DNA of 64,000 nt from the NCBI GenBank assembly GCA_012862575.1, contig BLSF01000009.1:682001-746000 (forward strand). The letters run 5' to 3'. The DNA comes from Parietichytrium sp. I65-24A. Its lineage: Eukaryota; Sar; Bigyra; Thraustochytrida; Thraustochytriidae. The position numbers and the translations under genes were made by a program. The notes under the pieces are model-generated. The model did no database searches. It worked only from the letters and a program-made list of their open reading frames with translations, and was not told where the DNA came from. Below, one piece after another: positions 1 to 64,000 of the stretch. Every line of letters starts with the position of its first letter. Position 1 is the stretch's first letter.

Positions 1-1127
1 CGTGAGTATCCGACCGAGCCAAGATACTGCCGCGATGAAACTGCAATTCCTTCAAGTTTGTCAGTAAGTTACTTAACTCGCCGAAGGAGAAAGGACAAGA
101 GAAGGCCAGCCTTTCGCGCGCAGCTCACAGTCCGAGTTGACTCTACCAAAACTACCAAACCATGGAGTTTCCCAGAAGCTAAACTTTTAGAGACTAAACT
201 CATGGAAGAAACGATTAGATTTCTGTGTCGCGACGCGTCGTACCATCCTCATCACCAAAAACCAACTGAAGCTCTCTAAAAATCCAAGCTCGAGTCTGGA
301 AAACTATTTCTTACTTAACATGAAACTGCTGTGAATAAATTGAACTAAAATTGCTTCCAAATTGACGAATCTGAGTGTGAGTCAGAGAGACTGACTTGCA
401 CTTTTGTGCACTTGCGCACACCTCCCTCTGGCACTCCTACAGCTAAATCTATCTACTACTACGAAAGGAGACTTAGTCGCGGGCCTATCGCCGTTACCCG
501 GAATTGAAGGTACTAGAACTTCAGCAATGAGTACCAGGCACGAGTATATTTGGGCCGGCCGATCTTAGGCTGATGCGTAGCGAGTCAGCTAGCGTTTGGG
601 TGGCGGGACGTGTCAAGAAATGTCGAGAGTCTGTGCATAATGAATGTAAAAGTCGAGAATGTCTGGCCGAGAAACGCAGTCAGAGTCAGAGGCAGAGGTG
701 GCCTGAAGTGATACTACATAAAAACACACATTGTCAGTACTTGCTACAGAGGTGGGAAGCCCTCTAGAAATGAGCTCTTGCTTTTTTGCTCTCTTTTCTT
801 CTTTCGGTTTTTGGGACTCTGGGTAAAAGACTACTTTTTCTCTCATCTCGACGAGCATACATCGCACCACACACACACTTTGCGCATGATAAAATCACGC
901 GAGGAATCTTGATATCTTTCGAAAGTTCTGTTCTGTTGTAATTGAAATGAAAATCAAAAAATATGTAGCTTTTCGACTTGCTTATAACGGGATGGTGGTT
1001 TAGCTTTCCTCAAATCAAGGTTCTTCAACAGCGGCGGCAAAAGAAGACGCGGACGAGAGAGATGGGAGGGTGGAATAGGTATTCGTTCTGCCACACGCCA
1101 AATGAGAGGATGGTGTATTGATTTCAA
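1..1127. other. intergenic, no gene recognised
   Basis: I see no convincing gene in this stretch. Short open frames exist but have no recognisable domain and poor coding character. An actively spliced exon could end here, because a GTGAGT-like donor sits at base 2, but nothing upstream is visible to test that. A reverse-strand copy of the recurrent intergenic motif GACTGTGAG lies at about 124-132. The stretch ends at the 3' end of the large minus-strand surface-protein gene. Confidence 0.5.
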
Positions 1128-4100
1128 TTAAACTGCTGATCTCGAATCTGCAAGAGGATTCTCGCTCTCGACTGAGTCGTGCTTTGAAGTCACAATTGCG
1201 CTGGCAACATTGCGAGTTGCTCGCTTACACAATATGTAGAGTGCAGCCGCCCCACAGATAACAGCCATGGTTCCCGCCACAGCCCCGACAACGGCTCCAA
1301 TAGGCGCACCACTTGTTGGCATTTCCGCGCTCTCGGTACATAACATGAAGACATTTGCATTACGAGAGGCAGCGAGCGGCTTAGGTCGTGCAGCAGCTCT
1401 CATTGCTTCCTGAGATTCTGCTGAGGGAAGCACCCAGATATCGGAGCCGTCAAACGCAGGAACTTGTAGAGCCGGAACGAAGCCATCGACGCTGAAGGAA
1501 GCGGTACCCAAAGTGCCATCTTCTTTCCTGGCCTCATATCCATCGTTCAACATCTTGTTCCCATACACATCATACACCCCCGCGAGCTCAACTCTCACCT
1601 GCGCATTGCTCCAATAGTCGACCCAATACTCGGACTCCAATTCCAGAATCACGCGAAGCACCATACCGCCGGAAGAGCAATATGCAGCAGCTGTGACGGT
1701 CTGCTCGGTTGTTGTATTCAACGATGTGACAGTAACCGACAGGGAAGGGTGAGTGCAGTCAATAGGCTCATTGAACGTGAATTTGGCGAGCGGAACTCCG
1801 GCAGAAGGCAAGTTCATGGCTCTCGTGAGGCCCCAGGCGATGACTTGTGGAGCAGTCTTGTCCACCACACCGAGTCGCGCATCTGATCGCGTTTCTCCGA
1901 CCTTTACTTGAACGCCGCTTGCTTCGCGCGTGCACTGGGTTCTGAGCTGCAAAAGGTACGGTTCGCCATCTCGAAACAAGCTCCCGTCTTCGTCCCCGAT
2001 CCAAAGAGTCGCAAAGCCACTGCTGGACTCTACATCCACGAATGTCCCCAGGTCTGTACTCTGTTCGCTCTTAAAGAGGTTGTCAGCAGGCAGCTTGGCC
2101 CACTCCGAGTTTGCCTTGTTGCGAAGGCGGTACCAGAGTGACACTGCAACCTCATCTTCGTATTCTCGCCATGGAGTTCCTGACGGGTTGAGGGCGGAGA
2201 TGGGTATTCTCTTGGCTGCGGAAGTCATTTCAAAGGTATCATCTTCGAGTGCAAGGTCGCCACCAAAGCTTACAGCTGGGCATGCCGAAGCCCACTCCAC
2301 TTTTGCTCGGAATTTTTGGGATACGGAGCTGTCGCAGTCGCTGCGAACCTCCCCAGTAACGTACATGCTCTGGAGGTTCGGATTTAGCCGCTTGAGCGTG
2401 ATGAAGACCGTGTTTCTCGGTGTCTCGCCGGAGAGCTCGAATTGCAAGGGTTGATTAAGCGACGCAGAACCAATGTTGAATTCGACTGGAACTGTTGAAA
2501 CGAACGCATCCAATTCGATGACGACTCCCATCGTGTCGTCTGCGCTCATTCCGTCGATGGAAATCTCAAGCGATAGCTCTGCTTCATCTGTTTCTAGAAC
2601 ATACCTTGGAGCGTCCAGTATTGCTGCAGTGATCTTCTGGCGGGCATCAGTACCAGGCACGTGCGGGCACATGGTCAGACCGCCACATACTTTGTAGACC
2701 AAGGTTTGCGAGAATGGCGATTTGTAAAACTCCACACAAATATCGTCCCCAGCGTCACCCTCGGTGAGGAATGTGGTCACTTCGACTGTCGAATCTGTGC
2801 CTTCAGTGATAGTGTTGGTCACAGAGTGCTCGTGTGAGAACGTGAATTCACTTTTCCAGCCGCCTCCGACGAGTACTCCGAGCCCTACAAGCAAAGACGC
2901 CTCAGCGCTCGATGTAAACGAGTCGATGGTGCTGAACGACGCAAAGTTGGTGACTTCGGAGTTCGATTGTGTAGTGTTATAGCTCAAGGTGTAGTCGCTT
3001 GCATTGAAGTGCAGCTGATTCGGCTTGGATCCTGCTCCAATGTTGCTCCCTCCCGTAGCAGCAACGGATACCGGAAACTTTTCCGCGGCACGCTTGTCAT
3101 CTTCCCAATGTGCAAACAAGTCGAACCACTTGGCTTTGCTGCTTTCGGCTATGCGAATATTGCTTTGGAGCTTTTCTTTCTCCTCTTTGGTGAGACCTGG
3201 TCCGTTTAGTGCTTCCTTGGAAGAGGTGACGGTTTGATCTAGTTTGTCGACCTCCCGCTGGCACTGTGCTCGGGAGAAAAAGTTCACGGCGCGAATCTCC
3301 GGCCCCCAGGCCACTGAATCCTTCCCCTCTACTGCGCAAGTGGCAGCGTTGAAGTACATATATCTGGAGGATATAAACTTGGAGCTTGAAGTTTCTACCA
3401 AAACCATATCTGACTCGTCTGGAGAGAGGCCGCGAGGAGTAGTGAGGGTGACTTCTTTTGTCTGGAGCATAGTAGTCAACCTGTCACCATGATTTTCGAC
3501 GAAAACATATGTTTTACCGCCACCGATAAAAGCTTCAAACGAAGAATCTGCAATGTCCGCTATGCATCCAGCGAAGGGAACGCAGAGTCTCCCGTTAAAC
3601 TGGGTCTTGATTGATGCACCTCCGGAGATATCGGACGTGAGGGACGAAGTAGACACAAATTGTGCGGTATTCTCCTTCTGGAACTTCAACTTCACCGATT
3701 GATAGCTTCCGGACTCGGAGCTCGAGGTCCGCGGAGGTGCGTTTAAGTACAACAATGGAACATAGCTGTCACCTTCTGCAAAGTACGACACTAGCGAGTC
3801 TTCCGTCAAGACGTGATGCCCAAGCTGAAGAATTTTAAGTTCCTCAACTGGGGGTGCTGTGGGCACAGCAGGCAGCTCGCCCCAAGCGAAGAGATTTTCC
3901 ACCTTCAGTTCCACGGAGCGCACAAAGTCCGCCACCTTGCTTCCAGCAAGAATAGGCATTCCGGTGAACAAGGCGACGGTCGCCATAGTTCGGCTGCTGT
4001 CTCCATCGTCGACTATATCAGCTGCAATGACGCACCCGTCCCCAGCGCACCGGTCAAGCTCTTGTCCAAGTTGCGACCACACGTGAACACTGGAGCCTTC

Positions 4101-6311
4101 CGGAAGAATCCTGCAAAACTTACCGTCGAACTTCGTGTCGAACGTAATTTGCAATTGGAATGCGTAATCGCCCTGAACCGCAAAGTGAAAAGGGGGCTCT
4201 TGCGATTCCTCGGTGCGGCAGTCGTCCGGAAATTTCACCGGTTGAAAGGTCCCGTTGACAGCTTTGAAAGAGAGCTTGGGAAGTGGATTGAACTCGAAAC
4301 GAAGCGCTTGATCACTCACCGTCAAATTGAGCAGGCGAGCGTCGGTGCCCTCAGGAAATTGGCGATCGAAGGTGTTCTTGAAACTCAAGGCGTCCACGAG
4401 ATCATCGCCTTCACCAACTGAGTCCCAAGAAGAAATGTCTATCGTAAAAAGTTGGGCAGGAAGCTCGACCTGGGAGAGAACACTCTTCATGCGGGAAGTG
4501 ATGGACAACTCTGGGCAAGCCACTGATGTGAAGCGAACCGTGCGAGACCCGATTGAATACTCACATGGTGTCGCATATGCACTCATCTCGAAAGAATTTG
4601 TTGTTGTGTCCTTGAAGACGAGTCCAGTGAGGTCAGCGGTGACCTCTTTGCCTTGGTCGCTAAGAAGCTCTTGGGCTGCACTCGAACCAGCAGTAAATGT
4701 GTGGCCCATGTAGTCGAAACTCAGTTGAATTCTCGCTTTGTTGGGTACAGAGATCTTGAAATTGCCGTTGATATCTGTGAGAATGTCAACTTCAGAATTG
4801 TCGTGGAGATTCTTTACAGTGATATTCGTGCCTTTCATTTTGCACACATCTTGGCCGACTGGGAACTCAACGGTTCCTTCAATCACTCGAGCCGTCTTGT
4901 CGATCAAGAAAATGCTCGACCAAATAGTAGGAAGATGTTCCACCGAGACCTTCGCTGGAAGTTGTTCTTGGTACTCAGCCTCATAGCAGAGTGTCGCAAC
5001 TTGATCTAAGCTTGATACGCGACATAGAACGATTTCGGCATCGGGACCGGAGTTTGATGCTCCCAGGATCTCGAGGTCAAGAGAATTGGTGCCTTTATCT
5101 GCTGCCGTGGTCAACTGCAGGTCCACGGGACCTTGCCCACTAGTGCGAGAATCTGCAACTTGGCCCAATCTGTAGCTGATAGACACTCCGCTCAGATCAG
5201 CCCTGCCATGCGCGTCAGTTACGTAGATTCTAAGCAACGCATGGAATTTGATCTGATAGATGAACGAGGCTACCGGAGCAAGCTTGGTCCCAGAGTACTC
5301 CCCGGAGCCCCAGCTCGTCAACATTCCAGGAGTCTTCCATCTTCCGACGATATTGATATTGTACTCTGACCCGACTTCCAAGGACTGATCCGCCACCAGG
5401 AGATAGTTGGAAAACTGCGCGCGATTTCCGCAATTGCCTCCAAACATGAAGACGTCGCTGTGTTCGTTGTCATTAACAACTAAAGTGAATGCATCCAGAG
5501 CTGGTGAGGTTGGCTTGAAGCTAACCTTGAGGGCGAGGCTTTGCCCGGTTAAAACCTCTTGCGCGACTGAGGGGTCCTCAGCTTTGTACAGCTGCCAGTC
5601 GAAGCTTTTCGGGTCAGCCTTGTAACTGTTAGCAACTGCCTCGGAGGCGGCCGCATTGGTTTCGGGACATAAATTGTGCTCGCAATATTTGCCAGTGAAA
5701 TTGTCGTCGCAAGAGTCACAGAAGCCAGAACCATGAAAACCTGTGCAGGTGCCGAGCAAGCACTTTGCGTGATTCGTATCGCATGTGTCTTTGACACAAC
5801 TTTCGCCAAAGGTCCCTTGCTTGCAGCAATTATCGTTCTCCCAGCCCATAACATAGCTGACATCATCTTGTGCGCACTCATCGTTTGAGCATCGCTGTCC
5901 CGTATAAGAAGCTCGGCGGGCGCATGTGTACTGGACGAGTGCCGTCGGACTGCCCACAAAATCATGAAATGTATCCATCTCAACATCTATTGAAACCCGA
6001 GCAGCCGATTCCATATACTCTTTCCAAGTGAAAACTTCATATCCGCCTTCAGACCATGACACCAAGTTCTCTCCGTTTTTATTGACTTTTACCGAAAGTC
6101 CTCTAGAAGGGTTAAATGTTGACGTGGTTCTAAAAGAGGCTGAAAAATACGCGAAGCCACTAGCGTCGACATCTTTGGAAAAGGATATCAGCGGGCACAG
6201 AGATGGCCTTAATAAACATCCGTTGCCCTCTACTGTCATTAACTCTCTCTCATAAGCGGGCACGCATTGCAGCACGGCCGAGCAAAGAGCAAAGAGTAGC
6301 AGTCGCCACAT
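1128..6311 (-). CDS. giant type I membrane/cell-surface protein with EGF-like cysteine cluster
   Basis: The protein is 1727 residues from the ATG at 6311; the open frame extends further upstream only through non-ATG codons, and the ATG is followed directly by a signal peptide (MWRLLLFALCSAVLQCVPAY). A cysteine-rich EGF-like block lies at about residues 160-214, with spacings such as CDSCDDNFTGKYC. A long Ser/Thr-rich, beta-strand-like ectodomain follows. Near residue 1200 a segment with SHEHSVTNTITEG and then VCGGLTMCPHVPGT resembles, from memory, a region of large bacterial secreted proteins; that likeness is untested. One membrane helix sits close to the C-terminus (about 1669-1695 in this numbering), followed by a basic stop-transfer stretch and a tail of about 30 residues. 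Sequence thus supports a single-pass surface protein with a large extracellular part, perhaps adhesive. I cannot name the family. It stands alone, with 2.9 kb of gene-poor DNA upstream. Confidence 0.85.
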   Translation of the reverse strand: MWRLLLFALCSAVLQCVPAYERELMTVEGNGCLLRPSLCPLISFSKDVDASGFAYFSASFRTTSTFNPSRGLSVKVNKNGENLVSWSEGGYEVFTWKEYMESAARVSIDVEMDTFHDFVGSPTALVQYTCARRASYTGQRCSNDECAQDDVSYVMGWENDNCCKQGTFGESCVKDTCDTNHAKCLLGTCTGFHGSGFCDSCDDNFTGKYCEHNLCPETNAAASEAVANSYKADPKSFDWQLYKAEDPSVAQEVLTGQSLALKVSFKPTSPALDAFTLVVNDNEHSDVFMFGGNCGNRAQFSNYLLVADQSLEVGSEYNINIVGRWKTPGMLTSWGSGEYSGTKLAPVASFIYQIKFHALLRIYVTDAHGRADLSGVSISYRLGQVADSRTSGQGPVDLQLTTAADKGTNSLDLEILGASNSGPDAEIVLCRVSSLDQVATLCYEAEYQEQLPAKVSVEHLPTIWSSIFLIDKTARVIEGTVEFPVGQDVCKMKGTNITVKNLHDNSEVDILTDINGNFKISVPNKARIQLSFDYMGHTFTAGSSAAQELLSDQGKEVTADLTGLVFKDTTTNSFEMSAYATPCEYSIGSRTVRFTSVACPELSITSRMKSVLSQVELPAQLFTIDISSWDSVGEGDDLVDALSFKNTFDRQFPEGTDARLLNLTVSDQALRFEFNPLPKLSFKAVNGTFQPVKFPDDCRTEESQEPPFHFAVQGDYAFQLQITFDTKFDGKFCRILPEGSSVHVWSQLGQELDRCAGDGCVIAADIVDDGDSSRTMATVALFTGMPILAGSKVADFVRSVELKVENLFAWGELPAVPTAPPVEELKILQLGHHVLTEDSLVSYFAEGDSYVPLLYLNAPPRTSSSESGSYQSVKLKFQKENTAQFVSTSSLTSDISGGASIKTQFNGRLCVPFAGCIADIADSSFEAFIGGGKTYVFVENHGDRLTTMLQTKEVTLTTPRGLSPDESDMVLVETSSSKFISSRYMYFNAATCAVEGKDSVAWGPEIRAVNFFSRAQCQREVDKLDQTVTSSKEALNGPGLTKEEKEKLQSNIRIAESSKAKWFDLFAHWEDDKRAAEKFPVSVAATGGSNIGAGSKPNQLHFNASDYTLSYNTTQSNSEVTNFASFSTIDSFTSSAEASLLVGLGVLVGGGWKSEFTFSHEHSVTNTITEGTDSTVEVTTFLTEGDAGDDICVEFYKSPFSQTLVYKVCGGLTMCPHVPGTDARQKITAAILDAPRYVLETDEAELSLEISIDGMSADDTMGVVIELDAFVSTVPVEFNIGSASLNQPLQFELSGETPRNTVFITLKRLNPNLQSMYVTGEVRSDCDSSVSQKFRAKVEWASACPAVSFGGDLALEDDTFEMTSAAKRIPISALNPSGTPWREYEDEVAVSLWYRLRNKANSEWAKLPADNLFKSEQSTDLGTFVDVESSSGFATLWIGDEDGSLFRDGEPYLLQLRTQCTREASGVQVKVGETRSDARLGVVDKTAPQVIAWGLTRAMNLPSAGVPLAKFTFNEPIDCTHPSLSVTVTSLNTTTEQTVTAAAYCSSGGMVLRVILELESEYWVDYWSNAQVRVELAGVYDVYGNKMLNDGYEARKEDGTLGTASFSVDGFVPALQVPAFDGSDIWVLPSAESQEAMRAAARPKPLAASRNANVFMLCTESAEMPTSGAPIGAVVGAVAGTMAVICGAAALYILCKRATRNVASAIVTSKHDSVESENPLADSRSAV

Positions 6312-7605
6312 CTTGTTGCTTTTTCTTCGTTCGGGTTGCAAAATCAGCTTTTCCTCCGTTCGGGTTTTGCTGAATCGAAATGAAGTTGCATAGTCGCTTT
6401 TGGTTTATTGTGCCTCTCCGTTGCTATGCGACTTTGATACTTTGGACTCTCGTGGAGTTCGATATCTCACAGTGATGCAAATGGCCATTTGCCACAAAGA
6501 AGCTCTCTCTAGTAGAGCTAAAGTAGCTGAAAATTTGTATTTACGCGTTGGAGACTGCACAGAGATAGCCGAGTTGAGCTGGATCACGGAGCACACGTAT
6601 TCTGTTTGACTGTTCTATTTGGCTGTTAGACGCAGAGCCTCCACCGTCGGGCCCCTTTCCAACCTATTTCAGACTGACATGAGGTTTGTGTTCACTTTTC
6701 CGAAATGAATCACAGCAAAGAGGGAAAAAGAAGAGGGTTTGCGAAACGCGCCACTACAAATGGATCTTGAAGATCCAGCGAAAGAGAACACACCGTGAGT
6801 GGTGCAAACTCTGTCCGTGGTAGCTAGAGGTGGCCACGTGAACCCGGTGGACAAAGCTTCACACCATTCCTCAGCTGTCGCATGGAAAGCCTTTGATGCG
6901 CCAGACTCTCGACTGATGAGTTTGCCGCACGTACTGTAAGGTTCTGGTACATGTTTGTTCAGCGTAGGTGCAATCATGTGTTTATCATGATGGCAAGAAG
7001 AAGGGGTTTGCAAAACGCGCCTTTGACGATTTGTGACAGTGTGCTCTCCAGCTAACGTCTCATCATCTGTTCAAAATTTGACGATCACCCAAATTCCGCT
7101 CATGATCACTCATATCACTCGCACCATTGTGGCAGGGGGATACCGCTCCTCACTGTCGGTCGTCACTGGCGTTTGAGTTGAAAGGAGAAGTGGAGAAATA
7201 AGTATCACCAATCCAAGACACCCGAGACTCTCGAGATTCTCACTCCGCTGCGGCAGTCATTGCTGCTCGCTAAGTTTATCACTCGCTTCCTTTGCAAGTC
7301 TAGTCTAGAGAAATTGCGTCCTATTTTGAAATCAGGGCATACGCTTATAAGTACCGCTTCTATAAGATGGTGTGTGCTAGTCGATGCTTCCCAAAAAACT
7401 ATCCTATCTCAACCCAAGTAGTCACAATGAGTGCTTTTCTTCACTATAAACAGCGCTTTCTGTGCTCCAGTTTGTGCAGGTGAGAGAAGCTGCAGAGATC
7501 TGAAATTCTGAATTTATAAATTTCTTGGGGCCTCCTTGGCGCTCACATACTAGTTTTGGTTGCATGCCGTGGCCGAGGCTTCGCTGTGCGGAAGCGGGAA
7601 AGCCG

Positions 7606-7660
7606 AGGTACGGTACTTGGGTACGGTACTTGGGTGATCCCGAGTACGTACCGTACCAAG
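7606..7660. repeat. GTACGGTAC direct and inverted repeats
   Basis: GGTACGGTACTTGGGT occurs in tandem (about 7610-7640) and is followed by GTACGTACCGTACCAAG, whose reverse complement matches the repeat, so the stretch could fold into a hairpin. The same GGTACGGTAC core recurs at about 8126 and 18297, both intergenic. No function is evident. Confidence 0.6.
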
Positions 7661-8286
7661 TGGCTCAGCGGCCTCTTGCATCCCAGCATTTCCTGGGTGT
7701 AAAGTAATCCATCTGATTACATCTGAATCTGAATTCAGAACGAGGCAAAGTGCGCCCGCCTTCGGCGGTCTTCTTCGTGCTTGAGAGTTGCATCTGCCTC
7801 TGGCAAGCTTACTCGTTACGCTTGCAGAGGTCAAAGTTTCCACTTTATCTTCGCGAGTTGCATGCAACCAGAGTAGAAAAATACTCGGTGAATAGGCTCT
7901 TGAGTAGCGCTGGCGTAATCAATCGCATAGCGTTAGGATCGGATAGAACTGCCATACGGACGCTCTATTCCTCTCCGTAGAATACGACGTGCAAAGCTGT
8001 AGAATTTAGAAAAGAAATTTGCATTCGCCGTAGAGTTTCCACTTGCTGAGGGATTAGCATGTGGTCCCATTTTTCCCGAATCTAAGTTTCCTAAAGTCTA
8101 GTACTGACAGTGAGTACTGAGTACTGGTACGGTACTACTGAGTACACTGTACGTACTCGCGTTCTCCTCCGCCACACCAGTGAGCAGCACCCCACCTTCC
8201 GATAGGGTTTGAGTGAGCAGCCGTACCCTGGTTTTCGACGTGAAATGGGTTGATCGTGGGGCTGGCTTTACACTTAGTCTATAGCT

Positions 8287-8647
8287 AGCTTGCTTGATAA
8301 TAAATTCTTGCTTACCAAGCATGTGCTCCCAAGAACACATTTCAGTGGAGACACCATCCCTCTCTTGCTTCTGCCAGTGGAGCATATTGAAGCGGTTTGT
8401 GGTCGGTAAGTGTTGATGAGATTAGTCAGAAGTGTGCAACAAGTTGTCGCCGCATCGAGTCTAGCTAGAGCTAGAGCTTGCTTGATAATAAATTCTTGCT
8501 TACCAAGCATGTGTTCCCAAGAACAAATTTCAGTGGAGACACCATCCCTCTCTTGCTTCTGCCAGTCACGGTGGAGCACATTGAAGCGGTTTGTGGCCAG
8601 TAAGTGTTGATGAGATTAGTCAGAAGTGTGCAACAAGTTGTCGCCGC
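8287..8647. repeat. tandem direct duplication, two units of about 170 bp
   Basis: Unit 1 (about 8287-8452) and unit 2 (about 8475-8647) share nearly the whole sequence beginning AGCTTGCTTGATAATAAA and ending AACAAGTTGTCGCCGC. They differ by a few substitutions and a short insertion (TCACGG region) in unit 2. The 22-bp spacer is AGCTAG-rich. Weaker similarity extends outward: a GAGTGAGCAGC string precedes unit 1 (about 8210) and another follows unit 2 (about 8687), so the original repeat may be larger. There is no open frame conserved across both units and no target-site duplication that I can see. It may be a piece of a non-autonomous element or a simple local duplication. Confidence 0.8.
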
Positions 8648-9216
8648 GACAAGACCGTTTCCTAAATGCGCAGGCGAACGATAGTGAGTGAGCAGCTGTA
8701 TCCCCTGCCAAAGTGGGGTGCCTTTATTTGTCCATCTTTCCTCAACCCCACCCCTCATTGTCAGCGACACCGCTGCCATGTTGGGGTGGGTGCCTACTTG
8801 CCATCAGGACACCGTGACATGAGTTAGACATCAAAGAAGCTTTTTGAATCTCAAAGTTGGTGTGGCTGCAATTTGAGATCCACATAGCCACACTAGCTTG
8901 GGATCCATCCACAATCCCTGCACTGTTTAGCGAGCTGATACATTCATCTGCAAATAACGGGTGATCGATTCAGAGCTCCAAATTTTCGCATTCCTGCGAC
9001 CGAAAGAGTTACACTTTATCTACGAAATGGGGATTGCGCTTCAAACGCTGCAGATCTCTTGTCCACAGTCTGGCGGAGACAAAGCAAGAGAAGAGCAGCG
9101 GTAACAATTTCTTATTTTGCGCGGAGTTGCCGTCAAACGCTCTGACGCTTACTTGTGAGCAATTTGAGTGAGCTGCACAGCTTCCATCATTTCCGTCCCA
9201 AGAAAAGGTAGGGAAT

Positions 9217-9822
9217 TCACTCTTCGCTCTCCAATAGCGTCACCAGGTCATTCCATATACAAGCGCGAAGCTCGCTCTCCACATCATCTCTGGTGTAATT
9301 CCTGTCCGTTTGCCCCCCTTCCGGCGCTTCGGCATCCTCGCCCTGCTCTTTTTCAGGTTGTCTGTTTGCTAAGCCTTCTTTGAAACCGATATTCCACGCT
9401 TCTTGATGAGCTGCATTTGATCGCAAACACACCGCCCATTCTAAAGGATCTGGCTGGCGCCAGGATGTGTGCGGAACGCCATCTCGCGCAGCATGCCCTA
9501 TTTCGTCCGGCTCGAGGTCCCGCTGCCGCTGCGCTTCATAGATCGGGTATGTATCTTCCGACAGTCTCTCGGCCATGAACAGAACTTTGGCATCCAGCTC
9601 ATCCAGCTGCGCTTGCGCCTTTTGCTCGGTCTGAAGCTCCAACCGGCGCAGCTGCTGCGAAAAGCTGTCCAGAGCTTGCTCTTCCATATGGTACGAGTTC
9701 CACCCTGCGGCGTTCGCCCTTCCCGCGCTCTCCTGCGAGGACAGTGCAAGCGGCGAAGGGCCCTCCTGCTGGTCATCGTCCTCTTCGTCCCAGTCTTCGC
9801 AGCGCCATACTACTGTGCTCAT
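9217..9822 (-). CDS. hypothetical protein, acidic, coiled-coil-like
   Basis: The protein is 201 residues from the ATG at 9822; the frame continues upstream only to non-ATG codons. I do not recognise a family. The N-terminus is acidic (DWDEEDDDQQEG). The middle is rich in Glu, Gln and Leu with heptad-like spacing (about residues 45-80, LRRLELQTEQKAQAQLDELD), suggesting a helical or coiled-coil segment. The C-terminal part contains a Trp-bearing stretch (EAWNIGFKEGL) and a second acidic run. No signal peptide or membrane segment is visible. The amino-acid composition is more even than the surrounding random frames, which is the main reason to call it a gene. Function unknown; it could also be a fragment of a longer spliced gene. 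Confidence 0.55.
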   Translation of the reverse strand: MSTVVWRCEDWDEEDDDQQEGPSPLALSSQESAGRANAAGWNSYHMEEQALDSFSQQLRRLELQTEQKAQAQLDELDAKVLFMAERLSEDTYPIYEAQRQRDLEPDEIGHAARDGVPHTSWRQPDPLEWAVCLRSNAAHQEAWNIGFKEGLANRQPEKEQGEDAEAPEGGQTDRNYTRDDVESELRACIWNDLVTLLESEE

Positions 9823-10909
9823 TCTGCTGTCGCAGACTTCGACCTGCGTGGAAACTTCAAGACACAATCCTCCAAACTACAAGAGCTTTCCGTCGTGACA
9901 ACGGACCACCACAAGCTTCATGGCCTCGCTGTAGCAGCTCGCCAGCTCGTCCCAGCGCGATGAGCAGCGAGTTTGGCACGGGCGCGAGGGTAACACAGCG
10001 AGGTCAGTCTGCTCGCGTCAGCACCGAGTACTCGGGTACTGCAGCACGTCCTGACTGTGAGTGCCAGTGACCTCAGAGTGCGCGTACACGTACGTACGTA
10101 CGCGTGTAGTGAGTACGCAAGAAGAGCTAGTCTCTAGTCGCTGCTGGCCCCGAAGCCTGTGAACAGAGAAATGCCTATCGACTACCTATCTATCGCGACC
10201 AGAAGAGACAACAACAATCGATCGATCGATCGATCACTTGTTGTTGTTCAAGTCTATAATTTCCCTTCCTGTTTCTTCACCTTCTAATCTTCTCCTCATC
10301 CTTGTTCTCAATCTCCGTGCTTCCATTTTGCCGTTCATGTTCTCTTGGACTCAGATCATCATGATGAACATGATCCAAGCTCTGCTCAATTATCTTAACG
10401 TTAGTCAAAATAAGTTTGAGAAAACTTGAACTGGCAAACGCGCTTTAAATGTCGGCTCTCGAAGAGCTCAGCTTCGTTCGTCACAAGTATTCACAAGTGT
10501 TGCATTTCGATTGACTGTGAGATAAGGATAACATTTGCACGCAAGCAAGAAAGAAAGAAAGAAGGACGAAACAGACGAAACACGAAAAGATCGTTTTGGA
10601 CGCTTGCTAGCTGCGAGCTACATCGTAAACTAATGCGCGAGTCGAGACCATTTGTGTTGAGCAAGCAAGCATTCAAGCAATCAATCAAGCAAGGAACGAA
10701 GGCAGTCTCGGAAGTGACACGGGGATACGATCAATACGATCGGCAATAATCGTGGCTTGGTTGCACCTCCGCCTGCTGTGGCGCTGCTTTATTCGCGAAT
10801 CATTGTGCAAACTCGCGACTCGCCTCGACTGAGGTGTCGGAAGCTCACCCGGTTGGTTGTTGCCAGAGGGAGAAAAAGGGTTGGCGCGTTCAGGTGACCG
10901 AGGGGCGAA
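9823..10909. other. divergent intergenic region
   Basis: About 1.1 kb between the minus-strand acidic protein and the plus-strand CD36-family gene, so it should hold both promoters. Visible features: a CGAGTACTCGGGTACT string at 10025, the motif CTGACTGTGAGT at 10051, an alternating ACGTACGTACGTACG tract at about 10085-10100, an (ATCG)n microsatellite at 10218-10237, and a weaker TTGACTGTGAGA at 10511. No gene seen. Confidence 0.5.
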
Positions 10910-12604
10910 ATGGAGGGCACGGCACCAGAGCTGCGGAGTGGAAGACGGCTGGCCGCGCTGGCGGGATGTGCGGCGCTGAGTTTAGTTGTGGCCATCATTG
11001 TTCCGGTGCTAATCGATGGCCAAGTGCGCTCTGGGGTTAAAGGCGATGTGGTGATAGACTCGCCCTCAGCCAGCGGGTTTGAGCAGTTCCGCTCGCGAGG
11101 AACCGACGGGCTGGATTATATGGAGTTCTACTTTTTCAACGTGAGCAACGCGCGGGAGGTGCTACAAGGAGCAAAACCCAGCGTGGCCGAGTTTGGCCCA
11201 TTCGTTTACGACATGATACAGGTCCGCGGCGACTTCGAATGGGACGCCGAGGAGGACACCTTGGCGTACCGTGAGCACTCTTACTATGTCTTCAACGAGA
11301 AACTCACCGCAGAGCGCACTGGGGGAAACTTTACTACCGACCAAGTCGAGGTGACCACGCTCAACATGCTCTTTATGGGCATGGAGGCTCAAGTTGGCAA
11401 ACCATATTGGCACATAATCTGCGACTCATTGCTCTGGAAGAACGACTTTGAAAGGCTGTTCTCTACTCGCACAGTTGCAGAGTATCTGGCCGGGTACAAG
11501 GAGACCGTAAATATTGCCGGCATTCAGATCCCGATTCAATTTCCAGGCTTATACCCGAATGCTTCCAAGCAAACCGACCCTAACTGGCTCACGAAAACGG
11601 TGATGAAAGTTGGGAAAAAGAACATCTCCAACGCATATGAGATCATCTCTTGGCGTGGTATGGACCATGTCAAGACGATCTGTCCGTGGGGAACAAACAC
11701 GATACTCCCTGGCGGCCAATACTGCCCGAAAGATTACCCGTGTTGCAGAAAGTCGATCAGAGACATACCTGCAAACCATGTTTCTGTCTGGGGCTCGGAG
11801 ATCGTGGACGGGGTCTGGGATGCCGACGCTAACTTGGTCCATGGTCGAAACGGCGAGCAATTTGCGCCAAGTGTCAAAGCCGGGCAAGAGCTCATCATCT
11901 TCAACGATATCATCTGGCGAGCCTTGCGATTCGCGAACAAAGACAAGCAACACGTCTCTTACCGCGGCATCAAGATGCTTCGCTTCACTCCAGTGGACGA
12001 AACCTTCATGAATGCAACACAGCACCCTCCAAACGCAAGGTACTACCTCTTCGGTAAACAAGGGATCATGGGGAATCTCTCGATGATCGAGCAAGGTGCT
12101 GAGCTATACGCCACCTTGCCGCACTTTCTCGACGCGGATCAATCCTTCCTAGAAGAAGTTGACGGCCTCTTGCCGAATCGCGACAAGCATGCCATGTACA
12201 TCGACGTGGAGCCGATTCTGGGACAAACGATGGTTGAGCATGCTCGAGCTCAAGTCAGCGGCCAATTGAAGCGCGGGATAAAATGGGGCTTTGACAATTG
12301 GTTCCCCAACGTCCGAGATGGCGTCTTCGTGCCCATTGCCTGGTTCGACCAGGTTTCAATCATCAATGACGAGGGTGTCGCGGAATTCAAGCAAATTTAC
12401 ACGGCACACACCGCCAAAGATGGCTTTATCTGGCTGGGAAGCATATGTACATTGTTTTGCCTCTTGCCACTGGCACACGAGGGACGCAAGAGGTGGCTCT
12501 TGAAAAAACAGAGAGCTCGACAGGAGATTGTGGCTCCTTCGCAGCAAAGTCCGGTGGAAGCTGCGCTTCTTGCCGAGCAAGACTTCAGTCTCGCCGATGC
12601 ATAG
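10910..12604 (+). CDS. CD36/SR-B/LIMP-2 family membrane protein
   Basis: The protein is 564 residues, from an ATG in good context (cgaaATGG). The topology is that of the CD36 family: a short cytoplasmic N-terminus, a membrane helix at about residues 15-36, a large lumenal or extracellular domain, a second helix at about 505-523, and a short basic C-terminal tail. Family hallmarks are visible: the early FFNVSN motif, an FGPFVYD-type segment, paired cysteines in the second half (ICPWG...YCPKDYPCC), and ATLPHFLDAD followed by the HAMYIDVEPILG block. Family members bind lipids, lipoproteins or lysosomal cargo; scavenger-receptor-like lipid uptake or an endolysosomal role is likely, but the ligand cannot be read from sequence. 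Its 3' end faces the oxygenase gene 12841-14307 at a distance of 236 bp. There is no sign of an intron. Confidence 0.93.
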   Translation: MEGTAPELRSGRRLAALAGCAALSLVVAIIVPVLIDGQVRSGVKGDVVIDSPSASGFEQFRSRGTDGLDYMEFYFFNVSNAREVLQGAKPSVAEFGPFVYDMIQVRGDFEWDAEEDTLAYREHSYYVFNEKLTAERTGGNFTTDQVEVTTLNMLFMGMEAQVGKPYWHIICDSLLWKNDFERLFSTRTVAEYLAGYKETVNIAGIQIPIQFPGLYPNASKQTDPNWLTKTVMKVGKKNISNAYEIISWRGMDHVKTICPWGTNTILPGGQYCPKDYPCCRKSIRDIPANHVSVWGSEIVDGVWDADANLVHGRNGEQFAPSVKAGQELIIFNDIIWRALRFANKDKQHVSYRGIKMLRFTPVDETFMNATQHPPNARYYLFGKQGIMGNLSMIEQGAELYATLPHFLDADQSFLEEVDGLLPNRDKHAMYIDVEPILGQTMVEHARAQVSGQLKRGIKWGFDNWFPNVRDGVFVPIAWFDQVSIINDEGVAEFKQIYTAHTAKDGFIWLGSICTLFCLLPLAHEGRKRWLLKKQRARQEIVAPSQQSPVEAALLAEQDFSLADA

Positions 12605-12840
12605 AAACTCACAGTCGGTCAATTTTCAGGTGCACAAAGTGTGTGAGCAGAAAGGCCAGCTTAACTGCAACACTTTTGCCCCGATATTTATTCTGCGTCA
12701 GTCTTTGGGATGGGAAGCTGGTCATCTCATCATTTTCAGAAGATAATTAACTGTAAACGCAATTGTAGTGTAGGCAAGTTTAGCGCGGGAGAAGTTGCAG
12801 AAACCCGTCTTACCGTGTAGTGCACCCATCACTCTTCTCT

Positions 12841-14307
12841 CTAACCGAATCTCCGAGAAAGGATTTTTGCAGCTCTGCCTTTCTTCTTCTGCTTCTTCGA
12901 ATGGGACTTATCCTTTCGGGTGCGCTGTTTTTTCGCTGGTCTGCTAAAACTCTCCGATTGACCATCGCTGTCAGCCATAACATCATAATCATCATGAAAC
13001 ATGGCTTTGCCTCCATGTGCCGCCTCTGTATTGAGCATAGCTTCGAGCGCGTCGTCAATTCCGCTCTCATCGTCATCGCTCTGAGCATCTTCAATCGCCT
13101 CGCCGTCTTTCTTGGCAGCAAGCTCTGAGGGCAACTTGGCAGATTGTTTATGCGTCACAGCAGCCAAAAACTTTGCAGCGATTTCGGCCCGATAGGACGG
13201 GTGAAAGCAGGAAGCTGACTTTTGAAAGCAACTATGCATATCTCTGAGAGAAAGGCCTTGCGCTGCGCCAGGCATCGTCCCAACAGCCTTCCATCCGGCC
13301 GAGTCTGCGTCTGCTAGGGATGAATAGTTGATCACCTGGCCACAAGCGAGAGCTTTCCGGACCTCTAAAGGCGGGAAAGGTTCATCAGTGCGCAGCAAAT
13401 AAGGAGGTTCAAACTCGGGGTCGCTGAAACTAAACGAGATACTGATTCTTGGATCACCAGAATATCCATCAGCAACAGCCGAACCCCAGTGCAACGTCCT
13501 ATGCGTATGCAGAGTTGCTTGGCCAGGTCTAAGAGGGGCGGCGTAAATGTGCTGCAAAGTGTCTTGGTCCTCAAAGATAGCTCTCACCGCTGCAGAGGCT
13601 TTGGCTTGTCGGCGTTCCTCTGCGTGTAGAAGCGCTGCGCTAGGATCTTCAGTGGAGGCCTCTTCGAGGCTCCCTATCTCGTCGGTTTCCACATCATCAT
13701 CCATATACCCCGGATCCCGGCTGCGCGAGACAAAGTACAAGCACCCATTTTCGGGAACACTCTCTCCGAGGGAGATCCACATCGTGCAATATTTGGCAGT
13801 ACCGTCTTCGCGGAAAGTGCTTCTGACATCAGCTGGCAGTCCTCGACAAGTCCAGTCACACGGCACCCTATCTCTGTGCACGGAGAACCCACTCACTCCT
13901 CCAGAACTGGGCGCGCCCTTGCCTGATTTCTCCTCCGGAAACTCCTCTACAACAAAGCACAACGTGTCGAACACAGGCACATTGCCTCCGCTCGCCTGTT
14001 TCACCACCGCAGCCGCTTGAATCTGCAGTGCCCAGACCTCATCAAACGCACACACCAATGTCGGTGGCAGTCCATGCGCCCGCAATTTCCTCGCTGCGTT
14101 GTACAACTTTTGCGTGAGGCCCTTCTCGGCTCGCCATCCTTCCACCTTCGCAAACCCCTTCATGATCAAACCCGACGCTGCACCAGCGTACGTGCCCTCT
14201 ACCGGTGCCGTCTCCATTTCTGCCATGCACTGCTTCTGAAACCCCTCATCATCCACGTGCAACTCCGGGCACAACTTCAAAAGCGCGGACCTGTCCCACT
14301 TCTCCAT
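12841..14307 (-). CDS. 2-oxoglutarate/Fe(II) oxygenase, phytanoyl-CoA dioxygenase-like
   Basis: The protein is 488 residues from the ATG at 14307; the longer frame to 14394 starts with a non-ATG codon. The double-stranded beta-helix signature is visible: an HxD pair at about H144/D146 (GFSVHRDRV), a core strand TMWISLGES, GCLYFVSRSRD, a distal histidine in HRTLHWGSAV (about H273), and a 2-oxoglutarate-binding Arg in DPRISISFSF. This order and spacing suit the PhyH (phytanoyl-CoA dioxygenase) superfamily. A long acidic insert separates the strands. The C-terminal 120 residues are outside the fold, acidic and then strongly basic (KKQRTRKDKSHSKKQKKKGR), like a nuclear-localisation or RNA-binding tail. 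The substrate is unknown; a protein or RNA substrate is as likely as a small molecule given that tail. It is head-to-head with another oxygenase (14887). Confidence 0.85.
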   Translation of the reverse strand: MEKWDRSALLKLCPELHVDDEGFQKQCMAEMETAPVEGTYAGAASGLIMKGFAKVEGWRAEKGLTQKLYNAARKLRAHGLPPTLVCAFDEVWALQIQAAAVVKQASGGNVPVFDTLCFVVEEFPEEKSGKGAPSSGGVSGFSVHRDRVPCDWTCRGLPADVRSTFREDGTAKYCTMWISLGESVPENGCLYFVSRSRDPGYMDDDVETDEIGSLEEASTEDPSAALLHAEERRQAKASAAVRAIFEDQDTLQHIYAAPLRPGQATLHTHRTLHWGSAVADGYSGDPRISISFSFSDPEFEPPYLLRTDEPFPPLEVRKALACGQVINYSSLADADSAGWKAVGTMPGAAQGLSLRDMHSCFQKSASCFHPSYRAEIAAKFLAAVTHKQSAKLPSELAAKKDGEAIEDAQSDDDESGIDDALEAMLNTEAAHGGKAMFHDDYDVMADSDGQSESFSRPAKKQRTRKDKSHSKKQKKKGRAAKILSRRFG

Positions 14308-14886
14308 CCTTCCGCTCAGATACAATCCGCACCTTGTCCTCTCAGCCAATACCTTGCCTTCTTTCTTCGCCAGCTTCCAGCTCGTACGTCTCACGTCTCG
14401 CGTGCACCGCCCCTTCCAAAGCTGCCCTCACTCGCCGTGCGTACACCAGTCGCTCCGTACGCTCCGTATGCTCCGTATGCTCCGTATGCTCAGTCTCTTT
14501 GGCATTCACCAATGTTCAAAGTAAGTTTCGGTCGCTTCGATTTGATAGAGTTTCTCACGTGCAAGTCATTCAATTTTCATCAAAATTCAAGTCTTTCTAT
14601 CTCTCTGTCTGTCTATTCGTGGCTCTCGCGTCTCCCATAAATAAAAACATATTCCCACTTGCAGTTCAACATTTTCTTATTCTATTGGTGTACATAGAAA
14701 AGTAACAGGTAGACACTGTCAGTACAGAGCTTAGCGAGAAGGGAGGACGTACTCGCTCTCTGTACTCGTACACACACTTTTGTGTGTGTGTTTTCGTACT
14801 GTACTCGTACATACGTACGTACGTGCGTACGCTCGCTGTTTTGGGGGCCTGGGTGCGATGCCTCGCGACTGGCGGCGGTGAATAAG
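14308..14886. other. shared divergent promoter region between two oxygenase genes
   Basis: A 579-bp gap lies between the start codons of two divergent oxygenase-like genes. It contains a 9-bp tandem repeat (14452-14490, listed separately), a CA/GT-rich stretch at about 14770-14792, a TACGTACGTACG tract at about 14811-14826, and a reverse-strand CTGACAGTG motif near 14712. The open frames in it are low-complexity shadows of these repeats. Both genes could share control elements here, but this is inference. Confidence 0.5.
14452..14490. repeat. (GCTCCGTAT)n minisatellite, four units
   Basis: GCTCCGTAC is followed by three GCTCCGTAT units and a partial copy. It lies 145 bp upstream of the start codon of the minus-strand oxygenase, probably in its leader or promoter. 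Confidence 0.85.
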
Positions 14887-15636
14887 ATGGAGCAGGGAGC
14901 GGTGTTTGCGGATGTGGAGTATGCGGATGGCCCACGGAGAGTGCGGCTGGAGAGCGCCAAGGGTTTTGGCAAGGCGGGACTAGCGGCGAGGCAAGCTTTG
15001 GCGATCCACGGGTTTGTTTTGCTGCAAGGCTTGCTTCCCGGAATGTGGCACGGGCAGGCGGACGAGGTTCAAGGAGGAACGCTTCCTCAGGAGGAGAGCA
15101 AGGCTGCGAAATTGGACGAGTCGTCCCCGACGGTGCTGCGAGCTGCGAGTGTTGTGGCGGATGCAGCTCGAGAGTTGGTGGATGATGGGCGCGAGAAGAT
15201 GAGGTCATTCACTCTCAGGAGCCTCTATCATCGAGTTCCGGGCGAGGCGAAGGCATATTCGTTCCATGTTCACAGAGATTTGGACGAAAATGCAGTTGGG
15301 AACTTTGAGGTGCTCCATAAGGTGCAGCCCGAGCACCACTACAACTTTTGGACACCGCTGCGGCCAATCAAAGGTAACACTCTCGCTCTGCTATCGAAGG
15401 CATCTGTGGACTACGCTGTGGATGTGGCGGGATATAAAAACTTGGACTTTGACCGTACTGGTTTGAGATGGTCCGAGCGTCATCAGTGGTTTTACGCCCC
15501 AGAAATGAAACCTGGAGACGTGCTCTTGTTCCGGAGCAATTTAGTATACCACGCTGCTGTAAGCCTTGGTGGCGAGACTGTATTCGCTGACCGAGAGTCC
15601 GTCGATGGCCGCATCTACTTTTGCAGCTCGGACTAA
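14887..15636 (+). CDS. putative 2-oxoglutarate/Fe(II) oxygenase-fold protein
   Basis: The protein is 249 residues from the ATG at 14887. The frame is open further upstream, but only through a repetitive tract with no good ATG. An HxD pair is visible at H129/D131 (FHVHRDLDEN). Next come a hydrophobic strand (HHYNFWTPLRP), a W-F-Y segment before PEMKPGDVLLFRS, and a distal histidine at H222 (LVYHAAVS). A late arginine (DGRIYFC) could bind the co-substrate carboxylate. This arrangement matches the 2OG/Fe(II) oxygenase jelly-roll, with the GDVLLF...H element typical of its C-terminal half. The subfamily is unclear: the strand pattern faintly recalls CmcJ/GA4-desaturase-like proteins, but I would not assign it there. 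It lies between two other oxygenase genes, divergent from one and convergent (200 bp) with the other. Confidence 0.7.
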   Translation: MEQGAVFADVEYADGPRRVRLESAKGFGKAGLAARQALAIHGFVLLQGLLPGMWHGQADEVQGGTLPQEESKAAKLDESSPTVLRAASVVADAARELVDDGREKMRSFTLRSLYHRVPGEAKAYSFHVHRDLDENAVGNFEVLHKVQPEHHYNFWTPLRPIKGNTLALLSKASVDYAVDVAGYKNLDFDRTGLRWSERHQWFYAPEMKPGDVLLFRSNLVYHAAVSLGGETVFADRESVDGRIYFCSSD

Positions 15637-15836
15637 ACGTCCCAAGGAACTGGCATTTATTTTCAAATGCCTTATTTGCCTGTGTGTCTCTTCCTACCAG
15701 CCGCGCGCGAAAAGGCGGAGCCGAATCAGCTGAAAATGCGATGTGTACTTTAGAAAACAACCTTAACTATCCAACTACATTTTATTCAGACCATTGCGCG
15801 CGACAAAGAAGGACCGATCTTTCTCTGGAAGCCAGA

Positions 15837-16906
15837 CTACAAATTTGCTTCATTTGCTTTACTGATGCGACTCATCATATGATCTCCTGCGCGGATAGGG
15901 GCGTAATCTCGTACCCTCTTCGGGACGTCGCTCGGGCTAATGATGGCGTCAAAATCAGGAGCGCGGAAGAAGGCAATTGAGATACGGTCCATACTATGAT
16001 GGTTCCGAGCGCGATGAACAGTACTCTTGAATTGGTCGCCGGACCACCTTGCTAGCATGTCACCAATATTGACGACCAGGCAATCGTCCTGAGGTGGGAC
16101 CCCTTGCCACTTGTTGTCGCGATAGATATCCAAGCAGGCATCTGTGGGCCCAAACTGGTTCAATAAAGTGAACGCCTCAAAATCAGTATGTGCACCGATT
16201 CCGAGCTGCTTTTCGGAGAGATCCCTCATACTTTGTGGAAAGGAGCTCAGTGGCGGATAGTGGACGCAATTCATAGAATTCATCGGCGTGCTCAGGCTCT
16301 TGTCTAGTAGATGCGACCGAGGCAAACCGAGAGATAGCGCAAACAGCTCAAACATCCGATTTGAGAGCGTCATCATTTCGCCATAATACTCTTCTAAAAC
16401 CTCTCGAAACTCAGCGTCCTCCGCTGGCCAGATATTTTTAGAGTACAACAAGTCGTGATACAGCGGATGAGCGCTTTGCAGCTCTGTGCCAAAGTGAAAG
16501 ACTTCTTTCTGCTCGGCATCAGCAGCGCGCGCAAGGTCGTCAGTACATGCACTTCAAAAGCTGACTTTCTTGAGCCAAAACCACTTACAAAGTCCATGGG
16601 CTCCTCAGCATCTTCGTGCCCCTCACCTTGCCGCACGTCCGTCTCGTCCACACCGTACGCCCCTTGCTCGAAAAATCCAACATATCCTCTGAGGTTGCCA
16701 GTGCGGCTCTTGTGCAGGCTCAGTTTCTCCTCGGCCGGCTTTGCAAAAAACCTCTCCAGATTGCTCCTTGCGGCCGCCTGCAACTTTCGCGGCACACCGT
16801 GACCGGTGAGGTAGAAAAACCCATTCGTGGAGGCTGCTTCTCGAAGCGCTTCAACTGCTTGCCCCTCGCGCAGAGCGAGGTCAACCACGCCCAATCTGCG
16901 AGACAT
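15837..16906 (-). CDS. isopenicillin-N-synthase-like 2OG/Fe(II) oxygenase, two exons
   Basis: Exon 1 is 16906-16589 and exon 2 is 16508-15837, giving a spliced product of 329 residues, the usual length for the IPNS/DIOX family. Exon 1 opens MSRRLGVVDLALREGQ and carries the N-terminal DIOX signature NGFFYLTGHGVP. It joins in phase zero, ...EEPMDF then KEVFHFGTELQSAHP..., restoring the family's conserved junction. Exon 2 holds HxD at about H213/D215 (GIGAHTDFEAFTLL), distal H271 (STVHRAR) and the RIS co-substrate motif (about R281). All three iron ligands and the 2OG-binding arginine are therefore present, so the enzyme should be active. The family includes hydroxylases, desaturases and ring-forming oxidases of secondary metabolism; the substrate here is unknown. 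I chose the ATG at 16906 because the family fold starts there; the frame is open further upstream. A real alternative is a start upstream in that extension. Confidence 0.9.
16509..16588 (-). other. spliceosomal intron, 80 bp
   Basis: On the minus strand the intron begins GTAAGT and ends GCCGAGCAG. A perfect TACTGAC branch-site-like string lies about 36 nt before the 3' end. Removing it keeps the reading frame and rebuilds the conserved oxygenase sequence. Reading through it instead gives a basic, non-family translation. Confidence 0.9.
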
Positions 16907-17306
16907 GCTTTCCACCTCTGCTTGAAAGCAGGCTCCAGCTTCCTCCGTTCTGGCTTGTGAATTCGTCTCGATCTGTGTGCACGCCGGTACTCGAGTACTG
17001 ACTAAGTTTACAGAGTTGCGAACGTCACGAAACGACTTGGGCGTCGTATTCGATGTCAAGGTTAAGCCTAAAGGGTTGTATTGCGCGATCAGATTGCTTT
17101 CGATGTCGAGCTGCTTGCACAAAGGTGAAAAAGATTGTTTTTGCACTGTTTGTTAGTAGAAGACAAAGATATCGTTCAGGCTGCCGCTCGCGGGCTGGCG
17201 TCGTGACCGAAGATTGCCAACAATTGCGGATGCATTGCCAAGTTTCGTAGTTTCGCAGTCGATAGGAACAGCAAGGTTGAGGAAGAAGGATGTCGTTTAT
17301 TCGTAA
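16907..17306. other. intergenic region 5' of the spliced oxygenase
   Basis: 400 bp between the oxygenase start and the stop of the next minus-strand gene. The frame upstream of the chosen oxygenase ATG stays open to about 17146 but looks non-coding. A GGTACTCGAGTACTGACT string lies at about 16986. No gene seen. Confidence 0.5.
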
Positions 17307-18038
17307 TTACACTAGAGGGATGCGGTCCAACGGGACGTCCATCTCGCCACGCCAAAACTTTTCGAATTCTTGGTAGTCGAGTTTCCCGTCTCCGTCCTCG
17401 TCCAGGTAGTTGAAGATGGCAACCAGCTCAGAAGTTGTGAATTCGGTTCCCAACTCTTTGCAAGCGCTTGCCAGCTCGGCACTTGTGAGTGACCCACTGT
17501 TGTCGGAGTCCATTTGGTTGAACACTTGGCGGACGTAGACGAGATCATCGGTGTGGCCTTGAACGATTTGTGCGTGGAGCTCCGTAAGCTTGGAAGATGC
17601 GTGCCGTGACACGATGATGCAAGCAACCCCGCACAACAAGAGCGCACATCCGATAATGGTGGCAAAGGTGGACTGAATGGCGAACTGAAGGCCAGCGCTA
17701 ACGATATAGAATAATCCGCGCCCCCACGTTCTGTTCAAAATCTTGACCCACACGTTCAATGTGCGCTTAAGCCTGGTCGAGAAGAAGCTCTGAAACTCGA
17801 TTGCCAGCCCAAAAAACGCTGAAAGCCCGGCATACACGCTGCAAATTACCTGAAATGGCTCTAGGCTCACCACCTCCGACAGCAGCGACACCACATTGTA
17901 CCCCACAGCCACCGCGCACGCTGTAAAGCACAGCACTTTGAGCCAATTCGGTCCTCGTTCAACGATTCCTTTCACGTTCTCCAGACTCGCGCGCACCTTG
18001 ACGCCATTTCCCAATAGGGTTACTTGCGGGGCGTCCAT
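17307..18038 (-). CDS. four-helix membrane protein with C-terminal EF-hand pair (COPI-associated-like)
   Basis: The protein is 243 residues, starting at the ATG at 18038 (MDAPQVTLLGNG). Four hydrophobic helices are visible at about residues 33-52, 58-80, 106-124 and 126-144, arranged as two hairpins. This arrangement and the small size suit the COPI-associated/TVP15-like Golgi membrane proteins, though I assign that only tentatively. The cytoplasmic C-terminus carries two canonical EF-hand loops, DSDNSGSLTSAE (about 175-186) and DEDGDGKLDYQE (about 211-222). Both have the acidic and Gly positions needed for calcium. The likely role is a calcium-responsive membrane protein of the secretory pathway. 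It is divergent from the next EF-hand gene, 850 bp away. Confidence 0.82.
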   Translation of the reverse strand: MDAPQVTLLGNGVKVRASLENVKGIVERGPNWLKVLCFTACAVAVGYNVVSLLSEVVSLEPFQVICSVYAGLSAFFGLAIEFQSFFSTRLKRTLNVWVKILNRTWGRGLFYIVSAGLQFAIQSTFATIIGCALLLCGVACIIVSRHASSKLTELHAQIVQGHTDDLVYVRQVFNQMDSDNSGSLTSAELASACKELGTEFTTSELVAIFNYLDEDGDGKLDYQEFEKFWRGEMDVPLDRIPLV

Positions 18039-18887
18039 TCCTCTACCTTGCTTGCTCCCTCACTAACTCGATCCCCTCCTAATGCTCCCTCAACACATTA
18101 ATTAAAAAAGGGTCCCCGCCACACTCTCAATTGTGTACTCAGTAATACTCAGTATCTCATTATTCATGTTTGTGTGTGACGCTGTCTAACTACTGTATAA
18201 CGAGTACATAGGGATAGATAGAGCCGCGTATAAGACTCCCAGCAGAATATTCATGAATGTTCATGAATGCTCGCGAACAAATATGGCTTTTAGGGTACGG
18301 TACCGGTAGATTAGGTAATGGTACCAGTATCTGTACTGGTGGTCTTAATTGATCAGTGATTGACGTGACATCACATGACATCACAGATGGATGTTGCATT
18401 GGCTTTGGTGGGTTTTTGGCTATGTTGTATCGAAAAGAAATTGTTCATCGACGACCATCGGGAGAATATTCCCGTACAATCGAGCGATCTATCTTTCCTT
18501 GTGAATTCAGATTCAGAAAGCTCTCCGTCCGTTTTCTTCTACGTCCAGTCGAGAGAAAACAGGAAGAATCCTTCACAAGAACCCACTTCACCTCTCGGTT
18601 CTCCGCTTGAGAACCAAGGTTCCGTTTCGGCTGCGCAAACGCGTCTACACAGACACAGAGAGAGACGTTACCATCTTACCATCAGCCCTCCTACCGGACT
18701 CCTACCCCGCCTACTTCCCCGCTACCCTTTCCTACCACCGTTACTGCGAGGACACCCGTCCCATCCCGCGCGGACCCCCCAATAAAGGCACTGCAGCTAC
18801 GTCTCCGTAGCCGCGGCCACCCACAGTCCGTCCTTTCTCACGGGTCTCACGGGTAAATACCGTGCGGCCGGGGGATCCTCCGACAAG
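18039..18887. other. divergent intergenic region
   Basis: 849 bp between two head-to-head EF-hand genes, so it presumably holds both promoters. Visible: GAATATTCATGAATGTTCATGAATG (an imperfect TTCATGAA repeat) at about 18245-18270, GGTACGGTACCGGTA at 18297, and ACATCACATGACATCACA at about 18367-18384. A purine/pyrimidine-mixed leader precedes the ATG at 18888. No gene recognised. Confidence 0.5.
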
Positions 18888-21800
18888 ATGCCCGGCAAGG
18901 TGCGCGCAGGGCTCCTGGAGCCGTTGGCGGGCGGCAGCGAGGACCCTCTCGGCGAAATAGGATTGTCCGATGACGGCAGTCGCAGGAAAAGGAAGCGGCG
19001 AGCAGGAGGAGAAGGAGGAGGAGCAGGAGGAGAAGGAGGAGGAAGGGGGAAGAAAGAGTGGGCGATGAGAGCGCCGAAAGAACCTCTTTCGCCGAAAAGT
19101 GACAAGATAATGGCGATGCTTTTGAAGCCGTTGAGAGAAAGTCGTGGTAGATTGTCGTTTGAAGAAGAAAATGGTGAGAGAATTTTGATCAAGCCGTGGC
19201 AGCAGCGTGGGATGAACTCGAAATTTGTGTTGGCGGAACGTTCCGCAGGAAAGGTGACGACGGCTGACGGCGATGATGGAGATAGAGATGGCCATGGACA
19301 CGATGATGATAATATTAATGATAATGGGGACGGTCCCGTGGACAGGAATTCGGGAGACATGGGAGGTATGGAGATCAGAGATGCTGGAGATCAAGGGAAT
19401 GCAGAGGTTATACGCCGGCAAATGTCAGAAGACGCATTCAATGAGTGGCAAAGGGAGAAAAGGAGGCAGCAGAAGATCTTGCGGACGGTGTCCGAGCAAA
19501 TGCTCCAGCGGGACGCATTGCATGCAGAACAACGCCAGGAGAACTCGAAAGCCAGCGTGAGACTTTGGAAGACCAAGAAGAAACTGAGCGACCTGCACTC
19601 GAGGATTGCTGATCGGCGGCAAAAGGGGACCAAGCTGCCCTCGCAAATCAAAACTCCTTTGCGAGGGGGCAAAACTCAGAAGAATGAAGGCGCCGCGAAG
19701 AAGGGTGGCAAGTCTCGCGCGCAACTCAAAGGCCGGAGACAGATGCGTAACGAAGCTGACGCGCTTGAGATTCAAGTTTTGGAGCTCGAAAAACAATTAA
19801 AGCTGCAGCTGAGAAATCAGATCGACGAAGAGAAAGCAGCTCAACAGCCAAGTCCCCAAACCAAAAACGTGTTGCGCAAAACTCGCGCCCCAGTTCTGAC
19901 CAGTGAGGAGCTTGCGAACAAGTATTCTCGAGCCGACATATCAATTGGAAAGCTGGCTGTGCTGCTTGACAACACAAAAAGTAAGCTGAAAACCATATTC
20001 GATCGCTTTGATAAAAGCGGTGATGGCAAAATATCCCGACCTGAGTTTTGCTCCATGATCAACTACGTCTCAGCCGAGTTTAACACTGGAGACATTGATC
20101 TCGTCTTCGCATTGGTGGATCGTGACGGTAGCGGTGTAATTGCATTTTCTGAGCTAGACTCTGCGCTTCGAAATTTGCCTCCAGGCCTCGTGACGGATGT
20201 GAGTAAACTTCAAAGAGTGGAAAGAAAAGCCGCGGGGCGTGCGCGCGAAGAGTATTATCTGAACTTTAAGGAGAGAATGCCGAAGCGGGTGTTTGCGAGA
20301 TTGGATCAACCAAGCCTGTACATTGCGATGCATACTTGGAAGCGAGCAGTCAAGTTAGGGATGACCCCCGAGTCTCAGCGTCGGGTTGTCGAATCTTTAG
20401 TCGCAACCGAACGGGTTCTCAACATTTTGCGTGAGGAAATGAACGCCAATAAGTCTCGCTTTCTCAATGTCTTTCGCGAACTTGATAAGAGTGGAGATGG
20501 ACTTGTTGATAAGAGGGAATTGGCGGCCGCCTTGAAAACGTTTGGAGTGCCCCAATCTGACTGTAAAAGCTCTGCCAAACATGTATTTCAGTATGTGGAC
20601 AAAGATGGGGACAAACATATAGAATACTTGGAGCTCGTGCGAGCAATAAAGTCCATGGACCGCTCGAGAATGAACTCCAAGCTTGACAGAAAAGCAAAAC
20701 TTACAAAGAAGGTCACAGAATCAGACTTGCCAAATAAGAAAATGACGAAGGCCACAGCTAAGCTTCGCCCTTCAACATCCGAGCTACATGAGTTAGACTC
20801 GCGGCTTGAAGCGGTACGAAGAAGAGTTGATTCCAGCAAGGTGGCAAGGTCTCGAGAAGACCGTCATAAGTCTCGAAAAAATCTTTCTGAGAAGCAGACC
20901 GAATCAGATGCCGGAGTTGGAGAGCAACAAACCTTGCCACCAGAAGGAACACAGCTTGGATCAGGACAGGCTCTGGGGAAGAAAAATCCGGCGAGAGACT
21001 CAAAAGTGACATCGGTAAGAATTAACCCGGCAAAGTCCCCGTATGTTTCTAGTAAAAGCAGGAAAGCCAAAGCGATGAACAAGAAGAAAGCAAAAGAAAG
21101 CCCCACTCGGACTAGAGAGGGGACTCCAGATATAGAGGAGCTCATTGAGAAAGCTGGGCTTGAAGGTATTTTGAGCCCGTCACAACAGGACCTAAATAGA
21201 GCTGAGCGGAACTCAGAAACTGCATCAAATACGGATATTGACGAAGTCCAGAGTGTCTTCGATGACACGGAACCTCGTAGAATTGACGTGGATGCAGAAA
21301 GCTCTGATGCGGAGCAACTTTCAAAATCACAGAGTAAGATGTCTCCTATGGCTTCTGATGTGGCGTCGGACGAGGAGCCTTCAGAAGGATACGAGAGCGA
21401 TGCATTTGAGGCCGAGGAGGTGGCGGAAGACCCTGACGGCGGGGAGTTTCTGAACCAACCTATTGAGCTCGATTCGCCCTCTTCTCCAGCTCAAAACACA
21501 TGCGTAAACGTTGATTGTGAGGATCCGCTGGATCAATTGCCTGCATCAGTTTCCCCGTCTGAATTGGTGATAGTGCCAAACAAAGCTGGTGATGATACAA
21601 CAGAGAAACTTGAACGAGATGATCAAGTTGCATCAGTCGCAAGCTCTCCAGTAACAGATAGCGTTAATGAGGACCAAGAGCTCGAAGTCAAACCTGAGAA
21701 CGATGCCTTTCATTCTGCGAGACTTGTATCGGCAAAGGCTGAAACTACCGAGAGCAAGGAGGGTGAGAGCACTGAAGAAGGCAGAGACAGTATGAAAGCG

Positions 21801-24593
21801 AACCTTTGCGGACCTTATGACACCGATAGCGGCCAAAGTGGTGTTGGTCTTGGCGTTGCCCTGTCTCCCTCGCCTTCTGCGAACATCGAGACCTGCTCGA
21901 GTGAGGTTGAAAATTATAGTTATGGCGATGAGCAAAACGCAGACCGAGCAGAGGAGGTACAATTGGATGTGACCGAGGCCGACTCGCAGCCGACCGAAGC
22001 CGCTGGCTCGGTTTTTCGAAATCTTGCCGGACAGGTCGCCGCTGAGGCCCTGGAAATTGGGATTCAGGCAAGCATGCCATCTTCGAGCGCACTCTCAGAG
22101 GCAAATATAGTGGAGGGGACGCACCGAGTAGCTGCGCGTCCAACGGAGTCAAATAATGATGAAGTGAATTGCGAGTCGATGAGCCAAGCTTCGGCTGGTA
22201 GAGATCTCAACATAGACAGCTTCGCGTTAGAATGCAACGATTTGGGAGATTCTGTAGATGAGTACTTTGCCAACGCCAGTGCAGCCCCGGGCGAGTCTAA
22301 TACGGAGAGTCTAGATGAAGTGGGATCATTGAAAAACACGCCTGAAGACCATCTAGATGGAGCAATCGCAGATTATGCGAATGGAGAAGTTACGATGGTT
22401 TCAGAAAACCTTGAGATCAACCTTGGTGATAGGATAGGTGCTGAAGTGGCGTTCAAGGATACAAACTCGCCATTGAGCGGAGATGAGGAAGAATGTCACG
22501 ACTTGAAGAAGTCGGAACAAATTCCAGAAGAGCAAGACCAAACCGGAAAAGACCTCGAAAAGAGTCCTCTTTTGCAGAGCGAATCGAAGAGCGATGTTTT
22601 CGATTCGGTTGAGTTCGAAGACCTTGACGCAGCGACAAGCGATATTGATTTGTTGAAAGCGGATACCAACGCCACAGTCGATTCATCTCACGCCGCGGAA
22701 TTACCTGACGCTCAAGAGGAGTTGAGCAGTCCAACAGAAAATTTGTTTGAAGGTATTGCAATCCGAGGAGTTGATGTGGACGAGGATTTGAATGCATCGC
22801 CGATCACGGAGTTGAGTGTCGCGCAAGACGAGTCGAGTGGCTCGAAAGGAAATGTACATCACGACTCTGCACCTTACCACAAAGAGAATTCTGAAGCGCC
22901 CGCAGACGCTACAGCTAGAACAGCTGATGTGGATGAGAATTCAAATTTATCTCCCCTCGCGGGAAGTTCTGGTGAAATTGCTTGTGATCAAGATAACGCG
23001 ACAGAAGATCTACTTTGCAGCTCAGCACCTCGATACGGCGATGACGATGCGTCAAGAGAGAGCGACGAAGCTCACAAAGTCGGTGAGCCTAAAAGCAAAA
23101 GTATCATCGCGGGGATGGATGACGAAGAGAGTCCTACACCCTCGCCTGTCGCTAAGACTTGTGACATTGCTATTTCCGATCAAGACAGCGCCTCGGGCCA
23201 ATCAGGACAGCTCCTATCAGCACCTAACTACGCAGATGATGCGCACGAGCAAGTCTCTTCCATGGAAACGGGAAACCTTTCTCTCCATGCGGGGATAAAT
23301 AGCGAGCTAGTTGATTCCGGCTCAGATTTAGAATGCCGTGTTGAAAAAGGGTCTCCAGCGGTGGATTCATTTAGAGATGAGGATCATTCACAGAGGCCAC
23401 TTGCCGCGGATTCTCCAGGACAAGAGGAGGAAAATGTGAGCCAAACCTTTGGTGAGAAGAGCCATTCTGAGGTCTTTGTGGACCCTCCTGGCACTCATAG
23501 GACAGCTGCCGTAGAGGAGAGACTTGAAGTTGCTCAAGTAGCGGATTCAGATGATTTCCAGGAACTCGCTGATGATTCTCTTGGGGTTCACGATACTAAA
23601 GCAGTGGAGCGCGTCCAGGATCCTGGGGAAATCTCTGCAATTCATGTGATGGAGAGCAGCAACGTTCCAAACGATGAATACCTTACCGTTCAGAAAGGGA
23701 CATCAAGCTCTCAAGAAGAAAAACACATGGAGAGTTCGGAGCTCAAGACTACTGAGAACTGCAATTTGACTCCTTCGCTTGAGAATTCAGATTCAGAGCT
23801 GCAGCAAGCACTGAGGGTTGATGAGAGCGGCAGAGGACAGGAGGAAAGTGAGGTGCCACAATGTTCCAATGATGCAACTAGCGCGTTTGGTCTAGAAGGC
23901 TCAGAGGAACCATCGGCCGGAGCGGTGGAGGCCGGGGACGAAAACGGCACCAGCACGAATACCTCATTTGTGGAGACCAAAGTTCTAAGGGAGCCTCATA
24001 TTGGGGAGGTGATTTCTTGTGAGGGGGAAAGTTCGGACCAATTGGAGGAGAAAGCAGAAAGCGGTCTAGCCGTGAATGCAAGCTTGGCAGCGACTGTGGG
24101 TAACGCAGAGTCTGCAGCGGAAAGCAATCGCGGCGCGGAAGGTCCGTTTAATGAAGTTGCCATACTGATGAGGCAAGGATCGGTCGATAGCGAGGGAAAT
24201 GTGATTCCTAGCACAAACAACTCGCTCATGCGTACAGTCCCGTCGTTTCATCGTGATTGTTCGCGGGATTCATCCGGATTCAATATTGCTTCGGACAAAT
24301 GCACCGATGGAGGCTTTAGTATCGAAGACTATGGCGTGGTGAGCCCAGGAACGAAGAGACAAAACTCCGCGACCTGGCGCAAATCAAGCACAGAACATGT
24401 GATGAAGGAGCTCGATAACTCGCTCTCTCAAAAGTATTGCGAGGACGAGGCCAATGAACTCTATGACCCAGAGATTGACAACTACGTTTCAAATTATTTC
24501 GAAGAGCAATCTTCCGACACTTGGGATGACAACGACCTCAACTCGCACGTAAGCGAATCCCCGCGCTACTCCATTCCCCCCGAGACAGACTAA
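18888..24593 (+). CDS. 1901-residue protein with four EF-hands and a long acidic disordered tail
   Basis: One uninterrupted frame begins at ATG 18888. The N-terminus is Gly/Glu/Arg low-complexity (about residues 25-60), then helical and basic with coiled-coil character (about 180-330). Two EF-hand pairs follow: DKSGDGKISRPE and DRDGSGVIAFSE (about 375-430), then DKSGDGLVDKRE and DKDGDKHIEYLE (about 530-585). All loops keep acidic first, third and fifth positions, so calcium binding is expected. From about residue 590 a basic Ser/Lys-rich stretch leads into more than 1,000 residues of Glu/Asp/Ser-rich, apparently disordered sequence. That part has loose internal repetition (recurring LSPxxGSSGE- and DVDExxNxSP-like phrases between 1290 and 1440). 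A short ordered-looking C-terminus ends in YSIPPETD. No membrane segment is visible. It is a calcium-regulated scaffold at best guess; I do not recognise a named orthologue. Confidence 0.88.
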   Translation: MPGKVRAGLLEPLAGGSEDPLGEIGLSDDGSRRKRKRRAGGEGGGAGGEGGGRGKKEWAMRAPKEPLSPKSDKIMAMLLKPLRESRGRLSFEEENGERILIKPWQQRGMNSKFVLAERSAGKVTTADGDDGDRDGHGHDDDNINDNGDGPVDRNSGDMGGMEIRDAGDQGNAEVIRRQMSEDAFNEWQREKRRQQKILRTVSEQMLQRDALHAEQRQENSKASVRLWKTKKKLSDLHSRIADRRQKGTKLPSQIKTPLRGGKTQKNEGAAKKGGKSRAQLKGRRQMRNEADALEIQVLELEKQLKLQLRNQIDEEKAAQQPSPQTKNVLRKTRAPVLTSEELANKYSRADISIGKLAVLLDNTKSKLKTIFDRFDKSGDGKISRPEFCSMINYVSAEFNTGDIDLVFALVDRDGSGVIAFSELDSALRNLPPGLVTDVSKLQRVERKAAGRAREEYYLNFKERMPKRVFARLDQPSLYIAMHTWKRAVKLGMTPESQRRVVESLVATERVLNILREEMNANKSRFLNVFRELDKSGDGLVDKRELAAALKTFGVPQSDCKSSAKHVFQYVDKDGDKHIEYLELVRAIKSMDRSRMNSKLDRKAKLTKKVTESDLPNKKMTKATAKLRPSTSELHELDSRLEAVRRRVDSSKVARSREDRHKSRKNLSEKQTESDAGVGEQQTLPPEGTQLGSGQALGKKNPARDSKVTSVRINPAKSPYVSSKSRKAKAMNKKKAKESPTRTREGTPDIEELIEKAGLEGILSPSQQDLNRAERNSETASNTDIDEVQSVFDDTEPRRIDVDAESSDAEQLSKSQSKMSPMASDVASDEEPSEGYESDAFEAEEVAEDPDGGEFLNQPIELDSPSSPAQNTCVNVDCEDPLDQLPASVSPSELVIVPNKAGDDTTEKLERDDQVASVASSPVTDSVNEDQELEVKPENDAFHSARLVSAKAETTESKEGESTEEGRDSMKANLCGPYDTDSGQSGVGLGVALSPSPSANIETCSSEVENYSYGDEQNADRAEEVQLDVTEADSQPTEAAGSVFRNLAGQVAAEALEIGIQASMPSSSALSEANIVEGTHRVAARPTESNNDEVNCESMSQASAGRDLNIDSFALECNDLGDSVDEYFANASAAPGESNTESLDEVGSLKNTPEDHLDGAIADYANGEVTMVSENLEINLGDRIGAEVAFKDTNSPLSGDEEECHDLKKSEQIPEEQDQTGKDLEKSPLLQSESKSDVFDSVEFEDLDAATSDIDLLKADTNATVDSSHAAELPDAQEELSSPTENLFEGIAIRGVDVDEDLNASPITELSVAQDESSGSKGNVHHDSAPYHKENSEAPADATARTADVDENSNLSPLAGSSGEIACDQDNATEDLLCSSAPRYGDDDASRESDEAHKVGEPKSKSIIAGMDDEESPTPSPVAKTCDIAISDQDSASGQSGQLLSAPNYADDAHEQVSSMETGNLSLHAGINSELVDSGSDLECRVEKGSPAVDSFRDEDHSQRPLAADSPGQEEENVSQTFGEKSHSEVFVDPPGTHRTAAVEERLEVAQVADSDDFQELADDSLGVHDTKAVERVQDPGEISAIHVMESSNVPNDEYLTVQKGTSSSQEEKHMESSELKTTENCNLTPSLENSDSELQQALRVDESGRGQEESEVPQCSNDATSAFGLEGSEEPSAGAVEAGDENGTSTNTSFVETKVLREPHIGEVISCEGESSDQLEEKAESGLAVNASLAATVGNAESAAESNRGAEGPFNEVAILMRQGSVDSEGNVIPSTNNSLMRTVPSFHRDCSRDSSGFNIASDKCTDGGFSIEDYGVVSPGTKRQNSATWRKSSTEHVMKELDNSLSQKYCEDEANELYDPEIDNYVSNYFEEQSSDTWDDNDLNSHVSESPRYSIPPETD

Positions 24594-25049
24594 TCGTGAA
24601 AGACGGTTATTCTGCGATGTCAGTGGGTCACTAGCCCTCCGTAAACCAACGTGTACCTCCGCTAGTTACCTCACTAGCCCCTCTACAGGGTGCAACCACA
24701 GTGCAAGTTTGCGCGCGACGGGTGCAAGTGTGAGACCACCCTGGCGAATTTCGTCCAATTTGCACAGAATTTGTTATTTTCGGGCTTGTTGCTGGCCTTT
24801 TGCAGATCCGAGTTCAGGTGTAAAGGCGCCCACACTGTCGCGGGAGTCTCATCGCGAGCCTCTGCCTTCTGTGACTTGCCTTGGCCTTGGCCTGGCCTAT
24901 GAGTCTGAGCTGGTACGACAGTGAGAGAGTACTGGCTGGCGCTCTAGTACCTTCTGTCTCTCAGCACACACAAGCGTAGCCGTGTAAAATGAATATTTCT
25001 CTCTTGTCTTCTGCATGCTCCCTCCTGTTCGATTTTCTTACATGATCTT

Positions 25050-25091
25050 CATGATCTGATCTGATCTGATTTGATCTGATCTGATCTGACT
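25050..25091. repeat. (GATCT)n microsatellite
   Basis: About seven head-to-tail GATCT/GATTT units with one interruption, ending directly in the intergenic motif CTGACTGTGAGT. Confidence 0.85.
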
Positions 25092-26588
25092 GTGAGTTTT
25101 GTTTCGTTCTCGAAAATTTTTGTGCTCTGCGATCTCTGCAATACCGATATTGAGTACCGACCCTAATGTCACTGTTTCGATACCTTTTCCGGTAAGCAAG
25201 AAGACGTCACTGTGTTGGAGAGAAAGTGAGTGAGCCTTTTACTCGAATTTTCTCTCACAGCCACATACGTCCCAAAAGACGTCCGAGCGGGAGCATGGAG
25301 GAGCTCGAAGGAGCTCGGAGACGCAGGTCACTCGGCACCGATATTGATTTCGGAGGATTTGATTACTCACGTGTGAGCACTGAGTACCTGTCGCGAGAAG
25401 AGACTGAGGCTCCTGGCGAAAGCAACAGACGCCTTGCACCGCCTGGCATCCGAGTCACACTTCATCCCATATCTCTCTCTACAGGAGCACACTCGCTACT
25501 GACAGTGATGTTCTTGAGATGGCTCGGTCGAGTGCGAAGAAGGCACCAGTAAGTTCATTGGGACATGGAGCTCTCGCAGCCGCGAATGACCGAGCTGCTC
25601 GTTCCTGCTTTTGTGGAGTTTTCGCACCAGGACTGCATGGCTTTTGATAGATCTCGAACTGGTTCGCCACTCTCGTCCAACTTTTTAGTCCATCCCGGGG
25701 TGTGGCCAATGCGACCACGCGACCTTGCCACCGTGTACTGACTGCGAGTACCGTCAAGTACCAACACACGCTGACTCGCAGGGCTGCCTGCCGGCTTGCA
25801 CAGTGCATCCGTCTTCTCTTCCATCCTCCCAACACTGCGACCGACTGTGTGGATTGATTGACCAACTCCGCGATGCGCAAATCAGCCATTTTTTTTTTAT
25901 CAGGAGCCGAGGAAACTCGACATTTGATTGATTGACTAATTCAAATGGCAGCGAGTGAATCATCCAGAATCCAGAATTCTGACTTCTGACTCCTGGTCGC
26001 GGTCTAGCTGGACTGCGAACATGCTTGACTGCCTGACGGCCCTGTTCGCAGCGTGCAACTTGCGTCGCTGCTCACAATTGTCAATAGTCGTCGCCGATCT
26101 CACCATCCACTGCGAGCTCATCGAAATCGATCATCCAATTGTCTCATCGGAACGGAACAAACTCGCAGTCCATGCGACTATTTAATTAATAAAGAGAGAC
26201 AGCACAGTCTGTCTGTTTGTCATTCACAAACTACGTCAACCACGTGAACTGTCTTCCGATTTACTCACCCAACATTCTTCTTCTGCACGTTGCAGCTTGC
26301 AAGCAAGCTCATTACCACTACCAGTACGCACTCTCAGTGCAAACTCCCTCCCTCGCTTTACTAGTAGTCTAATTTTTTACTTATTTTGTTATTATAGGAC
26401 TCACACATCACAGATCGTACTCTAGATAGGAAAGTATTACGTGCTAGTACTATGCCATGTGTTGGTCTGGTTTTGCAAACTTTGCTTCGCCATCGATCGA
26501 TCGATCAATTCAAAAGAAATGATGATCTGCGGTAATGTATCGCAATGGATTGGGAGGAACGTCGCTTTGTTTTTTATTTTTTCCGTCA

Positions 26589-26616
26589 AAGAAGGAAGGA
26601 AGGAAGGAAGGAAGGA
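26589..26616. repeat. (GGAA)n microsatellite
   Basis: GAAGGAAGGAAGGAAGGAAGGA, a short perfect tetranucleotide repeat in the gene-poor tract. Confidence 0.85.
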
Positions 26617-27543
26617 CTTTTTAAAAGAAATAGAGTTGGAGTTGCACCACCCGGATGAAAGTACTGGTAGGATCATTCACGACATTATCTAAGGGCCAGA
26701 GTGGAAGGAAATGGATTCTCTGCAGAGAATGAACGAACCCAGATGGCACTACTGCATTGCATAGCACTCCTGTACACCGCTCGGATCTTATCCCACCTCA
26801 ATCGTTTACAGTAGCCAACTCCTCCTCCTCCCTGAGTGCTTATGGGGTAGTGACTAGTAGGTAGGGGATAGCGCAAGACATTTCTTCTTCTACTTCTTCC
26901 TCCTCCCCACTTCATACTTCCTCCTAGGTTGTGCGGGAATTGCCGAATATATATAATTTACATAGAACCTGTGACTTTATCATCATCATTTCCAACATCT
27001 TGATGCGTTACTCATCCGTAATATTAATCAAATTACAAATCAACTCGAGGGAGAGAAAAGCATAGTGACGTTATGAAAAACAAATTCGAAAACTCAATCG
27101 AAAACAGAAAACACTAATTGAGCAAACCGACCCCCACACAACCTGCATCCTCTACTCCTCCCACCTACTGTATACCATAGCGGTACCTGCAAAAGATGCA
27201 CGGCCGCCCCATCAATCCACTGTGCCCCACTCCTGCCCCCTACTCCACAGCTATCATATACGCTAGCACCAACTCGAAGAGTGAGTGTGCGGGGGGAGAG
27301 AGCTGTGCAAGCGTTCCGGAGAGAAAAGGCTAGGTGGCCAGTAAGGTGCGCCGTACATTTGTAATGGGGCGGCAGTAGGAGTGCGGAGTGAAGAGCTCCG
27401 GCAACGAAAAAAAGAGGACGGGCAGACCCCAAACGCGTTTAGAGCGTTTAAGTTTAAGTATTTCCGTGGCGGCGCGGCAAAGAGCAGACGCTGAATTGAA
27501 AGTTGAAAGTTGAACATTGAAAGTTGAAACAAGAGTGCGAAAG

Positions 27544-28890
27544 ATGGCTGACGACAAGGTAGTTGAGAAGGAGTCCCGCGAGAGGTCCGGCAGCACCAGC
27601 TCGAGCGGGTCCGCCAAGAAGCGCAAGGTGTCCTACGTGAACCTGACCTCGCACCCTGGCGTGGCCAAGAGCAACCCAATCCCAATTGAATGGGGCAACG
27701 GAGACCCGCTCATCCGCGGACCAGTGGTGTGCACTGGGCAGAACAACAGCCGCAGAAATGCGATCGGAGCGCACGGAGGATCGTACTGCGTGTACCGCGC
27801 GCTGGCCATCGCATGCAACGCGCTGGACCCGGACTACAAGCCAAACTTCACCAACACGCAGCCAGCCGCTAAGATCGGGCCATTCCCACAGTGGGCAGAC
27901 CCTGAGAAGATCGTGACCATCGACCCTTTCGGAGCAGTCGTGCCAACCGTCTACGAGGAGGACATCAAGAAGGGCATCGATGCTCGCCCAACCATCGCCA
28001 TCACCAAGGCTCACGTCGACTTTCCTGAGGTCAAGGAGGCTGTGCGCGTCGGTCGTCTTAAGGCTGACGGAAAGATCCTCACCGCGGACGGCCAGGTGCA
28101 CGTGACCAAGGCTGCCATCGAGCCTGTGTGGTACCTCCCTGGAGTGGCCAAGCGCTTCGGCTGTACCGAGGCACGCCTCCGCGAGCTTCTCTTCAAGGAG
28201 ACCAACGGCATGTACCCTGAGCTCCTCACCCGTACCGACTTGGACGTCTTCCTTCCACCAATCGGAGGTTTGACCATCTACATCTTCGGAGATGTCGCAG
28301 CCATCACTGACCCGGAAAAGAAACTCGCTGTGCGCGTCCACGACGAGTGCAACGGATCCGATGTGTTTGGAAGTGACATCTGCACTTGCCGTCCATACCT
28401 CGCCCATGGTATCGAGGTCGCCATCGAGACTGCTCAGCAGGGAGGCGCTGGTATCATCATCTACTTCCGCAAGGAGGGCCGCGCTCTCGGAGAGGTGACC
28501 AAATACCTTGTATACAACGCTCGCAAACGCCAGGAAGGTGGAGACAAGGCAAGCGAGTACTTTAACTGCACACAGAACGTCGCTGGAGTCCAGGACAGCC
28601 GCTTCCAAGCGCTCATGCCTGATGCTCTCCACTGGCTCGGAGTCACCAAGATCGACCGGTTTGTGTCCATGAGTAACATGAAGTACGACGCCATCACCAG
28701 CAGTGGTATCGAGATTGTTGAGCGCGTCCCAATTCCAGAGGAGCTTGTGCCAAAGGATGCTCAGGTCGAGATTGCTGCAAAGGTTTTCGCTGGATACGAA
28801 GGTGGCAGCGTGTACAAGGTCAACGAGGAAACCCTCAAGACCGTCACTGGCCGCAACCGCGAGGAACTCGGAGTGGCTGACGAGAAGTAA
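27544..28890 (+). CDS. URC1: GTP cyclohydrolase II-like protein, URC1 (uracil catabolism) family
   Basis: The protein is 448 residues from the ATG at 27544 in strong context (cgaaagATGGCT). A Ser-rich N-terminal 30 residues precede the conserved domain. The C-terminal half carries the GTP cyclohydrolase II zinc site C-x10-C-x-C (HDECNGSDVFGSDICTC), the FRKEGRALGEVTKYLVYNAR segment equivalent to RibA's REGRGIGL region, and the DSRF...ALHWLGV block. The long N-terminal domain (TSHPGVAKSNPIPIEWG, RNAIGAHGGSYCVYRAL) distinguishes URC1-type proteins from riboflavin-pathway RibA. In yeasts URC1 acts in the URC uracil-degradation pathway. Here the same role is inferred from family only, and no other URC gene is in the window. 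Codon choice is strongly C-ending and CCA-rich compared with neighbours, suggesting high expression or a different history. Confidence 0.88.
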   Translation: MADDKVVEKESRERSGSTSSSGSAKKRKVSYVNLTSHPGVAKSNPIPIEWGNGDPLIRGPVVCTGQNNSRRNAIGAHGGSYCVYRALAIACNALDPDYKPNFTNTQPAAKIGPFPQWADPEKIVTIDPFGAVVPTVYEEDIKKGIDARPTIAITKAHVDFPEVKEAVRVGRLKADGKILTADGQVHVTKAAIEPVWYLPGVAKRFGCTEARLRELLFKETNGMYPELLTRTDLDVFLPPIGGLTIYIFGDVAAITDPEKKLAVRVHDECNGSDVFGSDICTCRPYLAHGIEVAIETAQQGGAGIIIYFRKEGRALGEVTKYLVYNARKRQEGGDKASEYFNCTQNVAGVQDSRFQALMPDALHWLGVTKIDRFVSMSNMKYDAITSSGIEIVERVPIPEELVPKDAQVEIAAKVFAGYEGGSVYKVNEETLKTVTGRNREELGVADEK

Positions 28891-29623
28891 GCTCGCCTGC
28901 TCTGTTGATTTTTTTCTTTACAGTCAAGTCGCGCTATGCGAGACTTCTCTGTTGCATGCTGTTTTCTGTCGCACTTCTCTAATGTGGTTTCGATCTCGTA
29001 TCGTTGAGTTGTGACACTTCTCAGATTTACGAACGAAGCCATTAGAGTCAAACTAAAGGTTCGAGCTCTTCTCTCTCTTTGTTCAATCGATGTTCAAAGG
29101 AGAATGAGGAAGAGTGCGGACCTCGAAACGTTTCCCTAACTCCAAAACGAAAGTGATGTTCACTACTTTTACTTTACCCCTTTTCTTTTATAGATTGGAA
29201 GTCTTTGCATTAGTGATAAGGTCCCATAACACAAACTGCTGATTGTTATGACCGGCTTGGAAGAATGTCCCTTTCGAAGCGCAACAGCTGCATGTTATCG
29301 GTGAAAGGAAGTCTCCGTTTCCGTCCGAAGGGCGTGTTGCTGGTCGGGTAACACTGAGCTTTCAACGTTGCTCGCAACTTGGTCAAAGTTGCAGCTTCAT
29401 CAAAGCTGCGAGAGATTGCGGAGGTATGTAACGTTCATAGATGTGGAGCAAATGAAGTCGTTCCTTCAACTAAGCAAGGACGAATGAAGATCCAGCCTCG
29501 GATGGTCCTTGCGGCACCTTCGCAGGAAATGAGCTTGACTTTGCCTCGCCGCCGAGAGATGGAGAGCTCTCACAAGAGGGATGCAAACGCTGCATTTCTT
29601 CCCTTCCTTCCTTCCTTCCCGAT
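28891..29623. other. convergent intergenic region
   Basis: 733 bp between the 3' ends of the URC1-like gene and the coiled-coil gene. It is T-rich just after the URC1 stop, with a (CTTC)n run at about 29598-29616 adjoining the coiled-coil gene's stop. No gene recognised. Confidence 0.5.
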
Positions 29624-30439
29624 TTACTTGTTATTTTCCAGCGACAGTCTTACCTTTCGCTGCTCCTTTGACTTTTCTCTCAACTTTTCAACGTACTCCC
29701 ACTCCAAAACTTCCAGCTCATGCAAACGCTTCTCGCGCTCAAGCCGCTCGCACTCTTCTTTAGCCAATTTGTCTGCGAGATCCTTTCTCACTACGGCGAT
29801 TCTTTTCTCCTCAATCTCTTTTGCCCTCTTTTTCGCGGCTTCTTTCTCTTGTACTACTTTGGCTTTCATTGCAAGCACCTGCTTCTCCTGAGCTCTCCGC
29901 TGCTTCTTCAACAGATTTTGAATCTCCTGTTTCTCTTTCTTGACTTGTTTTGCCTTTTGAATTTTCTCATCATTGATTTTGTCCTGGATTGCATGCTTGG
30001 CTGCCTTGCTCTGGCCTTTGTCCAGGTAAAGCTTATTTCGGCTTTCTCGCTTAAACCGTGTCTCCTCCTCATGCTTGAGCAGCGATGCTCGGGATCGCAT
30101 CGTCTTTGCTCTGACTTGTGCTTCTGCCTTTGCTTGCGTTTCACTCATCCTGCGCTCCAGCTTGGCCTCTTCCATTCTGAGCAGCTTGATGCGATTCTCC
30201 AGCGTCTGACAGTCCTTGTCGATGCGCTTCTTCTCGTGGTGCACCATATAAATCTGCCTTATCACGCCCCCTTCTTGCGACGCCGGCCGCGACTTGGGTC
30301 GGCTCCGAATGGACCGCTTCTTAATCGCGGACTTTGGCCGCTTCACGTGGTCTTCGTGGCGCTCATCCGAGTCCTGGAAAGCATCTCCCTCTTCCACTCC
30401 CCTTGACCGCGCAGGGTCAACCAGCCATGACCCGTCCAT
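29624..30439 (-). CDS. charged coiled-coil protein
   Basis: The protein is 271 residues from the ATG at 30439 (MDGSWLVDPARSRG); the frame upstream opens only with a non-ATG codon. The N-terminal 60 residues are basic and acidic by turns (KRPKSAIKKRSIRSRPKSRP). From about residue 70 to the end the sequence is almost entirely Lys/Glu/Arg/Gln/Ala with heptads of Leu, Ile and Met, giving a long continuous alpha-helix or coiled coil (for example RIKLLRMEEAKLERRMSE). No membrane segment or catalytic motif is visible. Such proteins are often cytoskeletal or ciliary, but nothing specific supports that here. Low-complexity coiled coils give misleading homology, so I assign no family. Confidence 0.75.
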   Translation of the reverse strand: MDGSWLVDPARSRGVEEGDAFQDSDERHEDHVKRPKSAIKKRSIRSRPKSRPASQEGGVIRQIYMVHHEKKRIDKDCQTLENRIKLLRMEEAKLERRMSETQAKAEAQVRAKTMRSRASLLKHEEETRFKRESRNKLYLDKGQSKAAKHAIQDKINDEKIQKAKQVKKEKQEIQNLLKKQRRAQEKQVLAMKAKVVQEKEAAKKRAKEIEEKRIAVVRKDLADKLAKEECERLEREKRLHELEVLEWEYVEKLREKSKEQRKVRLSLENNK

Positions 30440-31272
30440 CAACACTTTCAGTCTGTCTATCTGTCTATCTGCCTGCGTGTCCGTCGGTTTGCAAACGCCT
30501 GCGATGCTTGTTTTCACAGCCAGTTCCCGAATTCAAGCCCCTTATGCACAGGCTCGCTTGTCTGTGGTAGCGGCCACTCCAAAACCGAGTCCCCGCCCCC
30601 GCACGCGCCTATGACCGAGGATCGCGCCTGTGATTGCAAAGTCAAAGGAAGAAACAGTGAAACCATTAAGGAATGAACGAATGAATGAGTGAATGTGCAC
30701 TTGCGCGATTGGCCGTCTAGTCGTGACTCCTCTTTAGCTGTTCTGCAATCGATCGAGGTTACTGAGCTTCGTCCAAGTTGGATGGTCTCCAATTCTTGGC
30801 CTGGACCTTTGCTGAGGGTTTCACATGCCAACCAAGAAAAAGCTTGTATGTTGATGTGAAGTTTTCAAGCTTTGTTTGTCGCGTATATTTTAGAGCTCTT
30901 CGTTCGTGTCATCAAATACTTGAGCATACAGTGAATCAGCTCACTGTCAACAATACTATTGTTGGTTACCATTATAGCTAGCTGTGCTGAGCTAGAGAGA
31001 TGTAACGGATCGTTTTGACTGACAGTGAATTCTGAAATTCGTAGTGAATGGTAAAGACATTGCTTGACCTGTGTTTTCTAAAATTCTGTACTGACTGTGA
31101 GTAATGACAAGATGGTTTCATCACTCAAGAAGCAATTCATTTGGCAAGCGAACCGAGTAATAGCGGAGCGGGAAGAAGGAGAAAGAAAGTATGGCGATAC
31201 ACACGTCGAATTTTTACAATACGCACTCGAGGTGCAATAGTGGTGAGGTACTGAGCCATACGCTGACTCCCT
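30440..31272. other. intergenic region
   Basis: 833 bp between two minus-strand genes: the leader of the coiled-coil gene on the left, the 3' flank of the C2/IQ gene on the right. Two copies of the intergenic motif are close together: CTGACAGTGAAT at 31019 and CTGACTGTGAGT at 31091. A (GAAT)-rich stretch lies near 30672-30692. No gene seen. Confidence 0.5.
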
Positions 31273-34200
31273 CTAAGAGGTAGATTCCTGATCGCTGCTG
31301 CTGGAGGATCCCGAAGATGAAGCGGAGGATGAGGAGGATGAGGACGATGGCGAGGAGCTCGAACCTGAAGACGACGGCGACGACGATGATGATGATGTGA
31401 AGCGAGATGTCAAGACTGGATCGGGGCGGCTTCTTTGGAGGCTAGATGAGTCACCTGGAGAACTCGACAGCTTCTGTTCCAAAATCTCTAGGCCCCCAAC
31501 GTCCTCCTTCTCATAGCTGTAGCCGACGGGACTATGAGCCAAAAGCCCATCTTTAACCTTGTTTGTGGGCGGCGTTGGCAGGCCGTCCAAAGAAACGCTC
31601 ACAAAGGCATGGATGGAACCCACAACGGCACCATTGTTGTCCTTGACAGGAAGATCGGCCTCCAGTGCGGTTTCACTCTTCGCAATTTGATCGAATAAAG
31701 CGTATTGCGCCGTGCCAACGGTAACTGATTTTCCTACCTTTGTGGTGCGCAGCAGCTTCAATTCAAGCAATGGCCAGTCAGTCTCCCTCCGCTCCACTGG
31801 GAGCAAAAGCTCCAGCTCACCACTTCCGTCAGTCCATTCTCCGTCCTCGTTGCTCTGTACAGAAGAGGACTGGAAGTTTCCAGGAATCACTTTCGCTGTG
31901 ACGGAGAAGCCCTTCCGGTAAAGGAGACTCATCGACTCCTCTACGTTGGTCACCTTCTCGAGTCGCAGATGAACGATATCGTTCCCATCGCTCGTCTCTG
32001 CCCCAGGCTGGGACGCTTGTTCACCGGATGCCTTGAGCAGGGCCTTTTGTTCCAAAGCTCTTCTGGTCCGCTCCTCAAGCTGAAGTTGCAGTGTTGCATT
32101 AGGTTTTTGTGACCCTGATAATCGGCGAAAGGTTGACTGAATCACGTTTGCAGCCCTGTTCTGAGACACCCTGACCTGTTTTTTCTTCCAAAATTCACGC
32201 TTGGCCGATTTTTGTCGTACGATGCTTTGAATTCTCACTGCGGCAAGCTCGTTTGCATCCGTCAATACAACATGCTCAACTCCTCCCGAAGTCTCGAATT
32301 GAACCGAGATTGAGTCTTGAGACTTGCGTGGAGAAGATTTTGGCGAATGGCTTCTCGGAGCATCACTCTTAACTTCTGCATGTTTCTCCTCGACGAGATC
32401 TTGCTCCTTGTTCTCTAACATATTTTGCAGCCTTGGACTCCAGCGCAGCACATCGTCTTCGGTCTGAGCGTGCTCTCTTGGTGAATGATTCAGCTCGCGA
32501 AGTTGTTGCTCAGCGACGAGTCTATCGTGTTCCTCTTTTTCTTTCATTTTTAGATCCACAAGCTCTTTGAATGACTTCCTTTCTAGATGGCCGCGCACTC
32601 GCTTTTGAATCATGACAGCCTTCGCAACGCGAGCCTTGAGTAACTGGAATCTTGACTGATCAATACGACCGCGCAGTCTACTCTGCACTTTGACGACCGA
32701 TTCTAAAATATCCTTCTCGGGAATCCAGGAGAGTTTAAGTTCGAGTACTCCTTTGTTCTCATCCAACAGCACACGATATATGTTACCATCTATAGCGGCA
32801 TTGTGGAACATAATATGGTTGAGGCGCATCCAACTCCGCGCACGAGCAATAGGTGAGTCAAACCCGATAAATGCTTTATCGTATATGCTGAGGTCCAGCT
32901 TCAAGTCCGCGCAGGACTTTGTTTTGTCTGCGGTTATAAAAAACGTATGCTCTGACTTGTGGCTATCTGCATCCCATTCTGGGGTGACACCACCGCCCTT
33001 GCAGTGCAGCGTCTTGAACTCGTGATGTCCCGGTTCAAGAAGCATTTTAACGTACGGATCCTGGCTGCCAATCCAAGTGATTTTGCGCAGTCCCCAGGCA
33101 CGTAGAAATTGGACCTTCAGCACCCCTCCGGGGATACTTGTTCGGCTCATCTTGTAAAGTGTCTTGGCTCGGAATCGGCGCACATAGCTCTGTATCCTTA
33201 CCACGTGTTTTGCAGCTCTTTGCATGTGAAATTTTTGCCTCGCTTGATGTCCACGGATCTGCGCTTGAATTTTCATAGCAGACTTCGATTCTTTCGCGAT
33301 GCGGCTCTTTGCCTTGTCAATCGCGGATTTGCTAAAATCATCCAGCTCCATTAATCGAAGCTCCTTTTGTCGAACAAGCTGTGCACGTCTACGCGCAACC
33401 TTCCCGCGCATGATTCGCTGAATAGTGTTTGCTGCCCATTGTCGCAAAGTGAGAACTTGTGTCTCTTTGACAAAGAGGAGTTTACGTTTCGCAAGCTGTG
33501 CGCGGCGAGCATTCTGGATTACCTTTGCTGCTGCAGCCTCCTCGGTTGGCTTTTTAATCAGGACCAAACATACGTGGATGTCTCCGATCGCATTTTCCAG
33601 GGCATACCAGTGCGTGTTTTCGGCTTCATGCGCTTCCACTTCCTCCTCTTTGAAAGCTTCCAAGTTGCACAATGGAATTTCAATCGACCCGATCAGCTTT
33701 GCAGGGAAGGGAGTGTTTTGGGCGTATACTGACATTTCAATACACTCCTTCTCAGTGTCTAGAGGCCGGGTAGCGTCAAACGAAAACAAATGCCTCTCTC
33801 GAGTTGAGTCGCTCCATACAGGATTTGCAGTGGCCGGTGCTGGCTTTGACCTCCAAGACCGATTTCGGAACGACGTCTTGCAGTAGAGTTTGCAATTCGA
33901 CTTCTCAAAGTTTCGCCCACGCAAAACGCGCACCCAGATGGCGGAAAGGTCAGGTTCTGGCGCATCCACCGTCTTCTTGCTCCACATTTTCGGTGACATA
34001 GGAGACAGCAACGTAGACCCATATTCTAGAAACATGCGCATCCAGTTAATAGGCTCAAAATTAAAAAGTTTGCTGAGATGCTCCTCGTTGCCATTGTAGA
34101 CAAAGATACACATCTTCATCTGCAAGAGACCGGCGTCTTTTCCATTCTTATCCTTGAGGCGAAAACTGATCGTTGCGTCAGTCCCGTGAGACTTGTGCTT

Positions 34201-37200
34201 CAATACGTCCGCCCACAGATTCACCGTGGCGAAACCTATCAGACGATTTGCCATTACTGTCTCTTCATCGTATACCTCAATCAACAAGGACTCCTCACCA
34301 TTTAATTTTGCCCCCTCCAAGAGAATGCGCAAGTCACTCTTGTGTTTTACAGCGTCCCATTTCGGATCCGTGCCTCCTCCCGAAATGCACTTGCTTCTAG
34401 CCTTGTTAGCGCTACGCACATGCGTGATTTGCACAAACGGGTCCTGCTTTCCAATCGTTTGAACTCGCTTCAAACCATTTGCCTCGATAGCAACGGCGCG
34501 GAGAGCCAAGCGTTGCTCTACGTGCATATTGTCAAGCTCTTTTGGCGAAGTTGGAGACGGTGCTGAAATTTCTTTCTCCTCGGTGACTTCCTCCGAAGGC
34601 TTATCTCGGAAACCAACATACATGTTCAAGGTCCCAGCCTCCTTTCCACTCCTGTCCTTCAAATCGACTTGAAGGGCTAGCGCAGCAGGGCTTTCAAACA
34701 CTTCCAAAGGAACTCGATACATAGCCTGTCCTATGAGGCGATCAGTCAGCACAGGCATTTCATCAAGAACTTCTACAAGGAGCTCCGGGCACTCTCCCGT
34801 TGGCGGAGCGCCAGGATACGCCAAGCTTGTGAAGCCGGATCTTGGACTCCAGCTGGGCGCGTCTCCCCCTTTCTGGTGCGTCTTAATCTTTGCGGATGTA
34901 TTCCACGGCAACAAGGTGAAACGCACGATAGGGTCCATCTTGCTCCACCTCTGCACGTCTCGCAAGTTGACACATGACGTGGCCTGGCAGGTTATTTGTC
35001 CAACCTTTGCGAGTAATTCCCACTGCGACTTGCGGTCCGGCACTTTTCCCGCGCGATTTGCGTTTGCGGTAGGACTGCTGAGAACAACGTGCTGAGAGCC
35101 TTCTGGGACAGCAGGATCGAACCACACTTCCACGACCAGTGTTCCAGCATGCGGAACTTCAGGCGCGGACAGTGGTAAAGCAAACCTCCTACGATCCTTG
35201 ATCAAAGCATCTAGTTGCATACTCGTGTTGGCAATCAACCGATCCTTCATGACAACCTCTTTGTCCATCACCGTGAAGCTCAGGATTGGCCACTCGGTTT
35301 GGGACTTCGTTCCAGCATAATTCAGGGCCATAGTGCCGTCCGCTTCTGACCACTTGGGATTCTTGCCACCGGAGTGATGAGGTTTGCTTTTTGCCTCGGC
35401 CTGATTCGTATTCAGCCTGACGATTACGTACGGGTCTTGCTTGCCAATCATTTGAACGACTCGAAGATCATGACACTCAACTGCGCGGACGTGAATTTTA
35501 CCAAACTGGGCGAACTCCATCGTCTTCCCAACTGTTGGTGAGTTGACGACCTGAACAGTCTTGGCCTGCGACCTGGTCTTCGGCATTTCAATTGCGGGAA
35601 TTTCGAGAAGTGCTGGGGATGCAGGAGCTCTGGGAATCAATTCTCGCGGCAGGTTGAGAGGGGATACGGGCGAATGAGGCACCCCAGAAATCACCATCGG
35701 CGACATCGCATTTGGCGAACCGGGAGAACACAACACTTTCATTTCTGCTGGTAAGGCGGGGGTCTGTGGACTCAGATTTTCGTGCGTGTCGCTCTGTGGC
35801 GAGACCGGCGATGTGGGAAGATGTGTCCAATTCTGCCCACCCGGAGACACAATTACGTTTTCGGCCAAGAATGGGCTGCCATGAGCCTGCCTTGGGGCGG
35901 ATGTATTGCGATTATAGCTGTATTCGTTCTCAAAGAGTGGGCTCGGCTCTTGGACACACTTTGTGCATCCGTTGCACCCGGAATCGTGGCAATCGGAGGC
36001 TTGATGTTGTCCTTTGGTCTCGGCAAAAGCGATGTGAATCGAGATTTGCCCAGAGAGACGTCCAGCAGCGTCGTGCAGCTGAATGGTTTTGCACTGCGTC
36101 TGTTGATTGCCACAAACAATATGTGAAAGCTCCAATTGCCCAGAGGCAATGTGTCTTGCCTTTGCTGCGACTTCGCTGTCCATGACATCAAGTTGCAGTA
36201 CTGGCATCTCCGGAGCGGGGGGAGGTCCCGGGAATTCAAGATCAAACGTGGCCTCCTTCTTGGTCCATCGCGCGCTTTGTCCCGCAAATCTCTTTGTTGG
36301 GGTTTTTCTCTGCACTCTCCAAGGCAGTAGAGTAAGAACTACGAAAGGGTCCTGGGGAAAAATCCGCTGTATATTTTGCAAGGAACCAACCTCCACAACT
36401 CGCACCCGAATGATGCCAGGCTTTGCCACTGGGAGTCTGCTCTGCGGCGCAGTTCGAATGAGCTCTTCCTTGAGATTCCCATTGAGACCATCTTGGCCGT
36501 AGTCCGTGAATGTCGTGTAGAATTTGAGAATTCCATACCCGTTGGTGAGGGAGACTTGCTGAAAAGATGGCGAAGAAGTCATCAGCTTGGCAACTGACAG
36601 CTCAGAAACTGCTCGCAGCGACATCACACCGTTTTCCATCGAATGGAGCTCTATTTCAACGGCTGCGTCTTGAATATGGTTCGAGTATCGGTATTCTAAA
36701 GCTGCGCTTTGCCCAGTGGTGTCTCCCAGCTGCAAAAGATCCGACCCCCCGTCGGGGTGCAGGGAAACTCTGACTGAGGTACTGTTGAGATCTAACCGCC
36801 GGTGTAAGAAGTGCTCAACCAGCGCAATATGAATCCGGCCGCTGCGAGCCAAGCTTGATCGATGTGGAATACCAAGCGCATTTTCCACCGTCCGACGAAT
36901 CGCCGGTCTTGAGCGCAGAGCAGAGGGGTGCACCTGGTTCAGAGCGTCGTTAAAGTCCGTCTTGTACTCATCATTCAGTTCACGGAGACGCTCCTCTCGC
37001 CGCTCAAGCTCCCGCGCAGCCCTTCTACGCTTCTTCTCAAGCTGCTTCCGATACCGCTCCTCCTCTTTGTCCAATGCCAGCTCGCGCCTTTTGCGCTCAT
37101 ACTCGAGTGCGTACTCTCGCTCAGCAGCGGAACGAGCACGAGCTCTCATGGCCATACGCTCACTTCGGGATACAGCGCCCTGCTTATTTCCCGTGGAGCC

Positions 37201-37827
37201 TATCCTCTTGGCTTCGTCCAATGCTTCAATATGCCTAGCCTTCCGTCTCTGCTTTTTGGACGTTGGTGACTTTTGATGAGTGGCTTTACGCAGATAATCG
37301 AGCTCCTTATCCCTCTCTCTGATGTCTAGCTCCCGCTCTCTGAGCCGCTCTTGAAGCTTATCCGTCTGCTGTTTAGTTTTGTCCAGATGATCACGCAGCT
37401 CGAATGCCGCATTCCGATACCGCTCCGCTTCGGGGTTTGGTTTGGGCGAATGTTTCGGTGACGTTGGAGACACCCAGCACATCTCCCCGGCGTTAGCTTT
37501 GTTCTTTCTTGATCGCCTGCGTCGGGATGGACTCGAACGTTTGGCCCCGCTGTGATCCGCCTTTACCGGTGAACTTTGTTCGCGCCGGACCTTGCGCTTG
37601 CCATTATGCGGACTTTTGCTCCGTCTAGCGCTCTGCGAACCATTCTGTCGAGGAGACCTGGCCGGTTTCTTCCTTGACGAGAGGTGATGTTCATCGCCGC
37701 TGTCTCCTTCTTCGGCGAACGCCAGTTTCGCCTTCCGTAGTGAGGCAACTTCCTTGCGAAGCCGTTTGACCACCGAGTCCTCCTTGTCGACGTTAAAAAG
37801 CTCATCTCCGAGCGGGTCCACCATCAT
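31273..37827 (-). CDS. giant multi-C2-domain, multi-IQ-motif protein
   Basis: The protein is 2184 residues; the start is one of two adjacent ATGs at 37827/37824. Order along the chain: a basic, Ser-rich N-terminus with two coiled-coil segments (about 140-300), a possible divergent C2 (about 330-420), then C2-like domains starting near 471, 774, 942, 1104 and 1299. A first cluster of four IQ motifs (about 1430-1550, e.g. AANTIQRIMRGKVARRRA) follows, then a C2 near 1565 (GSQDPYVKMLL). Four more IQ motifs lie between about 1705 and 1900 (e.g. VMIQKRVRGHLERK), then a last C2-like region near 1955, and a polyserine tail of about 50 residues. Several C2 domains keep the Q-D-P-[YF]-V core. This points to a calcium- and calmodulin-linked membrane scaffold. 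Tandem C2 plus tandem IQ in one chain is unusual; I know no named orthologue. Confidence 0.88.
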   Translation of the reverse strand: MMVDPLGDELFNVDKEDSVVKRLRKEVASLRKAKLAFAEEGDSGDEHHLSSRKKPARSPRQNGSQSARRSKSPHNGKRKVRREQSSPVKADHSGAKRSSPSRRRRSRKNKANAGEMCWVSPTSPKHSPKPNPEAERYRNAAFELRDHLDKTKQQTDKLQERLRERELDIRERDKELDYLRKATHQKSPTSKKQRRKARHIEALDEAKRIGSTGNKQGAVSRSERMAMRARARSAAEREYALEYERKRRELALDKEEERYRKQLEKKRRRAARELERREERLRELNDEYKTDFNDALNQVHPSALRSRPAIRRTVENALGIPHRSSLARSGRIHIALVEHFLHRRLDLNSTSVRVSLHPDGGSDLLQLGDTTGQSAALEYRYSNHIQDAAVEIELHSMENGVMSLRAVSELSVAKLMTSSPSFQQVSLTNGYGILKFYTTFTDYGQDGLNGNLKEELIRTAPQSRLPVAKPGIIRVRVVEVGSLQNIQRIFPQDPFVVLTLLPWRVQRKTPTKRFAGQSARWTKKEATFDLEFPGPPPAPEMPVLQLDVMDSEVAAKARHIASGQLELSHIVCGNQQTQCKTIQLHDAAGRLSGQISIHIAFAETKGQHQASDCHDSGCNGCTKCVQEPSPLFENEYSYNRNTSAPRQAHGSPFLAENVIVSPGGQNWTHLPTSPVSPQSDTHENLSPQTPALPAEMKVLCSPGSPNAMSPMVISGVPHSPVSPLNLPRELIPRAPASPALLEIPAIEMPKTRSQAKTVQVVNSPTVGKTMEFAQFGKIHVRAVECHDLRVVQMIGKQDPYVIVRLNTNQAEAKSKPHHSGGKNPKWSEADGTMALNYAGTKSQTEWPILSFTVMDKEVVMKDRLIANTSMQLDALIKDRRRFALPLSAPEVPHAGTLVVEVWFDPAVPEGSQHVVLSSPTANANRAGKVPDRKSQWELLAKVGQITCQATSCVNLRDVQRWSKMDPIVRFTLLPWNTSAKIKTHQKGGDAPSWSPRSGFTSLAYPGAPPTGECPELLVEVLDEMPVLTDRLIGQAMYRVPLEVFESPAALALQVDLKDRSGKEAGTLNMYVGFRDKPSEEVTEEKEISAPSPTSPKELDNMHVEQRLALRAVAIEANGLKRVQTIGKQDPFVQITHVRSANKARSKCISGGGTDPKWDAVKHKSDLRILLEGAKLNGEESLLIEVYDEETVMANRLIGFATVNLWADVLKHKSHGTDATISFRLKDKNGKDAGLLQMKMCIFVYNGNEEHLSKLFNFEPINWMRMFLEYGSTLLSPMSPKMWSKKTVDAPEPDLSAIWVRVLRGRNFEKSNCKLYCKTSFRNRSWRSKPAPATANPVWSDSTRERHLFSFDATRPLDTEKECIEMSVYAQNTPFPAKLIGSIEIPLCNLEAFKEEEVEAHEAENTHWYALENAIGDIHVCLVLIKKPTEEAAAAKVIQNARRAQLAKRKLLFVKETQVLTLRQWAANTIQRIMRGKVARRRAQLVRQKELRLMELDDFSKSAIDKAKSRIAKESKSAMKIQAQIRGHQARQKFHMQRAAKHVVRIQSYVRRFRAKTLYKMSRTSIPGGVLKVQFLRAWGLRKITWIGSQDPYVKMLLEPGHHEFKTLHCKGGGVTPEWDADSHKSEHTFFITADKTKSCADLKLDLSIYDKAFIGFDSPIARARSWMRLNHIMFHNAAIDGNIYRVLLDENKGVLELKLSWIPEKDILESVVKVQSRLRGRIDQSRFQLLKARVAKAVMIQKRVRGHLERKSFKELVDLKMKEKEEHDRLVAEQQLRELNHSPREHAQTEDDVLRWSPRLQNMLENKEQDLVEEKHAEVKSDAPRSHSPKSSPRKSQDSISVQFETSGGVEHVVLTDANELAAVRIQSIVRQKSAKREFWKKKQVRVSQNRAANVIQSTFRRLSGSQKPNATLQLQLEERTRRALEQKALLKASGEQASQPGAETSDGNDIVHLRLEKVTNVEESMSLLYRKGFSVTAKVIPGNFQSSSVQSNEDGEWTDGSGELELLLPVERRETDWPLLELKLLRTTKVGKSVTVGTAQYALFDQIAKSETALEADLPVKDNNGAVVGSIHAFVSVSLDGLPTPPTNKVKDGLLAHSPVGYSYEKEDVGGLEILEQKLSSSPGDSSSLQRSRPDPVLTSRFTSSSSSSPSSSGSSSSPSSSSSSSSASSSGSSSSSDQESTS

Positions 37828-38171
37828 GAATCGACTCGGTTCAACTGAACAGCCGCGGTCGCGGAGCGCAGTCAACTCTCACTCGCTCTTTTCGCCTCAC
37901 TTTGAGGGCTACAAAACACGCTGCCTCCGGGGGAACTCTGCTCTTGGCATTCACTTCCAACAGAGGTCGGCGCCGCTCGAGCGACTTATTCCGTCCTCCG
38001 TCCTCTGTCGCTGTCGGGGTCGTCTCCGGGGCACTTGGAGCGCCAGAACACGCACGACCAGGTTACAATTATGGCGCACGCGAGTCTCTTTTTCTGTGCT
38101 GCACCAGCGCCAAGGCCAGAGCCACGCTCGACTTGACTTGCGGAGGAGCTGCAGCGGGGCGTGATTCACTC

Positions 38172-38208
38172 TCAGCAATGCCAGCAATGTCAGCAATGTC
38201 AGCAATGT
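38172..38208. repeat. (CAGCAATGT)n minisatellite
   Basis: Four head-to-tail 9-bp units (ATGCCAGCA then three ATGTCAGCA/ATGTAAGCA), in the leader side of the C2/IQ gene. Confidence 0.8.
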
Positions 38209-38478
38209 AAGCAACCCCAACGAGGACGGAGTGCGCAGAGCTACGAGAGTGAGTGAGCGAGTGAATGAGTGAGCCTTTACAGTACAGAGAGAACAGAGAG
38301 AGGGAGTCCACAATCAAGACGTTGATTCGTGCCTCGCCCCTCCTTCCTCAATCCCTACACCTGCAAACAAACAAACAAACAACAAAGAAAGGAAGGAAGT
38401 GCTCCAGCTTTTTGTGTGCTGGGTACTCCGTGCTCACAGTCACTGCCTAACTGATTGGCGGTGCCCTCACATGCGAGT

Positions 38479-38486
<8 letters not shown>

Positions 38487-38519
<33 letters not shown>

Positions 38520-38526
38520 CTCTCGC
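38487..38526. repeat. (TTTC)n microsatellite
   Basis: A TC-dinucleotide run passes into seven TTTC units and back to TC. Confidence 0.9.
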
Positions 38527-40187
38527 GTGGTCTCGAGCAAGTCAAGGCCAAAATCAGTTCGCTGCTGATTCCAAGTTGAAGTGAAACAGGAGTGCCTTTC
38601 CTTGGTCCTTGGTCTGAGACTTGTGCGAGTGAATCGCAATAGTCTCCAAACGTTCGCATTTCGCATTTCGTGTTTTTGCATTTTAGCATTTTTCATTTTG
38701 CATTGCCAAGCGGATGAACGGTCGTCGCTCTCCAAATGTATATTTCCATTTGTTTTCTCTCTGCTTGTTCGCTTCTCTTACTCTCACTCTCAGTGAGCTC
38801 GCACAAAAAAATGGCCGTTGGAGACGCGATCAAGGAATCGTTCTTCGGAAGAACATTCACGTGCTCGCGAATTGTTCACCCACACACATCATATTTGCGG
38901 AACGCATGTCTTTGTTGAGAAATTGGATCGGTACTAGTATCATGATCATCAGTGGTTGAGAGAGGAGTCAAGTCCGTAGGTCCAATGGACATAGATTGAT
39001 TCATAAGGTGCAAGCACCGCTCTGTTCTTCTATGGCGGCGCTCGAAACGCTCGAATGGGCTTTGAAATGGATTTCAAACGCTCAACTTGTCAGCAGCGCC
39101 AACAGCGAAACCCTCGATTGAAATCCGGGCCAGATTGCAAGCCACAGCACATGTATGGCAGCTGTCAGTGTACGTGTACTCTCACTTACAGTCATTACCA
39201 CAGCCTGTAAAGCTTACGGTAGCATAGGTTACAGAACTTTCGTTTAACAGAGTGCGCACACTCCTGCTAGCTAGGTGGCTCGTAATCTCCTGACCTGAAG
39301 AGGTAATTTCGTAAGGACAGATAGGCGCTTCATTAGTAGCAGTCTCCGCTTTTCCTTGAGGATCCAATGAATAACAAACTACTATGGATATGGACACTAG
39401 TAGGTACAGTACAGTGAATCAAGATTTTGCGTACTAATACCATTAGAGTCCACTACAGAGATCGCGCGCATGGAAGGGCTACAATACGCTAATCTTAGAT
39501 AACCAAGTCCATAAGACTAGCCATTCCTGGTCAAGGTATATTTACCGTTAACGGTAACGCCTCCCATCCCCACATCCAGACTCTACCTAAAACACTGACC
39601 AAAACAAACAAACAAACCTATAGCCACGACTATCCGCTTCCACTATCTATCACCATCTCTAAGCATCCCTCTATAAACTCTATCTAGCTAGTTACTCATT
39701 CAACTAGGCTAGTACAAATTAACAAATTACACATGAACTACTTATGGTTGTTAAAAGGCTAGGCAAGGAATGTAACAACAATTCACGTAATAAGTTAGTT
39801 TCACTGTTCATCAAAAGCCTTCTATTTCTCCATCACGAAAAGAGACATAGAAAGACAAGACAAGAAAGGAAAAAGCAAAGGACACAGTGGACATCAGTGG
39901 ACACAGAACCGAAACGAAAGGCAAGTTGAACACACAACACACAACAAACAGCACACAACAAACAACAAACAACATACACAACAAACAACGCACAGTCAGA
40001 GACAGTCGGAGAGAGAGAGAGAAGGAAGCAGGCAATAGCGAGCGCGCATAGATCAAAGTGGAAACAGCAAACAGCAAACAGTAAACAAGTCAACAGCAGG
40101 AGGACAGTGGAGAGCGCGGACCGGTTTCTGTGCAGAGTGGGCGATCGCGTGGGCGATTTGAGCCGGTGATGTGAGCGAGCAGTAAAG

Positions 40188-42506
40188 ATGCGGATGTGGC
40201 GCTTGAAACGGTTGAAGGAGTTGAAGGAGCTGAAAGATTTCGGGGTGCTGAAAGATTGTGCAGCGGAAGACTGGAGAGCGAGACTGGGAGAACGAAAGCG
40301 TTGGAAATGGGGCCGCGCGAATGGGCGCGAAAAGAGCACAAGCGTCGCCGCTGTAGCTGCGGTCTTTGGTGTGTGGGGCATGGCAGCTGCGGATGTGGTG
40401 AGGAAAACGGAGACGGAATGCTATGGAAGACCCGGAGATTATGCGCTCGCGGAGGCGGCATATGAAGGGGAAAATCGTTTCCAGTTTTTTAGTAAGGTGC
40501 TCGGTGAGGGATCGTACGGCGTGGTGAGGCTCGGTCGCGACAAGCTGACGGGCAGAAAAGTGGCAGTCAAGGTGGTGAGACATGGACGTGGGGTAAATGT
40601 GAGTAACGAGGTGGCGGCGATGCAGCAGATCATGGCCAAAGGTGGACATCGGAGCCTGATAGAGCTGATTCAAATCATCGAGAAACCGGGCATCACAATG
40701 ATTGTCACTGAGCTCATCTCGGGCGGAGAAATTTTTGATCGCCTAGTAGACAATGGGCCATTTTCGGAGTCAGACGTGGCCACTATCGCGCAATCTCTGG
40801 CGCAAGGGATCGAATTTTTGCACGCCAAGTGCAATACTTGTCACTGCGACCTCAAGCCGGAGAATGTGCTATTCACGGACCTGAAGAGCTCGAAATCATC
40901 CTCATCGCAGGTAAAGATCGTGGACTTTGGAAGTGCACGAGATTTTAGTAAAGAAATTGCATACACCGGTGACATGGGCACTACCGTATACTGGGCTCCT
41001 GAGAATTTTCAGTGGCGCGCAAGGCGCGACAAAACTTCTTCAGCCGAGGAAGCTGCATTTGGTCCTGCTTCCGATATGTTCGCGATTGGTTGCATCCTGT
41101 ATATTTGTTTGTACGGTGCACATCCATTCGATCCGGACGGAAATTTAGAGGAGCATCAGATTGCGGAGCGGATTCAGGACGGACGATGGAGCTTTGACGA
41201 CTCGAAAGTACAAATTTCTGACTCTGCCAAAGACGTGATTTCGAGGCTATTGGAGCTTGACGCTCCGAAGAGGCTTTCCGCCTCACAACTGCTCGAGCAC
41301 CCTTGGATCCGCGGTGAAACGGCAAGCCAGCGGGTCATCGAGGGCTCCGCAGCGCGGCTTGAGGAATTTCAGCAGGCTCGAAAGAAAATTAAGGCCGGCC
41401 TACTTGCGGCTATGCTATTGCAAGCATTGCAAGATCAGGACGTGTCAGACGTGAATTCGTTCTTGGTAAAGATCCAGAAGCGTGAGCAAGAAAGTGCAGA
41501 GGCTGTTTTGAAGAGGACTTTTGATTTTTTCGACCAAGATGGGAAAGGTTTCCTAACACCGCTAGATGTCGCAAATGCACTCGAAAAGCTTGGAGACAAT
41601 CAGGTCACCCCCAACGACGCCGGGAGCATCATCTCGGCTATCAATCGCCGCGTTCATGAAGCAGAGCCTGCCGCACCGCAGAAGAGATTCTCAATGTCTG
41701 GCCTCTTTCGTGATAGCTCCGCAAAACCTGAGTCTTTGGAGTTTCGGGATATCGTGGAGATACTCTCTGAAATTCCGCGCAAGTCATACCGGGGCGGGGA
41801 CATTGTCTTTCACCAAAACGACGTCCCAGACAATTTTTATTTCATTATGTCCGGTGAGGTGAACGTGATAGTCCGGTCCCAGGCAGGGGAGAGTATTCAC
41901 ACAGCTTCGCTCGGACCTGGAAACTTTTTTGGAGAGGGCGGAATGCTGAGCGGAAATCTGCGCACGGCAACGATCCAGTGCGAAGGACCAGTGGAGCTGC
42001 TTGTTTTGAGTAAATCTGATTTCGAGAGTCTCAAAGATGATGCCATGTTTCACAAGTCTGAGGCATCCATGAACGAGCTGGTGGTGGGTAGAGCTCTCGG
42101 CCGCGTACACGCTCTATTTACATCTGCTCCTGAATGCACCAACGTGAGCCTCCGGGAGAATGAGATCGTCTTTCGGAAAGGCGATCGCGGCGAGGATGTC
42201 TATGTAGTGAATTCTGGAGAGATCGGGCTGTTTGAGCACACTGAGCGCGGGAGCCTTGGCGAAATTGTAAAGGTGCGAGCGGGCGGCATGTTTGGCGAAA
42301 CTGCCCCTATGACCGGGACTCCCCGAAATGCTTCTGCCATTTGCTTGTCTAGGGAAGGCTGCAAGCTAAGCTGCTTGTCCAAGGGACCATTCCTGCGCGT
42401 GATGAGTGAGGTGGACTCTGCAGCAAATATGATCCGAACGCGGAAAAGCGCAAGCTTTCTTCGGTCCGAAGGCAAAGCAGGCTTGGTGGAGTCTCAGCGG
42501 AAGTAA
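40188..42506 (+). CDS. CaMK-like Ser/Thr kinase with EF-hand and two cyclic-nucleotide-binding domains
   Basis: The protein is 772 residues from ATG 40188; a later ATG at 40380 (MAAADVVRK) is an alternative start, because the first 64 residues are a basic Leu/Lys-rich helix. The kinase domain spans about 98-375: glycine loop LGEGSYGVV, catalytic lysine in KVAVKVVR, catalytic loop HCDLKPENVLF (about 218), VDFGSA and YWAPENF. The arginine before the catalytic Asp is replaced by Cys, so it is a non-RD kinase. The APEN motif keeps APE in the activation segment. A single good EF-hand loop (DQDGKGFLTPLD, about 450) follows in a CDPK-like position. Two cNMP-binding domains lie at about 535-615 and 650-738, with FGEGGMLSGNLRTAT and FGETAPMTGTPRNAS. 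Each keeps the Glu and Arg that hold the sugar and phosphate. It should join calcium and cyclic-nucleotide signals; its substrates are unknown. Confidence 0.93.
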   Translation: MRMWRLKRLKELKELKDFGVLKDCAAEDWRARLGERKRWKWGRANGREKSTSVAAVAAVFGVWGMAAADVVRKTETECYGRPGDYALAEAAYEGENRFQFFSKVLGEGSYGVVRLGRDKLTGRKVAVKVVRHGRGVNVSNEVAAMQQIMAKGGHRSLIELIQIIEKPGITMIVTELISGGEIFDRLVDNGPFSESDVATIAQSLAQGIEFLHAKCNTCHCDLKPENVLFTDLKSSKSSSSQVKIVDFGSARDFSKEIAYTGDMGTTVYWAPENFQWRARRDKTSSAEEAAFGPASDMFAIGCILYICLYGAHPFDPDGNLEEHQIAERIQDGRWSFDDSKVQISDSAKDVISRLLELDAPKRLSASQLLEHPWIRGETASQRVIEGSAARLEEFQQARKKIKAGLLAAMLLQALQDQDVSDVNSFLVKIQKREQESAEAVLKRTFDFFDQDGKGFLTPLDVANALEKLGDNQVTPNDAGSIISAINRRVHEAEPAAPQKRFSMSGLFRDSSAKPESLEFRDIVEILSEIPRKSYRGGDIVFHQNDVPDNFYFIMSGEVNVIVRSQAGESIHTASLGPGNFFGEGGMLSGNLRTATIQCEGPVELLVLSKSDFESLKDDAMFHKSEASMNELVVGRALGRVHALFTSAPECTNVSLRENEIVFRKGDRGEDVYVVNSGEIGLFEHTERGSLGEIVKVRAGGMFGETAPMTGTPRNASAICLSREGCKLSCLSKGPFLRVMSEVDSAANMIRTRKSASFLRSEGKAGLVESQRK

Positions 42507-42906
42507 AACGCGAGCAATGCTCGGTGATGATGTTGACGATAATAGATGAACTTGCAGTTTCTTATTTTAATTAATATTCTGGAGGGGAAACGTAGTTCTT
42601 AGAACGCACGACGCCTACATTAAAAAAAGTTTTGGTATTTACTCCAGCATCTTCTCGATGTTCTTTTGTTGTTCATCTTTATTTTAGGCTTGCAAAGATA
42701 AGCTAATTGACATTGACGCTATCTTGACTCAGCGTTTCATTTTTATTGCTCTGGGGTGGTCTAGCAACAATATGCAGCAAAGATAATCAAACTTCAAGCC
42801 GTATTGAGAAGCTCACGCGCTTAGTTTTGAACTTGACGGTAAGGCAATGACTTTTAAAAACCTGAAGTAAAAGCAAGAATTAAAACAAGACCCAACTCTT
42901 TTTACA
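42507..42906. other. convergent intergenic region
   Basis: 400 bp of AT-rich 3' flank between the kinase gene and the Pcf11-like gene. TTATTTTAATTAATATT at about 42559 and similar T-rich strings suggest 3'-end signals. No gene. Confidence 0.5.
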
Positions 42907-44481
42907 TCATTTGCTTATAAAAAGCCGAGACATTTTAGCTGGCGGCTCTTCCACACCATCATCCTCGCGCTTGCGCTTAAGCTCTAAATAAGCGGAGGCA
43001 GAATACACGCGGCCGTCTGAACCAATAATCGCATTCTTGTACACCCATTCCCCTGCGTCGTCATCAAAGACCGTCTCGAGCTCGTCGCCGGTGATAGGGC
43101 ACACCGCGCCATCACCTGCAGAGGAGACAGGAACTAAATAATTGCTAGAATCCTGCCCTCCTTTATTTGGTCCCCTCGCGCCAGAGCTGTCTCCATGTTC
43201 ATTTGAGCCAGTCAAAACATCGTCATCTTCGAACCCGGTCCCGGCTACCATAAGCGATTGTTCTTTTCCCTGGACCCACTCTTCAGCTGTGTTGAACCAA
43301 TCTCTAGAAGCGAAGGTATCCGCGTCGTCCTTCAACTTGACTTTATTAATGGCTTTATGCACTTGGTTCTGAACTGACACATACGCGTCCATTTCGGCTT
43401 TCGTGGCAAAGTGAAGGCCCGTGTTTTCGTCCACAAATTGGCCCTCGGAGGCAGTGCCTCCCATGTGCAAGGCATAGATTGTGGCCTCCACACCGGCGGA
43501 GTCTTTTAGCCAATCTGAGCTCCAGTCTGCTACCTCCGGCTGCTCAACTGGAGGGGCCATGAGAATTTGCTGTGGAGGCGGAGGAGTCTGCGTTGGGGGA
43601 GGAATAAATTGTTGGACCATCATAGCTGGACTTGGTGTGCGAGGCGGTTGCTTAAAGTACCCTTCCCTGTTCAGCTCTTCCTGCGCATTGTCCAGAATCT
43701 GCCCAAAAAAAGCGGGGTCTTTATGCGCGTCCCGCATTGTGATTCGCATATTTAGCTGAACGTTCTGTTCATTCTGAATGTCTTCTAAAATGATTGCCGC
43801 CCTCTGGTTCAGCAAATCTTCAAATTGAGGAGCTGTCAAAAATTTGGGGCTTCGGGGTGGAGGAAACCCAGGCATTGCTGCTGCCGGATGGCCGGCCGCG
43901 GCACCAGGCACTGGGCCAGGCATGGGTGGGGCTACTCGAGGGTATGTAGGAGGAGGGGCAGATGCCATGGGAGGCGGAGGCCCCGGCGGCGGCGCTCTCG
44001 GGGCTTGGGGCTGTCTTGCAGTTGCGTCCCTCACAAATGCGTTGACATCGAATCTAGGGTCTAAACGAGCGAATACGTCTGCGACAGCCTTCGGAGGGAA
44101 GGCGTTTCTGTGGGCCATTCTTCCTTTCCAGGCGTTGAGCAGTTTTTTCAACTTCTCCTTCACCGCATCGCCTCCGCTGCGAAAGGTATCCATGAACGAG
44201 GAAACCAGATTCTGAGAGAACAAGTTGGGGTACTCACCGCCGCAATTAAACACAATAGAGTCCATCAAGTACATGATCGGAAGCTTTTCATCGGGCTTAG
44301 CGCGGAAAAGCATACTTTCTATCGCGCCAACGAGGTCCTGCGGCCGAGTGCCTTGCGTTTGCGGCAGCCCTTGAAGCACGTCAGTCGCCATCATCGACAG
44401 CTGGTTAATGATCGCCTTGTCCGGATGCCTCCCCATTCCGCGCAGAATCTGCAGGTATCTCTCCACGTACGGATTCGCCAT
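42907..44481 (-). CDS. PCF11: Pcf11-type pre-mRNA cleavage factor with CTD-interacting domain
   Basis: The protein is 524 residues from the ATG at 44481. The N-terminal 142 residues are a CTD-interacting domain (CID): helices with KLPIMYLMDSIVFNCGGEYP and LFSQNLVSSFMDTF, the form found in Pcf11. This domain binds phosphorylated RNA polymerase II tail and couples 3'-end cleavage to termination. A Pro-rich stretch (about 157-205) and a helical region (to about 275) follow. The C-terminal third keeps the Pcf11 layout: a first finger-like segment (about 335-375), then a Trp-bearing linker (SRDWFNTAEEWV, about 391-404), then a second finger-like segment (CPITGDELE...WVYKNAI...GRVYSASAY, about 456-500). 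The expected Cys/His zinc ligands are nearly all replaced. The acidic/basic tail KRKREDDG could carry a nuclear signal. Confidence 0.88.
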   Translation of the reverse strand: MANPYVERYLQILRGMGRHPDKAIINQLSMMATDVLQGLPQTQGTRPQDLVGAIESMLFRAKPDEKLPIMYLMDSIVFNCGGEYPNLFSQNLVSSFMDTFRSGGDAVKEKLKKLLNAWKGRMAHRNAFPPKAVADVFARLDPRFDVNAFVRDATARQPQAPRAPPPGPPPPMASAPPPTYPRVAPPMPGPVPGAAAGHPAAAMPGFPPPRSPKFLTAPQFEDLLNQRAAIILEDIQNEQNVQLNMRITMRDAHKDPAFFGQILDNAQEELNREGYFKQPPRTPSPAMMVQQFIPPPTQTPPPPQQILMAPPVEQPEVADWSSDWLKDSAGVEATIYALHMGGTASEGQFVDENTGLHFATKAEMDAYVSVQNQVHKAINKVKLKDDADTFASRDWFNTAEEWVQGKEQSLMVAGTGFEDDDVLTGSNEHGDSSGARGPNKGGQDSSNYLVPVSSAGDGAVCPITGDELETVFDDDAGEWVYKNAIIGSDGRVYSASAYLELKRKREDDGVEEPPAKMSRLFISK

Positions 44482-44579
44482 GATTCTCAACTGTCCCCTA
44501 TCCACTCGGCCACCCTCGCCTGTTCAAAAACAACACAATCCAACCCCTCCAGTTGCCGAAACCAACTCAAATCTTTCCA

Positions 44580-44623
44580 GATAGATAGATAGATTGTTTG
44601 ATTGATTGATTGATTGATTGATC
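44580..44623. repeat. (GATA)n-(GATT)n microsatellite
   Basis: AGATAGATAGATTG passes into about six GATT units. Confidence 0.9.
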
Positions 44624-45183
44624 CACCATGCGAATAGGCCCGCTACAGTCTTTTCAAGCGCACAACGCCACGCCTCCTCGTCAAATGAAAGCCGTGCAGC
44701 TCCACAATTGAGCTGCTCCTCGCGCCCCTTTCTTCGGCCTTCTTTACACTCTCGCAACAACTGCTACAAGAAGGGCTTTGTTATGCTCTGTTCTAATTAG
44801 CAAAGCGCAAATGATCACAGGTCTGTTTTTTGGGTGGTTTGGTTCTATCTCTTGGCGATTCCTCTTCTTCCCAAAGCGCTTTTATCATGCTTTTGTGAAT
44901 TGTGATTCACGTTCACAGCCAATTTCAAGTGCTGAAAAGAGGTTTTGTTGTCTGGCTGATATGACGATTCATGATCAAACATTGCAAACATATTTGCAAA
45001 GCGAAGCATGCGACAATGATAAAATTATTCGGATCTGTCTAACGAACAAAAACGAACATTCGCAGATATTGTCTGAGTATGTAACATAGTTGAGAATGTA
45101 AATACGTATCCGAGAGTGTAAAGAAATAGTTCTTTGTTCGCAATAGAGCCGGTAAAGCAATGCAGAGCTGGGAAGAGCATAAC

Positions 45184-45252
45184 ATGAACATGAGCATGAG
45201 CATGAGGATGTGACACCATGACCTTGACGATGATGAGCATGAGCATGAGAAA
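45184..45252. repeat. (GAGCAT)n interrupted repeat
   Basis: ATGAACATGAGCATGAGCAT, an interruption, then GATGAGCATGAGCATGAG: an imperfect hexanucleotide repeat. Confidence 0.75.
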
Positions 45253-45589
45253 AGAGTTTTGAATTATTGCTGCTCACCAGCATCATAATCTTCATCGTCG
45301 CATTTCAGCATTATTCTGGAGATTTCAGGACAATTTGTGAGCATGAATACCGAAAGACAGTGTGAAGATTTGATGGAAGCTGGAAGACGAACCATTCACG
45401 ACTCCTCTGGTCATGAATAGTATCAAATCATCCAAGGGTTCAATCTGTTCGAAGCACGTGGTCACGCAAAGACGGAGAGAGGAGGGTGACTGATCGACAG
45501 AGTTGACTGGAAGTCCAACACGCGCGGCGAGGCTGCGAGGGCGATGGGCAGCATCTGAGAGTTGGCCGGAAGCAGAGCTCTCCAGAAAA

Positions 45590-47614
45590 ATGGCCTTTCA
45601 GTTTTCGAGCAATGTGTACTCGAGCGGTCTCTCGTTTGATCCTATGCGATGCGGAGACCTGGCGCTCGCGGCTTGCTGGAATGGAGACGTGGAAGCGTTT
45701 TGCAGCGAAGTCGGGCTCGCAAGAGATGGATGTGACGTGAAGGGCAACGAAAGAGGCTCGGAGAATCGAAAGCTGGCACCAGTTCAAGGAAGGAGGCGTA
45801 GAATGGCCATCAGATTGAGTGATGAGGAAGCCGACCTGGACTTGAAGATCAGAAATCAAATCGATCAGGAAGGCAACACGTTTCTGCACGTGTGCGCGTA
45901 TCGCAACTCGCATGAAATCCTCAAAGTTATAAGCAATTCTCTGAATGGGCAAGTCCGGGAAGCAGCTGCCAACTACCAAAACAAGATTCTCCGAACGCCG
46001 CTACATTTTGCATGCCAAAGAAACCATCTAGAGTCCGTGGAAGTTTTGCTGGCGATGGGCGCAGACCCAGCAGCGGCAGATATGAACGGTTACAGCCCGC
46101 TTCATCTGGCAGTCGACATGCACGCCACGGACATCGTCCAGTATTTCACAAAGTTTAGGCTCCCATTTGACGCGGCAACGTGCAGCGGGATCACACCACT
46201 GGTTATAGCGACCCAAAAAGACTTTCGTGAGCTCGCAAAGATTTTGGCGGCGTCTGGAGCAGATATCTGCAAGAAGAGCACAATGCACGACGGACTTGCA
46301 TATCTCAGCCCTTTTGTCATTGCAACCAAGAACGGCTGGGGAGAGGAGCTCAGACAAGCCGGGGCAGTGCCTGAAACACCGGATTCTCCCTACTTGGTGA
46401 ATCAGACCGACGAAGAGGCAAAGTTTCAGTGGCATACGCCAGCCGGGCGGAGCGCTCCAGTTGATTACTTTCGTCTCCAGGTGAGAAAGATTGACAGGCT
46501 GGACCCGGACGCCCCATGGATTACGGTTGCCGACAAAGTAAAGACTCGAAATCATGTATTCTTCACATGCAAGCCGCATTGCAGCTCTTTTTCAAGGGAT
46601 GCCGTAGAAGAGGATTTACTCCCAAGCGAGGTCTACGTGGTGCGAGTCTTTGCACATAGCATCGTTGGGTGGAGCGAGCCAAGTCTGCCGAGCAAGCTCA
46701 TGCAGACAGCAGCCGCGGCTCCGTGCAAGCCGGAATCGCCAAAGGTGCTCGGAGTGACTAACAATACGGTTACACTGCAGTGGGTTCTCCCGGAGGACAA
46801 TGGCGCACCTATCGACTATTCTGAGATACAGTGGCGCATGTGCCACACGGAATGGACTCCGTGGTCGACCGTTCCTGACCGAATAAGGGTTCATAGACCG
46901 GAAGACTCAGACGATGAGCCTTCCTCAAGTGAGTCTGATACCGATGACGAGGAGCAAAGGATAAACATGCGCCAAACGTTCGAGTATACTGTGCGATATC
47001 TCTCTCCTCAGAACGACTACAGATTTCGAGTACGCTGTCACAATGTTGTCGGTTGGAGCTACTACAGCGAACACACTGAAATCGTACGAACGATGACGAA
47101 GCCTGGCGGCAGGCGCCAAGCGATCGATTTTGGCGGGGAACAAGCTGTTCAGAAGCGGCTTTCCGGCACTGAAATGCATGCAAAAGCAAGATTCATGACA
47201 ATGGAGCGGATCAGACTTGACGACGAGCTCTTGCAAAGGGTACAAAAGCACGATCGCGATGCGGCTCTTATATCCTCTGCGAAAGGAAAGGCGGCAACCG
47301 CTCTACAGGCATTTTGGCGTAGAAAGCGGGCCATGATACGATTTGCGCAATACCAGCGAGATGCTGCAAAGCAGCTTCCTTTTCTCGTCGAGTATGGCTT
47401 AGAAGATCAATTTCTACGTGAGTGGCGGGAGCTTTTGATGAAGCACGTCGAAAAGGACCACGAGCAAAGGACACTAGCCCAAGCTCGCCGTGACGAGAGG
47501 CGACAACGGAAAATGCAAAGAAGAGCACGCAGAGAGAAGCGTCAACTGAGCAGACTGCGAAGAAACGAGGCAAGAGCTCTTTTGAATACTTGCTCTGCTC
47601 CTTCGTTGACCTAA
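45590..47614 (+). CDS. ankyrin-repeat, fibronectin III, IQ-motif protein
   Basis: The protein is 674 residues from the ATG at 45590 (MAFQFSSNVYSS); codons upstream in frame have no ATG. Residues about 85-250 carry four or five ankyrin repeats, clearest at RTPLHFACQRNHLESVEVLLAMGAD and NGYSPLHLAVDMHATDIVQYF. Two FN3 domains follow (about 265-385 and 385-515), recognisable by PDSPYLVNQTDEEAKFQW, PVDYFRLQVRK, TVTLQWVLPEDNGAPIDYSE, and YRFRVRCHNVVGWS. An IQ-type motif (ATALQAFWRRKRAMIRF, about 565-581) and a basic Arg-rich coiled-coil tail end the chain. Ankyrin plus FN3 architectures are protein-interaction scaffolds; calmodulin or a light chain could bind the IQ. No catalytic domain. It converges on the MAP10-like gene with only 86 bp between the stop codons. 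Confidence 0.9.
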   Translation: MAFQFSSNVYSSGLSFDPMRCGDLALAACWNGDVEAFCSEVGLARDGCDVKGNERGSENRKLAPVQGRRRRMAIRLSDEEADLDLKIRNQIDQEGNTFLHVCAYRNSHEILKVISNSLNGQVREAAANYQNKILRTPLHFACQRNHLESVEVLLAMGADPAAADMNGYSPLHLAVDMHATDIVQYFTKFRLPFDAATCSGITPLVIATQKDFRELAKILAASGADICKKSTMHDGLAYLSPFVIATKNGWGEELRQAGAVPETPDSPYLVNQTDEEAKFQWHTPAGRSAPVDYFRLQVRKIDRLDPDAPWITVADKVKTRNHVFFTCKPHCSSFSRDAVEEDLLPSEVYVVRVFAHSIVGWSEPSLPSKLMQTAAAAPCKPESPKVLGVTNNTVTLQWVLPEDNGAPIDYSEIQWRMCHTEWTPWSTVPDRIRVHRPEDSDDEPSSSESDTDDEEQRINMRQTFEYTVRYLSPQNDYRFRVRCHNVVGWSYYSEHTEIVRTMTKPGGRRQAIDFGGEQAVQKRLSGTEMHAKARFMTMERIRLDDELLQRVQKHDRDAALISSAKGKAATALQAFWRRKRAMIRFAQYQRDAAKQLPFLVEYGLEDQFLREWRELLMKHVEKDHEQRTLAQARRDERRQRKMQRRARREKRQLSRLRRNEARALLNTCSAPSLT

Positions 47615-47700
47615 TGATAAATATTGAGCAAAGTACCTGTAGAGTAGGATTTGCGAGTGAACATTTAATATATATATATTTAATATTTCATCGCTTCAGA

Positions 47701-50058
47701 TTAAAACTCTGAACGAACGGGAGAGAGCTTGCTGGGATTATTGAAAATGCTTTCGCTCGATCTTTGCTGCGCCTGCAGTTTTTGTGACGCATCAAAGTCG
47801 TGGTAACGGCTGTTCGCGTATGAGCCCCTCGCATCGGGCCGGGCATCAATACCATGCTCAGCTGGAACGGGAGCAATGACAAATGATTCAAAGTCGGCAA
47901 GATCATGGGACTTGCTATGTTGCTGCGAGCGAGAGGAGCTCGTCTTACGCTGCCCCGATTGTGAGAAGCTATGGGAAACAGCCGTGTGCTTTGCCGTGCT
48001 AGAGCTCGGCGGGAATATATTCAAGCTGGTGTCAACCGATTCTATCTCCGTAGCTGATTTTACCACAGGTGCTGGCAGCGTTGGCAGCGAGCGTTTGGAG
48101 ATTGACTCGCTGGAAATCTCTGAAGAAATGGCTTCAAATGATTGCATGGGTAAGCTCTCGTTTGCTCGCGCTTCAGTCATTCGCAACACTGACCTTCCCT
48201 GGCTCTGCTCAGCTGCATCTTCAGCACTCCGTCCGGGGAGAACGCTATCAACCTCTTCAACAATATCGGGGCTAAGCTCGCTTGAAGGTACTGATCTCTG
48301 TAAATCTGTCCTGCTAAAAGCAGCGCGCGGACTCACTCGCCCGCGCCACATCAGTTCGAGTTGCTTTGACCGAACTGCGCGCTCGTGATCTGTGTCGGAG
48401 ACGCTCATGGAGTTTATCAATGACTCTAGCCTCATTTTCCCACTGTCTCGAAGCCTCTGTTCCTGCAGATATTTCCTCTCTTCCAGAGACCGCTCATTAA
48501 GAGCTCGCGCGCTAGCAAGGTCTGCTGCAATGTGCTGCATTTGGAACGGAGGAGTGTAGTCATTTTCGCCATCCCTCGACGAGCCAAATTGGTATTTGCG
48601 ATGGTGCGCGCGTTCTCGCATAATCTGGGCTCGAGTCTTTCTAATTCTTAAAGGTTTACGCTTGCGATCTTCCGGTTTCGAGTTGGCTTCGTTCAATTCA
48701 ACTGACCCAGAGCGCAGAATTCTGGATGCCCCGAGGAGTTTACGACTCTGGTGAGATTGGTTTGAAGTCACCGATGCCCGAGATGATCTCAGATTGGCCA
48801 GAGTTTCGCGGCCTTGCTCTGTGGAGCTCAGCAACTGTGCAAGCTTCTTCAGAAGTACTGGATCACCATCTTCGAGCTCCTTGATCAATTTTTCGAGCAG
48901 CCGATCCGTTCCTTGAGCGTCTGCATCCGTTCTCACTTGGTCACTCGATTCGCTGTCATAATCGTCTTCGTCCTGGTCCTCCGACGGGCCGCTTTTGTAG
49001 TACATTGGTGGAGGAAGAGCTTGTCCTTCGATCTGCCCAGGGAGTGGCAACCATCTCTCTCCCTCGCTAATGTCATTTTCCGTTGTTCGAAAATCATCCT
49101 CAACATTATCTGCGAGGTCTCTAGCTTTGCTCTTTGCCGACTTGATGACAAATGGTCTAATCTTTGAACTTTCTGGCTTGGCTTGATGACGGATTCGAGA
49201 CTCTATGCTATCGAGCTTGGTTTCCAGGTTTTTGACGACCTGAAGCATCTGACCAGAAAACGGCATCATACCTTCCAAACGGGCTCTCCCATCTTCCTCC
49301 TCGAGTTCAGAACTGATGTCGACATGAGGTTGTTCATCGTGTCTGTCTACCGGAGTGCTTTCTGGTAGTATATGAGGAAGGAGGCCATCGCCGAAATTGC
49401 ACAGGCGAATCCGAATGTTCAAGAGAGCAACCCTTTTGCCCATGAGGTCAAACATGGGGACCTCCCCAAACCTCCAACCCCACAACGATGACGGCGCAGG
49501 AAGTACGATATCTGCAACATCTGCTGTCTGCAGTCCGCAAAACTCAGATACGTCGATAGTTGCAGCCGCCAAAAGCGCCGCTCTGTCTTCCTGTCCTGTC
49601 GCCGTGTCAACCAACATCAGATACAGCGGCATTCCCTGCAGCTGCCTCGCGGCTTCTGCCAGCGGAATGCGAAACAAGCACGACTTTCCCGCGGAGAACT
49701 CCTGCCCGCTCTTCGGCGACACCATCACCGTCGGGAAATCCAGCATTCGGAAGCCCACGGCCAGTCCTTCAAGGCTTCCATTTTCGCCCTTCTCTCGGAG
49801 GTTCCCTTTGGCCACATCCACGCTCTCCACGAACAACTGCAGCGCGAACAGGTCTCCTTGCCCATCGCCTTCACCAGTTTCCTTGTCCGCCTTCCTCGTC
49901 GCATCGCCGTTCCCGGTATGCTCTGCGTCCTCGTATTCTTCTTCCAAGCCCTCTAGAACACCAAACTCATCATCTTCAGCTTCCTCAAGGCCGGACAACA
50001 CGTCATCGTCCGCTTCCAGCAGCCGCTCCACGCGATCCAAAAGATCCTTGCGGGACAT
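47701..50058 (-). CDS. MAP10-like (microtubule-associated) protein
   Basis: The protein is 785 residues from the ATG at 50058 (MSRKDLLDRVERLLEADDD). After an acidic helix comes a domain (about 72-235) whose landmarks match the N-terminal domain of vertebrate MAP10: LFALQLFVESV, VGFRMLDFPTVMV, GKSCLFRIP, and VPMFDLMGKRVALLNIRIRLCNFG. MAP10 stabilises microtubules at spindle and midbody; here the assignment is from recalled family sequence, so treat it as probable. The rest, from about residue 240, is long, Ser/Arg/Glu-rich and mostly disordered, with short coiled-coil segments (SRDGENDYTPPFQMQHIAAD, REHKYLQEQRLRD-like stretches). A polyacidic run near residues 20-60 is notable. Role: likely cytoskeletal or ciliary scaffold. 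It overlaps nothing; the next minus-strand gene starts 765 bp upstream. Confidence 0.7.
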   Translation of the reverse strand: MSRKDLLDRVERLLEADDDVLSGLEEAEDDEFGVLEGLEEEYEDAEHTGNGDATRKADKETGEGDGQGDLFALQLFVESVDVAKGNLREKGENGSLEGLAVGFRMLDFPTVMVSPKSGQEFSAGKSCLFRIPLAEAARQLQGMPLYLMLVDTATGQEDRAALLAAATIDVSEFCGLQTADVADIVLPAPSSLWGWRFGEVPMFDLMGKRVALLNIRIRLCNFGDGLLPHILPESTPVDRHDEQPHVDISSELEEEDGRARLEGMMPFSGQMLQVVKNLETKLDSIESRIRHQAKPESSKIRPFVIKSAKSKARDLADNVEDDFRTTENDISEGERWLPLPGQIEGQALPPPMYYKSGPSEDQDEDDYDSESSDQVRTDADAQGTDRLLEKLIKELEDGDPVLLKKLAQLLSSTEQGRETLANLRSSRASVTSNQSHQSRKLLGASRILRSGSVELNEANSKPEDRKRKPLRIRKTRAQIMRERAHHRKYQFGSSRDGENDYTPPFQMQHIAADLASARALNERSLEERKYLQEQRLRDSGKMRLESLINSMSVSDTDHERAVRSKQLELMWRGRVSPRAAFSRTDLQRSVPSSELSPDIVEEVDSVLPGRSAEDAAEQSQGRSVLRMTEARANESLPMQSFEAISSEISSESISKRSLPTLPAPVVKSATEIESVDTSLNIFPPSSSTAKHTAVSHSFSQSGQRKTSSSRSQQHSKSHDLADFESFVIAPVPAEHGIDARPDARGSYANSRYHDFDASQKLQAQQRSSESIFNNPSKLSPVRSEF

Positions 50059-50823
50059 TCGCCCCGCACGTTCCCCGCAGATAGCTTTACCCTCCCCGCA
50101 CGTACGGTAACAGCTGTGGGACTTGTGGGACGCGCACAACAAGGTGCGTGCCAGGTGCTAACAGTGGTTAGCGTAACGTGTAGTACTCCGCTCTGGTAAC
50201 TGGAATTTTTGAATTTTGATCATTTTGAGAAGTACTTCATTCATTGAACAAATGTTGACTCCGACATTGAACAAAGTGTTTCGAAGTCTCTCAAAGTGTT
50301 TAATCGAAATAACTTTTTTATCAACCGCTGTCAATGACAGTGGAGATTTCCTCGCCGCCAAAGCCATTCCAAATCGATGGCTTGCCTGTGACTATTCCGA
50401 AATGTTGGAAATAACTTGAAGTAACGATTTACAAATGTAGCTGGTCATCTTGAGGTGAACAAAACTTCAACGTTTGCGGTGCTGAACTGAGAGGCGCTGT
50501 CGGTGAGTACTCGGGTACTCGCTGTCAGTGCTCGATCATTGGTGTGGTTGAGAAGTGCGAGCTGAGAGCTTTTGGTTCATGTGCAAGAAGTTTGCGAAGG
50601 GTTTGTGTAGTGTGTATGTGGTTTCACCGCTGTCGAAGTGATGAGAATGAGGACTTCACAGTGATTTCGCCCGGTCGACCGTTTTAAGCAATCCACTGGC
50701 AGAAGAAGTCAATGGAGATCTAGAGCAAGACTTGTGTAGAGAGGAGATAGCGTACATGAGCTTCGCAAGTCGAGCTTCGGCTTTAGGGCGAGGCTTTGTC
50801 ACGTGTGCGTGTGTTGCATCGAT
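50059..50823. other. intergenic region
   Basis: 765 bp between two minus-strand genes. It holds GGTGAGTACTCGGGTACTCGCTGTCAGTGCTCG at about 50500-50531, part of the recurrent GTAC/CTGACAGTG family. No gene recognised. Confidence 0.5.
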
Positions 50824-53800
50824 TTAATTGAAAACATCGGTTTGCATCTCCGAGATGGAGTCCTCCTGGGCCTGGTCGCCGCTTGACTGAAACTCGGCGC
50901 GATTCGCGAAGGACGTCATTCGACGGAGTCGAAAGCTTTGGTCTTTTGGCGGCGGCTGATTGGAGCTCGGCTTTCTAGCCTTCAGAAGCATAGATGGCAT
51001 TCTTTTCAGTCTCCCAGGGGCTTCAGGGGTGTCGCTTAGGACAGCGAATTTGTTTCTGCGACCGAAAGCTTCGTATTTGTCGCTCATTCGCTTCGACTTC
51101 TTGCGGAGAGACACGACCGTGTCGAGTGAGATCATCGTTTGAGAAGTGACCTCAACTTGCGCAGAAGGGTCAAAGAAAGGAGCGGCTGGCAGCAAAAGAT
51201 ATGCTTCTCGAAGCTGAGCGGAGAAAATCTCCGGGTCAACCGTTTGCTTCCAGTTTATTGTATCTTGCGAGCCAGTAGCCTTTGCGATCGCAAGATTGAT
51301 ATCTCCACGGGGAATAAGGCGGTCTACAGCGATGATTCCAGCTTTCATCACCGAGAGAGGAACCGAGGGAGTTTTGTTCTTGTCAAGTTCACCAGGAACC
51401 CAGTACGAGGATGACTTTCGCGTCAATTCTGGTGTTGTCGAAGGTGGGCTTTGACTTGCTCTTCGAGCATTCGACGCCTCTTCTTCCACCGCAACCTGTC
51501 GGAGGTTTTTTGCAATCTTTTCGTTGAAGGCCACTACTTTGTTGGTTATATCCATCAAAAGTGCCTGGAGAAACGCTGATTCTTTCGGAAAGTCAAACAG
51601 CCTCAAATAGTTGATCATTTTTTTCGAGCCGGAGTCAAGCTTGAGCTTGTCCTGGAGAGCCTCGATCTCAACCTGCGTCTTCATTGGGAGAAACGCGGAA
51701 AGGGAAAGCCCTACGTCGTCTTGGCTCACCTTGCCGGTGTGCAGAACTTGCCGCACGGATTTCGTGCTAACCAAAGCGAGCTTTTGTCGTTCGAGATCCA
51801 TGCGCTTGAAAAATTCCCTCATGGAGCTCAGAAAGCCGCTGTGTAACGAGAAAATGTCTTCGTGCATGTCGCCACTGACTACCAAAAGGAACGCCTTCGC
51901 TGTCGCCCAATAATCTGCCCGTTTCTTGAGCTCGTTGATGATGTTGTATCCCCACTCTGCAATCAAAGACTGGATACCAAACTTGCCTTTGAGGAATTCG
52001 TAGAGAAACTCGTTGAATGATTTGGCACCTTCCCCTTCTTGCAGACGGTCAGCAGCTCTTTCTTGAATAACGCTCTCTAGCAGCGTATTCAGGTCCTCGT
52101 CGCTAATTTCTCGCGCTCGAACCTTGCCGTTTTGCCTTAAAAATCTTGGCACGCTTTGATCGGTGCCGATGCACACGAGAGCCTTTGCGTTTTGAGGAGC
52201 AGAGGTTTGGTTCTGGTGTCCGTTTGTATACATTCCCGACAACGCATTCGTCGCAAACGCTCGATTTTCCACTCCGGCCCCCTGCAGCTCCGGCGAAGAT
52301 ACTCTTCCAGTGCTGGATCGTTTAGCTTTACCTTTTTGAAGCTTCAACATGGTCATTATAATGTCTTTTTTCTGTACCAGTTTCGTCCGCCGTTGTATAG
52401 CTTCTTTTGCCTTTGCGGCAAAATGCGCATACGTTTCCTCATCAGAAAGAGGGCGGTCTGTCTGAGAATCCTTAGTAACGCTTAGCGCCTCGCCAATTGG
52501 TTTCCGGAGCCTCTCAGTCGCCCGGCGCAAGGCTGATTGCACGCGGTCATCTGATGCCGACTCAGGAGCGGGACTGTTGCGCCCCATCGAAAGAACTAGC
52601 TCCTCCGCCTCTTCGTCTTTCTTCTTCTCCGAGAAATAGGATGAATCTGGTGGAATGAGGGATTCCGCGTTTTCAAGCGCTTGGCGAGTGTCGACGATAG
52701 CGGCTTCTAGGTTTGCCACCTGAGCTTCGACTGATTCGATCAGACCAACCGCCTTTTCCTTGGGGTCCATTTTAGACCGCTTTGCTTCGTAACCGGCAAC
52801 GAGTTCCGTCATCTTGCGAACTACGGCGAATGTGAAAGGTTCCAGAGATATGCTGTTTATTCTCCGAGCGGCATTCCGGCTGCGTTGCATATGAAAGCTG
52901 CTGTCGTTATCCACTATTGTTCCGTGATTTTCGTCTGGGTTGATTGCTGCGTTGTACCTTGGATGCACCTTCACTTTGCTATCCAAATTTGGAAGAGTAC
53001 CGAGTAATATTTCACCCCAATCAGGCCGAGGAGTGAGCGAACGATTTTCGGGCCTATCTCGAATATGTTGCATTCCTTCCAGATCTTTCAACTGAGCTTC
53101 CTGCTCTTTTATTGTCGCTTTAAGCTGATCAAGACGAAGTGTTTTTAAAGAGATGCCAGTGCTAAACGAGACATCCATATCTTCAAAGCGGTGTTCCTGG
53201 TCTCTGAGTTGTGAGAGCTCACCGAGAACACGGTCAAGCTCGGAACTGTCAACCCGTACGCTGCTCTGCCCGATACTGGCTTCGAGCTGTTGCTGTCGTT
53301 CTTTCTTCAAGTTTGCGTGCTCTTCGGTCAGGTGCTCAAGCTGTTCAAACAATGATTTGGAGGTCTCATCTTCCAGCACTATCTCTGCCTCTAACGAAAG
53401 TAGGCGTTGCTCGGCACTGTCCAGCTCTCTAACAAGTGTCTGAGTCCTCTCGCTTGCTCGTGCAATCTGGCTTTCTAGAGCAGATTTATCATCTTTGTGC
53501 CGTTTCAATTTGCGACGAATAGTCTCGAGGTTCCTTCGCCATAGGGTTTCTTCTCCTGTAGCTCGGTTAAAAACAGCACTCAGGTCCTTGAGCTTGTGTT
53601 GCACGTCTAATCGACGCGAGTCCCACACAGAATTTTCCTGCTGAATCCTTTCGATCTCAGATTCTGACGTTATTGTTTGAACTGCGCATAGCATTCTTTC
53701 TTTGTGATTTGGCGCAAACAAGCATGGGCGAATTGCAGACAAAAGAGACGTCAATGTTGCGGACAATGATGATTCGGTCTTTGCTGCTAAGACGCGAAGA

Positions 53801-54618
53801 CATTCCAGCGAGGTGTCCACCAGCTCCACGCTGAGCGGTATCTTGAGGCTTGAAGAAATAGTGTCATCGTTATGCCCACGAGCGTTTCGCATGCATTGAT
53901 CGATTCGGTAGTGAAAGTCGACGCACAGCTCGTCCAATGAAAGTCCGTCACCTTCTTTAGAATAGCAAGCTCCGCTGCTTTGAGTCTCGAAGCCACTGTG
54001 TCCTATGAGGCGTGGTCGCCCAGTCAACTTGCTGGGCTGGGGGGTTGGTTCACTAGAAGCAGGCAATGTTACGAGTGCCAACTCCTCCGTTTCTTCCGCA
54101 ATTTCTCCTCCGTTTTTAGTTACGGGATTTCGCTGGTATCTCACAGGTTTCCGCTTCCGGTGTTTGGCACCGCTTTTTGCGTCGGAGACTAATAAATTCA
54201 CAAGGTTGTCGCTCTGTGATGCCACTGCTTGCCCATGGTTTCCAGAAAATATGCTTGCCATGGCCACTGCTGCCTCGTGACTGTCTAGCCTTTTTGCCTT
54301 GCGCATGATAAATCCACTTTGTGTTGTTTTGGTTTCGAACGTTGTCTGAACCGCCTTTCGGACCTCGCACTCCTTGCCATTCCCTAGCGACATGCCTTCC
54401 GTATCTTGGGCTTTAGTTTCCCTGGGTTTTGCAGGCACCAGAGCCGTGGTCCCCTCCGGCTTCTGGTCCCCACCCGCAACCACATCTCGCCTCCCAAGAT
54501 CGAGACCATTTTCGTTGGAGAATCCGCTCGCGGGCTCTGATCTGCGCAGCAGCCGGCCCGTCTTTCTCTTCTTCGCCTGCCTTAGTGCTTCAGCTCTGCT
54601 CAAAATTGTTTCCACCAT
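50824..54618 (-). CDS. large coiled-coil protein of unknown function
   Basis: The protein is 1264 residues, ATG at 54618 (MVETILSRAEALRQAKK). Basic N-terminus with mixed disorder (to about 230), a helical segment with paired Cys (about 235-330), then a long coiled coil (about 340-530 and 610-700) rich in Gln, Glu, Leu, Arg. From about 880 to 1030 there is a compact, hydrophobic helical domain (FNEFLYEFLKGKFGIQSLIAEWG, then WATAKAFLLVVSGDMHEDIFSLH), which looks conserved-domain-like rather than coiled coil. After it come a Ser/Pro-rich linker and a helical C-terminus with basic patches. I do not recognise the family; the domain at 880-1030 resembles pieces of protist and animal proteins of unknown function in my memory, without a name. 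No membrane segment or enzymatic motif. It is head-to-head with the SNARE gene. Confidence 0.85.
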   Translation of the reverse strand: MVETILSRAEALRQAKKRKTGRLLRRSEPASGFSNENGLDLGRRDVVAGGDQKPEGTTALVPAKPRETKAQDTEGMSLGNGKECEVRKAVQTTFETKTTQSGFIMRKAKRLDSHEAAVAMASIFSGNHGQAVASQSDNLVNLLVSDAKSGAKHRKRKPVRYQRNPVTKNGGEIAEETEELALVTLPASSEPTPQPSKLTGRPRLIGHSGFETQSSGACYSKEGDGLSLDELCVDFHYRIDQCMRNARGHNDDTISSSLKIPLSVELVDTSLECLRVLAAKTESSLSATLTSLLSAIRPCLFAPNHKERMLCAVQTITSESEIERIQQENSVWDSRRLDVQHKLKDLSAVFNRATGEETLWRRNLETIRRKLKRHKDDKSALESQIARASERTQTLVRELDSAEQRLLSLEAEIVLEDETSKSLFEQLEHLTEEHANLKKERQQQLEASIGQSSVRVDSSELDRVLGELSQLRDQEHRFEDMDVSFSTGISLKTLRLDQLKATIKEQEAQLKDLEGMQHIRDRPENRSLTPRPDWGEILLGTLPNLDSKVKVHPRYNAAINPDENHGTIVDNDSSFHMQRSRNAARRINSISLEPFTFAVVRKMTELVAGYEAKRSKMDPKEKAVGLIESVEAQVANLEAAIVDTRQALENAESLIPPDSSYFSEKKKDEEAEELVLSMGRNSPAPESASDDRVQSALRRATERLRKPIGEALSVTKDSQTDRPLSDEETYAHFAAKAKEAIQRRTKLVQKKDIIMTMLKLQKGKAKRSSTGRVSSPELQGAGVENRAFATNALSGMYTNGHQNQTSAPQNAKALVCIGTDQSVPRFLRQNGKVRAREISDEDLNTLLESVIQERAADRLQEGEGAKSFNEFLYEFLKGKFGIQSLIAEWGYNIINELKKRADYWATAKAFLLVVSGDMHEDIFSLHSGFLSSMREFFKRMDLERQKLALVSTKSVRQVLHTGKVSQDDVGLSLSAFLPMKTQVEIEALQDKLKLDSGSKKMINYLRLFDFPKESAFLQALLMDITNKVVAFNEKIAKNLRQVAVEEEASNARRASQSPPSTTPELTRKSSSYWVPGELDKNKTPSVPLSVMKAGIIAVDRLIPRGDINLAIAKATGSQDTINWKQTVDPEIFSAQLREAYLLLPAAPFFDPSAQVEVTSQTMISLDTVVSLRKKSKRMSDKYEAFGRRNKFAVLSDTPEAPGRLKRMPSMLLKARKPSSNQPPPKDQSFRLRRMTSFANRAEFQSSGDQAQEDSISEMQTDVFN

Positions 54619-55845
54619 CCCGATCAGCTACCTCTGTTTTGGCGAAACCATTGAGGCGGCACCCCCAACTCACGTGCGGCTTTCGTCTGACACAGCGGCA
54701 CTATGTCACTATGTCACAAGGCAATACTCCGAGCTGTCTAGTAAACTCTTTCGCTCGCACTTTTCTGCTCGCACTTTTCACGTTCGCACTTTTCACGTTC
54801 GCACTTTTTCTGCTCGCACTTTCCGGAGCGCAACACGAATCACCGGGCACACACATTTCACATTTCACACCACCCACAGTCACCGTTAGCGCTAAGTGCT
54901 CATCTAGTACCCAGCTCCAAATCGAAGGCAGGAAGGTTTTCATTAGCAAACTGGTAAGAGCGTCAACTTTGACTGACTAGCAGCGGCTATGCTCTCACTG
55001 GCACTACACTACGGAGACAGTAAGACACGGGAACGGATCTTTTTTTTTTCTTCCAACACATTTTTTGATTGATGGATTAAGTTGATCGAACGGTGAGAGA
55101 GGTCGCGAAGACGGAGGGAGCTGCGCCCGACAGAAGCTGGAACAAGCTAGCGCAGAATGGAAGTGGAAGTGCAGCGTACATCGTTTGGACGCTGGTCGCT
55201 GGTCGCTATTCAGCCCACGCCAATCGTGCTCTTAATGATTATTATGCGCAGATTAGGTGTTCTGACCTGAAAGACCTGAAGGGGCACGGAGGAACAAATA
55301 GAATAAAAAGGAACAATTTGCTCTATTGCGGAACGCTTCGCGCAAGCCTGGACTTGGCACAGAACTCACATGAATTTTCTCTCGCCCACACGTAACGAAG
55401 GAGAAAAGAGGTGTACTCGCGTACAGCACATACGTAACGTTTCATTTGAGTTGTATGCGCGCACTGGAGGGGAAATCGTGGGCTCTGGGGTTATTGGGAA
55501 GCAACTGCGGGGCTGGAAATAAGTCTTTTCGCCAAAACAGGATCTCCACGCTTCAGTTTTGAACCTCAAAGTGCGGTTGGTGTACGTTTCGATTCGATTC
55601 GATTCGATTCCATTCCATTGAAAGCGCATCGAGGCCGGCGAATTGTCTTGGGAGTTGAGAGATTCTTTGTCTGCAGTGGCCGACGCGGGCGATTTGGTGA
55701 AAAGATTCAGCGTTAGTTTGGAAAATCGGAGCTCTTTTAGTTGGGGGAATTCAGAATTCAGAATTCAGAATTTACAACAGGTTTTGTAAACCCTACTTTG
55801 GGCTTGTCGACTGTGGAGCCGTGTTTACACGTGGAGCTAAACATT
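54619..55845. other. divergent intergenic region
   Basis: 1.2 kb between the coiled-coil gene (-) and the SNARE gene (+). It contains the 14-17 bp tandem repeat at 54751-54822 (listed separately), a T-run near 55040, a (TTCGA)n repeat at 55587-55611 and a GAATTCAGAATTCAGAATTC run at about 55748-55768. No gene recognised. Confidence 0.5.
54751..54822. repeat. GCTCGCACTTTTC/CGTTCGCACTTTTC tandem repeat
   Basis: Five units of about 14-17 bp, each centred on TCGCACTTTT, 130 bp upstream of the coiled-coil gene's start and likely inside its promoter or leader. Confidence 0.85.
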
Positions 55846-57030
55846 ATGAGGGGCTTTCAAGGGAGCTTCCGCGTGGAGAGTGCACAGGGAAGTGGCCGTC
55901 AGACGTTCACGGAGGAGGTTTTAGAGAGCAGAGTACGAGCAGATGTTCTTCATGAAAAGGCGCATGGAAAATCATCGGCTCCGAAGGCTCGTCAGGAAGA
56001 AACTGTCAAGATGATCCACCTTCGCACAGGAAAGCCTGTGGCGTCTCTTGAAGAAGTTTCTTTGCCAGAGTTTGGAGAATGGACCTGGGCGACCAATTGG
56101 CGCATTACCCGAACAGCAGGTAGCGACATGGAGGGGTGGGCCCAAGACAGACTTGACGCGGAAAGGGAAAGCCGGAAATGGTCCCGTACGAGGGCCACAA
56201 TGTCTGGGCCGTCTTCTAGCGATGCGCCTCGCGGAGCCGCAAAAGAGGACGCAGTAGATATTGCTGGACAAGACCTCATAGTATCTCCAGATTCTCCGAA
56301 AACCCCAGAGATTTTCCAAAAAAAGATCATGGCAGGGCTGAACTTGCTTCAGCTGGACGTAGCCAAACTTATTCAATTCGAGTCCGCCTTCGGCGGAAAA
56401 GACGACTCTGAGGCATTTCGGAAAATAGCCACTGAACAATCGCGGAGGGCTGAGGAGCACTTGAAAAGTATGGACGTCCTCTTCGTCGAACTTGCAAAGC
56501 TTGAAAAGGTTGAGACAAAGACAACTGGCGCATCGAAGACATCAATGCTCCAGGCTACCCGAAACAAGCTATTCAAGGACTACAACAGAGAGAAACAGGG
56601 CCTGCTAACTTCTTTGAGGACTGTGAAGCAAAAGGCACACACGACTCGCATCCCGCGAGAAAACTTGAACATCGCGAAGACGTCAGCTGCGCTCATCGAG
56701 AGTTCCGAAGAAGGGATGGAAACCGATGGAGGGTATATGACAAGAGAGCAGAGGACACAGCAAATCGCTTCCAAATTAGTCCTGGACTCAACCTTAAATG
56801 TCAACCGGTCATTGTTGCAAGAGCGCGAGGAGGAGCTGAAACACATTAATACCGAGCTTCACGATGTACAATCCATGATGTCACAGGTTGCAGGTATGGT
56901 AGATACACAGGGCCAAGACATCAAGAAGGTGGAAAAGCATACTGAAGCTGCCTTGGTGAGTACAGAAAAAGGTTATGAAGATATCAAAGCCGCAGAAAAA
57001 ATTCAGGCAAGCAACTGCGTGATTAGCTAA
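55846..57030 (+). CDS. Qa-SNARE (syntaxin 7/Pep12-like) with CaaX box and dysferlin-domain-like N-terminus
   Basis: The protein is 394 residues from the ATG at 55846 (MRGFQGSFRVES); the longer frame starts with a non-ATG codon. The C-terminal SNARE motif (about 327-382) reads EREEELKHINTELHD...MVDTQGQDIKKVE, with the zero-layer glutamine at Q355. Residues about 205-305 look like the syntaxin Habc bundle, including a Stx7/Pep12-like GKDDSEAFRKI element. The protein has no transmembrane helix; it ends NCVIS, a CaaX box, so it is probably prenylated to reach membranes. At about 75-118, EFGEWTWATNWRITRT, DMEGWAQD and RKWSRTR resemble a dysferlin (DysF) domain. The likely role is membrane fusion in the endosomal/vacuolar route. 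Both the prenyl anchor and the DysF-like part are atypical for a Qa-SNARE. Confidence 0.85.
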   Translation: MRGFQGSFRVESAQGSGRQTFTEEVLESRVRADVLHEKAHGKSSAPKARQEETVKMIHLRTGKPVASLEEVSLPEFGEWTWATNWRITRTAGSDMEGWAQDRLDAERESRKWSRTRATMSGPSSSDAPRGAAKEDAVDIAGQDLIVSPDSPKTPEIFQKKIMAGLNLLQLDVAKLIQFESAFGGKDDSEAFRKIATEQSRRAEEHLKSMDVLFVELAKLEKVETKTTGASKTSMLQATRNKLFKDYNREKQGLLTSLRTVKQKAHTTRIPRENLNIAKTSAALIESSEEGMETDGGYMTREQRTQQIASKLVLDSTLNVNRSLLQEREEELKHINTELHDVQSMMSQVAGMVDTQGQDIKKVEKHTEAALVSTEKGYEDIKAAEKIQASNCVIS

Positions 57031-57084
57031 ATGACACGAGTATCGACGAGATCTCTGGAAAGTACAGTGGCTTGCTGCCATTTT

Positions 57085-58625
57085 TCAAGGCAACCTCCAA
57101 AGTAGCTTACCGCTGGACCTAAATGGGCGGAGTAGTGATCTCGATACGAGCATTTCGACCATCAGCTCAACCCTCGCCATCGTGTAGTCTGGCAGGTGTT
57201 TTGCAAGATCTTGAATTGTCATTGCTTGACCCTTTTGAAATTGACTATACACACATGTGACCTGGGCCGCACCCTCCCCGGTTCTGAAGAGAGGTGGGAA
57301 GAGGGAGAGACTGAATTCTGGTGGAGCCGAGTCGCTGTCGTACTCTCCATCTACGGAGTTAAGATCGTCAGAGTCCACTGGATTAGAGTTTACTGCTTCA
57401 GCACAACGTTTCTCAGCGGACTTTCTTCCGATGTATTCGTATGGGGTTTGCGATTCTTCGAGAAGAATATCCTCCTCTTGCAAATGCCTTGGGAGCGACC
57501 GCTTGCTCTGTTTGGCTATTCGGTTCGACAACGGCGTGCCGATCGACCTTTTCGCCTTCTTTAGCGCCTTCTTTTCACTCTTAGTGGTAGATGCCAGCGA
57601 CCTTTTTTTCTCGCTACGTTGAGTTTGCTCAGTATTCATTCGGGACATATCATTTTCTTCAAATCCCACTAAAAGCTCCTCCTCTTCTTCCTCTTGCCTT
57701 TTGGAGTATGGCTGCTGCACCTCCTCGCCATCGCTCGAAGCGCTGTCGTCTTCGCTATCCCATGGCTGTCCCCCTCTTGAGCCGAGTCTTCCAATCACTT
57801 CAGGAGACTGCATTTTTGGTGTTGCTGGATTTGATGAGACTCTAGAAATATTTACCGCGTTGCGCACACCAGAGGAAAGCATAAATTCTGTCAAAGACTT
57901 TGCAGGAGTGCTCCGTGAAAGCCTGCTAGAAGACTTTCTCGGATCGGTTAGAGCGTCGTACTTGCCGTCCTCAGGTGTTGGCGGTGTGGCAGGTGTAATC
58001 TCGCTAATATCCAGAATGTTCGACGGAGAGGCTATGACTTGGCCACCGTACGCTTGTTGTGCCGGTTTTGAAGCGCTCGATTCTGCGAAGGACGCCGAGA
58101 AATTGGTCTTTGGCGGTGAGAATTTGAACTCCTCAATCAAATTTGTATCCTCGGAAGAGTAGGACTCGTTCATGCCAAGCCTACGGCCCATCGGAGTTTT
58201 CGCAAAAGACTTGGAAAACAAGGGCATTCGCGGGGTCGGTGGCATGTCGCTCGAGGATCCTGACATCGTGCTCTGATCGCTGTGAGGTTGCATGCCGCCT
58301 GCCTTGTTGGTTGACTTGGAGCTGTTTTCGGAGGCCGCAGGCTTAAGGTTCAGCGCCTCAATGCTAGAAAAGAATCTACACCACGTGGATACTTGTTTCG
58401 CAGCATCCTGCATTCTTTGATCGAACGTTTTGACATGCTTGAGGAGTCTGCTACCCGCATCGACGGCCTGCGCTCACACACACACACACATCCAGTTCCG
58501 ATTAGACTTGCAAAACCACCAGACAATCCATCTGCACAATTCATCCCCCAACGCACCTTCACAAAGTTCCCGTCGATCTCTTGCAGACACTGCGTGTATT
58601 GCAGCTCCAGCCCGTCGGCGTCCAT
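57085..58625 (-). CDS. spliced nuclear-type protein, two exons, C-terminal winged-helix-like segment
   Basis: Exon 1 is 58625-58557 and exon 2 is 58467-57085, giving 483 residues. Exon 1 encodes MDADGLELQYTQCLQEIDG..., joined in phase zero to AVDAGSRLLKHVKTF, which continues the same helical pattern. The N-terminal 70 residues look like a helical bundle or coiled coil. Most of the middle is disordered, Ser/Pro/Lys-rich with many SP and TP sites (TPRMPLF, ITPATPPTP, SIGTPLS), acidic runs (QEEEEEELL) and basic stretches (KKALKKAKRS). The last 50 residues (AMTIQDLAKHLPDYTMARVELMVEMLV...LWRLP) look like a winged-helix domain. The layout recalls spindle/kinetochore proteins such as Ska3, but that is a guess. 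It converges on the SNARE gene with 54 bp between stop codons. Confidence 0.75.
58468..58556 (-). other. spliceosomal intron, 89 bp
   Basis: The intron starts GTGCGT and ends GAGCGCAG on the minus strand. It has a TCTAATC branch-like string before a GTGTGTGTG run. Phase zero on both sides, and the exon joins keep a continuous helical sequence. Confidence 0.75.
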
Positions 58626-59142
58626 CTGCTTTCGTCCAACTGCCCGACTTCAAGCTCTCTCCGATCAGCACTCACCGCGTACACTCTACCCCTCCGCTTT
58701 ACTTGATTGTGTTCCTTTCTGCTGATATCGGCGATCACATCTATCACATCTATCACACCTGCTGTTCGTGCCGTTCTTCACGTCGTTGTCAACGTTGTTG
58801 TTGTTGTTGTTGTTGTTGTTGCTCGCAAGTCTTTGCTGAACGTCCCAATAATTCAAAATCAAAAGTAACTTATCTGTTGCTCTTGTTGCCCTCAGGCTCA
58901 GGCTAACTAAGGCTTCAAAAGTTACAACCACGAGCGACATTTCTAGGGTATATGGTATGAGTGGTATAGAACATTTAAGTTCTTCGCCGTTTTCTCACGA
59001 GCGGTCTTAATCTGTCCTAGTCTATGGGTAGTGAGACGGTGTCATGGAACAAAAGAGAATAAGAGAGAGAACTTTGGGGATCTCGGAATATGGGGCGACT
59101 GCAACTTGAACGTGAGGCCGTGTGATAGCGCGTGCACCCTTC
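58626..59142. other. intergenic region left of the tandem array
   Basis: About 520 bp upstream of the spliced gene and before the tandem array. It contains a (TTG)n microsatellite at 58797-58823 and a CATCTATCA repeat at about 58738-58756. No gene. Confidence 0.5.
58797..58823. repeat. (TTG)n microsatellite
   Basis: Nine TTG/GTT units in the leader of the spliced gene. Confidence 0.9.
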
Positions 59143-59645
59143 TGTTTTAAAATGCGTTGGATGATCTGGTGGCGTACGGTTAGAGTTTTCGAGACACGCT
59201 TTTCAGTTTTCATGACTCATCAATTAATCACTTGTTGTTGTGAATGACAGCAGAGGAGTTCCCTGAAGTTTACTTGAAACATTTTCGTTCCGCTGGCCCA
59301 TCGCGTACGGTCTCAAATATTGGAGGGCTTGGGGTCTTCTTTGCTAGCCTTCACAGTCAAATCGTTGTCGGGTGACCTCCGTGGACAGCGATTCAGCGTG
59401 TCCCATCCAGCGATTCCTTAGATGCATTGACCAACTCCTCAAGCAGTGATTGTCAACACCAAATCCCAGTGCTCCCTCCTTCCTATTCTTTACAGTTTGA
59501 CAAAGCCTACACACCAGAAGTCCCAGTCAACTGTCAACGTTCGTCCACACGTGGAATTTATATCTTTCTTTGTCGAATGACGAATTCGCAAAGCTCCAAT
59601 GCTTCGCACCAAAATGAGTTCGGCATTACACTCTCGCTGAACCGC

Positions 59646-59652
59646 TATAAGA
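59646..59652 (+). promoter_or_regulatory. TATA-like box of array copy 1
   Basis: CTATAAGAG about 415 bp upstream of the start codon, preserved at the same place in all three array copies, and followed by a 14-codon upstream open frame. Confidence 0.55.
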
Positions 59653-60060
59653 GTACACAGAGCACGCACTAAGAAATAGCAAATGAGTTCTGCGATGTCC
59701 AAATGGAATTCCTCTGACCCACAGTAGGACATCTTACTCATCGCACTTTCTTTCCCACCTGTTCGACGAGATCGAAGACATCCAAGATATCGAGGACCTT
59801 CTGCGCTGCGATACAATGAGAATTTTGAGCGCCGAGCGAGCAAGTTCTCTGCCAGGCAGTTGAATTGTATGGAAAATGTGCGAGGAGAGGTATCTTTCTC
59901 AATAAAGCATTACTCGGAATCTCGCGCACGGCGTCAACTTGGACCAACACCAGAACCCAAACTCGCAAGAGAGCAACTGCAACAAACACAATTCAAGACA
60001 AGAATCTCAGTTGCAAAACAAGAACAAAAGAAAACTTCCAAAACAAAACAGCAAGCAAAA

Positions 60061-61047
60061 ATGAAGATCGCTTACATCCTCGCATCGGTGCTCGTCGTTG
60101 CCACGTCCGTCAACGGCGTCCATGTCGACAGAAAGCTCCTCTCGAACCGCAAGATCCGCGGACTCGCCACCTCCGAGGAGGCCGCTACCGAGTCCAACTG
60201 GAGCTTGAAGAAGTGGGTCTCCAAGACCGTCAAAAGCGTCGAAAAAGACGTCAGCTCCGACGTCAAGTCCATGGAGGACGAGATCGAGTCACTTGGCAAG
60301 GACGCCACCAAGTTCATCGATGACGCGGCAAAGACCATTGAAAGCGCACTCGAGAAAACCTTCGTCAAGAGAACCTCCTCGCTCTTTGACGACATCGTCT
60401 CGGACAGCGAGACTGGCTGGTCCGATCTGCTCGCCGGGTTCGACTCAGTGGAGGACTACTTNNNNNNNNNNNNNNNNNNNNNNNNNNNNNNNNNNNNNNN
60501 NNNNNNNNNNNNNNNNNNNNNNNNNNNNNNNNNNNNNNNNNNNNNNNNNNNNNNNNNNNNNNNNNNNNNNNNNNNNNNNNNNNNNNNNNNNNNNNNNNNN
60601 NNNNNNNNNNNNNNNNNNNNNNNNNNNNNNNNNNNNNNNNNNNNNNNNNNNNNNNNNNNNNNNNNNNNNNNNNNNNNNNNNNNNNNNNNNNNNNNNNNNN
60701 NNNNNNNNNNNNNNNNNNNNNNNNNNNNNNNNNNNNNNNNNNNNNNNNNNNNNNNNNNNNNNNNNNNNNNNNNNNNNNNNNNNNNNNNNNNNNNNNNNGC
60801 ATACCAAGGCCTTTCGGAGCTTCCGATCGACGGTTGGTGCGACGGTATGGCGTACGCGACTGCTCAGCTGATCACAGACATCTGGTCGTCTGATCCATTC
60901 ACAGCGGCATGCACTGCAGCGATCGAATGCGCGTGCGGAACATGCCCTTACACCTGCGACTACGAGGTGAGCGAGCTGTGCGAAGGAGACACATACGAAG
61001 ACGCTGTGGAGGATCTCGTGGACGAGCTTGAAGATCTCTTCGACTGA
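60061..61047 (+). CDS. secreted cysteine-rich protein, array copy 1 (contains gap)
   Basis: The start at 60061 opens a signal peptide (MKIAYILASVLVVATSVNG). It is chosen by comparison with copy 2: upstream of this ATG the two copies differ by insertions and deletions in the leader, downstream they differ only by substitutions. Visible parts translate to the same protein as copy 2, with amphipathic helical N-terminal half (KKWVSKTVKSVEKDVSSDV) and a Cys-rich C-terminus (ECACGTCPYTCDYE). 337 bases of N interrupt the middle (60462-60798), where copy 2 has 244, so the gap is either oversized or the copy has about 31 more codons. It should be secreted; the function is unknown. Confidence 0.85.
   Translation: MKIAYILASVLVVATSVNGVHVDRKLLSNRKIRGLATSEEAATESNWSLKKWVSKTVKSVEKDVSSDVKSMEDEIESLGKDATKFIDDAAKTIESALEKTFVKRTSSLFDDIVSDSETGWSDLLAGFDSVEDYXXXXXXXXXXXXXXXXXXXXXXXXXXXXXXXXXXXXXXXXXXXXXXXXXXXXXXXXXXXXXXXXXXXXXXXXXXXXXXXXXXXXXXXXXXXXXXXXXXXXXXXXXXXXXXXXXAYQGLSELPIDGWCDGMAYATAQLITDIWSSDPFTAACTAAIECACGTCPYTCDYEVSELCEGDTYEDAVEDLVDELEDLFD
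60462..60798. other. assembly gap (337 N)
   Basis: Run of unresolved bases inside copy 1, in the part encoding the central Cys-containing region. Copy 2 spans the same interval with 244 bases; the difference of 93 is a multiple of three. Confidence 0.99.
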
Positions 61048-61823
61048 TTTAACAAAAGTACAGCATTGTAATACTAAGATAATATCTTTCCAAACATATA
61101 TTTCGATTCGAACATAATCATCCACACTTCCAGGTCGAAACCCGCTGAGCAAGGCCGGCATGCACGTCTTATGAGCGGTTAGTGTGAATGGTTTCGCCCT
61201 TGAAAGATAGTTCTTCGTTCACAGCTGGTCAAACTACTTCGAATCACACACATCTAATGTTATACTTTTAAAGATACCTGATGTCAAGTTTTCAGCTTCT
61301 CGGCGCTTGCTCATTATTGAATCTTGTTAGGTAGCAGTACAAATGGGAGTGAACGGATACACGAGTTTGTTTTAAAATGTGCTGGCTGACCTATTCACGT
61401 ACGATCAGAAGCTTTGCGAGGCGATATCAGTTTTTCATCAATTACTCTCATGGAAAACCAGCTGAAGAAATCTCTATCGATTTCTAAGAAGGTTTTCGTT
61501 CCGCTGACCCATCGTGCACGGTTTAGATCTTGTAGGGCTTGGGATCTTCTTGGCGAGACTTGAAATCTTTGTCGAGTGACCTCGCTGGCCAGCAATTCAG
61601 CGTGTCACATCCAGCGATTCCTCAGTGAATTGACCAACATTTTGAACCAGCGATTGTCAACACCAAATCCCAATACTTGACAAAGCCTATACACCCAGAA
61701 AGTCCCACTCGATCATCAGCGTTCGTTCACACGTGGGATTTATATCTTTGTCGAATGAAGAATTCGCAGAGCTCGAATGCTTCGCACCAAAATGAGTTCG
61801 GCATTACACTCTCGCTGAACCGC

Positions 61824-61830
61824 TATAAGA
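61824..61830 (+). promoter_or_regulatory. TATA-like box of array copy 2
   Basis: CTATAAGAG, 390 bp before the start codon, same context as in copies 1 and 3. Confidence 0.55.
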
Positions 61831-62213
61831 GTACACAAACCGAACACTATGGAATAGGAAATGGATTCTGCGATGTCCAAACGGAATTCCTCTGACCCAC
61901 AGTAGGACATCTTACTCATCGCACTTTCTTTCCCACCTGTTCGACGAGATCGAAGACATCCAAGATATCGAGGACCCTCTGCGCTGCGATACAATGAGAA
62001 TTTTGAGCGCCGAGCGAGCAAATTCTCTGCCAGGCAGTTCAATTGTATGGAAAATGTGCGAGGAGAGGTATCTTTCTCAATAAAGCATGTACTCGGAATC
62101 TCGCGCACGGCATCAACTTGGACCAACACCAGAACCCAAACTCGCAAGAGAGCCACTGCAACAAACACAATTCAAGAACCACAAAGCCACCCAAGCCAAA
62201 ACAACAAACAACA

Positions 62214-63107
62214 ATGAAAATCGCTTACATCCTCGCATCGGTGCTTGTCGTTGCCACGTCCGTCAACGGCGTCCATGTCGACAGAAAGCTCCTCTCGAAC
62301 CGCAAGATCCGCGGACTCGCCACCTCCGAGGAGGCCGCTACCGAGTCCAACTGGAGCTTGAAGAAGTGGGTCTCCAAGACCGTCAAAAGCGTCGAAAAAG
62401 ACGTCAGCTCCGACGTCAAGTCCATGGAGGACGAGATCGAGTCACTTGGCAAGGACGCCACTAAGTTCATCGATGACGCGGCAAAGACCATTGAAAGCGC
62501 TCTCGAGAAAACCTTCGTCAAGAGAACCTCTTCGCTCTTTGACGACATCGTCTCGGACAGCGAGACTGGCTGGTCCGATCTGCTCGCCGGGTTCGACTCA
62601 GTGGAGGACTACTTCGACACCCAGTTTGTGGATGACCTCGAATGGCTCGGTGACGAGATCGCTGACGAGGTCGAAGATCTCGTGTGCGACTCGTCCGTCG
62701 GAAAGACAGCGACCATCACGGCTTGCTCGGCAGCTCTGAGCGCGATCACATGTCTCGCTACGGACGGCATGGGTCCATGGTGCGGGTCCGGCACTCTCCT
62801 GGAGTCCATCGTCAGCTCCTCCGTGTCCGCGACCATCAAGACAGTTGTCACTTGTACCGCATACCAAGGCCTTTCGGAGCTTCCGATCGACGGTTGGTGC
62901 GACGGTATGGCGTACGCGACTGCTCAGCTGATCACGGACATCTGGTCGTCTGATCCATTCACAGCGGCATGCACTGCAGCGATCGAATGCGCGTGCGGAA
63001 CATGCCCTTACACCTGCGACTACGAGGTGAGCGAGCTGTGCGAAGGAGACACATACGAAGACGCTGTGGAGGATCTCGTGGACGAGCTCGAAGATCTCTT
63101 CGACTGA
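62214..63107 (+). CDS. secreted cysteine-rich protein, array copy 2 (complete)
   Basis: The protein is 297 residues. Signal peptide at 1-19 (MKIAYILASVLVVATSVNG) followed by a basic dibasic-like stretch (DRKLLSNRKIRG) that could be a propeptide cleavage zone. Residues about 45-150 are cysteine-free, charged and helical, with acid-base alternation (SKTVKSVEKDVSSDVKSMED). The second half holds all twelve cysteines, the even number suiting six disulfides, ending in ECACGTCPYTCDYE and an acidic tail (DAVEDLVDELEDLFD). No membrane segment beyond the signal peptide. I do not recognise a family; a secreted or cell-wall structural protein or an antimicrobial-type protein are possible, none supported. 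The tandem, near-identical copies suggest dosage or ongoing homogenisation. Confidence 0.9.
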   Translation: MKIAYILASVLVVATSVNGVHVDRKLLSNRKIRGLATSEEAATESNWSLKKWVSKTVKSVEKDVSSDVKSMEDEIESLGKDATKFIDDAAKTIESALEKTFVKRTSSLFDDIVSDSETGWSDLLAGFDSVEDYFDTQFVDDLEWLGDEIADEVEDLVCDSSVGKTATITACSAALSAITCLATDGMGPWCGSGTLLESIVSSSVSATIKTVVTCTAYQGLSELPIDGWCDGMAYATAQLITDIWSSDPFTAACTAAIECACGTCPYTCDYEVSELCEGDTYEDAVEDLVDELEDLFD

Positions 63108-63428
63108 TTTAACAAATTATTCAGCACTGTAATACTAAGATAATATCTTTCCAAATATATATTTCGATTCGAGCATAGTCATCTACACTTCCAGGTCGAA
63201 ACCCGCTGAGTAAGGCCGGCATGCACGTCTTGTAAGCGGTTAGCGAGAGTGTTTTTGCCCTTAAAAGATTGTTCTTCGTTCACAGCTGGTCAAACTACTT
63301 CAAATCGCACACTTTTAATGTTATACTTTTAAAGATACCTCATGTCAAGTTTTCAGCTTCTCGGCGCTTGCTCATTATTGAATCTTGTTAGGTAGCAGTG
63401 CAAATGGGAGTGAACGGATACACGAGTT

Positions 63429-64000
63429 TGTTTTAAAATGTGCTGGCTGACCTATTCACGTACGATCAGAAGCTTTGCGAGGTGATATCAGTTTTTCATC
63501 AATTACTCTCATGGAAAACCAGCTGAAGAAATCTCTATCGATTTCTACGAAGGTTTTCGTTCCGCTGGCCCATCGTGCACGGTTTAGATCGTGTAGGGCT
63601 TGGGATGGTCTTGGCGAGACTTGAAACCGTTCGAGTGACCTCCCTGGCCAGCAATTCAGCGTGTCCCATCCAGCGATTCCTTAGATGCATTGACCAACTC
63701 CTCAAGCAGTGATTGTCAACACCAAATCCCAATACTCCCTCCTTCCTATTCTTTACAGTTTGACAAAGTCTACACACCAGAAAGTCCCAGTCAATCATCC
63801 ACACATGGGATTCATATCTTTGTCGAATGAAGAATTCGCAGAGCTCGAATGCTTCGCACCAAAATGAGTTCGGCATTACACTCTCGCTGAACCCCTATAA
63901 GAGTACCCAGACCGCACACTATGGAACAGCAAATGGATTCTGCGATGTCCAAACGGAATTCCTCTGACCCACAGTAGGACATCTTACTCATCGCACTTTC
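63429..64000. repeat. tandem array, unit 3 (partial, runs off the window)
   Basis: Contains the anchor, TATA-like box (63896), and upstream open frame of a third copy; its coding part would lie beyond base 64000. Confidence 0.9.
63896..63902 (+). promoter_or_regulatory. TATA-like box of array copy 3
   Basis: CCTATAAGAG in the same context as the other two copies, showing that a third promoter is present. Confidence 0.55.

Follow-up and report, generated by a model that had tools for sequence, protein, structure and literature searches.

A Divergent Qa-SNARE of Parietichytrium Ending in a CaaX Box, a Candidate for Farnesylation

The Locus and Its Coding Quality

The window (the whole 64,000-nucleotide stretch of Parietichytrium sp. 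I65-24A DNA analyzed here) carries at 55846–57030 on the plus strand a gene, P0001, for a Qa-SNARE without a transmembrane (TM) helix. It is a single open frame of 394 residues with no internal stops, which has ASNCVIS as its last residues and is closed by a TAA stop codon (57028–57030, plus strand). The codon signal of P0001 (0.249 bits/codon) is like that of the 37 ORFs used for training (mean 0.225; a rough set with several overlapping loci and with two window ORFs placed on opposite strands of one another), with control scores of −0.299 for the shifted frame and −0.073 for the reverse complement. Of four parts of the frame, three have signals of 0.214, 0.277, and 0.256 bits/codon, and the fourth, formed by the 7 terminal codons, has 0.258.

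A convergent ORF of 462 residues (57085–58473, minus strand) is also coding-like (0.206 bits/codon), although a Pfam search assigned it to no family; the two stops are separated by 54 bp (57031–57084), the distance given in an earlier, sequence-only reading of this DNA. Elsewhere in the window, a 1,267-residue ORF (50824–54627, minus strand) is, by our reading, formin FH2 protein-like. A search of the organism's own genome with the whole P0001 protein (8 candidates scored) returned three matches, i.e. P0001 itself, locus L007 (E = 7e-5), and locus L008 (E = 0.3, where the ORF list was inspected), and no second TM-less copy was seen among them.

SNARE Motif, Habc-like Helices, and the Other SNAREs of the Genome

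The SNARE motif of P0001 extends from layer −7 (Leu331) to layer +8 (Ala383) at 56836–56994 (plus strand), on the assumption that the layer spacing of syntaxin-1A applies. The zero-layer glutamine, Gln355, is encoded at 56908–56910 (plus strand) in the context MVDTQGQDIK, and layers −7 to +8 read LILVMVV-Q-IVTATGIA. Ala, Val, Ile, Leu, Met, or Phe occupy 12 of the 16 layer positions; when the 59 motif residues were shuffled 20,000 times, this count was reached in 3. Layer +3 is a threonine in P0001, whereas it is Met, Val, or Ile in five other Qa-SNAREs of the genome; the remaining layers are ordinary. Comparison of P0001 with PDB sequences using phmmer gave 26 matches at E ≤ 1, of which 24 are SNARE chains and two are hemagglutinins (E = 0.24 and 0.58). 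The best is 5buz_C (E = 1e-4), the best syntaxin-1A chain follows at 0.0013, and syntaxin 7 and syntaxin 13 are at 0.075 and 0.34, respectively. P0001 hence has a 16-layer motif with a zero-layer glutamine that is nearest to those of the Qa-SNAREs, and the syntaxin-type motif centered on Gln355 that had been read from the sequence is borne out.

The motif is nevertheless divergent, since the Pfam SNARE and Syntaxin models miss P0001: neither family matched up to E = 10, and the top Pfam hits, Pex24p (E = 0.029) and the coiled coil CCDC22_CC (E = 0.052), are both sub-threshold. Likewise, an own-genome search with PF05739, which scored 15 candidates and found five places, did not return P0001.

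At least five other Qa-SNAREs are encoded in the genome, which we read as Tlg2/Stx16-like (L001), Stx5-like (L002), Stx18-like (L003), plasma-membrane type (L005), and Pep12/Stx7-like (L007). The Pfam SNARE family is over its cut-off in L001 (in the PF05739 search), L002, and L003, and Syntaxin is over its cut-off in L005; L007 reaches Syntaxin_2 below the cut-off. L004, the fifth place of the PF05739 search, is a Qc-SNARE by our reading. All five Qa-SNAREs have a hydrophobic 19-residue window (mean 2.41–3.23) past the motif in the same ORF, and with at least five helix-bearing Qa-SNAREs in the genome, P0001 is therefore an additional Qa. Within the hydrophobic tail of the plasma-membrane-type syntaxin (L005, 1600–1680) there is a GGTAAGT donor look-alike.

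Motif identities over 59 residues (16 to L001, 14 to L007, 11 each to L003 and L005, and 8 to L002) place P0001 in no clear Qa family on sequence comparison. The Vam3/syntaxin-7/Pep12 group is approached by P0001 in that its best PDB sequence match, 5buz_C, a SNAP receptor-like protein, is presumably Chaetomium Vam3. SNAREs of this group, however, end in a membrane helix, and the TM-bearing candidate for it in this genome is L007, not P0001. The Pep12/Stx7 assignment implied earlier gains no clear support: the motif shares 16/59 residues with the Stx16-like L001 versus 14/59 with L007, which by our reading is a TM-bearing candidate ortholog. We also considered P0001 as the sole endosomal Qa and rejected this because the helix-bearing L007 is another candidate.

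Two further SNAREs of the genome are of note with respect to their termini. A Ykt6-like protein (L018; Synaptobrevin, E = 1.9e-13) ends in NQCCIIC. An ankyrin-FYVE protein (L019, 1468–3150, minus strand) is encoded by an ORF with an R-SNARE motif at its end (Synaptobrevin, E = 3e-7); no membrane helix was seen in its frame (a 3′ exon is possible), and it may be a second SNARE of the genome with another route to membranes.

N-terminal to the motif, the AlphaFold2 model of residues 150–394 (three alignment rows, including two paralog rows; mean pLDDT 72.7, pTM 0.36) has three helices, a short helix, and a long SNARE helix from ~300 to 393. The first three (residues 152–182, 189–226, and 229–268; 56299–56649, plus strand) are the predicted Habc-like helices. 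Foldseek returned 238 matches to this model at E ≤ 10 and none at E ≤ 0.001. Among the best 50 of the 238, syntaxin 1 complexes are at ranks 3–5, 9, 11, and 12, syntaxin 12 is at rank 8, and syntaxin 6 is at rank 17, intermingled with unrelated helical bundles. The Habc-like helices suggested earlier therefore stand as three predicted helices, but a match to a known fold at E ≤ 0.001 does not accompany them.

The C-terminal Tail and the Sequence Downstream

After Ala383 at layer +8, P0001 ends EKIQASNCVIS, the last four residues of which form a CaaX box (Cys391–Ser394; 57016–57027, plus strand). Cys391 is the single cysteine among the 394 residues and lies 36 residues past the zero layer, versus 32 for the CaaX cysteine of the Ykt6-like L018; the membrane helix of syntaxin-1A starts ~40 residues past its zero layer. 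The C-terminal membrane helix that is usual, albeit not universal, for Qa-SNAREs is absent from the P0001 frame: the maximal 19-residue Kyte-Doolittle mean is 0.98, versus 2.41–3.23 in the five others. The sequence-only reading, in which the chain ends NCVIS without a hydrophobic segment, holds in this respect. The last 24 residues contain three lysines and four acidic residues, and no polybasic second signal is present among them.

CVIS is a canonical CaaX terminus that is acceptable to farnesyltransferase (FTase), an enzyme that prefers serine at the X position. C[AVIL][VIL][SMQAC] was found at 7 of 3,381 ORF ends (≥30 residues, six frames, in the window and loci L001–L032 without L006; loci overlap, so some ends are counted twice), a looser CaaX pattern at 9, and a cysteine at position −4 at 149. 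Three of the seven canonical ends belong to gene-like ORFs (P0001, the Ykt6-like gene, and a minus-strand ORF of L018) and four appear to be chance. The L018 ORF (1959–2780, minus strand), which is a neighbor of the Ykt6-like gene and has no Pfam family above cut-off, likewise ends CVIS. Three prenyltransferase β subunits over the family cut-off are encoded in the genome, one of which is the FTase β subunit (E = 1.1e-99 against the solved FTase β, 1jcq_B). Repeats of the α subunit family (PPTA) occur at three places (C83, C12, and C2) and are over the cut-off in C83 only. The terminus proposed earlier as suited to prenylation is thus matched by the gene for a modifying enzyme.

The tail and the sequence downstream were scanned for splice sites and hydrophobic segments. 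Directly before the tail, and in phase, is a strong GC-type donor look-alike, CAG/GCAAGC (57007–57012, plus strand), on which the sequence-only reading is silent. Any splicing from this donor would take away the CaaX box, whether or not a helix were gained. AGGCAAGY sites number 10 in 127,326 positions, so the occurrence of such a donor within a dozen bases is a coincidence of ~0.1%. Together with a pyrimidine-rich acceptor, TTTTTCAAG, it delimits a possible GC-AG intron of 83 nt (57007–57089, plus strand), close in size to the only two introns measured in this genome (99 and 98 nt as read). Splicing would replace the tail by KIQATSKVAYRWT, which contains neither helix nor CaaX box, and P0001 would then be a soluble Qa-SNARE, perhaps as an alternative form. 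Both measured introns are, however, GT-AG (n = 2, i.e. few), and a CVIS end bearing the sole cysteine of the protein would have to be chance, of which there are four apparent cases among the 3,381 ORF ends. We consider removal of this intron unlikely.

An ordinary syntaxin whose membrane helix is supplied by an unseen last exon is similarly improbable. When five GT/GC donors (56995 to 57028) were paired with AG acceptors as far downstream as 58400, 24 combinations did have a 19-residue window ≥1.6, e.g. from donor 57007 or 57019 to 57676 (2.47) and from donor 57026 to 57332 (2.01, 306 nt). The two shortest of these introns (162 nt, window 1.67; 306 nt, window 2.01), however, depend on the poor donor GCTAAA, and those from the good donor at 57007 are 367 to 669 nt long, versus 98–99 nt for the measured introns, and cross the coding-like ORF at 57085–58473 in antisense orientation. 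The hydrophobic plus-strand frames at 57533, 57604, and 57676 are all antisense to this ORF, and by our reading a glutamate run in it, when reverse-complemented, gives the stretch at 57676. The codon signals of the candidate helix frames (0.094 and 0.087 bits/codon for 57533 and 57676) are below those of genes, yet not negative. We rejected the idea that the windows at 57533, 57604, 57676, and 58764 represent a lost exon: the one at 58764 is a repeat, and the other three are antisense to coding-like sequence.

Between 57007 and 57532, no unspliced plus-strand frame has a 19-residue window above 1.31. This agrees with the earlier statement that the downstream sequence offers no obvious membrane exon, and it led us to reject the possibility that the stop at 57028 results from a sequencing error and that a helix continues in a different frame. 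A decaying or truncated, functionless syntaxin gene would account for the divergent motif missed by Pfam, the threonine at layer +3, and the presence of a Qa-SNARE extra to five others, but it is highly unlikely given the intact 394-residue frame, a codon signal that is normal in all parts, the otherwise ordinary layers, and the fact that no frame immediately downstream retains a trace of a helix.

Anchoring, Possible Roles, and the N-terminal Region

We therefore favor, with a probability of roughly 0.7, the interpretation that P0001 is a supernumerary, divergent Qa-SNARE in which a CaaX box takes the place of the C-terminal membrane helix, and which is probably farnesylated and cycles between cytosol and membrane. 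FTase would attach a farnesyl group to Cys391. A lone farnesyl is a weak membrane anchor, and because P0001 has neither a second cysteine nor an adjacent polybasic stretch, its attachment would be weak and reversible, such that the protein would cycle between the cytosol and the membrane. Commitment to the membrane would then occur on pairing with SNARE partners, an SM protein, or a tether, and binding would be stable only within a complex. P0001 may act as a fusion-competent Qa with the help of a tether, of which some lipid-anchored SNAREs are capable, or it may restrain fusion, the effect that geranylgeranylated SNAREs had in yeast. We lean slightly toward tether-assisted fusion, because the layers of P0001 are nearly all ordinary.

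Ykt6 resembles P0001 in having a CaaX box directly after the SNARE motif and no membrane helix. In contrast, Ykt6 is an R-SNARE with a longin domain and two adjacent cysteines (CCAIM-type), while P0001 is a Qa-SNARE with Habc-like helices and one cysteine. Matching text describes the cycling of Ykt6 between cytosol and membranes (PMC7696345), and that of a Toxoplasma screen for prenylated proteins has YKT6.1 as its SNARE (PMC10470541). The tail of syntaxin 11, which belongs to the Qa class, is cysteine-rich and S-acylated, unlike the CaaX box of P0001. The mammalian protein is described as a SNARE without a membrane helix that is held by a C-terminal lipid (PMC7655920, matching text). Engineered prenyl- or lipid-anchored SNAREs are similar to P0001, as read here, in that a lipid anchor takes the place of the SNARE membrane helix, but are laboratory constructs. 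As covered in the matching text of a review, several reports of such lipid-for-helix swaps describe harm to fusion and others none: inhibition was observed by Grote 2000, and support of fusion by Xu 2011 (with accessory proteins) and Zhou 2013 (reviewed in PMC5247469). These precedents point both ways, and both a fusogen and a brake are therefore possible for P0001.

A helix-less Qa-SNARE, syntaxin 11, and a prenylated SNARE, Ykt6, are thus each known on their own. The literature matches listed for TM-less, lipid-anchored, or prenylated SNAREs, in which subscription papers are mostly absent, comprise Ykt6, syntaxin 11, and engineered constructs, and contain neither a natural CaaX Qa-SNARE nor another natural combination of the two features; the literature matching geranylgeranylated SNARE makes no mention of a farnesylated, prenylated, or CAAX syntaxin. 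The need of a SNARE for a membrane-spanning helix in fusion is still argued, largely from engineered proteins, and a prenyl-anchored natural Qa-SNARE, if P0001 is one, would be an evolved test case, implying either that fusion works with the Qa-SNARE anchored in one leaflet or that prenylated Qa-SNAREs are built-in brakes.

The N-terminal region of P0001, which the sequence-only reading does not mention, contains a weak DysF-like stretch (residues 57–116, including Trp79, Trp81, Trp85, and Trp98; 56014–56193, plus strand). With residues 1–130, Pfam Pex24p (PF06398), the C-terminal part of which we take to be the DysF domain, matches residues 57–106 at E = 0.0035, and its 16.9 bits are below the curated cut-off of 26.8. 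With a profile built from L009, L010, and TECPR1, P0001 obtains 13.7 bits, versus 10.1 for the best of 2,000 shuffles, and ranks first of the 495 window ORFs (E = 0.0017); a single BLASTP comparison with the L009 protein gave E = 0.007 (16/51 identical). L009 is a 3,602-residue frame, VPS13-like by our reading, with Pex24p over the cut-off (2.7e-17) and a DysF that matches TECPR1 (8p5p) at E = 2.2e-8. L010, a 300-residue frame, has a DysF-like stretch that scores under the cut-off (E = 0.0019) and, as we read it, a coiled coil.

The known domains nearest to this stretch are the DysF domains of TECPR1 and Pex30, and P0001 and L009 have in common the W.W...W and SD.EGW spacing. P0001 differs in being below the family cut-off and in its shortened loop, and its Arg/Trp-rich end aligns in the L009/L010/TECPR1 profile but not in another alignment. 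AlphaFold2 gave no usable model of the N-terminal region (mean pLDDT 38), placing a helix across the core, and the sole PDB sequence that phmmer matched to the DysF-like region is an antibody chain (E = 1.4). In view of the sub-threshold score and the unsupportive AlphaFold2 model we rejected DysF as an established domain of P0001 and regard the region as a lead. Sphingomyelin recognition by TECPR1 is carried out by its DysF. In the matching text of the papers concerned, exposed sphingomyelin has TECPR1 as a receptor (PMC10548167), and the Pex30 DysF binds phosphatidic acid (PMC12101077, PMC12101078). It is conceivable, if rather doubtful, that P0001 is held at two points, by the C-terminal farnesyl and by a reduced N-terminal DysF that would recognize phosphatidic acid or exposed sphingomyelin, and is in this way drawn out of the cytosol onto membranes undergoing damage or remodeling. 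No DysF-SNARE fusion is among the literature matches listed, and the matching text of a ferlin survey (PMC2923515) contains nothing relevant.

Elsewhere in the genome, the first 9,000 bases (L038) of a 39,303-base mitochondrial contig (C141) contain 16S rRNA and frames that we read as nad7-, rps8-, and rpl6-like; nad7 is also present on this contig in partial copies. We rejected PfaA as a thraustochytrid marker, since its hits were partial and below the cut-off and 11 of 14 control genomes responded as well. TTA is a stop codon in the Thraustochytrium mitochondrial code. In the 423-codon nad7 frame, 147 codons of which end in A, TTA occurs only at codons 3 and 24 (counted from 0), before the first ATG at codon 25. 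It is absent from the rps8- and rpl6-like frames and occurs once each in a 270-codon partial nad7 copy and a 188-codon frame. The avoidance of TTA after the first ATG of nad7 fits a labyrinthulomycete as the probable source and genetic code 23, the Thraustochytrium mitochondrial code.
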